This document shows, piece after piece, positions 1 through 33,210 of a DNA stretch of 33,210 nucleotides (position 1 is the stretch's first letter; each line of letters opens with the position of its first letter). The translations under genes were made by a program, and so were the position numbers. The DNA lies in the IMG/VR virus record IMGVR_UViG_3300031707_000104, positions 1-33,210 of that record. One strand, 5' to 3'. Origin of the DNA: a virus. The notes beneath the pieces were generated by a model. It worked only from the letters and a program-made list of their open reading frames with translations, made no database searches and was not told the origin of the DNA.

Positions 1-9
1 AGCATAATT

Positions 10-606
10 ATGAAGAATAAAAAAGATAAAAAGTGTAAGGATTGTGGGAAAAATGTATCTACAATAAAAACCCAAAGATGTCAAAGATGTTATCATATTT
101 GGGCACAGAAAATTGGGTTAAGAAAAGATAAAAAGAATGGAATGTATAAACATGGAAAATGTAATTTAAAATATTATTGTAAAGATTGTGGTAAGAAAAT
201 TCATTTTACAACAGGTATATATGGGTCGCATAGATGCCCACAATGCCATAGTTCGGAAATGAATAGAAATAGATGGAAAAATATTGAATTTAAAAATAAA
301 ATGAAAATAAAAATTAGTATAAAAGCTAAAAAAAGATTATCAATTCCAGAAAATAATCCTAATTGGAAGGGCGGTATTACATTTACAAAAAGACCTCGCC
401 AAACAACAATTTATTATAATTGGCGTAAAAAAGTATTTGAGAGAGATAACTATACTTGTCAAAAATGTGGAATAAAAGGTGGTAAATTAGAAGCACATCA
501 TAAAAAATCATGGAAGAATTATCCCGAATTGAGATATATTGTCAATAATGGGCAAACGTTATGTATAAAGTGCCATCCAAAAGGTAGACATGGTAAAAAA
601 GATTAG
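10..606 (+). CDS. HNH homing-type endonuclease with zinc fingers
   Basis: Free-standing endonuclease of about 198 residues. Seen: N-terminal CxxC pairs (C9/C12, C24/C27, C57/C60, C76/C79) that look like zinc-binding DNA-recognition fingers; an NPNWKGG element near 117-122, common in phage HNH proteins; a C-terminal HNH domain with C150/C153, H163-H164, an Asn near 179-180 and C185/C188. Such proteins nick or cut DNA at the intron-less or gene-free allele and spread themselves. The start is the first ATG in the window, only 9 bases from its edge and in an open frame with no visible ribosome binding site, so the true start could lie upstream. The 3' end overlaps the amidoligase gene by 17 nt. 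The family is well supported; the target site is unknown. Confidence 0.85.
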   Translation: MKNKKDKKCKDCGKNVSTIKTQRCQRCYHIWAQKIGLRKDKKNGMYKHGKCNLKYYCKDCGKKIHFTTGIYGSHRCPQCHSSEMNRNRWKNIEFKNKMKIKISIKAKKRLSIPENNPNWKGGITFTKRPRQTTIYYNWRKKVFERDNYTCQKCGIKGGKLEAHHKKSWKNYPELRYIVNNGQTLCIKCHPKGRHGKKD

Positions 607-1288
607 TAAATCAAAAAAACAAGAAATTCGGCTTTTTAATATTCATAAACTTAGATGGGCAATCGAGTTAGAGGTCGAGTTTCCTAATTCTAAAGATAGT
701 CAAAAATTAATTGATAGGCATAGAGTATTAGAGGGATGGGACATAGATTATGATGGTTCACTTGAAAATGGAGCTGAGTATCGACCTAAAAATGGTAATC
801 ATCTATATTGGAATGAAGAAAGTTTAACTCAATTAAAAGAAACTTTAGCTTTAATTAGAGTGCATAGAGGAAGGATAAATAAAAATTGTGGGCTTCATAT
901 TCACATTGATGCTAAGATTTTTACTGATAAACAAATTTTAGAAATAGTAAAAGAATTTATTCATAAACAGCGTTACATTGTGAAAAGGTTTGAAGTTCAT
1001 AAAGATAGATTAGAAAATACTTGTAAATTATTACCAAGAGAAAATTTAAATAAATTAACAGAAAAACAAATACATAACTTTAGAAAACAAGAAGAAATGT
1101 GGTCTTATAGTGGTTATGATGCTTTGATGGATGAAAAATATAACGCATTAAATATTAGTCATCTTAGAAAAGGAGATTATGGAACTTTAGAATTTCGACT
1201 TTTTGATGCTACTCTTTCATATAGAAAATTAAAAGAACAGATACAATGGACATTAATATTTATTAAAGATTGCTTGGAGCGAGAATAA
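590..1288 (+). CDS. Amidoligase_2-type ATP-dependent COOH-NH2 ligase
   Basis: Predicted ligase of the glutamine synthetase / gamma-glutamylcysteine synthetase fold (Amidoligase_2). It would form an amide bond between a carboxylate and an amine using ATP. Seen, in order: AIELEVEF (24-31), matching the GxExE strand in which acidic residues bind metal; D55-G-S with GAEYRP (61-66); CGLHIHID (100-107); and YNALNISH followed by GTLEFRLF (184-205). These five blocks in this order are diagnostic. At 232 residues it is a compact single-domain member. It begins inside the upstream HNH gene, and its stop overlaps the next start as TAATG, so it is probably translationally coupled to the carboxypeptidase-like gene. 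Known members are often linked to peptidases or cell-wall/peptide modification. The substrate here is unknown. Confidence 0.8.
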   Translation: MVKKISKSKKQEIRLFNIHKLRWAIELEVEFPNSKDSQKLIDRHRVLEGWDIDYDGSLENGAEYRPKNGNHLYWNEESLTQLKETLALIRVHRGRINKNCGLHIHIDAKIFTDKQILEIVKEFIHKQRYIVKRFEVHKDRLENTCKLLPRENLNKLTEKQIHNFRKQEEMWSYSGYDALMDEKYNALNISHLRKGDYGTLEFRLFDATLSYRKLKEQIQWTLIFIKDCLERE

Positions 1289-2031
1289 TGAAAATAATAA
1301 GGTCATATAATAAATTAATAAATGAAATAATTAATTTGCAAATTCCTTTTAAAATTGAAATTATTGATTATGTGCAATATGATAATTTTATTTATCCTAT
1401 GATAGCTATTAGTCAGATTTCCAAAATGGCAAAGAAAACTTGTGTAATAGTTGGTGGTGCTCATGGAGATGAATATTATGCTGCAAGAATACTTATTAAA
1501 TTTTTGAGTGAAATAAATAAAGATTATTTAGAATACTATAATTTATATATTGTTCCTATCATTAATCCTTTTGGTTATGCTACAGGAAGCAGAAAAAATG
1601 GAATTAGACAAGAAGTGAGTAGTGATTCTGATTTTAAAAGAGATTCGTCAATAAAAGAATTAGCTATACTTTATGAATATATTCCATCTAATATAGATTT
1701 ATTTATTGATGTTCATGGTGATACAGGTAAACATTATTTTTATGCTTATGAAAGTAAACCAGAAGTAATACCTTCAATTTCTGAAAAAGCACTTTTAGAA
1801 AATGATAATATTTTACAATATGAAAGAGTTAATACAATTTATGGAGAAAAAGTAAAAAATGGAGTTATATATAAACCTGAAAAAGATAAAAGTATTGAAG
1901 ATTTTATGGAAAATTTAGGAATAGAATATGTAGTTGCTTTAGAAGTTCCTGGAAAAGCAGAAGGTCAAGTAAGAATGAAAGCTGGAATTGCAATATTACA
2001 TTCATTATTAAAATTTTATAAGGAGGTTTAA
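1288..2031 (+). CDS. M14-type zinc carboxypeptidase / AstE-like hydrolase
   Basis: Zinc hydrolase of the M14 / succinylglutamate desuccinylase-aspartoacylase superfamily, which removes a terminal residue or acyl group from an amide. Seen: zinc ligands in GAHGDE (H59, E62) and DVHGD (H143); substrate-binding NPFGYATGSR with R102; a candidate catalytic Glu in ALEVPGK (E219). At 247 residues it is a bare catalytic domain without signal peptide or transmembrane segment, so it should act in the cytoplasm. An upstream in-frame TTG at 1270 exists, but the ATG at 1288 sits in a TAATG coupling with the amidoligase stop and has GGAG about 9 bases before it, so 1288 is preferred. Pairing with an amide-bond-forming enzyme suggests that one makes and the other trims or removes a gamma- or alpha-linked residue (inference). 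Confidence 0.8.
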   Translation: MKIIRSYNKLINEIINLQIPFKIEIIDYVQYDNFIYPMIAISQISKMAKKTCVIVGGAHGDEYYAARILIKFLSEINKDYLEYYNLYIVPIINPFGYATGSRKNGIRQEVSSDSDFKRDSSIKELAILYEYIPSNIDLFIDVHGDTGKHYFYAYESKPEVIPSISEKALLENDNILQYERVNTIYGEKVKNGVIYKPEKDKSIEDFMENLGIEYVVALEVPGKAEGQVRMKAGIAILHSLLKFYKEV

Positions 2032-2043
2032 ATAGACTATGGA
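2023..2043 (+). repeat. Gene-start direct repeat, copy 1
   Basis: This 21-nt segment (Shine-Dalgarno core, stop codon and start ATG) recurs with a single T deletion at 2426-2445. The shared core is AAATAGACTATGGA, preceded by GAGGTT. The two copies bracket a block of two small genes, as expected if short homologies at gene starts served as recombination joints. Confidence 0.6.
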
Positions 2044-2239
2044 GAATAAAGGGGCAATTTGCGGTGGAATAATTAGTTTATCAATGCATAAAAGAAATAT
2101 GAAAAAAGATATATGGGCAGATACTATGGCTTTTGTTATGCCTGATAAACAATATGAAAAATTTATCTCTTATAAAAAAACAGGTAAAGCAAAAGAAGCC
2201 AAAAAGTTATTTGATAGATATGCTATTAGTCAAATATAA
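2039..2239 (+). CDS. Small hypothetical protein, 66 aa
   Basis: Family not recognised. The product is basic and mostly helical at its C-terminus (KKTGKAKEAKKLFDRYAI), with a Gly/Ile-rich N-terminus and no membrane segment. Its AGGAGG ribosome binding site lies at the very end of the preceding carboxypeptidase-like gene, 12 bases from the ATG. Start region and spacing match those of the gene at 2441. Coding is supported by tight packing and codon use like the neighbours. Confidence 0.55.
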   Translation: MENKGAICGGIISLSMHKRNMKKDIWADTMAFVMPDKQYEKFISYKKTGKAKEAKKLFDRYAISQI

Positions 2240-2254
2240 AGGATGACAGGATAA

Positions 2255-2437
2255 ATGAAATATCAAAAATGTCCAGTATGCGAAGGTAGAGGTAATGTGC
2301 CAGTAGGATTCTATAATCCTTATGGATTAGGAACAGTATCCTCGACTACTCCCGAAGAATGTAAAACCTGTCATGGCAGTGGAATAATTTTAGAGGCAGA
2401 GGATAGAAATAATAAATTCAATTTAGAGGTTAAATAG
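2255..2437 (+). CDS. DnaJ-type zinc-finger small protein
   Basis: A 60-residue protein with two CxxCxGxG-type motifs, CPVCEGRG (6-13) and CKTCHGSG (36-43), the zinc-binding repeat of the DnaJ cysteine-rich domain. There is no J domain, so it is a lone zinc module. Stand-alone proteins of this type are common in phages and have been linked to protein folding or protein binding, but nothing here defines a partner. It is preceded by an AAAGGA-type ribosome binding site, and its stop lies 3 nt before the next ATG. Confidence 0.7.
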   Translation: MKYQKCPVCEGRGNVPVGFYNPYGLGTVSSTTPEECKTCHGSGIILEAEDRNNKFNLEVK

Positions 2438-2445
2438 ACTATGGA
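2426..2445 (+). repeat. Gene-start direct repeat, copy 2
   Basis: Second copy of the gene-start element at 2023-2043, identical except for one missing T. Here the stop codon of the preceding gene is the TAG inside the repeat rather than the TAA used at copy 1, so the same sequence ends two different reading frames. Confidence 0.6.
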
Positions 2446-2686
2446 TATTTATCGTTATTGTAAAGAATGTGAAAGTAATAGAATAACAGGACAAAAATGC
2501 GATACTTGTGGAAAATCAACGGAACAAGGGGAGTTTGTTCCGATTATAATAAATTTTAGTTATGGACACGATTTAGATGGTACTTCTTATGATTTTTGTA
2601 GTTATGAATGTGTACTTAACTTTATTTGGAATGAAATTAAAAAACATAAACCAGATAATTTACTTTATGGAGGAACAAATGTTTAA
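2441..2686 (+). CDS. Small zinc-ribbon protein, 81 aa
   Basis: Unassigned protein with CKEC (7-10) and CDTCG (19-23), and a third cysteine pair in a FCSYEC motif near residue 52. These could form one or two zinc sites of the treble-clef/MYM type. The FCSYEC followed by a helix resembles the C-terminal half of zinc fingers such as TRASH/MYM, in which the helix follows CxxxC. It overlaps the start of the membrane-anchored protease gene by 8 nt and contains that gene's ribosome binding site. Function unknown. Confidence 0.6.
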   Translation: MDIYRYCKECESNRITGQKCDTCGKSTEQGEFVPIIINFSYGHDLDGTSYDFCSYECVLNFIWNEIKKHKPDNLLYGGTNV

Positions 2687-3560
2687 AAAAATCTTAAAGT
2701 ATTGTGTTATTACATTGATAATTGGGGTATCAATTTTTAGTAATGGATATTTTATTGTCAAAAATAATTTAAATATTAAAATGACAATACAATATTTACA
2801 AAATCAAATTGAAGATTTACAAGACCGATACAATCAACTTCTAAATAATGAGATTGAACTCGTTAAAAAGGATATTGTAGTTAAAAATGCAATAGATACT
2901 TTAATTAAATCTAATCAAACAATTGATATTAATTTACTATTAAAAAGTAATGTATTTGTTAGAGGATTTTTTGGTACTGGTGCAGGAACTGTTATTAAAA
3001 AAACAGAAAATAGAATGTATATTTTAACTTGTTATCATGTAGTTGCAGATATTATTAAATTTAATGAAATGGGACTCCCAATGGGAGCTACTGTTGGTTA
3101 TTCTAAAACAGATGAATTAAATACAATTGTAGGAATGATAGCTTATGGTGCAAAAATAATAAAATCTGATAAAGATAAAGATTTAGCTCTTTTAGAAGTT
3201 CGGATAGTAGACAATGAATTAGAAGCCAGACCAATTGCTGAAAATGAACCACAAAAGGGAGATACAGTTTATTCAATAGGAAGTCCTTTAGGTTTATTAA
3301 GAACTATATCTAAAGGTATATTATCTAATAAAGAAGATGGTTTTTATATTTCAGATAATACTACTACTTTTGGAAATTCTGGTGGCGGACTTTTTAATAT
3401 TAAAGGAGAATTAATAGGAGTTCCAAGTAATGTAACAGGTTATAGTGCAGGAACAGATAAAAATGGAGATGAAATTTTTGTTCCTGAAAGTGGATTGGGA
3501 TTAAGTAGGGATTTATCTACGGTTCGTTCTTTTTTAGGAGATTTTTTAAATGAAAAATAA
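2679..3560 (+). CDS. Membrane-anchored trypsin-like (HtrA/DegS-type) serine protease
   Basis: Serine protease of 293 residues in the chymotrypsin/HtrA fold. Seen: one N-terminal transmembrane segment (about 6-27), predicted to place the catalytic domain outside the membrane; a short coiled coil (about 33-65); then the triad H120 in TCYHVV, D168 in DKDLALLEV and S234 in FGNSGGG. YSIGSPLG (198-205) is typical of HtrA proteins. No PDZ domain follows. The frame is open from an ATG at 2577, but that start would lie wholly inside the upstream gene and lacks a ribosome binding site. The ATG at 2679 has GGAGGA about 5 bases upstream and gives a clean signal anchor. Possible roles are cleavage of envelope proteins or of a superinfecting phage's proteins. 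The protease call is strong; the role is inference. Confidence 0.85.
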   Translation: MFKKILKYCVITLIIGVSIFSNGYFIVKNNLNIKMTIQYLQNQIEDLQDRYNQLLNNEIELVKKDIVVKNAIDTLIKSNQTIDINLLLKSNVFVRGFFGTGAGTVIKKTENRMYILTCYHVVADIIKFNEMGLPMGATVGYSKTDELNTIVGMIAYGAKIIKSDKDKDLALLEVRIVDNELEARPIAENEPQKGDTVYSIGSPLGLLRTISKGILSNKEDGFYISDNTTTFGNSGGGLFNIKGELIGVPSNVTGYSAGTDKNGDEIFVPESGLGLSRDLSTVRSFLGDFLNEK

Positions 3561-4134
3561 ACATACCAAGAAAACTAAGCAATTATTGAGTAAAATTATG
3601 AAGAAATATTATAAAAATCATGATAATCCATTCAAAGGAAAGCATCATACTGAAGAATCAAAAAATAAAATTAAACAAAAACGTTTAGGAAAAAAACATA
3701 CAGAAGCAACAAAGAAAAAAATCTCGCAAAATCATAGAGATACAAAAGGTAAAAATAATCCTATGTTCGGAAGAAAAGGAAAATTAAGTCCTACATTTGG
3801 AAGGCATCTTACTTATAAGCAAAAAGAAATATTAAAACTTAAACATAGTAAAGAAAATAAATTGTATACTTCTTCAGGATATATTTTAATTTGGAATTCT
3901 AAAAATAAAATAATAAGAAAACGGGTATTAGAACATAGATTTATTGTTGAACAAATAATTAAAAGAAAATTAAACAAAGGAGAAACTATTCATCATATTA
4001 ATGGAAATAAATTAAATAATATATCTAAAAATCTATATCTATTTAATACAAGATATGCTCATAATTTATATACTAAATTATCTAAATTACAACCAGAAAT
4101 AGTATTAAAATCTAATTTAGAGGATATAAAATAA
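3550..4134 (+). CDS. NUMOD3 / HNH homing endonuclease
   Basis: Free-standing homing endonuclease of 194 residues. The N-terminal half carries NUMOD3-type DNA-binding repeats (HTEESKNKIKQKRLGKKH near 33-50, then NPMFGRKG and SPTFGRH near 70-86). The C-terminal half carries an HNH_3-type core: EHRFIVEQ, HHINGNKLNN (148-157), and a helix ending in the nuclease-specific LYLFNTRYAHN. It overlaps the protease gene by 11 nt, and its stop is coupled as TAATG to the next gene, so it is inserted without disturbing neighbouring frames. Confidence 0.85.
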   Translation: MKNKHTKKTKQLLSKIMKKYYKNHDNPFKGKHHTEESKNKIKQKRLGKKHTEATKKKISQNHRDTKGKNNPMFGRKGKLSPTFGRHLTYKQKEILKLKHSKENKLYTSSGYILIWNSKNKIIRKRVLEHRFIVEQIIKRKLNKGETIHHINGNKLNNISKNLYLFNTRYAHNLYTKLSKLQPEIVLKSNLEDIK

Positions 4135-4736
4135 TGTGCCATATACCAAACTATAAGTATATAACTTATCTTATCGGGGCAATGGAAAAAACTGCTGAAA
4201 AAGACGATGGTTCAGAGAAACGAGCCAAAGTTGAAGAAGAATTAATTTTAAGAAATGTTTATCCTATTAATCCAGTAAAATTAGAAGCAACAAAAACAGG
4301 ATTATCAACTGATGAAATAAAAGAAAAAATGACAGGATGGGTTGCTTCTGGTAATTGGGAATTATTTGAAGAAAGGTCTAAAGAAATTTGGCAAGGCAAA
4401 GATAATCTTTCTGAAAAAGGAGAATTAATACATACTCCAGGCGATATAGATTATTGTTTAATGAGTGATTGGCTTACTTTTAAATATAATAAAGGCGATA
4501 TGCCCTGTGGAAGTTTTGCAGAATGTGGTATAGCAATGGAACATAAAATTCCAATTTATTTAATTACAGATTTAGCAAAAAAAGATTTGCCTAAAAGTTT
4601 ATTACAAATGATTTTAATTACAAAAGGAGAAGTATTTAATACTTTACCACAATATCTGGATTTTATTGATAGCAAATATAAATTACATAGAAAAGAACCA
4701 AAAATAGAAGAAAAGAAAGAAGAAGAAAAGAAATGA
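4134..4736 (+). CDS. Nucleoside 2-deoxyribosyltransferase-like protein
   Basis: Probable member of the nucleoside 2-deoxyribosyltransferase superfamily, whose members swap or hydrolyse the base on 2'-deoxynucleosides or deoxynucleotides. Seen: an N-terminal strand with YLIGAME (11-17), matching the family's Y-x-x-G-P start; DIDYCLMSDWLTFKY near 104-118, with the conserved Asp pair; and CGSFAECGIAMEHKIPIYLI (125-144), matching the GT-x-x-E-x-G-x-A block that carries the catalytic Glu. A long helical insertion lies between these blocks, and the last 15 residues are a charged Lys/Glu tail. It sits directly upstream of a dGTP/dATP diphosphohydrolase-type gene and SSB, so a role in the nucleotide pool or modified-base supply is plausible. 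Remote similarity only; the exact reaction is uncertain. Confidence 0.6.
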   Translation: MCHIPNYKYITYLIGAMEKTAEKDDGSEKRAKVEEELILRNVYPINPVKLEATKTGLSTDEIKEKMTGWVASGNWELFEERSKEIWQGKDNLSEKGELIHTPGDIDYCLMSDWLTFKYNKGDMPCGSFAECGIAMEHKIPIYLITDLAKKDLPKSLLQMILITKGEVFNTLPQYLDFIDSKYKLHRKEPKIEEKKEEEKK

Positions 4737-4876
4737 AAATAATTATAGACCAAATAAAAAAATATCAAAAAAATATGAAATGGGATACCTTGGCTTCTGC
4801 ATATACAACAGAAATTTTATTATTATTTATTTTAAAAGAATTAAAAGATATAAAGAAAATTTTAAAGGAAAAATAA
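4733..4876 (+). CDS. Small helical protein, 47 aa
   Basis: ATGA overlap with the preceding gene and a stop 1 nt before the next ATG make this a plausible coupled small gene. The product is amphipathic and helical, with a hydrophobic stretch EILLLFILKEL near 27-37 between Lys-rich flanks, too short for a confident membrane segment. No family recognised. Confidence 0.5.
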   Translation: MKIIIDQIKKYQKNMKWDTLASAYTTEILLLFILKELKDIKKILKEK

Positions 4877-4877
4877 A

Positions 4878-5252
4878 ATGAGGAAATTCGATACAGGAGC
4901 TACAAGAGATACCGATATAGGAAAGAATGATTATGAAGGATTTTATTCTCCTTTAGTTATTGAAGCATTTGGGGATTATATGAACAAACATAGAATTCAA
5001 GCAGATGGACAACTTCGGGATTCAGATAATTGGCAAAAAGGAATACCAAAAGATGCTTATATAAAATCATTATGGAGGCATTTTTTAGATATGTGGTTTA
5101 TTCATCGTGGTTATAAAAGAATAGATAAACAAACAGGTCAAGAATTAACTATGAAAGAAGTTCTTTGTGCTATTTTATTTAATGTACAAGGTTATCTTTA
5201 TGAAGTATTAAAAAAAGATGATAGACCATTTATTGAGAAAGGAGGAAAATAA
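4878..5252 (+). CDS. dATP/dGTP diphosphohydrolase domain protein (dGTP_diPhyd_N-like)
   Basis: A 124-residue protein that matches from memory the phage family annotated as dATP/dGTP diphosphohydrolase N-terminal domain. Its hallmarks are present: FDTGATRDTDIGKNDYEGF at the start, SPLVIEAFGDYMNKHR (24-39), RDSDNWQKGIP (47-57), and SLWRHFLDMWFIHRG (64-78). The single-domain length suits a stand-alone member, which would turn a purine dNTP into dNMP and pyrophosphate. The conserved Asp/Glu/His/Trp-rich helices are consistent with a metal-dependent all-alpha nucleotide hydrolase. The neighbours (deoxyribosyltransferase-like gene upstream, SSB downstream) support a nucleotide-pool role. The family label is reasonably sure; the activity is inferred. 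Confidence 0.65.
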   Translation: MRKFDTGATRDTDIGKNDYEGFYSPLVIEAFGDYMNKHRIQADGQLRDSDNWQKGIPKDAYIKSLWRHFLDMWFIHRGYKRIDKQTGQELTMKEVLCAILFNVQGYLYEVLKKDDRPFIEKGGK

Positions 5253-5253
5253 A

Positions 5254-5625
5254 ATGACTGTAAATTCTGTATTTTTAATGGGTAATTTAACAAAAAATCC
5301 TTCATTTATAACTACATCAGAAGGAACTAATATAGTGCATTTTCGTATTGCAATTAATAATACCTATAAAAATGAAGTGAAAGAAACTTTATTTATTAAT
5401 ATAACTGGCTTTGGTAATTTAGCACTAACCTGTAATAAATATTTACAAAAAGGTGCAAGAGTATTAGTAGAAGGTAGATTAAGAGAAGACAAATATATTA
5501 ATAAAGAAGGAAAAGAAGTTAATGAAATTCAGGTTATTGCTGATAATGTTCATTTTATAAATTTAACCAATAATGCAAGTCCTGAAATAGAAGGAGAAGT
5601 AAAAGGAGATAAATATGCGTTATGA
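5254..5625 (+). CDS. ssb: Single-stranded DNA-binding protein (SSB)
   Basis: OB-fold SSB of 123 residues of the bacterial type. Seen: MTVNSVFLMGNLTKNPSF at the start (the GNLT-x-P block), FRIAINNTY in the second strand, FINITGFGNLALTCNKYLQKG, and the signature VLVEGRLREDKY (near 72-83). The C-terminal tail is short and lacks the usual acidic DDDIPF-like tip, ending in GEVKGDKYAL, so recruitment of host repair partners through that tip is unlikely. The ATG at 5254 is preceded by AAAGGAGG and preferred over an in-frame start at 5218 inside the upstream gene. It overlaps the next gene by 11 nt. Confidence 0.9.
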   Translation: MTVNSVFLMGNLTKNPSFITTSEGTNIVHFRIAINNTYKNEVKETLFINITGFGNLALTCNKYLQKGARVLVEGRLREDKYINKEGKEVNEIQVIADNVHFINLTNNASPEIEGEVKGDKYAL

Positions 5626-6070
5626 TAAAATGGTTTCTTATTTTCAATCAACAGAAGGATTAGAACAACTTCTAATTGATTATAAAGATTTATTTGACCA
5701 AGTCGATGATTATGGGCAACAACTTCTACAAGGAATTCTTACAACCACAGAAGATTTTAGAGGTATGCTTAATTTTATGACTGGTGCTTATGTAAGTTTA
5801 GAACCTCTTTATTCTATTGCAGAATCAACCAAATTAAATGAAGAATTAAAAAATTATGTTGGAATAAAAAGAGAACTTGAAAGTAAAGGAGAAAAAGTAG
5901 TAGCTGCAAATTTAGATAAAGAAGCAAGTTTATCAGTTGCTGATTTTAGAAGAGTTCGTGCAATTTTAGAAGGTTATGTGTTAGCTACTGAAAAGGCAAT
6001 TGTAACAAGTCAGACACAGTTAAAAAGATTAGAACAAGATGAAAAATATAAACCACAAGAACAAAAATAA
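5615..6070 (+). CDS. Helical protein next to SSB, possible recombination mediator
   Basis: A 151-residue, nearly all-helical protein with no recognised family. It has an acidic N-terminal half (residues 10-70) and a long C-terminal helix (about 98-145) in which SLSVADFRRVRAILEGYVLA is followed by AIVTSQTQLKRL. Size, helical content, a long terminal helix and position directly after SSB recall UvsY-type recombination mediators, which load a RecA/UvsX protein on SSB-coated DNA, and this genome also encodes such a recombinase. I could not match sequence motifs, so that role is a guess from context. The gene overlaps SSB by 11 nt and the nuclease gene by 1 nt. Confidence 0.65.
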   Translation: MRYDKMVSYFQSTEGLEQLLIDYKDLFDQVDDYGQQLLQGILTTTEDFRGMLNFMTGAYVSLEPLYSIAESTKLNEELKNYVGIKRELESKGEKVVAANLDKEASLSVADFRRVRAILEGYVLATEKAIVTSQTQLKRLEQDEKYKPQEQK

Positions 6071-6813
6071 TGAATAAAGTAATTTGTATTGATGGTGGAA
6101 ATATAATGCATAGAAGTATTTTTGCTTATAGGAATAATCCAAATATTCCTACTACTTATACTTATTTAAGAATGATTATTGGCGACCTTAAAAAAGTAGA
6201 TGCTAGATTAGAAGATACAGTTATTATTGCTCAAGATTACGGAAAAAGCTGGCGTAAAGATGTGGATAAAACCTATAAAGCACAAAGAAAAGGAGCCAGG
6301 GAAGCAATTGAATCACCAGAATGGTGGAAAACTCGTTATGAAGAATTTAATCAATTTATTCCAAGATTATCACCAACAGTTCCTTGGCATTGGATTTCAA
6401 TTTACAGATTAGAAGCAGATGATATAGCCAGTGTGGTTTCTCGTTATTATAAAGATAATGAGGTTATTTTAATAAGTTCAGATAAGGATTGGGAAATGCT
6501 TTTAACTTTTCCTAATGTAAAAATTTTTAGTCCTATTTCTAAAAAATTTAAAAATGTACCCAATCCAATGAAAGTTTTATTAGATAAAATTCAAGGAGAT
6601 ATTTCAGATAATCTTTTAGATAAACCTTCATCAGAAGCAGAATTTGAGAAACGAAAAAAGATAGTAAACCTTTTAGAATTACCTCAAGAAATAGAGCAAC
6701 CAATAAAAGAAGAATTAGATAAAATTTTACCTAAGAATTTATATCTTCATAAAGTACCTTTTAATAGTGTTAGAATTGAATTAAGAAAACTTTATTGTAA
6801 GGGGGAGGAATAA
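6070..6813 (+). CDS. 5'-3' exonuclease / flap endonuclease (FEN/PIN family)
   Basis: Structure-specific 5' nuclease of the T5/T4 RNase H type, which removes RNA primers and 5' flaps during lagging-strand maturation. Seen: VICIDGGN with D8; KSWRKDVDKTYKAQRKG (59-75), the Arg/Lys-rich arch region; LEADDIASV (114-122); ISSDKDWEMLL with D138 and D140; GDISDNL (176-182), the start of the helix-3-turn-helix, where the usual Pro-Gly is replaced by Leu-Asp. All metal-binding acids are present. At 247 residues it is complete but short after the H3TH. TAATG-coupled to the gene upstream, with a GGGGGAGG ribosome binding site for the next gene in its last codons. Confidence 0.85.
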   Translation: MNKVICIDGGNIMHRSIFAYRNNPNIPTTYTYLRMIIGDLKKVDARLEDTVIIAQDYGKSWRKDVDKTYKAQRKGAREAIESPEWWKTRYEEFNQFIPRLSPTVPWHWISIYRLEADDIASVVSRYYKDNEVILISSDKDWEMLLTFPNVKIFSPISKKFKNVPNPMKVLLDKIQGDISDNLLDKPSSEAEFEKRKKIVNLLELPQEIEQPIKEELDKILPKNLYLHKVPFNSVRIELRKLYCKGEE

Positions 6814-7008
6814 ATGAATATAAATTTATTTTATTTCATCATAGGAGGTTTTATAGGAAAAATTATAGTAGATAAAATAATTTTATGGAAAGAAAAAAAT
6901 GAATTCAATAAAATGATGAACAAATATTATTCTATTGCTAAAATTATAGGAGAACCGATAAATCCAAAATTAAGATGGAGGAATAATGACAAAGTTAAAG
7001 GTAATTAA
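6814..7008 (+). CDS. Small single-pass membrane protein, 64 aa
   Basis: One predicted N-terminal transmembrane helix (about 4-25, LFYFIIGGFIGKIIVDKIIL) followed by a basic cytoplasmic tail. A strong GGGGGAGGAATAA signal precedes the ATG. No family recognised. It could be an inner-membrane tether or holin-like protein, but nothing decides this. It overlaps the following small zinc-protein gene by 23 nt. Confidence 0.65.
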   Translation: MNINLFYFIIGGFIGKIIVDKIILWKEKNEFNKMMNKYYSIAKIIGEPINPKLRWRNNDKVKGN

Positions 7009-7156
7009 AAAAATAATGAAAACTAAATGTTGGGTTTGCAAAGGAGCAAAATGTAAGACTTGTAATTTTACAGGTAAGTGGAACGAAAGTATTAATTATA
7101 TTATTTATGAAAAAAACGGTCAAAAATTTGCCATAGATTCGGACAATATAGGATAA
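6986..7156 (+). CDS. Small zinc-knuckle protein, 56 aa
   Basis: Two closely spaced cysteine pairs, CWVC (15-18) and CKTC (23-26), preceded by a basic N-terminus and followed by a strand-rich tail. The pattern CxxCxGxxCxxC suggests one zinc site like the DnaJ-type small proteins. GGAGG stands 4 bases before the ATG at 6986. A second in-frame ATG at 7016 lacks a binding site. Stop and next ATG are 2 nt apart. Confidence 0.6.
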   Translation: MTKLKVIKKIMKTKCWVCKGAKCKTCNFTGKWNESINYIIYEKNGQKFAIDSDNIG

Positions 7157-7158
7157 AA

Positions 7159-7686
7159 ATGAAAACTAAAATTTGTTGTCATTGTAAAAATAAAAAGTCT
7201 CTTAAAGAATTTAATAAAAATAAAAGTATATTAGATAAACATAGAAGCGAATGTAAAGAGTGTAGTAAGATTTATAGACAAACAGAAAATTATCAAATTT
7301 CTAAAGAAAAATATCGGAAATCAATTAAATGGAAAATAACTCATAGAAATTATTCTCAATCTGCTATAGGAATTTATAATATGTTAAAATTTAGAGTAAA
7401 TAAAACAGGAAATAGATTTAGTCTAAAATTAACAGATTTTATAAAATGGTATAATAAACAAAAAAGAATTTGTGTGTATTGTAAACGAACAGAGAAGGAA
7501 TGTATCAAAGATTATAATAATAAATTTAAAAGATTAACTATAGATAGAAAAAATAATGATTTAAGTTATTACTTAAATAATATAGTATTATGTTGTTATA
7601 GATGTAATACAATTAAAGGAAATACTTTTATATATAATCAAATGTTAAAAATCGGAAAAATAATTAAAAATAACCTATCAAAATAA
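7159..7686 (+). CDS. HNH endonuclease, free-standing
   Basis: A 175-residue HNH protein. The N-terminus has a zinc finger formed by C6/C9 and C32/C35 (CCHC, CKEC). The middle is a basic helical DNA-binding section. The C-terminal nuclease has CVYC (105-108), LTIDRKNN (126-133) with Asp-Arg in place of Asp-His, an Asn near 140-141, and CCYRCN (145-150). The D-R variant of the first motif occurs in several phage HNH enzymes. It lies between the 5' nuclease/zinc-protein group and the OB-fold gene. Confidence 0.8.
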   Translation: MKTKICCHCKNKKSLKEFNKNKSILDKHRSECKECSKIYRQTENYQISKEKYRKSIKWKITHRNYSQSAIGIYNMLKFRVNKTGNRFSLKLTDFIKWYNKQKRICVYCKRTEKECIKDYNNKFKRLTIDRKNNDLSYYLNNIVLCCYRCNTIKGNTFIYNQMLKIGKIIKNNLSK

Positions 7687-7698
7687 GGGAGGTCTATA

Positions 7699-8247
7699 AT
7701 GGCAATACAAGAATTAAGAGGTAAGATTTTTAGAAAAGCAGGTAATGGGAAAGGTTTTTTAATTGAAGGACAAGAAAATTGGTTTAATGCTGGAGAAAAA
7801 GTAGTTTCTTATCTTGCTAAATTAAATATAGGAGATGAAATAGAAATTTCTTATTTTAAAAAAGGTGTTAAACAAGAAGTTACAATGATTAAAAAAATAG
7901 AAATTAAGAAAGAAGAACCAAAAGAGGAAGAATCAGAAGAATTTGTTTGTGAAGATTGTGGAGCAACATTAAAAAATAATAAATATAAAAAATGTTATAC
8001 TTGTAATCAAAAAGTTCCTAAATCCAAAGTATATGATAAACCTGAAGAAGCAAAAAAGGAATGGAAACCTAAATCGGATTATAATAATCCCGAAAGAGAT
8101 AGACAGATTCGTAAAGGCAATAGTTTAAATGCCAGTGCAGCAGTTTTATCTGGTGCAGATTGTATTAAAAATGCAGACCCAGAAACTATAGCAGAAATAA
8201 CTAAAGTAGTTGCAAATATTTTATTAGAATACTTAGAAGCAGATTAA
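7699..8247 (+). CDS. OB-fold-like / zinc-ribbon protein, possible second ssDNA-binding protein
   Basis: A 182-residue protein in three parts. First, a beta-rich N-terminus (GKIFRKAGNGKGFLIEGQ and IGDEIEISYFKKG, residues 8-55) resembling a small OB fold. Second, a zinc ribbon, CEDCG (78-82) with CYTCNQK (95-101). Third, a C-terminal segment, PERDRQIRKGNSLNASAAVL (about 131-150), ending in an acidic helix with EITKVVANILLEYLEAD. The RQxxIxRxxSLxxA pattern with an acidic end is seen in several phage single-strand-binding or replication accessory proteins. Position just before the primase-helicase supports a DNA role. No direct family match; strong ribosome binding site GGGAGG. Confidence 0.6.
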   Translation: MAIQELRGKIFRKAGNGKGFLIEGQENWFNAGEKVVSYLAKLNIGDEIEISYFKKGVKQEVTMIKKIEIKKEEPKEEESEEFVCEDCGATLKNNKYKKCYTCNQKVPKSKVYDKPEEAKKEWKPKSDYNNPERDRQIRKGNSLNASAAVLSGADCIKNADPETIAEITKVVANILLEYLEAD

Positions 8248-8255
8248 ATAAAAAA

Positions 8256-8951
8256 ATGAACCATAAATCAAAATTTTATTCTAAATGGTTAAGAAAACAA
8301 TTAATTAAATCTAAATTATATAATTTTTATATAATTAAGAAATGGTCAATTGCGAATATTGCTCATTATTTTAATTGTAGTAGATTTCCTATTACAAAAG
8401 CATTAAAAAAATATAAAATAAAAATTCGTAATACAGGAGAAGGTGCTCGAAAATATGGAAATCTATTAACTAAAGATATTCTTGTATATGAATATTATAA
8501 AAATAATTTATCTCTTAAAGAAATTGCCGATAAATATGGGATTTCTTCTGCTAAAAGGATACTATTTTATTTTAAAATTTATAAGATTCCAAGAAGAAGT
8601 CAACCTTTAGGAACTAAGATTAGATTTAATAAACAAGATTTAAAAGAAAGATTTTCTAAAATGAGAAAAGGAAAACTTCATTGGAATTTTAATAATTGGA
8701 GTAGTAGAAAACCATATAGTAAAAAATGGTCTTTGGAATTGAAAAATAGTATACGAGAAAGAGATAAATATATTTGTGCAGTTTGTAATAAGTATGGCAA
8801 TGAAGTACATCATATTAATTATGATAAAAAAGATTGTTCTTTCAATAATCTTATTACTTTATGTAAATCTTGTCATACTAAAACAGGATATAATAGACTA
8901 TTTTGGGAATTAATATTTAATATGAAAATTAAACTAAAGAGGGATATATAG
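8256..8951 (+). CDS. HNH endonuclease with two helix-turn-helix motifs
   Basis: A 231-residue protein. It has two N-terminal helix-turn-helix units of the homeodomain/sigma-like type (about 26-52, SIANIAHYFNCSRFPITKAL, and about 83-108, SLKEIADKYGISSAKRIL), then an HNH domain: C174/C177, EVHHINYDKKD (184-194), N198 and C203/C206. The order HTH-HTH-HNH is common in phage homing endonucleases. The start has no good Shine-Dalgarno, which suggests low expression. It is inserted directly upstream of the primase-helicase gene, whose ATG follows its stop without a gap. Confidence 0.85.
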   Translation: MNHKSKFYSKWLRKQLIKSKLYNFYIIKKWSIANIAHYFNCSRFPITKALKKYKIKIRNTGEGARKYGNLLTKDILVYEYYKNNLSLKEIADKYGISSAKRILFYFKIYKIPRRSQPLGTKIRFNKQDLKERFSKMRKGKLHWNFNNWSSRKPYSKKWSLELKNSIRERDKYICAVCNKYGNEVHHINYDKKDCSFNNLITLCKSCHTKTGYNRLFWELIFNMKIKLKRDI

Positions 8952-10814
8952 ATGGAATTAAATAATAATTTATTTGAATATCTAAAAGAGAAGATACCTA
9001 CATTTGAAAAAACAACTAAAAAAGGAGCCTATCTATTTACTTGTCCAAATATTGCTAATCACAAATATATAGCTAAATCTCCTACAGCAACAATTATAAA
9101 TGGTACTGAAAAGATTAGTTGTTTACAATGTGGATTTAAAGGAACTTTTTATGATGTAATTCGTCTTTTAGAACCAGATAAAAAATCTTATTCAGATGCT
9201 AAAATAATGGAGTATCTTATGAATTCATTAAAAGTGAATGTTTATTCGGAATTAGAAAATTATAAAACTTATGAATGGTCTTTAGTTCCAATAGCGAAAA
9301 ACGGAAAAGCACCATTAGAAAAAGATTGGACTAATAAAACCCATTATGAAAAATTAGAATGGATTAAATGGTTGGAAAATGGACTTAATCTAGGAGTAAG
9401 AACTGGAGAAATTAGTGGAATTACAGTTATCGATGTAGATTTAAAAGTGGCTCCAACTTTAGAATTAGAAGAAATCTATAAAGAATTAAATGCAGCAAAA
9501 ACATTAACTCAAAATTCCCCTCATGGAAAACATTTTATTTTTAGATATGATAAAGAAGTAAAGACCTCAACTGGTTTAAATGGTTTAACTGTTGATATAA
9601 GAAATGATGGAGCCCAATTGGTTGTAGCTCCTTCTAAAATAAGTAATTCAATTTATCATTGGATTAATTTAGGAGATGAAATTAAAATTATACCTGAAAA
9701 TGTCAAATCTAAGTTATTAATTAACAACAAGGTAGATGATAGTAGAGTCGAAAAAATGTCAGAAAAATTGTCGCAAAAAGGAGAGATAATTAAACTTAAA
9801 AATAATAATTTAGAAGGATGTTGTAACGATACTTTTGTAAAATTAGGAGGAATTCTTATTAATAAATTATCTACAGACCAAGTAGAATTTGTATTAAGTG
9901 TTTTTAATACTCAATTATTAGAAAATCCTATGCCTTTTTCTGCAATAAAAGGTATGATAGGCAGTTTAGAAGGTTATAAACAAACAGAAGAACAAACTCA
10001 AGAAAAATCGATTTATGAATGTATTCAATTAATAAAAATTGGAATACACGCCAAAGATATAATCGACCATACTGGAATTAAAAGAGCAATAGTAGATAAA
10101 TATTTATCTAAATTTAATAAAGAAGGAATTTTAGTAAGAAGGGGTAGGGGTCTTTATGATTTTAAAGAAAAAGTAGAATGGAGTGATTCAGTACCAGAAA
10201 AGGGACATGAATATCCTTATAAAATTCCTTATTTTAGTGATATAGCTTATTTCCAACAAGGAGATATTATTTTAATAGGAGCTCCAACAGGTAAAGGTAA
10301 AACTCATATAGCTCTAAATATAATAAAACAAATGAAAGAACAAGGAGTAAAACCTTATTATGTTTCATTAGAAAGTGGGTCTCGTTATTTAAAGATTGCT
10401 GAACAATTAAAATTAGATGTTAAGGATTTTTATGTTACAAAAGACCCAATAGACAATCCTACACAAATAGAAATAGAACCTAATTCTTTTACTATTATAT
10501 ATTGGCTTTATACAGGAGAAGATTTTGCAATGACTCAATCTATTTTTAAACATCTAAGTGATGAAATGAGGCGTAAGAATGGAATTTTAATTGTATTTAC
10601 TCAATTAAAAGAAGACTATAATTATTTTGCAGTAAACTTAATTAAATCATTTCCTCGTTTAGCTGCAAGATTTGTTTATGATGATACTACAGGAATTATT
10701 TCTCATTTTGAGGTAGATAAAATTACAGACCCCAAAGGTCATTATCAAACTGCAAGAGTAGATAGTGAATTTAATTTTGATACCAAAGAATTAAAAAAGA
10801 AAGAAATTATTTAA
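8952..10814 (+). CDS. Bifunctional primase-polymerase / RecA-fold helicase fusion
   Basis: Replication protein of 620 residues. Seen: an N-terminal zinc finger (C31, H37, C57, C60); an AEP-type primase-polymerase domain (about 108-235) with LVPIAKNGKAPL, the catalytic VIDVD (159-163), NSPHGKHFIFRY (188-199) and VDIRNDGAQLVVAPS (214-228); a linker that may match a primase C-terminal domain (about 285-340); a winged-helix segment (about 355-405); and a DnaB/RecA-like ATPase with Walker A GAPTGKGKT (443-451) and ILIVFTQLK (545-553). At the expected Walker B end the sequence reads TIIYWLYTGED (514-524), with Tyr517 where an Asp is usual. It should both prime and unwind DNA at the fork. Preceded by an AGAGGGA binding site. 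Confidence 0.85.
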   Translation: MELNNNLFEYLKEKIPTFEKTTKKGAYLFTCPNIANHKYIAKSPTATIINGTEKISCLQCGFKGTFYDVIRLLEPDKKSYSDAKIMEYLMNSLKVNVYSELENYKTYEWSLVPIAKNGKAPLEKDWTNKTHYEKLEWIKWLENGLNLGVRTGEISGITVIDVDLKVAPTLELEEIYKELNAAKTLTQNSPHGKHFIFRYDKEVKTSTGLNGLTVDIRNDGAQLVVAPSKISNSIYHWINLGDEIKIIPENVKSKLLINNKVDDSRVEKMSEKLSQKGEIIKLKNNNLEGCCNDTFVKLGGILINKLSTDQVEFVLSVFNTQLLENPMPFSAIKGMIGSLEGYKQTEEQTQEKSIYECIQLIKIGIHAKDIIDHTGIKRAIVDKYLSKFNKEGILVRRGRGLYDFKEKVEWSDSVPEKGHEYPYKIPYFSDIAYFQQGDIILIGAPTGKGKTHIALNIIKQMKEQGVKPYYVSLESGSRYLKIAEQLKLDVKDFYVTKDPIDNPTQIEIEPNSFTIIYWLYTGEDFAMTQSIFKHLSDEMRRKNGILIVFTQLKEDYNYFAVNLIKSFPRLAARFVYDDTTGIISHFEVDKITDPKGHYQTARVDSEFNFDTKELKKKEII

Positions 10815-10999
10815 TGAAAACTCATACTATAAACTATTTCTGTAAAGAATGTAAAAGAAAAACCGACCACGATTTGTATATCGATGCTTATTTATGGGCT
10901 TTTAATATTTGTATGGATTTATTCGGTAAATGTGTAGAATGTGGAACTTGTAATATAAATAAAGTAAAAGAAATAGAAATAGAACATTTTTTAGACTAA
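10814..10999 (+). CDS. Small zinc-ribbon protein, 61 aa
   Basis: Two cysteine pairs, CKEC (10-13) and CVECG (40-44), separated by a 26-residue helix-forming stretch rich in aromatic residues, with a Cys at 33 and another at 46. A classic zinc-ribbon layout, with no other hint of function. Start and stop overlap both neighbours by one base (TAATG), placing it in one translational unit with the primase-helicase and the nuclease that follows. Confidence 0.65.
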   Translation: MKTHTINYFCKECKRKTDHDLYIDAYLWAFNICMDLFGKCVECGTCNINKVKEIEIEHFLD

Positions 11000-11358
11000 T
11001 GAAAACTAAAAAACAAATAGGAAGACTTCTTGAAGAATACATCCTTGCTAAAGTAAAAGAAATAGACTCACAAGCCAGGTTAAGTCGTGGTAGTGGTTGT
11101 GGAAATGATTATTCCGATATTACATGTAATTTTGCTTTTATAGAATGTAAGAAGAGGAATACCGTAGATTTTACAATTAAAGAATCTGTTTGGAATCATT
11201 TAAATAATAATCTACCCATCAATACAAATAAGGTTTGTTTTATGGTACATGAAAATAAAAATGGTAAAAGATTGATAACATTAGATTGTGAAGATTTTTT
11301 TAGAGTATTAGATTTGGCAAATAATGAAGGAACTTTAAGTTTTATAAAGGAGAAATAA
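10999..11358 (+). CDS. PD-(D/E)XK nuclease, Holliday-junction-resolvase-like
   Basis: A 119-residue nuclease. Seen: an N-terminal helix with Glu12/Glu13 (GRLLEEYIL); ARLSRGSGCGNDYSDI (26-41) with the metal-binding D40; and FIECKKR (47-53) with E49 and K51, forming the D-x(n)-E-x-K core. The Ser-Arg-Gly-Ser-Gly turn before the Asp is typical of Hjc-like and phage resolvase-type members. Size fits a single-domain homodimer that cuts branched DNA, although a restriction-like or mismatch-type role cannot be excluded. Placed between replication genes. Confidence 0.7.
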   Translation: MKTKKQIGRLLEEYILAKVKEIDSQARLSRGSGCGNDYSDITCNFAFIECKKRNTVDFTIKESVWNHLNNNLPINTNKVCFMVHENKNGKRLITLDCEDFFRVLDLANNEGTLSFIKEK

Positions 11359-11507
11359 TGAGATTGATACATACATGTCCTATTTGTAATAAAAATTATG
11401 AAAGAGATTGTACTCCTGAACCAGATTTACCCTGTAACGGATGTATTGATAATATGAAATATTTAGATTATACATATTTATTAGAACGTTTGAGAATAGG
11501 ATTATAA
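11358..11507 (+). CDS. Small zinc-binding protein, 49 aa
   Basis: Two cysteine pairs (CPIC 7-10, CNGC 26-29) with an extra Cys18, then a short helix ending in LLERLRIGL. AAGGAGA lies just before the ATG, and the start overlaps the previous stop as TAATG. The 3' end, including the ribosome binding site for the next gene, is nearly repeated at the end of that next gene (see repeats). Confidence 0.6.
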   Translation: MRLIHTCPICNKNYERDCTPEPDLPCNGCIDNMKYLDYTYLLERLRIGL

Positions 11508-11511
11508 AATG
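11484..11511 (+). repeat. Gene-junction direct repeat, copy 1
   Basis: This segment ends the 49-aa gene and includes AATAGGATTATAAAATG, i.e. binding site, stop and next start. It matches 11860-11887 at all but about three of 28 positions. The two copies bracket the gene 11509-11883. Confidence 0.6.
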
Positions 11512-11883
11512 GATAGACAAGAAGCAAATAAAATATTAAAAGTTTTTGCTGCAAATCCAATGATTCTTCCTAATAAAAAATGTTTAATTTTCGCTAGACA
11601 AACAATAAAAGATGTTGAACAGATAGAAAAACTTATAGATGAAGAATTAATTAAGAAATGGAAGGGGTTAGTTTATATTAATCATATTTACGGATGTACT
11701 AGTGTAGGAGAATTAGAAAGAATTAATCTTATAGAGTTAGAAATGGATTCCAGAGAAACATGTATTAGTAGAAAAGAAGAACTAAGAGAATGGTTTAAAC
11801 AAGAACTAGAATTCCAACATGAATTAGAAGAACAAGAAATCGATATATTTGATTGTGAAGAACGTTTACAAATAGGATTATAA
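11509..11883 (+). CDS. Hypothetical protein, 124 aa
   Basis: No family recognised. A soluble, mixed alpha/beta N-terminal half (residues 1-75) is followed by a strongly acidic, Glu-rich helix (ISRKEELREWFKQELEFQ, then HELEEQEIDIFD). The C-terminus EERLQIGL mirrors the RLRIGL ending of the upstream gene, at both protein and DNA level. Its ribosome binding site (AGGA) lies inside the upstream gene's last codons. Confidence 0.6.
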   Translation: MDRQEANKILKVFAANPMILPNKKCLIFARQTIKDVEQIEKLIDEELIKKWKGLVYINHIYGCTSVGELERINLIELEMDSRETCISRKEELREWFKQELEFQHELEEQEIDIFDCEERLQIGL

Positions 11884-11887
11884 AATG
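11860..11887 (+). repeat. Gene-junction direct repeat, copy 2
   Basis: Near-copy of 11484-11511 at the junction between the 124-aa gene and the 78-aa gene, sharing GAACGTTT and AATAGGATTATAAAATG. The same reading frame (ending IGL-stop) is used in both. Confidence 0.6.
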
Positions 11888-12121
11888 AAAAACTATAAAT
11901 ATCCTAAAACTAAAAAATTAATTAAACAATTAAAACCCTACAGTGAAAAATATTCCAAAATAGCCAATAAATTTTGGAAAGATGTATATAAATTAGAACA
12001 AATAATGGAAAAAGTAACAGGAATTAAAGGAATCGAATTTTATCATTGTGATGGAGAAATTGCAGGAATTGGAAATGCAGATAGAAGCATGTCTTTAATT
12101 CATTGGAGAGAATTGGAATGA
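11885..12121 (+). CDS. Hypothetical protein, 78 aa
   Basis: Small basic protein, helical in the first 45 residues (KKLIKQLKPYSEKYSKIANK, then FWKDVYKLEQIMEK) and strand-like after that (IEFYHCDGEIAGIGN). No family recognised and no membrane segment. The stop overlaps the following HNH gene as ATGA. Confidence 0.55.
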   Translation: MKNYKYPKTKKLIKQLKPYSEKYSKIANKFWKDVYKLEQIMEKVTGIKGIEFYHCDGEIAGIGNADRSMSLIHWRELE

Positions 12122-12717
12122 AACACAAAATAAATTGTAAGTGTCCATTTTGTAAAGCAAAAAGAGGAGAATTAAAAGGTAAGAATCATCCAAAATTCAA
12201 AGAAAAACATAAATGTATAGACTGTGGAAAAAATACTTGTAGAAGAAAGAGCAAACGATGTTGGAATTGTTATATTAAATGGAGTCAGATACCAAAAAAT
12301 AATGGTAATTTTAAAGGTGGAAAACCCAAGTGCAAATGTGGTAAACCATTGAGTAGATATAAAGTTAAACAATGTCAGGAATGTTATATTAAAGAATTAA
12401 ATGCTAATCAAAGAGGCGAAAATCATCCTAATTGGCAAGAAGGAATTAGTAAACTACCTTATGCTTTTGAATTTACTCAAGAATTAAAAGAATCTATTCG
12501 TAAACGTGATAATTATACCTGCCAAAATTGTGGAATGACTGAAGAAGAACACCTTATAGTAACAGGTAGAGTTTTGCATATTCATCATATTGATTATAAT
12601 AAAAAGAACTGCAAAGAAGATAATTTAATTACATTATGTCAGGGGTGTAATTCTAAAGTAAATTTTAATCGGGATTACTGGTATGCTTATTTTAAATATA
12701 TAATGGAGGAGGAATAA
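12118..12717 (+). CDS. HNH endonuclease with multiple zinc fingers
   Basis: A 199-residue protein. Several CxxC pairs in the first 90 residues (C7/C9/C12, C33/C36, C48/C51, C72/C74, C86/C89) form zinc fingers, followed by ENHPNW (101-106) and an HNH domain with C135/C138, HIHHIDYNKKN (154-164), N169 and C174/C177. The tail FNRDYWYAYFKYIM is almost identical to that of the HNH gene at 22154-22747, so the two are paralogues. The ATG at 12118 (ATGA overlap) is preferred over an in-frame TTG at 12103. Its last codons supply GGAGGAGG for the next gene. It lies upstream of the recombinase gene. Confidence 0.85.
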   Translation: MKHKINCKCPFCKAKRGELKGKNHPKFKEKHKCIDCGKNTCRRKSKRCWNCYIKWSQIPKNNGNFKGGKPKCKCGKPLSRYKVKQCQECYIKELNANQRGENHPNWQEGISKLPYAFEFTQELKESIRKRDNYTCQNCGMTEEEHLIVTGRVLHIHHIDYNKKNCKEDNLITLCQGCNSKVNFNRDYWYAYFKYIMEEE

Positions 12718-12836
12718 TGAATTATTGTAATAACTGTGATATTGTACATGAAGAAAGAGATTGTCCTCTTTGTGATGCTAAAGAAGAAATTAAACGATTA
12801 GAGCAAGAAATAGAAGATTTAAATAATCAAGAATAG
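12717..12836 (+). CDS. Tiny zinc-ribbon plus helix protein, 39 aa
   Basis: CNNC (4-7) and CPLC (16-19) form one zinc site, followed by a charged helix KEEIKRLEQEIEDLNNQ that could be a short coiled coil. Preceded by a very strong GGAGGAGG binding site 4 bases from the ATG and TAATG-coupled. Zinc ribbon plus coiled coil suggests a small adaptor, but no family is recognised. Confidence 0.6.
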   Translation: MNYCNNCDIVHEERDCPLCDAKEEIKRLEQEIEDLNNQE

Positions 12837-12844
12837 GAGTAATT

Positions 12845-13828
12845 ATGGGTAGGAAAAAGGGCGGAAAAAATTTATCTAAGAAATTATTAGAAGAAAGAAA
12901 AACAGATAATAAAATAGAAAATAATCCTTTAGTAGAAAAAAATAATAATCAAATTTCTCAAGAAAGACGTGATAGATTAAATTCAGTATTAAGGGAGATT
13001 AATAAAGTTATTCCTAATTCTATTAAGTATGCTAATACTATTGAAATTAAAGAAAGACAATCTTTTGGATATAAGTGTCTGGATAAATTAACAGGAGGTG
13101 GCATAGTAAGAGGAAATTGTTCTGTTATTTGGGGGTCGAAGGGATGTGGAAAGACTACAATAGCCCTAAAACTTATTGCTACAGCTCAAAAGGAAGGTAA
13201 AATAGCTGCTTATTTAGATGTAGAGAGGTCTTATGACCCTGTTTGGGCTAAATCCTTTGGAGTAGATACCGAAAATTTAGTTTATGTAGTTTGTCCTACT
13301 GCAGAAACAGTAATGGATACAGTAATTAAATTATGTAAAGAAAAAATAGTAGATGTTATTGTTTTGGATTCTATACAAGGATTAAGTCCACATGGTGAAC
13401 AATATGAAGGTAAAGCAGAAAAAGAAAAATCTGTTCAGGATGATACAATGGCACTTTTAGCAAGAAAATTATCTCAATTTTTTAGAATGGCAACCCCTCA
13501 TATCTCAGATGCAAAATGTGCTTTATTATTAATAGGTCAAGCAAGAATGGATTTGGGAAGTTTTATTAAACTTGAAGTTTTAAGTGGTGGTCATGCATTA
13601 ATGCATAATTCTCGTTTAATTTTAAGATGTAGAAGAGGTCAAAAAACAGATGGTGAATTTGAAAAAAAACCTACAGGAAAATTAACAGAAAAAGGCAAAC
13701 CAGAAACAGAAAATATACAAATTGGATTTGACCTTGTAGTACACGTAAACAAATCTCAAATACAAGGATGTACTGAAGGACAAGAAATACATGTACCTTT
13801 TTATTACGTGGATGGTATTCATGAGTAA
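12845..13828 (+). CDS. RecA/UvsX-like recombinase
   Basis: Strand-exchange ATPase of 327 residues. Seen: a disordered basic/Asn-rich N-terminus (1-60); RecA core from about 65; Walker A GSKGCGKTT (97-105); YLDVERSYDPVWAKSFGVD (123-141), matching the RecA block that ends helix alpha-3; Walker B VDVIVLDSIQGL (169-180); a polymer/L1-like loop with EQYEGKAEKEKS (185-196); LLLIGQARMDLG (227-238), matching the RecA motif with the conserved Gln; and a C-terminal strand region. It resembles phage UvsX and cyanobacterial-type RecA-fold proteins more than the host RecA length (about 350). It drives recombination-dependent replication with SSB and SbcCD. Good AGGAG binding site. Confidence 0.85.
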   Translation: MGRKKGGKNLSKKLLEERKTDNKIENNPLVEKNNNQISQERRDRLNSVLREINKVIPNSIKYANTIEIKERQSFGYKCLDKLTGGGIVRGNCSVIWGSKGCGKTTIALKLIATAQKEGKIAAYLDVERSYDPVWAKSFGVDTENLVYVVCPTAETVMDTVIKLCKEKIVDVIVLDSIQGLSPHGEQYEGKAEKEKSVQDDTMALLARKLSQFFRMATPHISDAKCALLLIGQARMDLGSFIKLEVLSGGHALMHNSRLILRCRRGQKTDGEFEKKPTGKLTEKGKPETENIQIGFDLVVHVNKSQIQGCTEGQEIHVPFYYVDGIHE

Positions 13829-14054
13829 TCTTACTCAAAAAATCCAAAAATTAAATGAAGTGTATCATTCAATGAAAAAAAACTACGATACTCTTAAAAA
13901 AATGTTTAAAAACCATTCTACAATTCATCAGAAATTTTTTCTTTCTGAACAAATACTAATGCAAGGATATATGCTTATTAATGATAAATTTGAAAAAACT
14001 GAAACTCATAGAGAATTTAATCGTATTATTAAAAATATAAAAGATGAAAAATAA
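13821..14054 (+). CDS. Small helical protein, 77 aa
   Basis: All-helical, basic protein (MSNLTQKIQKLNEVYHSMKK at the start, FEKTETHREFNRIIKN near the end). No family recognised. The ATG at 13821 overlaps the recombinase stop by 8 nt and is preferred over an upstream in-frame ATG at 13791, which lies deep in the recombinase gene. The stop overlaps the next gene by 11 nt. Confidence 0.55.
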   Translation: MSNLTQKIQKLNEVYHSMKKNYDTLKKMFKNHSTIHQKFFLSEQILMQGYMLINDKFEKTETHREFNRIIKNIKDEK

Positions 14055-14292
14055 ATTAAAGATAAAAGAACCAATTTGGATTACTAAGTCAATTGGAATT
14101 GCAAGTAAAAGGGCATTTGCAGACCTTTATATAGAAATAATGTATAAAGACCAATATGGAAATAAAGTTTATCCAGCTCAATATTTTATACAAGCAGAAA
14201 AAATAATAACATACCACTACAGATATATAGGAAAGAATAGAATATATATTGTACCTATCAAAGATTTGGAGGTAATAAATGAGAGAACCTAA
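14044..14292 (+). CDS. Hypothetical beta-rich protein, 82 aa
   Basis: Small strand-rich basic protein with many Tyr and Ile residues (YKDQYGNKVYPAQYFIQAEK, then HYRYIGKNRIYIVPIKDL), which looks like a compact beta-barrel. No family recognised. The last 14 nt overlap the next start, whose GGAGG binding site is internal to this gene. Confidence 0.55.
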   Translation: MKNKLKIKEPIWITKSIGIASKRAFADLYIEIMYKDQYGNKVYPAQYFIQAEKIITYHYRYIGKNRIYIVPIKDLEVINERT

Positions 14293-14485
14293 ACGGATTC
14301 CTAGATTATTAAAAAAATTAGAACAAGTATGGATTAAGGTTCCAGATTTAAGATTAGGACAAGGATTAGAAAATATAGCAAGAGATAGAGGTATTGATTT
14401 ATTTTATTTAGAAGATGATGAATTAGAACGCATTTTAGATTTAATTATTGAAGAAATAGATAACCCTTATTACGGAAATAAATAA
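14279..14485 (+). CDS. Small conserved helical protein (RIPRLL...VPDLRLGQ type)
   Basis: A 68-residue protein matching from memory a widespread small family with the pattern R-x-P-x-R-I, W-x-K-x-PDLRLGQ, then FYLEDDELE (37-49). Here RIPRLLKKLEQVWIKVPDLR is followed by LGQGLENIA and LFYLEDDELERIL. It recalls DUF1040-like proteins. No activity is known to me for the family. TAATG-coupled to the DNA polymerase gene. Confidence 0.6.
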   Translation: MREPKRIPRLLKKLEQVWIKVPDLRLGQGLENIARDRGIDLFYLEDDELERILDLIIEEIDNPYYGNK

Positions 14486-16770
14486 TGTTACAATATCCTC
14501 TTCAAAATATAGCAAACATAGGAAGAACCATTTATCTTTTTAATCGTCAACGTGATGGTAAACTTACGATTTTACAAGATAAAAATTTCTTTCCTTATTT
14601 ATATAATGAAGACCCCAAAGGAATATTTTATACAATAGATGGTAAAAAAGTTTCTAAAATAACTTGTAGAGAACCATCTCAAGTTAAACAAAAAAGAACC
14701 GAACAATCTTATGAAGCAGATGTACTTTATACTAAAAGATACATTATTGATAAGATAACAGAAATTTTACCTTCTCCCACTAAGTATCTCTTTATTGATA
14801 TTGAAATTCAAACTAAAGAGTTACCTAATTATACGAATCCAGATAAATTAATTACATGTATCAGTGTTTATAATTCTTTAAGTAAAGAAATTAAAACTTT
14901 TTATATTAATGATTGTTTGGCTGGAGCGTGGACTTATAGAGAAAATGAGTTACTAAGGAATTTTGTTGATTATGTTAAAACTGAACAACCAGATTTATTA
15001 TTAGGTTGGAATTTTATTAATTTTGATTATCCTTATCTTGCTGCAAGAATTAAAAAATTATGGTCATTAGAATTAGCAGAATTAATCAGTCCAATAGGTA
15101 AAGTTCGTTATGGAAGAAAAGAAGATGAAATTCCTTATCCTCAAGGAATAAGTGTGTTAGATTATCTAGATTTATTTAAAAAGATTTATAATAGAGAAGA
15201 ATCAAATGCATTAGATAATGTGGCTCATAAATATTTAAAAACTCCTTTAAATAAAAAAGTCGATTTTGATATAATTTCGGAAGATATTAAAGAAAAGAAT
15301 ATAGGAGATGTGCGGAAAATGGTATTGCTGGAAGAAAAATTAAAAATAATTCCTTTTTATGATGAGATTAGGCGAATGGGTTGTTGTTTATGGGAAGATA
15401 CAGATTGGTGGAGTAAAGTACTTGATGTTATGCTTTTAAAAGAAGCTAAATCAAAAGGAATAATACTTCCCTCTAAACATTATGGAGAAGATGTAATTGA
15501 TGAAGTTGAATTTGAAGGAGCTTATCGTCATTGTAAAACAGGAAGATATTTGGAAAAAGTATGGAAAGCAGATTTATCAGGAGCCTATCCACAAGCCATA
15601 ATTAATTTTTGTTTAGATATTTCAAATTTAACTACTAATAAAAATGAACTAAAAATAGATATAACTGATAGAGAAACCAATGAAGTTAAATATCCTGTTT
15701 ATTTTAAACAAAATGCAAATGCATTATTACCCACTTTAGCAAGGAAATTAATAATCAAAAAAGATTATTTAAAGAAACAACTAAAGGATTTAGACCCAGA
15801 ATCTCCTGAAGCAAAAGATTTAAAAATAAAATATCAAGCAGTAAAAAGTTTAGTTAATTCACTTTTCGGTGTTACTGCTTTAAAAGTATTTAGACTTTAT
15901 AATACAAATATAGCTAGTGCTATTACCTCTATTATTAGGGATTTAGTTCATTATGTTGAAGATAAATTAAAAGACCAAAACATTGAAGTTATTTATGCGG
16001 ATACAGATTCTATTATGACTATTACTCAACAAGACCCTACAGAATTACTAAATTGTTTGGTAAAACAATGGGCAAAAGAAAAATATAATAAAGACCACAT
16101 AGATATAGAATTTACTTCAGAAGGTTATTATTCTAAATTATTTATTTTAGCTTTGTGTCATTATAAGGGATATTTAAATACTTCTTCAGGAATAGAAATA
16201 GAAGAAAAAGGAATTGAAGCTAAACGTAAAGATAGCAGTAAATTTATGAAAGAATTTCAAACTAAACTTATAGATAAAATTTTAGATAATGAATCTCAAG
16301 AAGCGATTATTCAATTAATCGATTCACAAAAAGAAGCGATTAAAACAGTACCTTTAACAGAAATCGGTTTTCCTTGTAAAATTAATAATACAAAAGTATA
16401 TAAAAGTCCTCCTATTTTTGTACGGGCATTAGAGTATTCAAAAGAATTATGTGGGTTTATTAAAAATTCAGGAGATACTTTTTATTATCTTTATGTAGAA
16501 CCATTTGGAACATCTATCCGCAAAGCAAGAAGAACAGTGAAAAATAAAGAAACAGGACATAAAGAAGATAGAAGTTCTGAAAAAGAGATAGATAAGAATG
16601 TATTAGCATTTTCCGAAGAAGAATTTAGTCATATTAAAAATATTGATTGGAATAGAATGATTAATAAAACTATAATTGATAAATGTGAACATGTTTTTAT
16701 AGCCTTAAATTGGGATTTAAGTTTGATTAAAGAAATTAAAGTGAGAAAGACAAAGAATGGCATCAAATAA
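14485..16770 (+). CDS. B-family DNA polymerase with proofreading exonuclease
   Basis: Replicative polymerase of 761 residues. Seen: exonuclease motif I FIDIEIQ (103-109), motif II WNFINFDYPYL (175-185) and motif III-like KNIGDVRKMVLL (271-282, D275, with Lys where Tyr is usual); polymerase motif A DLSGAYPQ (363-370), motif B KSLVNSLFG (454-462) and motif C IYADTDSI (503-510). All catalytic acids are present, so both synthesis and proofreading should work. The length is close to compact phage and archaeal-type enzymes. The last codons overlap a small gene by 14 nt. Lies between the recombinase and the RuvC-like genes. Confidence 0.92.
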   Translation: MLQYPLQNIANIGRTIYLFNRQRDGKLTILQDKNFFPYLYNEDPKGIFYTIDGKKVSKITCREPSQVKQKRTEQSYEADVLYTKRYIIDKITEILPSPTKYLFIDIEIQTKELPNYTNPDKLITCISVYNSLSKEIKTFYINDCLAGAWTYRENELLRNFVDYVKTEQPDLLLGWNFINFDYPYLAARIKKLWSLELAELISPIGKVRYGRKEDEIPYPQGISVLDYLDLFKKIYNREESNALDNVAHKYLKTPLNKKVDFDIISEDIKEKNIGDVRKMVLLEEKLKIIPFYDEIRRMGCCLWEDTDWWSKVLDVMLLKEAKSKGIILPSKHYGEDVIDEVEFEGAYRHCKTGRYLEKVWKADLSGAYPQAIINFCLDISNLTTNKNELKIDITDRETNEVKYPVYFKQNANALLPTLARKLIIKKDYLKKQLKDLDPESPEAKDLKIKYQAVKSLVNSLFGVTALKVFRLYNTNIASAITSIIRDLVHYVEDKLKDQNIEVIYADTDSIMTITQQDPTELLNCLVKQWAKEKYNKDHIDIEFTSEGYYSKLFILALCHYKGYLNTSSGIEIEEKGIEAKRKDSSKFMKEFQTKLIDKILDNESQEAIIQLIDSQKEAIKTVPLTEIGFPCKINNTKVYKSPPIFVRALEYSKELCGFIKNSGDTFYYLYVEPFGTSIRKARRTVKNKETGHKEDRSSEKEIDKNVLAFSEEEFSHIKNIDWNRMINKTIIDKCEHVFIALNWDLSLIKEIKVRKTKNGIK

Positions 16771-16900
16771 TTTTAATGTAGAAATAAAGATTTGGACTGA
16801 ATGGGAAGAAGATACTTATACTATAAATGGTTATAGATTTTATGCTATAGTGGAAATAGGAAATAGACTATATTTTATGGAGAAATATTTAGATGATTAA
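16757..16900 (+). CDS. Small acidic protein, 47 aa
   Basis: Short frame with ATG inside the polymerase 3' end and stop just inside the next gene (overlaps 14 and 8 nt). The product is beta-like and aromatic (VEIKIWTEWEEDTYTINGYR, then FYAIVEIGNRLYF), unlike a random shadow, and its internal TATGGAG forms the binding site for the next start. No family recognised. Confidence 0.55.
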   Translation: MASNNFNVEIKIWTEWEEDTYTINGYRFYAIVEIGNRLYFMEKYLDD

Positions 16901-17471
16901 ATCACTTAAAAAATTAGAAAAGAATCTTGGTTTTAAACTTCGTGATAATGTATTTTGTCTTGCTATAGATACTGCTACTAAATCAGGAATAGTTAGTATT
17001 TATATTAGTAAAGGCAAATTACATATTAAAAGTTGTACTTTAAAACTGCCTGTTTTACCTAAAGAATTAGAAGATAAAGCAGAAAAATATGAGCAACATT
17101 TGAGTTCTTTTGTAAAATTAATAGGTGAAGAATTAATTCCTGGATTTCTACCCTTAGAAATGGGAGAAAATTCTTTATTAGTATTAGAAAATAGTTTCCT
17201 TAAAATGAATGTTGTTACCTTCGGGTTTTTACGTGCACTTCAGGGAATTCTTTATGCTAAATTATGTAATAGATTTAATGAAGTAAAAATAATTTTTCCA
17301 GTAACTGCAAGAAAAGAAGTAGGATTTAAATCTTTATTACCTAAAGGAAGTACAAGTTCAAATAAGAAAAAAGAAATTATGAAATGGATTTCTAATATTG
17401 TAGAAGAGCCAGTCCAGGATGACAATATTTCCGACGCACTTTTGTTAGCATTTGCAGGATTAAAAATATGA
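16893..17471 (+). CDS. RuvC-like (RNase H fold) Holliday-junction resolvase
   Basis: A 192-residue protein with the RNase H/RuvC arrangement: LAIDTATKSGIVSI (23-36) with first acid D26; LLVLENSFLKM (95-105) with E99; and DDNISDALLLAF (176-187) with D177 and D181. The helix FGFLRALQGILYAKL and the strand VKIIFPVTARKEVG match the middle of the RuvC fold. It probably resolves four-way DNA junctions produced during replication. It is the second resolvase-type enzyme in the window, alongside a PD-(D/E)XK protein. Its stop overlaps the next ATG (ATGA). Confidence 0.8.
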   Translation: MIKSLKKLEKNLGFKLRDNVFCLAIDTATKSGIVSIYISKGKLHIKSCTLKLPVLPKELEDKAEKYEQHLSSFVKLIGEELIPGFLPLEMGENSLLVLENSFLKMNVVTFGFLRALQGILYAKLCNRFNEVKIIFPVTARKEVGFKSLLPKGSTSSNKKKEIMKWISNIVEEPVQDDNISDALLLAFAGLKI

Positions 17472-17857
17472 GCTGGCAAGATGATTTAATTAAAAAAGCA
17501 GAAGAATTAAAAATAGAAGGAGGAAAAAATGTTAGACTCACTATTCCATCTACTCGTATTAGTAATAGGGATATTAATAGGAGCAATACTAATGTACATA
17601 GGTTATCCGTACATAAAGAAATAAATAACGTTAAAGGAAAGGAGGAAAAACTAATGATTACTCGTGAAGCTGCGTTAGATGATTTAGAAAAATTAGAACA
17701 AGAAACATCAGACCCAGTTGCTAAAGTTGTAGTAAGAGTTGCTAAAGTTATTGTAAAGATGCTGGCTACTATTAGGTCAAATCAGTTATTGACTGATGCA
17801 GAAAAGATAGCAATACAGAAAGCAAGAGCAGAACGTAAGCCAGAGGTAAAGGCTTAA
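17468..17857 (+). CDS. Long reading frame spanning overlapping small genes
   Basis: Open for 129 codons from an ATGA overlap with the resolvase gene, beginning MSWQDDLIKKAEELKIEGGK, which looks like a genuine N-terminus. Residues about 22-60 use codons rare here (AGG three times, CTC, AGC) and coincide with a membrane-peptide frame in another register. From residue 63 (17654) the frame reads as an ordinary helical protein with its own strong binding site. Either a 129-residue protein is made along with a shorter internal product, or a short upstream gene lost its stop codon. Function unknown. Confidence 0.4.
   Translation: MSWQDDLIKKAEELKIEGGKNVRLTIPSTRISNRDINRSNTNVHRLSVHKEINNVKGKEEKLMITREAALDDLEKLEQETSDPVAKVVVRVAKVIVKMLATIRSNQLLTDAEKIAIQKARAERKPEVKA
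17529..17624 (+). CDS. Overprinted single-pass membrane peptide, 31 aa
   Basis: Frame +1 relative to the surrounding 129-codon frame. GGAGG lies about 5 bases before the ATG. The product is almost entirely one hydrophobic helix (LFHLLVLVIGILIGAILMYI, about 5-24) with a short tail ending in two lysines. Hydrophobicity, a strong initiation signal and ordinary codons argue that it is real. It could act like a small holin, pinholin or membrane modulator, but this is a guess. Confidence 0.5.
   Translation: MLDSLFHLLVLVIGILIGAILMYIGYPYIKK
17654..17857 (+). CDS. Internal-start helical protein, 67 aa
   Basis: In-frame C-terminal part of the 129-codon frame, with its own AAAGGAGG 8 bases before the ATG, so it is probably the main product. 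Fully helical: REAALDDLEKLEQE, then VAKVVVRVAKVIVKMLATIR, then a basic Ala/Lys/Glu tail. The central helix is amphipathic with a run of Val and Lys. No family recognised. Confidence 0.6.
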   Translation: MITREAALDDLEKLEQETSDPVAKVVVRVAKVIVKMLATIRSNQLLTDAEKIAIQKARAERKPEVKA

Positions 17858-17864
17858 AATAATT

Positions 17865-17887
17865 GAGAGGTAGGGAAACCGCCTCTC
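17865..17887 (+). promoter_or_regulatory. RNA hairpin with GAAA tetraloop
   Basis: A GC-rich island in very AT-rich DNA. GAGAGG (17865-17870) pairs with CCTCTC (17882-17887), extended by a T-G pair (17871/17881), a bulged A (17872), GG/CC (17873-74 with 17879-80) and a GAAA loop (17875-17878). No T run follows, so it is not a standard intrinsic terminator. It sits between a stop at 17857 and the AAAAGG binding site of the gene at 17900. Processing site, stability element or protein-binding site are possible. Confidence 0.55.
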
Positions 17888-17899
17888 CCAAAAGGCAAA

Positions 17900-18046
17900 A
17901 TGAATAAAAGATATAAAATACCAGAAAATTCGATAGAAATTATAATTAATGATAAAGGAGTTTTTATTACAAAATTAAAACTTATTAAAAATAAAAATAA
18001 TTGGAAAGTTATTAAACATTTAGAATTATTAAAGGAAATAAAATGA
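17900..18046 (+). CDS. Small basic protein, 48 aa
   Basis: Strand-rich, Lys/Ile-rich product (IPENSIEIIINDKGVFITKL), possibly a small beta-sheet protein. First gene after the hairpin, with an AAAAGG binding site. ATGA overlap with the following zinc-protein gene. No family recognised. Confidence 0.55.
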   Translation: MNKRYKIPENSIEIIINDKGVFITKLKLIKNKNNWKVIKHLELLKEIK

Positions 18047-18213
18047 ATTGTCCAAGAAAAAAAACTGAAGTAACAGAAAAAGATTGTTTAAGATGTACTT
18101 TTTACAGAGAAAAAAAAGATGCAGATGACCGCCTTTATTTAGTTTGTGATTATGATAATTGGTATCCTGGGTTAAAGAAAGGAAGAGAATGGAATGAATC
18201 CAATATTAATTAA
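18043..18213 (+). CDS. Small cysteine-bearing protein, 56 aa
   Basis: C3, CLRC (15-18) and C35, with a basic N-terminus and an aromatic C-terminal half (YLVCDYDNWYPGLKKGREW). Three or four cysteines could bind zinc, as in other small proteins of this phage. It overlaps the following membrane-protein gene by 20 nt and holds its GGAAGAG-type binding site. No family recognised. Confidence 0.55.
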   Translation: MNCPRKKTEVTEKDCLRCTFYREKKDADDRLYLVCDYDNWYPGLKKGREWNESNIN

Positions 18214-18562
18214 AGATATAATAGGTATAGTATTTATTATTACTAGCATATTTGATTCGATAAAATATTATTGGGCTGCTCAAAAAATTAGAGAAGTTAA
18301 ATCTGCTAAAGGAGCCAGTAGAAAATTTTTAAATGCAGCAATCATTAATGATTTTGTAAAATTATTTTATTCTTTAATTATTATGGATATTTTTATTTGT
18401 TCTTCTGCTATTTTAGCTTTAATAACTATGGGGTATAATTATATTATGGTATATAAATACTATCCTTATAGATGCAGGGGTTTAATGGGATTTAAAAGAC
18501 CTAATATTTTTGTATATATTATAAATAGTTTACTTCCAAATCAAATCAGAAAGAAGTTATAA
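18194..18562 (+). CDS. Polytopic membrane protein, 122 aa
   Basis: Three predicted transmembrane helices (about 6-23, 47-65 and 68-88). The cytoplasmic-like loop YYWAAQKIREVKSAKGASRK after the first is basic, and the C-terminus is YYPYRCRGLMGFKRPN, again basic. I do not recognise the family. The conserved-looking aromatic/basic loops suggest a structured protein rather than a holin. Overlaps the next gene by 1 nt. Confidence 0.65.
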   Translation: MNPILIKDIIGIVFIITSIFDSIKYYWAAQKIREVKSAKGASRKFLNAAIINDFVKLFYSLIIMDIFICSSAILALITMGYNYIMVYKYYPYRCRGLMGFKRPNIFVYIINSLLPNQIRKKL

Positions 18563-18897
18563 TGAAAGTTATTTTCTGTGATTTATGTGCTTTACCTATT
18601 AAAGAAAAAAAATATAAATTAACAATTAGTGTTTATTATGAACAACCTACAGCTAATTTTGAAACCGAAGCAGAAGGTTCAACATATTATATGAAAAAGG
18701 GATTTATAGAAGAAAAAACAGTAGAAATTTGTGAAAAATGCAAAGAAATTATAGACCAAATTTTTGAAAAAAGAATGAAAGGAATTATTAAATTAGCAGA
18801 AGATTTACAAACTATTTATGACCAACCCGTAAAGGAACCAGAGTATAAAAAAGAACAAAAGAAAAAGAAAGATAAAACAGATAAAAAAGAGGATTAA
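18562..18897 (+). CDS. Zinc-finger protein with Lys-rich tail, 111 aa
   Basis: CDLC (6-9) and CEKC (52-55) likely share one zinc ion across a beta-hairpin section. A helix follows (IIDQIFEKRMKGIIKLAEDL), then a Lys/Glu-rich disordered tail (residues about 93-111). The CxxC...CxxC arrangement recalls small treble-clef proteins in phage replication regions. No family recognised. TAATG-coupled upstream. Confidence 0.6.
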   Translation: MKVIFCDLCALPIKEKKYKLTISVYYEQPTANFETEAEGSTYYMKKGFIEEKTVEICEKCKEIIDQIFEKRMKGIIKLAEDLQTIYDQPVKEPEYKKEQKKKKDKTDKKED

Positions 18898-18904
18898 ATA
18901 AAAA

Positions 18905-19897
18905 GTGAATATTCTTATTGTTAGTGATTTTCATATAATTGAAAAAGACATAGATGAAATTGAATCTATTTTTAATGAAATTTGTATAATTAAAAATAAT
19001 AATAAAATAGATAAATTAATTATAGCTGGAGATACATTTGATAAAGTAAATCCTACCCCAAAAGAATTAGATTGCTTTTCTAAATTTGTTAAAAGTATAA
19101 ACATACCTATTATACTTCTTGCTGCTCAATCCCACGAATCTATTTCAGATTCTATTTCTGTAATTAATCATTTTGGTATACTTAAAGAAACAATTTCTGT
19201 GGTAAAAGAATACAAAGATGGAAATCATTTATTTGTAGGTCATTTTACTTTACAAGAAAGTAAGTATCATTTTGGGTCTAAAGTTTCCAAAAAGTCATTA
19301 GAAAATTATAAGTATGTAGTATTAGGACATCAACATTCTTTGCAAATAATAGAACCTAATATTTGTCATGTAGGAAGTATTCGTTATATTGATTTTGCAG
19401 AGAGTCAAGATGATAACAAAGTAGCTCTTTTAATTACGGATTATAAAACTGAAAAACAAAGCATTAAGATTATCCCCTTAGTTACACCTATCCATATGAT
19501 AGATTTAGAGTTAAGTCAAAATCTCGAAAATGGTAGGTCTCAAGCTATGCCTTCATTACTAAACGTGGCAGGGAAGGGCAAAGAAAGCGGTATCTTGGGT
19601 AAATTTGAGGCTCTTACCGACCTTTTAATGTATTTAAACCAATTAGTATCAAAAACTAAGGTTCGAGTTATTTTTAAGGATTACGAAAGTTATAAAGAAT
19701 TCTTGCCTTATTATGAAATCTATAAACAGAAATTTGTATTATTTAAAGACCGAAAAGATTTTATTTTATTCATTTCAGATAATACACCTCAAAGCATAAA
19801 AACTGAAACGATGAAAGAAAGTCTAATTAAATTTTTAGAAGTCAATAAAGTAGATTCTGAAATTAAGAAAATTTTAGAGGAAGAAATAAATGCCTAA
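18905..19897 (+). CDS. sbcD: SbcD/Mre11/gp47-like exonuclease subunit
   Basis: Calcineurin-fold nuclease of 330 residues, partner of the SbcC-like ATPase at 20057. Seen: SDFH (D8, H10), AGDTFDK (D43), VGHFT (H113), LGHQHS (H142, H144). The expected GNH[DE] block reads QSHE (75-78), so the metal-bridging Asn is Ser76 while His77 is kept. Residues near 205-240 form an extra segment, NLENGRSQAMPSLLNV onwards, whose DNA is clearly richer in GC than the rest. The C-terminus ends in a helix (ESLIKFLEVNKVDSEIKKIL) suited to binding SbcC. GTG start with weak AAAAAG-type signal. Confidence 0.85.
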   Translation: MNILIVSDFHIIEKDIDEIESIFNEICIIKNNNKIDKLIIAGDTFDKVNPTPKELDCFSKFVKSINIPIILLAAQSHESISDSISVINHFGILKETISVVKEYKDGNHLFVGHFTLQESKYHFGSKVSKKSLENYKYVVLGHQHSLQIIEPNICHVGSIRYIDFAESQDDNKVALLITDYKTEKQSIKIIPLVTPIHMIDLELSQNLENGRSQAMPSLLNVAGKGKESGILGKFEALTDLLMYLNQLVSKTKVRVIFKDYESYKEFLPYYEIYKQKFVLFKDRKDFILFISDNTPQSIKTETMKESLIKFLEVNKVDSEIKKILEEEINA

Positions 19898-20057
19898 AAA
19901 TAAAAAAATAAAAATTCGTAGAACTTGGAAAATTAACCCAGTAGAACAAGTTAAAGAAGATAAAGAAGAAATAGACCCATGTGAAGAATGTGGTATCTAT
20001 AAAACCAATCCAGAAGCATGTTTAAAATGTGAAAATTACGATATTGAGGAATTTTAA
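19890..20057 (+). CDS. Small zinc protein, 55 aa, between sbcD and sbcC
   Basis: Basic N-terminus RRTWKINPVEQVKEDK (10-25), then CEEC (31-34) and CLKC (44-47). The R-x-W-x-I-x-P pattern appears in many small phage proteins. It overlaps sbcD by 8 nt and sbcC by 1 nt, so it is translated in the same unit. Role in the complex unknown. Confidence 0.65.
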   Translation: MPKNKKIKIRRTWKINPVEQVKEDKEEIDPCEECGIYKTNPEACLKCENYDIEEF

Positions 20058-21511
20058 TGCAGATAGACAAAATCATAATTAAAAATTTCCAATTATTTAA
20101 AGAAGCTGAATTTACTCTTGATAAAATTAATTTAATTACAGGAATAAATTTGGATAATTTAACCTCTTCTGGAAATGGTTCAGGAAAAACTACCATACTA
20201 AATGCAGTATTCTTTTGTTTGTATGGTAACGTAGCAGAATTGAATTTAGTTGATTTAATTAGGATAGGAGAAAAAGAATGTTCAGTTGAACTACTATGTT
20301 CATTAAACGATGAACATTTCCGAATCATTCGTAAAATCCCCAGTGAGTTGCATGTTTTCCTTAACAATAAGGAATTAGAAGCAAATACCTTAACTTTAAA
20401 ACAAAAATACATAGATGACAGGTTTGGCAATTATAATTTTTTCCGAACTTACCGAACCATAGATAATAAGAAAGGTATAAATTTATTAGATGAAGGAATT
20501 GTTTCTTTGAGAAAAGCATTAATGGCTTTTATAGATGAATATTTTACCAAAATAAGACAATCCCTCTTAGCCAAAAAACTTGAAAGAGAAACATACAATG
20601 TAAATAAAAGATTATATTCTTTTTATTTGTCGCAAAAAAGACTAACTATTTTGGACAATGGGATAAAAAAGTTACAGGAAGAATTGATTTCAGCCAAAAA
20701 AGATTGTGATGACCAATATAAAATAATAGGTAATTATAAATCAGATATTCAATCTAGAGAAAAATTAGTTTACTATAAAGAACAAGATAAAAAGAAATTA
20801 AATGGAGGAATGTGTCCAATTTTAAATACTAAATGTTCGCAGATTAGCGGACAACTAGAAAAAGTGGATACTATTAAGAATAAAGAAATAGCAATTATAA
20901 AACAAGAAATTAACGAAATTGATAACTTAGTGAAATCAGAAGAAGATTGTATGAAATACTACAACGATGTGTATGAATCTATACAGAAACATGTACAGAA
21001 AACTAAAGATTATTTAATGAAATTAAAAGAAGCTCAAAAATTCTCAGCTTATAAATACACTGCTAAAGATGTACAACTTTATACTGATTCAATTAAAGTA
21101 TTAGATTCTTTTTCTGGATACTATATAAATGAATGGTTAGATAATCTATCGATTATTATTAATGACCTTTTAAAACCAGTAAATATTTCAATTGAATTTA
21201 CACCAGATAAAGAATTCTTAAAAGTAAATGATTCAAATCAAATTTTTAAATATGAACAATTATCTAGCGGACAAAAAGTATTTTTAAATTCTATTTTTAA
21301 AATAGGATTATTATTAAATAATGGACAGACATGTGGTATACTTATAATAGATGAAGGAATAAATACTTTGGATAATATTAATTTACAGAATTTTTTAGAA
21401 ATACTTAAAAATCTTAATTATCAAACAATTTTAATTTATCAAAATATTACTAAAGAAATTCAAGATGTAAAATACATTAATTTAATACGTGAAAAAGGCA
21501 TAAGTAAATAA
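20057..21511 (+). CDS. sbcC: SbcC/Rad50/gp46-like ATPase subunit
   Basis: SMC-type ATPase of 484 residues. Seen: Walker A SGNGSGKTT (38-46); coiled coil 165-250 and 265-330; zinc-hook-like apex CPILNTKC (253-260), with six residues between cysteines instead of two; ABC signature LSSGQK (402-407); Walker B GILIIDEG (427-434) with D-loop NTLD. The arms are short compared with cellular Rad50. With SbcD it would process DNA ends to feed recombination with the RecA/UvsX protein. TAATG-coupled upstream. Confidence 0.88.
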   Translation: MQIDKIIIKNFQLFKEAEFTLDKINLITGINLDNLTSSGNGSGKTTILNAVFFCLYGNVAELNLVDLIRIGEKECSVELLCSLNDEHFRIIRKIPSELHVFLNNKELEANTLTLKQKYIDDRFGNYNFFRTYRTIDNKKGINLLDEGIVSLRKALMAFIDEYFTKIRQSLLAKKLERETYNVNKRLYSFYLSQKRLTILDNGIKKLQEELISAKKDCDDQYKIIGNYKSDIQSREKLVYYKEQDKKKLNGGMCPILNTKCSQISGQLEKVDTIKNKEIAIIKQEINEIDNLVKSEEDCMKYYNDVYESIQKHVQKTKDYLMKLKEAQKFSAYKYTAKDVQLYTDSIKVLDSFSGYYINEWLDNLSIIINDLLKPVNISIEFTPDKEFLKVNDSNQIFKYEQLSSGQKVFLNSIFKIGLLLNNGQTCGILIIDEGINTLDNINLQNFLEILKNLNYQTILIYQNITKEIQDVKYINLIREKGISK

Positions 21512-21520
21512 GGAGTTTAA

Positions 21521-22153
21521 ATGATTAGAAAAGAATTTCCTACAAGACAAGAAGTAGATAGTTACCTAACAGAACAACGAAATAGGCAAGAGAAAGGGTA
21601 TCTCACTAGGTCAGAACGAGAAGAACTAAAACAATTATTAGAACATCCCGAAACTTTAATTAAAAAAGAAGTTTCTAAAGGAAAATCTATTATTACTAAT
21701 ATTATAGAATTACGAAAACCATGTTTGGTTGTAGAAAAAAATGAAGATATAAACCAGATTATTCAAGATTTAAAAGATACATTAAATACTTTTTCCAATC
21801 AAGCCTATGGTTTAGCAGCTAATCAAATAGGATATAATAAATCAATATGTTATCTTAGAATCCCTAAAATAAACGAAAAAACAAAACAAGTAGAATATGA
21901 GGAATTTGCAGCAATTAATCCTAAAGTTTTAGAAAAAGAAAGAAAAATAATTTTTAAACAAGAAGGTTGCCTTAGTTTTAGAGGATTAAGAATTGATACA
22001 GATAGATACGTATTTTGTGTTATTCAATATGAAAATGAAAAAAGAGAAATACAAAATGTAATAACACAAGATTTAGCTGCATTTATTTGGCAGCACGAAA
22101 TAGGTCATTTACAAGGAAAAACTATATTAGATTTTAAACACAAAGGAAGATAA
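21521..22153 (+). CDS. def: Peptide deformylase, phage type with N-terminal extension
   Basis: Removes the formyl group from nascent bacterial proteins. Seen: motif 1 YGLAANQIG (96-104), motif 2 EGCLSF (148-153) with metal ligand C150, and motif 3 QHEIGHLQG (191-199) with H192, E193 and H196. The usual Asp of HExDH is Gly, which also occurs in phage versions. About 60 residues of charged helix precede the catalytic domain. At 210 residues it is longer than host Def because of that extension. It implies a bacterial host and may speed maturation of phage proteins or photosystem/other host proteins. AGGAG binding site. Confidence 0.88.
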   Translation: MIRKEFPTRQEVDSYLTEQRNRQEKGYLTRSEREELKQLLEHPETLIKKEVSKGKSIITNIIELRKPCLVVEKNEDINQIIQDLKDTLNTFSNQAYGLAANQIGYNKSICYLRIPKINEKTKQVEYEEFAAINPKVLEKERKIIFKQEGCLSFRGLRIDTDRYVFCVIQYENEKREIQNVITQDLAAFIWQHEIGHLQGKTILDFKHKGR

Positions 22154-22747
22154 ATGAAAAAATGTTTAATTTGTAAAACCTTAATTTGGGAACGGTCTAC
22201 TTATTGTAAAAAACACGATACTATAAATAGACGCTCTTATAAAGGAATCAACAATCCTAATTATAAAAATGGTAATTCTATTATTAAACATTATTGTCAA
22301 GATTGTAGAAAAGATATAACTCAAAATGCTAAACGATGTAAATTATGTAATCAAAAATATCTATATCCTAAAGGTAGAAAATATTCTAAATGTATCAACT
22401 GTGGCGAAACTACAAAAAGTTATAGAGCTAAAAGATGTGATAAATGTAATGCTATTTATTTAGGTATCAAATTTAGAGGAAAAAATCATCCTTGTTATAT
22501 CGATGGTCAAGGAGATAGTCCTTATACTTTAGAATTTAAATATATTAGAAAAGAAATTTTAATTAGAGATAAATACATTTGTCAAGTATGTAATAAACAA
22601 GGTACTCATGTACATCATATTGATTATAATAAACAGAATTGTGATAAAAATAATTTAATAAGTACTTGTAGTGTTTGCAATTTAAGAGCTAATTTTAATC
22701 GTGATTATTGGTATGCTTGTTTTAAATATATAATGAGGAACAAATGA
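22154..22747 (+). CDS. HNH endonuclease, paralogue of the 12118 gene
   Basis: A 197-residue protein with CxxC pairs (C4/C7, C48/C51, C62/C65, C80/C83, C95/C98) as zinc fingers, NNPNYKNG (33-40), and an HNH domain: C143/C146, HVHHIDYNKQN (152-162), N166/N167 and C172/C175. The ending FNRDYWYACFKYIM closely matches the other HNH gene at DNA level too, suggesting a fairly recent duplication or spread. It lies with no gap after the deformylase gene, and its stop overlaps the M50 protease start (ATGA). Confidence 0.85.
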   Translation: MKKCLICKTLIWERSTYCKKHDTINRRSYKGINNPNYKNGNSIIKHYCQDCRKDITQNAKRCKLCNQKYLYPKGRKYSKCINCGETTKSYRAKRCDKCNAIYLGIKFRGKNHPCYIDGQGDSPYTLEFKYIRKEILIRDKYICQVCNKQGTHVHHIDYNKQNCDKNNLISTCSVCNLRANFNRDYWYACFKYIMRNK

Positions 22748-23319
22748 TGGTATTGTTTTCAATAAGTTTAATAATAAGTATTTTGATACATGAAGCAGGT
22801 CATGCTATTGCTGCAAAATTATGTAACTGTGGAATAACAGAAATAGCAATTGGATTTGGAAAACCTTTATTTAAGAAAAAAATTGGAAATACTGTTTATC
22901 AAATTTGTCCAATATTGTTGGGAGGGTATGTTAAACTTAAAGATGAATTAATAATTAGTAAAGACCCACATGCATTTACTAATTTACCCTATCATAAAAA
23001 ATTTGCTATAACCGTAGCTGGAGTTATTGTTAATATATTAATGGGATTGATTTCTTTGTATTTAGGTAAAATAATTCTTAACTATCAATTATTTTATTTT
23101 GGCTATTTGAGTTTAATATTAGGAATAACTAATCTTCTTCCTATACCTGCATTTGATGGAAGTTATATTTTTTTAGTATGGTTAGAAAAATTTTTTGGAA
23201 AAGAAAAGGGTTATCGAATTATGGAAAAAGTGTGTAGAATAGGATTTATTACTATTATGATTATAAATATACTATGTTTGCCTTTATTAATTTATTATGT
23301 TAAAACAGGAGTTTTATAA
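22744..23319 (+). CDS. M50 intramembrane metalloprotease (SpoIVFB/RseP-like, no PDZ)
   Basis: Site-2-protease-type membrane zinc protease of 191 residues. Seen: HEAGH (16-20) in the first transmembrane helix; ICPILLGGYVKLKDE (54-68), the membrane re-entrant loop motif; NLLPIPAFDGS (130-140), the third zinc ligand Asp138 in the N-x-x-P-x-x-x-DG motif; about four hydrophobic helices. The PDZ domain of RseP and the CBS domain of SpoIVFB are absent, leaving a minimal catalytic unit. All zinc ligands are present, so it should be active. The two leading ATG codons are adjacent; the first forms the ATGA overlap. TAATG-coupled with the next membrane protein. Confidence 0.85.
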   Translation: MMVLFSISLIISILIHEAGHAIAAKLCNCGITEIAIGFGKPLFKKKIGNTVYQICPILLGGYVKLKDELIISKDPHAFTNLPYHKKFAITVAGVIVNILMGLISLYLGKIILNYQLFYFGYLSLILGITNLLPIPAFDGSYIFLVWLEKFFGKEKGYRIMEKVCRIGFITIMIINILCLPLLIYYVKTGVL

Positions 23320-23861
23320 TGAAAAAAATTAAATTAATTATTACCAATATTTATGCTTCTATTCTTCCTATTATTTGTGGTTTTTTAGGTGCTTTTGGTG
23401 GAGCAACTGGAGGCAATAAAGCAGCAAGAAGATATTTAATACCTTTATTAATTACAGGATTAGCTTACATGCAAACAGAAAGTATTTTAGTTTTAACTAT
23501 TTTAAGTATTATTGGATGGTTTTCTTTAGGATATGGAATTCCTGGAAATGAAGATGAAGGTTCCGCATTAGGTAGATTTTACTATAATTTATTTAATCGA
23601 AATCATTTTTTAGCGGATATTTTTACAAGAGGAACTATAGGATTATTAGTTACTCTTTCTCTTATTTCAATTCCAATAATTAAACATAATTGGTTTATAT
23701 ACATTTTATGTGGATTAGGAATTTGTAGTGTATATTCTTTTATTAGTTGGCGTAATTTAAGTCAATATAAATTATTTAAAATACAATTAAATTGGTCAGA
23801 AACTTTAACCTATGGGCTAATAACTTTACTTGCAGTTCTTATTATTAAAATAGGAGGATAA
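23319..23861 (+). CDS. Polytopic membrane protein next to the M50 protease
   Basis: A 180-residue protein with about five hydrophobic helices (about 9-29, 40-56, 56-72, 105-121, 160-178). The loop between the third and fourth is notable: GIPGNEDEGSALGR (73-86), with acidic and Gly residues. GGATGGNKAARRYLIP (27-42) follows the first helix. I do not recognise the family. Coupling by TAATG to the M50 protease suggests a functional partner, substrate or chaperone. Confidence 0.65.
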   Translation: MKKIKLIITNIYASILPIICGFLGAFGGATGGNKAARRYLIPLLITGLAYMQTESILVLTILSIIGWFSLGYGIPGNEDEGSALGRFYYNLFNRNHFLADIFTRGTIGLLVTLSLISIPIIKHNWFIYILCGLGICSVYSFISWRNLSQYKLFKIQLNWSETLTYGLITLLAVLIIKIGG

Positions 23862-23862
23862 A

Positions 23863-24420
23863 GTGAAGAAGAAAATCTCAAGAAAAAGAAAATTTGAACC
23901 AGAATTAAAAGTAGATGATATTTTATTAAAAAATCGTAAATTATTTTTATATGGAGAAATTAGTTCTTTAACTATTCAACCAATAGTTAAAAGTTTAATA
24001 GCATTAAATATTTTAAACACTGAACCAATTTATTTATTTATAAATAGTCCTGGTGGTAGTGTAAGTGATGGTTTTGCTTTAGTTGATACTATTAAATCAT
24101 TAAAAACTCCTGTCTATACTGTTATTATAGGAGAGGCTTGTTCTATGGGTGGATTGATTTCTATTGTAGGAGATGAACGTCTCATGACTAAAAATAGTTT
24201 TTTTATGGCACATGATATGCGTGGTGGTATTCATGGAGATTATTCTGGTAAGGTAGAATATAGAGCTGATTTTATTAAGAAATGTTGGAAGATGATAGAA
24301 GACCATTTAAAAACTTATACAAAATTAACAACACAAGATTTAGTAATTTTGCGTAATGGAGAATTATGGTTAACTCCTCAAGAATGTTTAAATAAAAGTG
24401 TTATAGATAGGATAATTTAA
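23863..24420 (+). CDS. ClpP-like serine protease, copy 1
   Basis: A 185-residue ClpP-fold protein. Seen: INSPGGSVSDG (60-70), nucleophile GEACSMGG with S94, catalytic-type MAHD with H117, and a C-terminal block RNGELWLTPQE. In ClpP the third triad member is an Asp in the equivalent of that last block (ERDRFLSAPEA); by alignment on the Ala/Thr-Pro it is Gly166 here. About 20 residues of basic N-terminal extension replace the axial-loop propeptide. No Clp ATPase is encoded in the window, so it would need a host ClpX/ClpC or act alone. GTG start with AGGAGG signal. Confidence 0.8.
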   Translation: MKKKISRKRKFEPELKVDDILLKNRKLFLYGEISSLTIQPIVKSLIALNILNTEPIYLFINSPGGSVSDGFALVDTIKSLKTPVYTVIIGEACSMGGLISIVGDERLMTKNSFFMAHDMRGGIHGDYSGKVEYRADFIKKCWKMIEDHLKTYTKLTTQDLVILRNGELWLTPQECLNKSVIDRII

Positions 24421-24423
24421 ATT

Positions 24424-24810
24424 ATGTCAATTATAAATAAATTAAAAATTTTAGCTGATAATAATAAAAAAGGCTATCCTTTTTCTGCTTGTATTGAATA
24501 TCAAGGTAGATATTATTATGCAGTTAATGAAGTAACTTCTAAAAAAGACCCTACAGCTCATGCAGAAGTTCAAGCAATAAGATTGGCTTGTAAAAAAGAA
24601 AAAACCTTTAATTTAAATGGGGGTAAAATTTATTCTTCGGGGTCTCCATGCCCCATGTGCCTCACTGCAATTGCTTGGGCAGAAATTAAAGAGGTATATT
24701 ATATTAATCCTTATTATGTAGCATTATCTAATAATTATTATTATGATAGACCTTCTGAAGATGTAAATGAATTTTTAAATTTGAAAAGAATAATTAAACA
24801 AATAAAATGA
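24424..24810 (+). CDS. Cytidine/guanine-type deaminase
   Basis: Zinc deaminase of 128 residues of the CDA superfamily. Seen: DPTAHAEVQAIRLACK (42-57), whose HAE gives the zinc ligand and proton-shuttling Glu, and SPCPMCLTAIAWAEI (74-88), the PCxxC zinc pair. The DPTAHAEV-x-AIR-x-ACK pattern is that of guanine deaminase (GuaD) and close relatives rather than dCMP deaminase. The aromatic C-terminus NPYYVALSNNYYYDRP and ending EDVNEFL also recall GuaD. The likely substrate is guanine or a related purine/pterin. Next to a BT1/MFS transporter gene. Confidence 0.8.
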   Translation: MSIINKLKILADNNKKGYPFSACIEYQGRYYYAVNEVTSKKDPTAHAEVQAIRLACKKEKTFNLNGGKIYSSGSPCPMCLTAIAWAEIKEVYYINPYYVALSNNYYYDRPSEDVNEFLNLKRIIKQIK

Positions 24811-24998
24811 ACCTAAAAGAATATTTAAAAATAAAAATTAAACCCGACACTCAACTAGATTTAGAATTAATTTATCAAGAATTAAGAAATTTGGGTCATC
24901 CTTATATTGATATTTATTGTACTATTAATGAAATTATTATTGAAAATATAAACAAAATATTAGAAGATTACTATAAAAAGAAAAATGAAAATCAATAA
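24807..24998 (+). CDS. Small helical protein, 63 aa
   Basis: ATGA overlap with the deaminase and a 14-nt overlap with the transporter. Product helical and acidic/Ile-rich (LDLELIYQELRNLGHPYIDI, then IENINKILEDYYKK), no membrane segment. No family recognised. Could be a regulatory partner of either neighbour, unproven. Confidence 0.55.
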   Translation: MNLKEYLKIKIKPDTQLDLELIYQELRNLGHPYIDIYCTINEIIIENINKILEDYYKKKNENQ

Positions 24999-26253
24999 AA
25001 AATTATTTTGGATTTATCTACTCTCAGGAGCCATCTATTTTACACAAGGCGTGGAAGGCTTACCTGGACTTAGTTTATTTTTATATCTTAAAGAAAAATT
25101 AGGATTTACTCCAGAAAAAATGATGTTAATTGCATCGATTACTGGAATAGCATGGATTATTAAACCTATCTTTGGCTATCTAATTGATAATTATCTTACT
25201 AAAAAGAAATGGATTGTTTTGTCTCTTTTAGGAAGTATAGGAATTGCTTTATTTATGGGATTAAATCCCATTTTAACTATACCAATCCTTATCCTTACTG
25301 GAATTATAGGAAATTATAATTCAGCTAGTAGAGATGTCGCAACAGATGGAATAATGTGCGTAGAGGGCAAGGAGACCGATAATTGTGATAAAATTCAGGC
25401 TATACAATGGACTTCTATTACTATTGCTTCTATTTTAGTAGGATTGGGTGGAGGATACATTGCAGAACATTTCTCTTATAAAGTAGGATATTTGTGTCTT
25501 ATTCCTATTTATTTACTTATCTTAGGAATTGTATTAAATTATAGAACAGTTGTATCAAAAAATAAAATAAAAGAAGATTCTTGTAATTATTGTAAATTTA
25601 GAATAGATTGTGGGGGAGATGAAAATAATATTTGTCAAGAATTTGAGCCTTTAGTAAAAAAGGTTAGTATTTTAAAAACTATTTATTCATATAAAGAACT
25701 ATTCCAAAATAAACAATTTTTATTAGCATGTTTATTTTTATTTCTTTATAAGTATTCTCCTAGTTTTGGAACCCCTTTAGCTTTTATTGAAAGAGATATT
25801 TTTAAATGGTCTGCTCAATGGCTAGGAACATTAGGAGCAATTATATCTTGTTTTGAAATTCTAGGAGCTATTATATTTTTTAAATTTTGTAAATCAATTA
25901 ATATTAAACGATGGTTGTATATTTCAGTATTTTTAGGAGCTTGTACTACATTATCCTATCTCTATTTTACACCAGTAACTGCTATAGTTTATGGAATTAT
26001 TTATGCTATTATGGGAATGGGAATTCATTTAATAGTAATGTCCTGGATGGCTAAATCAACCTTATCAGGTAAAGAAGCAACATCTTTTGCCTTACTTTGT
26101 TCAATTAATAATTTAGCTGCAGGAACTGCATCTAGTTTAAGTGGAGCATTTTTATTACCTTTAGTAGGATTAAAATTTTTAATAGTTATTTCTGCTTTTA
26201 CTAGTTTTTTGTGTTTACCTATTATTAAAAAATTGGAGATAAAAAATGGATAA
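24985..26253 (+). CDS. BT1-family (folate/biopterin-type) MFS transporter
   Basis: A 422-residue inner-membrane transporter with about 12 hydrophobic helices. Seen: AIYFTQGVEGLPGLSLFLYL (16-35), IAWIIKPIFGYLIDNYL (55-71, the loop 2-3 motif with Asp68), and NSASRDVATDGI (112-123), the signature shared by BT1 folate-biopterin transporters. The central cytoplasmic loop carries C200, C203, C209 and C217 (CNYC then C-x7-C), as if to bind a metal or iron-sulfur cluster. BT1 proteins are known from cyanobacteria, plants, trypanosomatids and some bacteria. A phage-borne complete transporter of this type is unusual. The substrate cannot be read from sequence. Confidence 0.8.
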   Translation: MKINKKLFWIYLLSGAIYFTQGVEGLPGLSLFLYLKEKLGFTPEKMMLIASITGIAWIIKPIFGYLIDNYLTKKKWIVLSLLGSIGIALFMGLNPILTIPILILTGIIGNYNSASRDVATDGIMCVEGKETDNCDKIQAIQWTSITIASILVGLGGGYIAEHFSYKVGYLCLIPIYLLILGIVLNYRTVVSKNKIKEDSCNYCKFRIDCGGDENNICQEFEPLVKKVSILKTIYSYKELFQNKQFLLACLFLFLYKYSPSFGTPLAFIERDIFKWSAQWLGTLGAIISCFEILGAIIFFKFCKSINIKRWLYISVFLGACTTLSYLYFTPVTAIVYGIIYAIMGMGIHLIVMSWMAKSTLSGKEATSFALLCSINNLAAGTASSLSGAFLLPLVGLKFLIVISAFTSFLCLPIIKKLEIKNG

Positions 26254-26893
26254 ATCATTTTTAGAAAAATTTAAAGAAGAAACTAAAGAAGAAATTTCTA
26301 AACTAAATTATAAAAAATATTTTTATCAATTTAGTGAAATAGAAAAAATTAAATTAGTTAAAGAAATGAAAGATATTGAAGTATTTTTTAAAGATGAATT
26401 AGAATTAGATGTTTATCCTATCTACGGTACCTTACTAGGAATGGTAAGGGATGATGATTTTATTGGTTGGGATACCGATGTTGACATGGCTTATTTAAGT
26501 AAATGCAACACAAATAAAGCAGTATTAAATGAATTTAATATGATTTGTAAATTTTTAGAAGAAAAAAAATTATTACTTACTAGAATAAAAACTGCTAGTC
26601 ATTTACACGTGTGGTCTCCAAATAAAGGATTAAGAATTGATTTGTGGATTTCTTGGATGGATAATAAAGGTAAATATCATTTAGTGTGGACTATCAGTGG
26701 AGAAATGGACTCTTCTATAATTTTACCATTTAAAACTATTCAATTTAAAAATTATACATTTCTTCAAATAAATAATCCAGAACAATATTTAAATGAGGCT
26801 TATCATAATTGGAGGATTCCTTTGAGTGGAACAGAAACTGTATGGAAAAAGAAACCTTTTGTATTTGAACTTGAACCCTGGCATGGAAAATAA
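26246..26893 (+). CDS. LicD-family phosphotransferase / nucleotidyltransferase-like
   Basis: A 215-residue LicD/fukutin-type protein. Seen: YPIYGTLLGMVRDDDFIGWD (57-76), DTDVDMAY (76-83) with the metal-binding acids, and LRIDLWISW (129-137) with the third Asp (D132). The family moves phosphocholine or a phospho-alcohol from CDP-linked or similar donors to sugars of teichoic acid or glycans. It is compact, without membrane segments. It overlaps the transporter gene by 8 nt. A TagD-like cytidylyltransferase gene lies 2.4 kb downstream, so the donor could be made by the phage itself. Confidence 0.8.
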   Translation: MDKSFLEKFKEETKEEISKLNYKKYFYQFSEIEKIKLVKEMKDIEVFFKDELELDVYPIYGTLLGMVRDDDFIGWDTDVDMAYLSKCNTNKAVLNEFNMICKFLEEKKLLLTRIKTASHLHVWSPNKGLRIDLWISWMDNKGKYHLVWTISGEMDSSIILPFKTIQFKNYTFLQINNPEQYLNEAYHNWRIPLSGTETVWKKKPFVFELEPWHGK

Positions 26894-26903
26894 AGGAGGA
26901 AAA

Positions 26904-27545
26904 ATGAATAAATTTTATCGAGATAATGAAGATGAAGAAATAACAGAACAAGAAGAAACTATCAGTAAAAAAGAAGAAAAATATACTGAAGAATTTTATT
27001 TTAGAATTCTTAACCATCATAGGTATATTTTGCTTTACGATGTAATTAATAATGTATCTGCAGATGTAGTAGTTTCTAAATTAATTGCTATGAATATTTT
27101 AAACAAAAAAGAACCTATTTATCTAGAAATAAACAGTCCAGGTGGGTCTGTTTCTGATGGTATTTCTATTATTAATGCAATAGAAAAAATAGAAGCTCCT
27201 GTAATTACAGTAATATCTGGGCAAGCATGTAGTATGGCTGCTTTAATCAGTATTGTAGGAGATAGAAGGTATATTTATCATAATTCTTATTGGATGCAGC
27301 ACAGTACTGCAGATGTAGTTGGAGATTATATTCAATATATTAAAGATAGAGTTAGGTTTTTGGGAGAGTTTGAAGCTCGTACAGAAAGAATTTTAAGAGA
27401 AAAAACAAAATTAACTAAAATGGATTTACATAAAATTAGAAGTGGTGAACTTTGGGTAAATGCTGAACAATCATTACTTAAAGGTATAGTAGATAAAATA
27501 ATTCAACCCAAATCTAAAAAGAAAATAATTAAAAGTTCTTTTTAA
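26904..27545 (+). CDS. ClpP-like serine protease, copy 2
   Basis: A 213-residue ClpP-fold protein and paralogue of the 23863 gene, sharing NSPGGSVSDG and the GELW-end block. Seen: EINSPGGSVSDG (75-86), QACSMAA with S110, YWMQHS with H133, and KIRSGELWVNAEQ near 178-190, in which the usual triad Asp is Gly (aligned), as in copy 1. A charged N-terminal extension (residues 1-30, Glu/Lys-rich) precedes the fold. The ATG at 26904 has AAAGGAGG and is preferred over an in-frame ATG at 26826 inside the LicD gene. Copies 1 and 2 could form a mixed ring, as in some chloroplast and actinobacterial ClpP systems. Confidence 0.8.
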   Translation: MNKFYRDNEDEEITEQEETISKKEEKYTEEFYFRILNHHRYILLYDVINNVSADVVVSKLIAMNILNKKEPIYLEINSPGGSVSDGISIINAIEKIEAPVITVISGQACSMAALISIVGDRRYIYHNSYWMQHSTADVVGDYIQYIKDRVRFLGEFEARTERILREKTKLTKMDLHKIRSGELWVNAEQSLLKGIVDKIIQPKSKKKIIKSSF

Positions 27546-27554
27546 AGGAAATTT

Positions 27555-28091
27555 ATGGATATTTATTTCGTATCTGATTTTCATCTCGGTCATTTTAATA
27601 TAATACGTTATACAAATAGACCCTTCTCTGCTTTAGAAGAAATGGATTCCGTTATAATTAGAAAATTTAATGAACGAGTAAAAGAAGATGATTTAGTTTT
27701 CTTTTTGGGAGATTTCTGCATGAAAACTTCATCTGAAGCAAAAGAAGCTCCTAAAAATGCTTTTGAATATTATCGTAGTCAATTAATATGTAAAAATATT
27801 ATATTTATTCGTGGAAATCATGATAATAATAATTCTACCAAAACTCCAATAGAATCTATTGTTATCAATCATGGAGGGGAACGGATTTATTTAACCCATA
27901 ATCCTAAGTATGCCAAAAAAGATTTTCATTTAAATTTCTGTGGACATGTTCATGATAAATGGAAATTCCAAAAAATAGACAGAAATTCTTATATAGTTAA
28001 TCTTTCAGTAGAAAATTGGGATTATTATCCTATTACTTTTAATGAAATTAATCAACATTTTTCTATTTGGAGAAAATCAGGAGAAAAATGA
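27555..28091 (+). CDS. Metallophosphoesterase, calcineurin-like
   Basis: Two-metal phosphoesterase of 178 residues. Seen: SDFHLGH (7-13) with D8 and H10; LGDF (51-54); RGNHD (86-90); LTHNP (113-117); CGHVHDKW (129-136). All five motifs are intact, unlike the SbcD-like protein. Small stand-alone phage members act on phosphodiesters or phosphomonoesters, and the substrate is unknown. Lying between the ClpP-like and SDR genes in the wall/lipid block, it could hydrolyse a nucleotide-linked intermediate. AAAGGAA binding site; ATGA overlap with the next gene. Confidence 0.8.
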   Translation: MDIYFVSDFHLGHFNIIRYTNRPFSALEEMDSVIIRKFNERVKEDDLVFFLGDFCMKTSSEAKEAPKNAFEYYRSQLICKNIIFIRGNHDNNNSTKTPIESIVINHGGERIYLTHNPKYAKKDFHLNFCGHVHDKWKFQKIDRNSYIVNLSVENWDYYPITFNEINQHFSIWRKSGEK

Positions 28092-28825
28092 AAGCATTAA
28101 TTACAGGAAGTACAAAAGGTATAGGAAAACAAATAGGTATAGATTTATTAGATAAAGATTATTTTGTTTATTTTAATGGACATACACAAGAATCTACAAA
28201 AAAATTAGAAAAAGAAATTTCTTATAGAGATTGTGATACAGATTATCTTCCTACGTTTAATATTGTTTGTCAGGATTTATCTACTATAGAATCCAATATT
28301 AGTTTAGGAAATTATTTTAAAGAAAATAATAAGTATTTAGATGTATTGGTTCTTAATTTAGGTATAACAGATAGAACTCCTTTTGGAGAAATTAAACCTT
28401 CTGAATGGAATAAAGTATTAGAAACTAATTTATCTGGAGCGTTTTTCTTAATTCAATCTTTAAAAGATAACATAAATGAAAATGGAAAAATAATATTTAT
28501 AAGTTCTATTTCTGGATGCACTACAGATTCAACTTCTATTGCTTATGGAGTCTCAAAAGGAGCAATCCATATTTTGGTACCTTATCTTGCTAAAGAATTT
28601 GCTGATAAGAAGATTACAGTAAATGCTGTAGCACCTGGATATATAGTAACAGAATGGCATAAAGACAAATCTAAGGCACAACTCAAGAGAATAGAAAAGA
28701 AATGTCTTGCTAATAGATTAGGTATTCCAGAAGAGGTTTCTAAGGTAGTTTTGGCGATTATTGATAATGATTTTATTAATGCTCAAATCATAAGAGTAGA
28801 TGGAGGTTTCGGATGCAAATTATAG
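28088..28825 (+). CDS. Short-chain dehydrogenase/reductase
   Basis: NAD(P)-dependent oxidoreductase of 245 residues. Seen: TGSTKGIGK (6-14), the dinucleotide-binding Gly motif; LNLG (89-92) in place of NNAG; N114; SSISG (139-143) with the catalytic Ser; YGVSK (153-157); and NAVAPGYIVTEW (179-190). Closest in style to 3-oxoacyl-ACP reductase (FabG) and alditol dehydrogenases, but substrate specificity cannot be told. Complete and likely active. ATG at 28088 with AGGAG signal is preferred over an upstream in-frame start at 28067. Overlaps the next gene by 13 nt. Confidence 0.85.
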   Translation: MKALITGSTKGIGKQIGIDLLDKDYFVYFNGHTQESTKKLEKEISYRDCDTDYLPTFNIVCQDLSTIESNISLGNYFKENNKYLDVLVLNLGITDRTPFGEIKPSEWNKVLETNLSGAFFLIQSLKDNINENGKIIFISSISGCTTDSTSIAYGVSKGAIHILVPYLAKEFADKKITVNAVAPGYIVTEWHKDKSKAQLKRIEKKCLANRLGIPEEVSKVVLAIIDNDFINAQIIRVDGGFGCKL

Positions 28826-29319
28826 AATTTAATCCCAAATTATTAGAAGATTTTTTTAATATTAAAGTTAGAGAAGCATGTAAAAGTTGTAAAAGATTTG
28901 GAAAAAAAGTCACCTGTCCTCCTTATATAGATTCTATTGATTACTATAAAAATCTTTTACCTTATTATCGGTATGGAGTATTAATTATAGAAAAATTTTT
29001 AATAAAAGACTATACCATGTCTACTTGGCAAGAATTAGGTGCTTATTCTAGCAAAATTATTCATAATCAATTATTAGAAGAAAGAAATAAATTATTAGAA
29101 AGAGGGATTTTTTCCATTATATTTGGGGCAGGGTCTTGTAAATTCTGTTCAGAAATTTGTACATTTCCATGTAAACATCCTGAAAAATCTGTAGTGCCTA
29201 TTGAAGCAACAGGGTTAGATGTTATAGGTTTAGTTTATGAATTAACAAAAATAGAACTAAAATTTCCTGTAGAAAACCAAGGATTTTTTTATAGAATAGG
29301 AATGATGCTTTATGATTAA
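28813..29319 (+). CDS. DUF2284-like cysteine-rich metal protein
   Basis: A 168-residue protein matching from memory the DUF2284 predicted metal-binding family: C23-x-x-C26 and C35-PP at the N-terminus, then GAGSCKFC (106-112), C116 and C120 near the C-terminus, and a conserved EATGLDVIGL (132-141). Seven cysteines suggest an iron-sulfur or zinc site. The family is typical of anaerobes and methanogens, and its activity is not established. It overlaps both neighbours (13 and 8 nt). A role with the SDR is possible by co-transcription only. Confidence 0.7.
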   Translation: MQIIEFNPKLLEDFFNIKVREACKSCKRFGKKVTCPPYIDSIDYYKNLLPYYRYGVLIIEKFLIKDYTMSTWQELGAYSSKIIHNQLLEERNKLLERGIFSIIFGAGSCKFCSEICTFPCKHPEKSVVPIEATGLDVIGLVYELTKIELKFPVENQGFFYRIGMMLYD

Positions 29320-29773
29320 CAAAAAAATAATCTATACTAGCGGAACTTATGACCTTTTTCATTTTGGACATTTAAATATTCTTCTTAAAGCCAAAGCATT
29401 AGGAGATTATTTAATTGTAGGAGTTTCTACTGATTCTCTTATTACAAAATACAAAGGAATAAAACCAATTATTTCTTATAAAGATAGAGTAACTATTATT
29501 GAACAATTAAAATGTGTAGATAAAGTAATCAAACAAGATAAGTTTTTTGACATAAAACAATTAAAAAAATATAAGATTTCAACAATTGTATTAGGAGATG
29601 ATTGGAAGGATAAATCTTTTCCTGAATTAGAAAAATGCCTTAAAAAGTTAAATATTAAAATGATTTATGTACCATATACTAAAAGACTATCAACATCTAA
29701 AATAAAAGAAACAATAATTCGTAATGCTGTAGAAATTATTGAAGCCCAAACTAAGCGAATAAAAAAACTTTAA
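29312..29773 (+). CDS. tagD: Glycerol-3-phosphate cytidylyltransferase-like (TagD family)
   Basis: Nucleotidyltransferase of 153 residues. Seen: GTYDLFHFGH (11-20) containing the H-x-G-H catalytic pair, VGVSTDSL (37-43), LGDDWKDK (94-101), and YTKRLSTSKIK (122-132), matching the R-x-x-x-S-T-T/S end. These fit TagD, which makes CDP-glycerol from CTP and glycerol-3-phosphate. Length slightly exceeds the usual 129-132 residues because of a C-terminal helix. Together with the LicD-like gene it could provide a donor and a transfer step for decorating host wall polymers. Substrate may be another phospho-alcohol. ATG lies just before the preceding stop. Confidence 0.8.
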   Translation: MINKKIIYTSGTYDLFHFGHLNILLKAKALGDYLIVGVSTDSLITKYKGIKPIISYKDRVTIIEQLKCVDKVIKQDKFFDIKQLKKYKISTIVLGDDWKDKSFPELEKCLKKLNIKMIYVPYTKRLSTSKIKETIIRNAVEIIEAQTKRIKKL

Positions 29774-29774
29774 A

Positions 29775-29930
29775 ATGAATATAGGACAAAAAGTATATTT
29801 GAGAACAAATGGAGAATTAAAAGTAGGTATAGTAGAAGAAATTAAATCCGAAGATTTGATGATTAGATTAGATACTGGAGAATTAATAGAAAGAAAATTT
29901 TGGGAAATAAATAAGTGTAAAGAAATATAA
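29775..29930 (+). CDS. Small beta-barrel protein, 51 aa
   Basis: Strand-rich, KOW/SH3-like pattern (GQKVYLRTNGELKVGIVEEI, then DLMIRLDTGELIERKFWEIN), which recalls small phage proteins with a GQKVYL start. No catalytic motif. Last gene of the plus-strand block; its stop lies 29 nt before the convergent minus-strand gene's stop. Confidence 0.6.
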   Translation: MNIGQKVYLRTNGELKVGIVEEIKSEDLMIRLDTGELIERKFWEINKCKEI

Positions 29931-29959
29931 AAATAAAATTAAAAAATATAATAAAATAA
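29931..29959. other. Convergent gene junction, A/T-only
   Basis: The 29 bases between the last plus-strand stop and the stop of the minus-strand gene are all A or T. No GC-stem hairpin or clear terminator is visible. This marks the boundary between the accessory block and the tail block; transcription from each side would run into the other unless a factor-dependent stop exists. Confidence 0.6.
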
Positions 29960-31045
29960 TTAAGGTGTTTGCAGTAATTTATGTACATCTATAATTGCAT
30001 CAGTAATGAAATCAGAAGAATTAATAATTTCTTTCTTAAAAAAAGTATGATTCGGTTGCCAATAATTTTCAATATATTCATGACCCCACACCTCTCCATA
30101 TAATATACGATAACTAGAAGCAATTTCATTGTCAGTACACGTATTCAATAAATTCCAGTCCCAACTTATGTAACCATGTCCTTCATCCTCCTCGTCCTCG
30201 TTTAGTGTCCATGAAGAACCAGTTACATATGATTTCCAAATATAAAACTCATAAAGAACGTTATATTGTTGAGTTTGAGTGCCAATATATTTAATCGCGT
30301 AATTTATATTAAATATATTTTTTATACCATTTGTTAATTCATCAGGAGAATTATATATAATTTTGTCATGTGATATTGGAGATAAATTAGGATATTCATC
30401 TTCAACATGTACTGTTCTTCCTCCTGAAAATTTATAATCATAAGCTATTGGATATAAATAAATTAATTCTATTTCGCATGTAGGGATATTTATATATTTT
30501 ATCTGGTTTCCCCATAAAAATTTTTCAAATTTTATAGATGATACTTTTCCTATATAATCATAATACCTTCTTCTTCTGGTATAATGATAGCCAGCAGACC
30601 AGGTTTTTGTGGCTTTTAAATTTTTTACAAATCTACTGTATGTCCAATTGGTAAAATGAACACTATCTGGTGGTGGTTTCACATCTGTATGAGAATAAAT
30701 CTCTTTATGGGCTGGTGGATAACCACTATACATTTTATATGAGTCAAAATATTCCCATTCATCGGTTGTATAATCCATTACTTCACGAGTTATTAAAGCA
30801 ATATCATAAGTACATGCTATTAATTTACAATGAGAATCAGTACTTCCATATACTAGAGGAACGAATGAAATCGTTTTATTTGGCATACTATATAATGGAA
30901 CTATTTGACCATTCAATACACCAGTAGGAAAACGTATTTTATCGGATTGAAATTTTGAAATATTTCCTTTATAAATATATCCTGTATTTTGAAAAAATTG
31001 ATATATCGATTTATTTGCTTGTGGATTTAATAGTATATATCCCAT
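29960..31045 (-). CDS. Hypothetical tail-region protein, Tyr/Trp-rich, 361 aa
   Basis: No family recognised. Rich in Tyr, Trp, Ser and Ile with few long helices, so probably beta-rich; a basic stretch TRRRRYYDYIG (about 157-167) and an acidic stretch EDEEDEGHG (about 289-297) are visible. No membrane segment, no enzyme motif. It follows two tail genes on the same strand with a 2-nt gap, so a tail, baseplate or receptor-binding part is plausible. Its AGAGGAG binding site lies inside the upstream gene. Confidence 0.6.
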   Translation of the reverse strand: MGYILLNPQANKSIYQFFQNTGYIYKGNISKFQSDKIRFPTGVLNGQIVPLYSMPNKTISFVPLVYGSTDSHCKLIACTYDIALITREVMDYTTDEWEYFDSYKMYSGYPPAHKEIYSHTDVKPPPDSVHFTNWTYSRFVKNLKATKTWSAGYHYTRRRRYYDYIGKVSSIKFEKFLWGNQIKYINIPTCEIELIYLYPIAYDYKFSGGRTVHVEDEYPNLSPISHDKIIYNSPDELTNGIKNIFNINYAIKYIGTQTQQYNVLYEFYIWKSYVTGSSWTLNEDEEDEGHGYISWDWNLLNTCTDNEIASSYRILYGEVWGHEYIENYWQPNHTFFKKEIINSSDFITDAIIDVHKLLQTP

Positions 31046-31047
31046 AA

Positions 31048-31776
31048 TTACTCCTCTGGCATTGGTTTAAATACTGCATAAAATCTCCAACATTTAGAAT
31101 CTTTATCCCACCATACTTGTGATTTATCTAAATTTTCATTACGACCTTCTTTTGTTCCTGTATCTGCTAAGGTATATAATAATACAGCTTTCATTTCATT
31201 TCCATTGGCATCTAACATAATTTTTCCTGCTAAATCTTTTCTTACTAAATAAACTTTTTCTACATCTATTTCAGTTATTCCAGCTTTCCAGGTTAATGCA
31301 TCAGGGTCAAATTCCATTTCTAATGGACCTATTTTTTCTACATCTTTTCCATCGGAATCGGGCATAGTTGCTATTTCGGGAAATCTATTCCAATGTTGTG
31401 GAGCATATTTATTAATAATAGAACCCCAATTATATTCTACAAATTCTAAAACATCTTTTATTAGTGCTCCGCCAGTATAACGAGAATGAGAATGTAAATG
31501 ATAAGTTGAAGTATTTTCTGTAGGTATTGCTGGTTCTGCATTAATTGGAGGGCATTTTGCATCTATAGAATTCCAAGGAATAGAACCTCCATAAATTTGG
31601 CTAAATCCCGATTTAACATTTACAGGTCGAATTAAACTTCTATCTCTAATTCCTCCTACAGTTGAAGAAGGTTTGCTATATTTATCTTCTGTATTTTTTG
31701 ATAAATCAGCAATTTTTGATAATAATAATTCTACAGTTTTTTCAAGTTCAAATATTCTCTCATTCAATGTAGCCAT
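31048..31776 (-). CDS. Tail-associated protein, N-terminal coiled coil, 242 aa
   Basis: A short heptad coiled coil at the N-terminus (ERIFELEKTVELLLSKIADL, about 6-25) may trimerise the chain. A His-rich motif HLHSHSRYTGG (about 93-103) is followed by a mixed alpha/beta domain, ending in a Trp/Asp-rich section KSQVWWDKDSKCWRF. The product looks like a structural phage protein that assembles beside the hub. No family name is certain. GGAGGGG binding site; 2-nt gap from the hub-like gene. Confidence 0.6.
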   Translation of the reverse strand: MATLNERIFELEKTVELLLSKIADLSKNTEDKYSKPSSTVGGIRDRSLIRPVNVKSGFSQIYGGSIPWNSIDAKCPPINAEPAIPTENTSTYHLHSHSRYTGGALIKDVLEFVEYNWGSIINKYAPQHWNRFPEIATMPDSDGKDVEKIGPLEMEFDPDALTWKAGITEIDVEKVYLVRKDLAGKIMLDANGNEMKAVLLYTLADTGTKEGRNENLDKSQVWWDKDSKCWRFYAVFKPMPEE

Positions 31777-31778
31777 AC

Positions 31779-33210
31779 TTAAACCCCTCCATGGTAGGGT
31801 AATGAAATTTTTCTTCTAAATCCCCTATTATTTTCAAGTTCTAAAGTAACAGTAAAATTTCCAATGTTATAATTCATACCAATAATATTCATTGAAGTTT
31901 CTGTTATCCCATTAATAAAGATACGTTTAGATAGGTCTATATTATAATAACAAATTGTATCTAATGTCAAATCGATATTACCTCTTATTTTTATATCACA
32001 ATTTTTACTTAATTGCCAATTAACGTAATCTTGAGCATAATCTGTATCATCCCAGGAAGGAATAACTTCTATTTCTCCTGTATCTGGATTTGTATAAGTA
32101 TAACCTATTTGAATTGATAATCCTGATAAATCTAAATCATTCATAATTGTAGTAGGATAAGTTCCCATGACACTAGTAAAAAACATTAAAGGATTAGAAA
32201 TTTCTGTTTCTGGGTCGCTTCCTTCTGAAATAGTTCTAGTATATTTTACTTCTTTAAACATTTGTATGAAAACTGAAGGTGCACGAATTGATGTAACTTC
32301 TCCATTATAATCGGTGGAAACTAAAAATATTGCATCGTTAAGAGTAAGAGTTCTATTAGCAAAATCTATAGAAAATCCATCTGTTAAAACTATATTTCCA
32401 CCAGAATCTTTTGCTGTAGGAGCATTAATAACCTGCCATCCACTACAATTTAAAGTAACTTTAGTAGGATACCTATCACTCCAAGATTCTATTTGGGGGT
32501 CTAAATAAGGTAATCTATATTTTTTAAAAATATTTTTATATTTATAATCATCTTCGGGTTTATGGTAATCCCAACCATAGCCAGTAGAAGAATTTTTAGC
32601 CAAAATTTCATAGTCGTAGTTCCAATTAGGAACTGCATGAGTATTATAATTTGAATAATTGTAAGCTGTATATCCTCTTGTATCTCCTGTAGATGAAAAT
32701 TTACGAATAACTTTTTCTCCCATCTGAACTCTAAATTTATTAACTAATCCAGAAACATCTTTCGTAAATTTATGGTCTATTAATTGATATAGTCCTAAAT
32801 TTTGACCAATAATTTGTCTTTGAATAGTAATTATACTTCCTTCTCCTGCTGTCCATAATCTTTTAGAACCATCAACATCATAAAACCATCCATAATTACC
32901 TGAATTTTCTATTAAATTGGATATTGCATCTGATTTTCCTATTCCAAAACAATCTATAGTTTGAGGAATAAAAACTCCTATTCCAGGATTCCATCCAAAT
33001 ACAGTAATAAGTGCATCAGAAATATAAGAATAAAATAATTCTCTATTATCTATTGGTTTATGTCCTACACGAAAATATTCTTTAGTTTGATTCTGTTTCC
33101 AGTATTCATCCTGACAATTTATTGTTATAGATTCTGGGTCAGCAGCAGGAGAAATAGTCGTAATATAACCCTTAAATAAAGTCCAATCATTATATTTTAT
33201 TTCTATAGAA
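31779..33210 (-). CDS. Baseplate hub-like tail protein, 5' end outside window
   Basis: Partial at its N-terminus: reading upstream from an internal ATG at 32723, the frame stays open for 162 more codons to the window edge, so at least 476 residues are encoded. The upstream part contains YNDWTLFKGYITTISP and SITINCQDEYW, then SDAISNLIENSGNYGWFYDV, DGSKRLWTAGEG and LVNKFRVQMGEKVI. This layout (domain with GYI-x-x-IS, a segment reading the residue environment, then the D-V-S-x-L-V-N-K-x-R-V block) matches phage tail hub proteins of the gp27/late-control D type. The last part (to 31779) is a beta-rich domain ending in FRRKISLPYHGG. Function as tail hub: likely; exact type: uncertain. Confidence 0.75.
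   Translation of the reverse strand, partial: SIEIKYNDWTLFKGYITTISPAADPESITINCQDEYWKQNQTKEYFRVGHKPIDNRELFYSYISDALITVFGWNPGIGVFIPQTIDCFGIGKSDAISNLIENSGNYGWFYDVDGSKRLWTAGEGSIITIQRQIIGQNLGLYQLIDHKFTKDVSGLVNKFRVQMGEKVIRKFSSTGDTRGYTAYNYSNYNTHAVPNWNYDYEILAKNSSTGYGWDYHKPEDDYKYKNIFKKYRLPYLDPQIESWSDRYPTKVTLNCSGWQVINAPTAKDSGGNIVLTDGFSIDFANRTLTLNDAIFLVSTDYNGEVTSIRAPSVFIQMFKEVKYTRTISEGSDPETEISNPLMFFTSVMGTYPTTIMNDLDLSGLSIQIGYTYTNPDTGEIEVIPSWDDTDYAQDYVNWQLSKNCDIKIRGNIDLTLDTICYYNIDLSKRIFINGITETSMNIIGMNYNIGNFTVTLELENNRGFRRKISLPYHGGV

Follow-up and report, generated by a model that had tools for sequence, protein, structure and literature searches.

A predicted amidoligase and a predicted M14-type zinc hydrolase encoded together in a phage clade

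The window, meaning the whole 33,210-nucleotide stretch of DNA analysed here, is a 33-kb phage fragment with PolB, Prim-Pol, RecA, SbcC/D-like and head-maturation-protease-like genes. The two genes under study lie near one end, in the following arrangement:

10..606, + strand: HNH homing-type endonuclease ORF (PF01844, E 3.1e-7)
590..1288, + strand: Amidoligase_2 gene (232 aa ORF)
1286..1290, + strand: TAATG stop/start junction (amidoligase stop TAA at 1286-1288, one base shared with the following start)
1288..2031, + strand: predicted M14-fold zinc amidohydrolase gene (247 aa ORF, ATG at 1288-1290)
2441..2686, + strand: gene for a small Cys-rich (zinc-ribbon-like) protein, syntenic in relatives (DZR_2, E 0.005, below the cut-off)
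2679..3560, + strand: Trypsin_2-like protease gene with an apparent N-terminal membrane anchor (PF13365, E 2e-19)

Both genes and the TAATG junction are located exactly where the original prediction had placed them. We rejected the one-base overlap as a sign of special coupling: the same spacing occurs in 8 of the 47 neighbouring plus-strand pairs of the window, so it is ordinary in this DNA and says nothing special about the amidoligase and the M14 gene. Upstream, the HNH ORF overlaps the amidoligase start by 17 bases and is probably a mobile neighbour that does not belong to the amidoligase-M14 cassette. HNH or homing-endonuclease-like ORFs are scattered through the window (10-606, 3550-4134, 7159-7686, 8256-8951, 12103-12717 and 22154-22747), the first assigned by profile and the others judged by eye. 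The window also has a host-like gene run at 21521-29773 with peptide deformylase, an M50 protease, two ClpP-like proteases, cytidine deaminase, a BT1/MFS transporter, LicD, SDR, DUF2284 and cytidylyltransferase genes. Screening with PADLOC matched neither the amidoligase nor the M14 protein to a known defence system.

The product of 590-1288 matched PF12224 with an E-value of 5e-22 (79.4 bits against a cut-off of 22), and, in line with the Amidoligase_2 motifs previously claimed for it, WAIELEVEF, CGLHIHI and GTLEFRLF are all present and contain the family invariants. Alignments of 79 sequences (the window protein with 78 viral relatives) and of 28 sequences showed that it retains E26, E28, D55, E63, C100, G101, H103, H105, N188, E201 and R203, although the invariance of CGLHIHI partly reflects how the sequences were selected, because the search pattern itself used this motif. 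An AlphaFold2 model built from the 28-sequence alignment reached a mean pLDDT of 87.5 and a pTM of 0.85. Foldseek found no match to this model below E 0.001, and the sequence had no credible match among PDB sequences. When the Foldseek candidates were realigned, glutamine synthetases scored Z 12.6-11 over ~180 residues (8fbp: Z 12.6, 180 residues, rmsd 3.1) and YbdK scored Z 11.6. Taken together, these fold matches, the PF12224 hit and the retained residues make it very probable that the gene encodes a carboxylate-amine ligase, as predicted from sequence and model. All eight of the close-clade amidoligases that were aligned end in Glu-Arg-Glu (ERE).

The adjacent protein had been proposed to be an M14-type zinc hydrolase resembling a carboxypeptidase. 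It matched PF00246 at residues 45-104 (E 9e-8, 32.5 bits against a cut-off of 21.6) and AstE_AspA PF24827 (E 2.3e-6, 27.7 bits against a cut-off of 25; 22.4-33.7 bits for four matching relatives). NF052223, a Shewanella N-acetylornithine deacetylase family, aligned over most of its length with E 1.5e-14, at 53.8 bits and thus under the 400-bit equivalog cut-off. PDB matches were 3b2y, 2qvp, 3ieh and 4oko, and sequence, Foldseek and Z scores of 23.8-22.5 all placed three Shewanella proteins and Francisella REP34 as the nearest solved structures. The model, built from six sequences, was weaker than that of the amidoligase (pLDDT 71.9) and has a carboxypeptidase fold, with Z 23.8 to 2qvp, 22.5 to 4oko and 20.2 to carboxypeptidase B (1z5r).

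The metal site is intact: the zinc ligands H59, E62 and H143, the Arg127-like R102 and the catalytic Glu270-like E219 are kept in 7/7 phage homologues, so that, with the complete set of amidoligase invariants, the catalytic and metal residues expected of both enzymes are retained. Arg145 is the carboxypeptidase clamp for the terminal carboxylate. Its equivalent is absent from all seven phage M14 proteins, which have a non-Arg second residue at the Asn-Arg pair defined by the Shewanella proteins and REP34; this replacement rests on sequence alignment, because the model has low confidence in the loop that holds the site (residues 107-114). Of the carboxypeptidase-like assignment, the M14 fold and metal site stand, but the missing Arg145 equivalent speaks against ordinary trimming of C-terminal amino acids; the protein appears closer to an acyl-amino-acid amidohydrolase. 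The likeness to NF052223 does not imply an arginine-pathway role for the phage protein. In Shewanella oneidensis, the acetylornithine deacetylase has been reported to be SO3749 (PMC5764234). Judging from the NCBIfam name, SO3749 and the solved Shewanella proteins would be members of one family.

Purifying selection acts on both genes: NG86 dN/dS ranges over 0.16-0.36 in the amidoligase and 0.18-0.72 in the M14 gene, with dS near saturation. The nearest relatives share 76% amino acid identity for the amidoligase and 52% for the M14 protein, and this divergence combined with the dN/dS values indicates that neither ORF is a chance frame.

A conserved gene neighbourhood in related phages, the other expectation raised by the original prediction, was found in four lineages: the window, L011, L094/L095 (the same as L157/L158) and L156. 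The two genes are directly adjacent in the window and overlap in L156, where the M14 protein is 40% identical to that of the window. In L011 (97 kb) an HNH-like gene lies between amidoligase and M14, and in L094/L157 this position is held by a Phage_endo_I-like endonuclease. Downstream of the pair, all four lineages have the small Cys-rich gene followed by the Trypsin_2 protease; the former lies at 10005-10235 in L011 and 8841-9044 in L094, between M14 and Trypsin_2. Trypsin_2 orthologues in L011, L094, L156 and L192/L193 mark the syntenic site. In L192/L193 that site is empty: neither amidoligase nor M14 is present between an upstream small membrane-protein gene and downstream Cys-rich (5531-5767 in L192), Trypsin_2 and nucleoside-deoxyribosyltransferase-like genes, and these phages have an amidoligase of their own sited elsewhere. 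The strongest sign that the two genes act as a single unit is this joint absence, seen in one empty-site lineage. In L156 (10523-12142) and L192 (6882-8489), the orthologues of the nucleoside-deoxyribosyltransferase-like gene at window 4134-4736 look intein-bearing.

To determine how general the pairing is, we surveyed the flanks of 165 amidoligase loci (55 bacterial, 15 close-clade and 95 other viral). M14 relatives within 5 kb occurred in the close clade only, with none near the 55 bacterial or the 95 other viral amidoligases. Class-II glutamine amidotransferases were near 27/55 bacterial and 28/95 other viral amidoligases and gamma-glutamyl cyclotransferases (GGCT) near 5/55 and 8/95, figures that are lower bounds because flank length varied and one or two queries were used per partner. 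Profiles built from phage M14 proteins matched only L011 and L094 among 47 amidoligase records and, in a second search, L156 alone among twelve close-clade records. A PF00246 search of 78 viral amidoligase records gave zero matches and missed the real M14 gene of L011, so its result was discarded. Single-sequence searches of viral contigs recovered a single relative of the amidoligase and none of the M14 protein, indicating that alignments were needed, and a pattern query for M14 relatives in genome contigs found none. More distant M14 relatives of 22-26% identity (L096-L100) had no amidoligase match in their records; with LR756501 included, this was the case for 5/6 such records. In the huge phage LR756501.1 (735 kb), an amidoligase-like and an M14 protein are encoded at ~241 kb and ~549 kb, ~300 kb apart. 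The amidoligase-M14 pairing is confined to the phage clade of the window, and the broader expectation that Amidoligase_2 genes generally sit near peptidases did not extend to M14 neighbours of this type beyond it.

Even within the clade, most amidoligases have no M14 gene in the record. The L012 amidoligase groups with that of L011 (support 100/98), inside the M14-linked set, and these two observations suggest that the ligase does not need M14. Its surroundings vary, with gene calls in close relatives made mostly by eye: glycosyltransferase-like genes in L012, L013, L014, L015 and L159, replication genes in L016 and L160, SbcC/D-like genes in L161 and a deformylase/M50/MFS cluster in L162. In L011, L094, L012 and L014 the amidoligase has endonuclease genes beside it (L094 by profile, the rest by eye), and in L164 (6900-8564) and L165 a LAGLIDADG intein lies in the amidoligase directly after CGLHIH. 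Between the L156 (7962-8681) and L157 (7938-8636) amidoligases, identity drops from 94% over the first half to 62% over the second, a pattern that suggests recombination near codon 120. Homing elements may help the amidoligase to move.

We propose, with middling confidence, that the two proteins form an amide-bond cassette of the host cytosol, and that M14 takes the place which other partner enzymes hold beside phage amidoligases elsewhere. Within this proposal the enzyme classes are well supported and a shared pathway is moderately supported. The ligase would use ATP to form an acyl-phosphate on a carboxylate, probably of glutamyl type, and then join it to an amine, while the M14 protein would hydrolyse an amide in the same pathway. 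M14 might free an amine or acyl group for the ligase, as its closest annotated relatives deacylate N-acetylornithine, or it might remove what the ligase adds. No signal peptide was seen by eye on the amidoligase and none was evident on the M14 protein, so the substrate is probably cytosolic: a small molecule, peptide or cell-wall precursor. The earlier idea of adding and trimming a group, whether a peptide or a wall precursor is the target, is a plausible hypothesis. A more specific form, in which the ligase would couple an amine or amino acid onto a host carboxylate and the clamp-less M14 enzyme would erase the mark or prepare the acceptor, strikes us as quite doubtful; if true, it would amount to reversible amide tagging during infection.

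The two genes could also have separate functions and be together only through inherited gene order, which we consider somewhat unlikely. The linkage could be inherited synteny, as the Trypsin_2 and Cys-rich genes beside the pair are equally conserved, and amidoligase occurs without M14 in most relatives just as M14 occurs without amidoligase elsewhere. However, the pair survives both large divergence, down to the 40% identity of the L156 M14 protein, and endonuclease insertions, and both genes are missing together at the L192/L193 site. A shared role in peptidoglycan-precursor remodelling, which would be one specific version of the amide-bond cassette, is unlikely in our judgement. In that scheme the ligase would cap a carboxylate, that of D-Glu or mDAP, on a stem peptide or nucleotide precursor and M14 would cut a stem amide, so that superinfection or rival lysins are blocked. 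Published work has described phage amidoligase cassettes as modules for peptidoglycan modification (PMC5498523, PMC11945000), but that role, cited from earlier predictions, is itself a prediction, and searches of the window and its 77-97 kb relatives found no GATase, COOH-NH2 ligase or GGCT such as the published modules contain. The murein amidase MpaA does have an M14 fold and appears weakly in our searches (5hxd at E 0.77; PRK10602 at 11.2 bits), although this likeness is far under the 157-bit cut-off.

The glycosyltransferase-like genes around the amidoligase in five relatives, together with a PIG-L deacetylase in L015, would fit modification of a surface glycan, with the ligase amidating a uronic or amino sugar acid and M14 as an accessory. 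We regard this as highly improbable, as no glycosyltransferase was seen beside the pair in the window or the three M14-bearing relatives, and the ligase is found in at least four different contexts, which makes its position a weak guide to function.

A cytosolic amide-bond cassette remains the reading that we carry forward, and in the literature examined no tested reaction has been assigned to any phage amidoligase. Phage amidoligases are widespread, and the two-gene form with a zinc amidohydrolase is minimal. Natural relatives with and without M14 make this a tractable system for learning what amidoligases modify.

Among characterized folds, the window amidoligase shares with glutamine synthetase and YbdK ligases the overall fold and an acidic ExE strand, but identity is ~8-16% and only the catalytic part of glutamine synthetase is covered. 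The M14 protein shares the fold (Z ~23.5 over ~233 residues, 20-21% identity) and metal site of the Shewanella metallopeptidases 2qvp, 3b2y and 3ieh, whereas the phage proteins lack the Arg145 equivalent and the NF052223 score stays far from that family's cut-off. As a gene set, the closest parallels are the phiEco32/LUZ24-type cassettes, which combine amidoligase with GATase, COOH-NH2 ligase, ATP-grasp and GGCT. Both are phage-encoded, include an Amidoligase_2 domain and group it with other amide-chemistry enzymes. In contrast to these cassettes, the window fragment and the L011, L094 and L156 records, where positive controls matched, gave no match to GATase_6, COOH-NH2_lig or GGACT; M14 is the partner instead. 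One phage ATP-grasp query found no such ligase within 5 kb of the M14-linked amidoligases. Gut-phage pairs of amidoligase and gamma-glutamyl cyclotransferase (MT837293.1, L006) similarly place an amide-breaking enzyme directly after the amidoligase, but that partner has a different chemistry and is not a zinc hydrolase. M14 may fill the role that a glutamine amidotransferase or gamma-glutamyl cyclotransferase has beside other phage amidoligases, and the best reading of the pair is as a variant of these known phage amidoligase cassettes.

Follow-up and report, generated by a model that had tools for sequence, protein, structure and literature searches.

The window analysed here is the whole 33,210-nucleotide stretch of IMG/VR virus record IMGVR_UViG_3300031707_000104 (positions 1-33,210). 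It contains phage replication genes, and SbcCD, deformylase and ClpP are neighbours of the cassette described below. The five genes that a first-pass annotation had named in it (LicD at 26246, a metallophosphoesterase (MPE) at 27555, a short-chain reductase (SDR) at 28088, a DUF2284 protein at 28813 and a TagD-like protein at 29312) are all real: each is an intact ORF and scores above the Pfam cut-off of its own family. The proposed cassette span of 26246-29773 holds for these genes but missed a ClpP-like gene inside it and an MFS gene immediately upstream. The region reads as follows:

24985..26253, + strand: MFS transporter (BT1/AmpG-like; PF03092, 66.2 bits)
26246..26893, + strand: predicted LicD-type phospho-alcohol transferase (PF04991, 28.3 bits)
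26904..27545, + strand: ClpP-like serine protease (PF00574, 109.6 bits)
27555..28091, + strand: MPE (PF12850/PF00149; phrog_547, 129 bits)
28088..28825, + strand: SDR (PF13561, 124.7 bits; ATG at 28088)
28813..29319, + strand: DUF2284 predicted metal-binding protein (PF10050, 74.7 bits against a cut-off of 25 bits)
29312..29773, + strand: TagD-fold cytidylyltransferase (PF01467, 79.8 bits against a cut-off of 21 bits)

The 3' end of the MFS gene overlaps licD by 8 bases. Within 26246-29773 only MPE/SDR, SDR/DUF2284 and DUF2284/TagD overlap: the SDR start codon overlaps the MPE stop, and the DUF2284 ORF overlaps SDR upstream and TagD downstream. Between licD and the SDR-DUF2284-TagD genes (the donor module) lie two unrelated genes, which counts against a shared pathway. 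The virion genes of the window lie on the opposite strand, and a glycosylation role could be assigned to none of them. Toward host assignment, we found a distantly T4/cyanophage-like PolB and a UvsX-like recombinase, and no tRNA genes in the window. The cassette DNA had no match among GenBank phages.

The PF04991 score of the LicD protein exceeds the curated cut-off of 22.6 bits, with the match confined to a 30-residue core (residues 53-82). The motif GTLLG...R...FI.WD.D.D is present (G61-G65, R68, D76/D78/D80), followed downstream by D132, and D76, D78, D80 and D132 align with Asp360, Asp362, Asp364 and Asp416 of FKRP, all four of its metal-binding aspartates (PMC6965139). An initial 5-row AlphaFold model (pLDDT 51) was discarded and replaced by a 19-row run, which reached pLDDT 79 and pTM 0.76. 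A PDB fold search with this model returned FKRP chains at all of ranks 1-13 (E 8.5e-7, TM 0.55 by query), at about 18% identity. Alignment and model thereby support an FKRP-like fold and a full FKRP-type active site for the predicted transferase. FKRP itself uses CDP-ribitol as the donor of ribitol phosphate (PMC4873967, PMC6965139). A tblastn search for LicD in phages gave no match. Cultured phages with a related LicD have Gram-negative Vibrio and Synechococcus as hosts; wall teichoic acid as the acceptor, implied in the first-pass annotation, is an assumption.

The SDR carries a cofactor motif, G-x3-GIG, starting at residue 7, together with Y153-x3-K. It passes no subfamily cut-off, and its best model, the EF-P reductase YmfI, was rejected (140.7 against a cut-off of 238). 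We propose that the enzyme would reduce a sugar phosphate to an alditol phosphate. A scan of the neighbouring genes (23863-29773) turned up no kinase; the SDR stands in its place.

Like B. subtilis TagD of the wall teichoic acid pathway (PDB 1coz; E 2.5e-22), the TagD-like protein carries the HxGH (H17/H20), GDDW (D97/W98) and ST (S127/T128) motifs of the cytidylyltransferase family. The suggestion that it makes CDP-glycerol did not hold up: it scores 95.7 bits against the glycerol-3-phosphate equivalog TIGR01518, far below the cut-off of 165.4, whereas the TagD of phage contig L003, used as a control, passes with 169.1 bits. In the alignment, TagD Arg63 and Arg113, which we take to have a role in phosphate binding, correspond to Lys67 and Tyr122 in the window protein. 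The window proteins scanned included no TagA/B/F-type genes of the wall teichoic acid pathway. Since the equivalog cut-off was failed, a different phospho-alcohol, or else a phosphonate, could be the substrate, and we propose that the protein would make a CDP-alcohol.

The window belongs to a clade of three incomplete contigs, the others being G002 and G003, and the SDR-DUF2284-TagD module occurs in two of them. G002 preserves the full order MFS-LicD-ClpP-MPE-SDR-DUF2284-TagD and has a small glycosyltransferase 3' of TagD; its TagD is 89-90% and its SDR 71% identical to those of the window, and all DUF2284 cysteines (23, 26, 35, 109, 112, 116 and 120) are kept. Every gene compared between the window and G002 is under purifying selection (dN/dS ~0.17-0.42). 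Given the same gene order in a relative and the low dN/dS values, the grouping of the genes is more than chance.

G003, a fragment, has no SDR, DUF2284 or TagD gene within its record. A gene for a 416-aa IspD-SDR fusion (L011:10629-11879; PF01128 (IspD), E 7e-29; PF00106 (SDR), E 7e-27) begins inside the last codons of licD and lies between licD and ClpP. Its IspD domain stays below the ispD cut-off and the ribitol cut-off alike and would read as CDP-ribitol type only through its fusion to the SDR. In H. influenzae, Bcs1, which has the IspD-SDR architecture, carries out the reduction of ribulose-5-P as well as the formation of CDP-ribitol (PMC10299916). Some bacterial ISPD homologues occur as fusions with reductases of this kind or with LicD (PMC4873967). 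A search of viral contigs for the fusion returned its own contig only. LicD and MFS are 69-79% identical across the three phages, compared with 41-63% for replication genes; between G002 and G003, LicD is 78.5% identical despite the different donor modules, with RecA at 43% and deformylase at 41%. We infer that a constant transporter and transferase are served by exchangeable CDP-polyol modules.

In all three phages the MFS gene (69-72% identical) lies directly 5' of licD, and we propose that it encodes an importer of a precursor, or an exporter. It had no match by tblastn in phages or in viral contigs, and no homologue in 389 genomes of one bacterial phylum, a search run without a positive control. 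The ClpP-like gene sits between licD and MPE in 3/3 phages and is conserved less than licD; the protease is probably a neighbour outside the pathway. The MPE, which the first-pass annotation had counted in the cassette, stays in G003 when the donor module changes, so its membership in the pathway is uncertain.

In Bacillota, LicD was found within 16 kb of homologues of the window TagD in 7 of 20 loci, compared with 0 of 20 controls (Fisher p 0.008; the control stretches were picked arbitrarily from a subset of these genomes, several from each). G001 was excluded from this count because it had been found via its own LicD. The TagD homologues near LicD are in surface-polysaccharide loci. Other phages also pair LicD with a cytidylyltransferase (L003, L004/L005, L110 (MT121964) and Vibrio phage 1.031.O), and their predicted donors differ: glycerol-P, a phosphonate and, in cultured Vibrio phages, phosphocholine. 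A TagD-fold enzyme with no LicD match is present in L006/L007, L008 and L009. Short 'Listeria/Staphylococcus phage' contigs that carry LicD, TagD or IspD come from wastewater assemblies, could be of bacterial origin and were left uncounted.

The genes could instead be unrelated morons, neighbours by chance: a cofactor-type nucleotidyltransferase, a FabG-like reductase, a metallophosphoesterase and a nucleotidyltransferase-fold protein. SDRs are promiscuous, this one falls short of every subfamily cut-off, and MPE and ClpP are common phage genes. Against this, order and overlaps are conserved in G002, in G003 a fusion protein with both activities takes the place of the block, TagD homologues are linked to LicD in bacteria, and several phage LicD-cytidylyltransferase pairings are independent. 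We regard chance assembly as very unlikely.

The reading we favour, and hold to be reasonably probable, is phage-borne surface decoration, with a CDP-polyol made and its polyol phosphate attached to a host glycan by LicD. The SDR (28088) would convert a ketose phosphate to a polyol phosphate, which the TagD-fold enzyme (29312) would combine with CTP to give a CDP-polyol; CDP-ribitol, or something closely related, is the most likely product. LicD (26246) would then transfer the polyol phosphate to a hydroxyl of the acceptor, presumably a host envelope glycan, while the MFS protein (24985) probably carries precursor or product through the membrane. The G003 fusion would supply the same kind of CDP-polyol to a nearly identical LicD. 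The benefit may be an altered host receptor, for example in superinfection exclusion. DUF2284 fits nowhere in this scheme, which counts against it. The earlier proposal that the phage makes and attaches a phospho-alcohol is nonetheless favoured by the predicted FKRP-type LicD, the donor swap in G003 and the bacterial TagD-LicD linkage. Retention of a single gene in relatives had been put forward as the outcome that would speak against it; G002 keeps all the genes, and G003 swaps the donor module.

The same pathway might handle a non-pentitol group, namely glycerol phosphate, phosphocholine/phosphoethanolamine or a phosphonate alcohol. TagD-fold enzymes cover all of these substrates; the best PDB relatives of the window protein include ethanolamine-phosphate (E 2e-25) and glycerol-3-phosphate cytidylyltransferases, and it has a PYT motif in common with the phosphonate cytidylyltransferase domain of Fom1. 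Choline or phosphonate genes also stand beside LicD in other phages. The lic1-type phosphocholine loci consist of a transporter, a kinase, the LicC cytidylyltransferase and LicD. Vibrio phage 1.031.O has all four functions (BCCT, a choline kinase-cytidylyltransferase fusion and LicD). The window shares the plan of transporter, donor activation and LicD but has no kinase among the genes scanned, with an SDR present, an MFS protein for the choline transporter and a TagD-fold enzyme for the LicC type. Phosphonate tailoring clusters (Ppm-PntC-LicD; PMC6697681) likewise join a cytidylyltransferase to a LicD-like transferase, and phage contigs L004/L005 pair LicD with such phosphonate-type genes; unlike these, neither the window nor the searched stretches of G002 and G003 contain a PEP mutase homologue. 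Literature searches on CDP-arabinitol/mannitol and on phage phosphonate synthesis returned nothing on phages. With a CDP-ribitol-type fusion apparently serving the nearly identical LicD of G003, a non-pentitol group seems possible but rather unlikely.

Instead of the host envelope, the phage itself could supply the acceptor, on a tail fibre or as another virion glycan. The LicD gene of cyanophage S-CAM7 belongs to a sugar-nucleotide/glycosyltransferase cluster, with a tail-fibre gene a short distance downstream, and the glycosyltransferase after TagD in G002 would suit this. In the window, however, the cassette has replication genes for neighbours, its link to an MFS transporter points to traffic at the envelope, and the opposite-strand virion genes offer no glycosylation role; we consider a virion acceptor improbable.

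Decoration of the host envelope with a polyol phosphate has a close counterpart in the ISPD-FKTN/FKRP pathway of human dystroglycan (PMC4873967, PMC6965139). The window shares the LicD-fold transferase with the same four aspartates, and the G003 fusion would feed LicD as ISPD feeds FKRP; in contrast, cytidylyltransferase and SDR are separate proteins in the window, the former of TagD fold, and no dystroglycan is involved. The genes of this bacterial virus, a bacterial relative of the human-muscle pathway, very probably serve to activate a small phosphorylated alcohol and to couple it to a sugar-bearing molecule. A phage ispD+licD insertion, with a superinfection role proposed for LicD, is already published for 'Flandersviridae' (Benler et al. 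2021, PMC8008677); the available parts of that account leave IspD unexplained and CDP-ribitol unnamed. As described there, and as in L110, a phage-borne LicD adjoins a cytidylyltransferase, which in that case is IspD-fold instead of TagD-fold and comes with no SDR or MFS.

More tentatively, these loci may form a modular class of phage surface decoration around LicD, in which transferase and transporter stay and the CDP-/CMP-donor module is exchanged. The modules would be SDR-DUF2284-TagD or IspD-SDR for polyols, TagD for glycerol, choline kinase-cytidylyltransferase with BCCT for choline, and PEP mutase-cytidylyltransferase for phosphonates. Within this clade, LicD proteins that hardly differ would receive one and the same CDP-polyol from two routes that are not homologous, and DUF2284 would be a new component of one route.

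The complete putative phosphocholine operon of cultured Vibrio phages, annotated merely as 'coil', 'TMhelix' and 'LicD', offers a growable system. In the sister viruses described here, the maker of the activated alcohol was exchanged and the attaching enzyme retained. This swap suggests an answer for the 'Flandersviridae' IspD: a probable polyol activator (e.g., a CDP-ribitol synthase) and not an enzyme of isoprenoid synthesis. Phage receptors are often cell-surface glycans, and phospho-alcohol groups added to them by a phage would alter who can infect the cell.

The virus record (33,210 bases) carries a primase/helicase, a UvsX-like recombinase, a family-B DNA polymerase and SbcCD-like genes. 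Five of its genes had been proposed in the first-pass annotation to decorate the host surface with a phospho-alcohol. All five are intact ORFs where that annotation put them, and we add to them an MFS transporter and a ClpP-like protease, both absent from that list.

Proposed decoration cassette of the window (+ strand)
24985-26253, MFS transporter (3' end overlaps licD by 8 bases)
26246-26893, LicD
26904-27545, ClpP-like protease
27555-28091, metallophosphoesterase (overlaps SDR by 4 bases)
28088-28825, short-chain reductase, SDR (overlaps DUF2284 by 13 bases)
28813-29319, DUF2284 protein (overlaps TagD-fold gene by 8 bases)
29312-29773, TagD-fold cytidylyltransferase

In G+C and third-position G+C the cassette differs little from the remainder of the window. 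Selection on the cassette genes was evident from a dN/dS of about 0.17-0.42 for each gene compared with the related phage record G002 (metallophosphoesterase and ClpP left out).

The phage encodes two ClpP-like proteases (23863-24420 and 26904-27545), neither near head genes, and only the second clearly stays beside licD in relatives. A site-2-protease-like peptidase M50 gene (22744-23319) has homologues in G002 and in a further related record, G003. Numerous HNH-type homing endonuclease-like genes are interspersed among the phage genes.

HNH-type homing endonuclease-like genes of the window
10-606
3550-4134
7159-7686
8256-8951
12103-12717
22154-22747

Because the LicD family match spans residues 53-82 only, we examined the active site of the window LicD. 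A profile of 19 LicD proteins searched against PDB sequences matched human FKRP alone (E 1.3e-14), and D76, D78, D80 and D132 aligned to the FKRP metal ligands Asp360, Asp362, Asp364 and Asp416 (PMC6965139). The top thirteen PDB matches of an AlphaFold model (pLDDT 79, pTM 0.76) were likewise all FKRP (E 8.5e-7, TM 0.55 by query length). CDP-ribitol is the substrate of FKRP and fukutin, and LicD enzymes transfer phosphate together with the alcohol (PMC4873967); a polyol-phosphate capsule polymerase of the LicD family is also known (PMC11666461).

The predicted TagD-like enzyme held up in fold and motifs (HxGH, GDDW and ST all kept), but not as a glycerol-3-phosphate cytidylyltransferase. It scored 95.7 bits against that model (cut-off 165.4), and Tyr122 occupies the position of TagD Arg113. 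TagD of the unrelated phage contig L003, our control, passed at 169.1. Therefore, we assign the window protein only as far as the TagD fold. In the SDR the cofactor motif is intact and YxxxK is present; no specific subfamily reached its cut-off among the models listed.

The clade comprises three contigs, all fragments, and the SDR-DUF2284-TagD module, proposed to make the CDP-alcohol donor, occurs in two of them. G002 (IMGVR 3300030613_000016) keeps the order MFS-LicD-ClpP-metallophosphoesterase-SDR-DUF2284-TagD; it also has an inserted HNH gene and, overlapping the TagD end, a gene for a small glycosyltransferase. G003 (3300032797_000152) keeps MFS-LicD-ClpP-metallophosphoesterase and encodes a 416-residue IspD + SDR protein between LicD and ClpP; no SDR, DUF2284 or TagD gene of the other module was found in this fragment. 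In H. influenzae, Bcs1 both reduces ribulose-5-P and produces CDP-ribitol (PMC10299916). Identity among the three phages is 69-79% for LicD and MFS; values for other genes are 43-63% (RecA), 52% (PolB), 44% (SbcC) and 41-52% (deformylase). The closest LicD pair is G002/G003 (78.5%), despite their differing donor modules. The simplest reading would be one transferase using one kind of donor, supplied by two unrelated synthesis routes. The metallophosphoesterase and ClpP, which stay when the donor module changes, are probably bystanders.

The pairing also occurs in bacteria. Homologues of the TagD-fold protein (E 1e-20 or better) were present in 27 of 399 Bacillota genomes; among 20 fetched loci of 9-16 kb, seven contained LicD, compared with 0/20 control stretches (Fisher p 0.008). 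One locus, found via LicD and left out of this count, is a capsule-type cluster in which LicD-TagD adjoins genes for a polymerase, glycosyltransferases and a flippase. In a Neomarinimicrobiota locus, an IspD-like gene adjoins LicD.

Other phages combine LicD with different cytidylyltransferases. In L003, TagD and LicD precede a portal gene; a methyltransferase-like gene sits between them, and a second, HldE-like nucleotidyltransferase gene (4013-4747) lies immediately upstream of TagD. Phage contigs L004 (6052-19847; IMGVR 3300033148_004210) and L005 (4454-19563; _005240) carry a phosphonate cassette with a cytidylyltransferase-PEP mutase fusion (split over ORFs in L005), a class V aminotransferase, TPP-enzyme decarboxylase pieces (one ORF fused to an HNH endonuclease in L004), two LicD and glycosyltransferases. 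An IspD gene overlaps LicD in L110 (MT121964), the arrangement published for 'Flandersviridae' (PMC8008677). In Synechococcus phage S-CAM7 (L115 8570-16245, NC_031927), an unannotated LicD gene lies in a sugar-nucleotide/glycosyltransferase cluster a short distance upstream of a tail-fibre gene. Two Vibrio phages, 1.031.O and 150E35-1, have three overlapping genes whose products, a cytidylyltransferase fused to a choline kinase, a choline-type transporter (BCCT) and LicD, cover all four lic1 functions; they are annotated only as coil, TMhelix and LicD proteins.

Predicted phosphocholine decoration operons
L114 5611-8609 (record 46171-49169), Vibrio phage 1.031.O, MG592415
L116 1911-4912, OX241562

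The occurrence of LicD together with a cytidylyltransferase in phages is already in print, as is the superinfection idea (PMC8008677). To the extent of our searches, what is new is the version built from a TagD-fold enzyme, SDR and DUF2284, the exchange of donor modules while MFS and LicD stay in place, the interpretation of the phage IspD as activating a polyol, and the predicted Vibrio phage operon; no paper on the last turned up in open-access literature searched on other topics.

We propose that the SDR would reduce a ketose phosphate to a polyol phosphate, a step that the DUF2284 protein, with seven conserved cysteines, may at a guess serve. The TagD-fold enzyme would then form the CDP-polyol and LicD transfer the polyol phosphate onto a glycan hydroxyl, with the MFS protein providing a transport step. 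The benefit to the phage would be a change of receptor.
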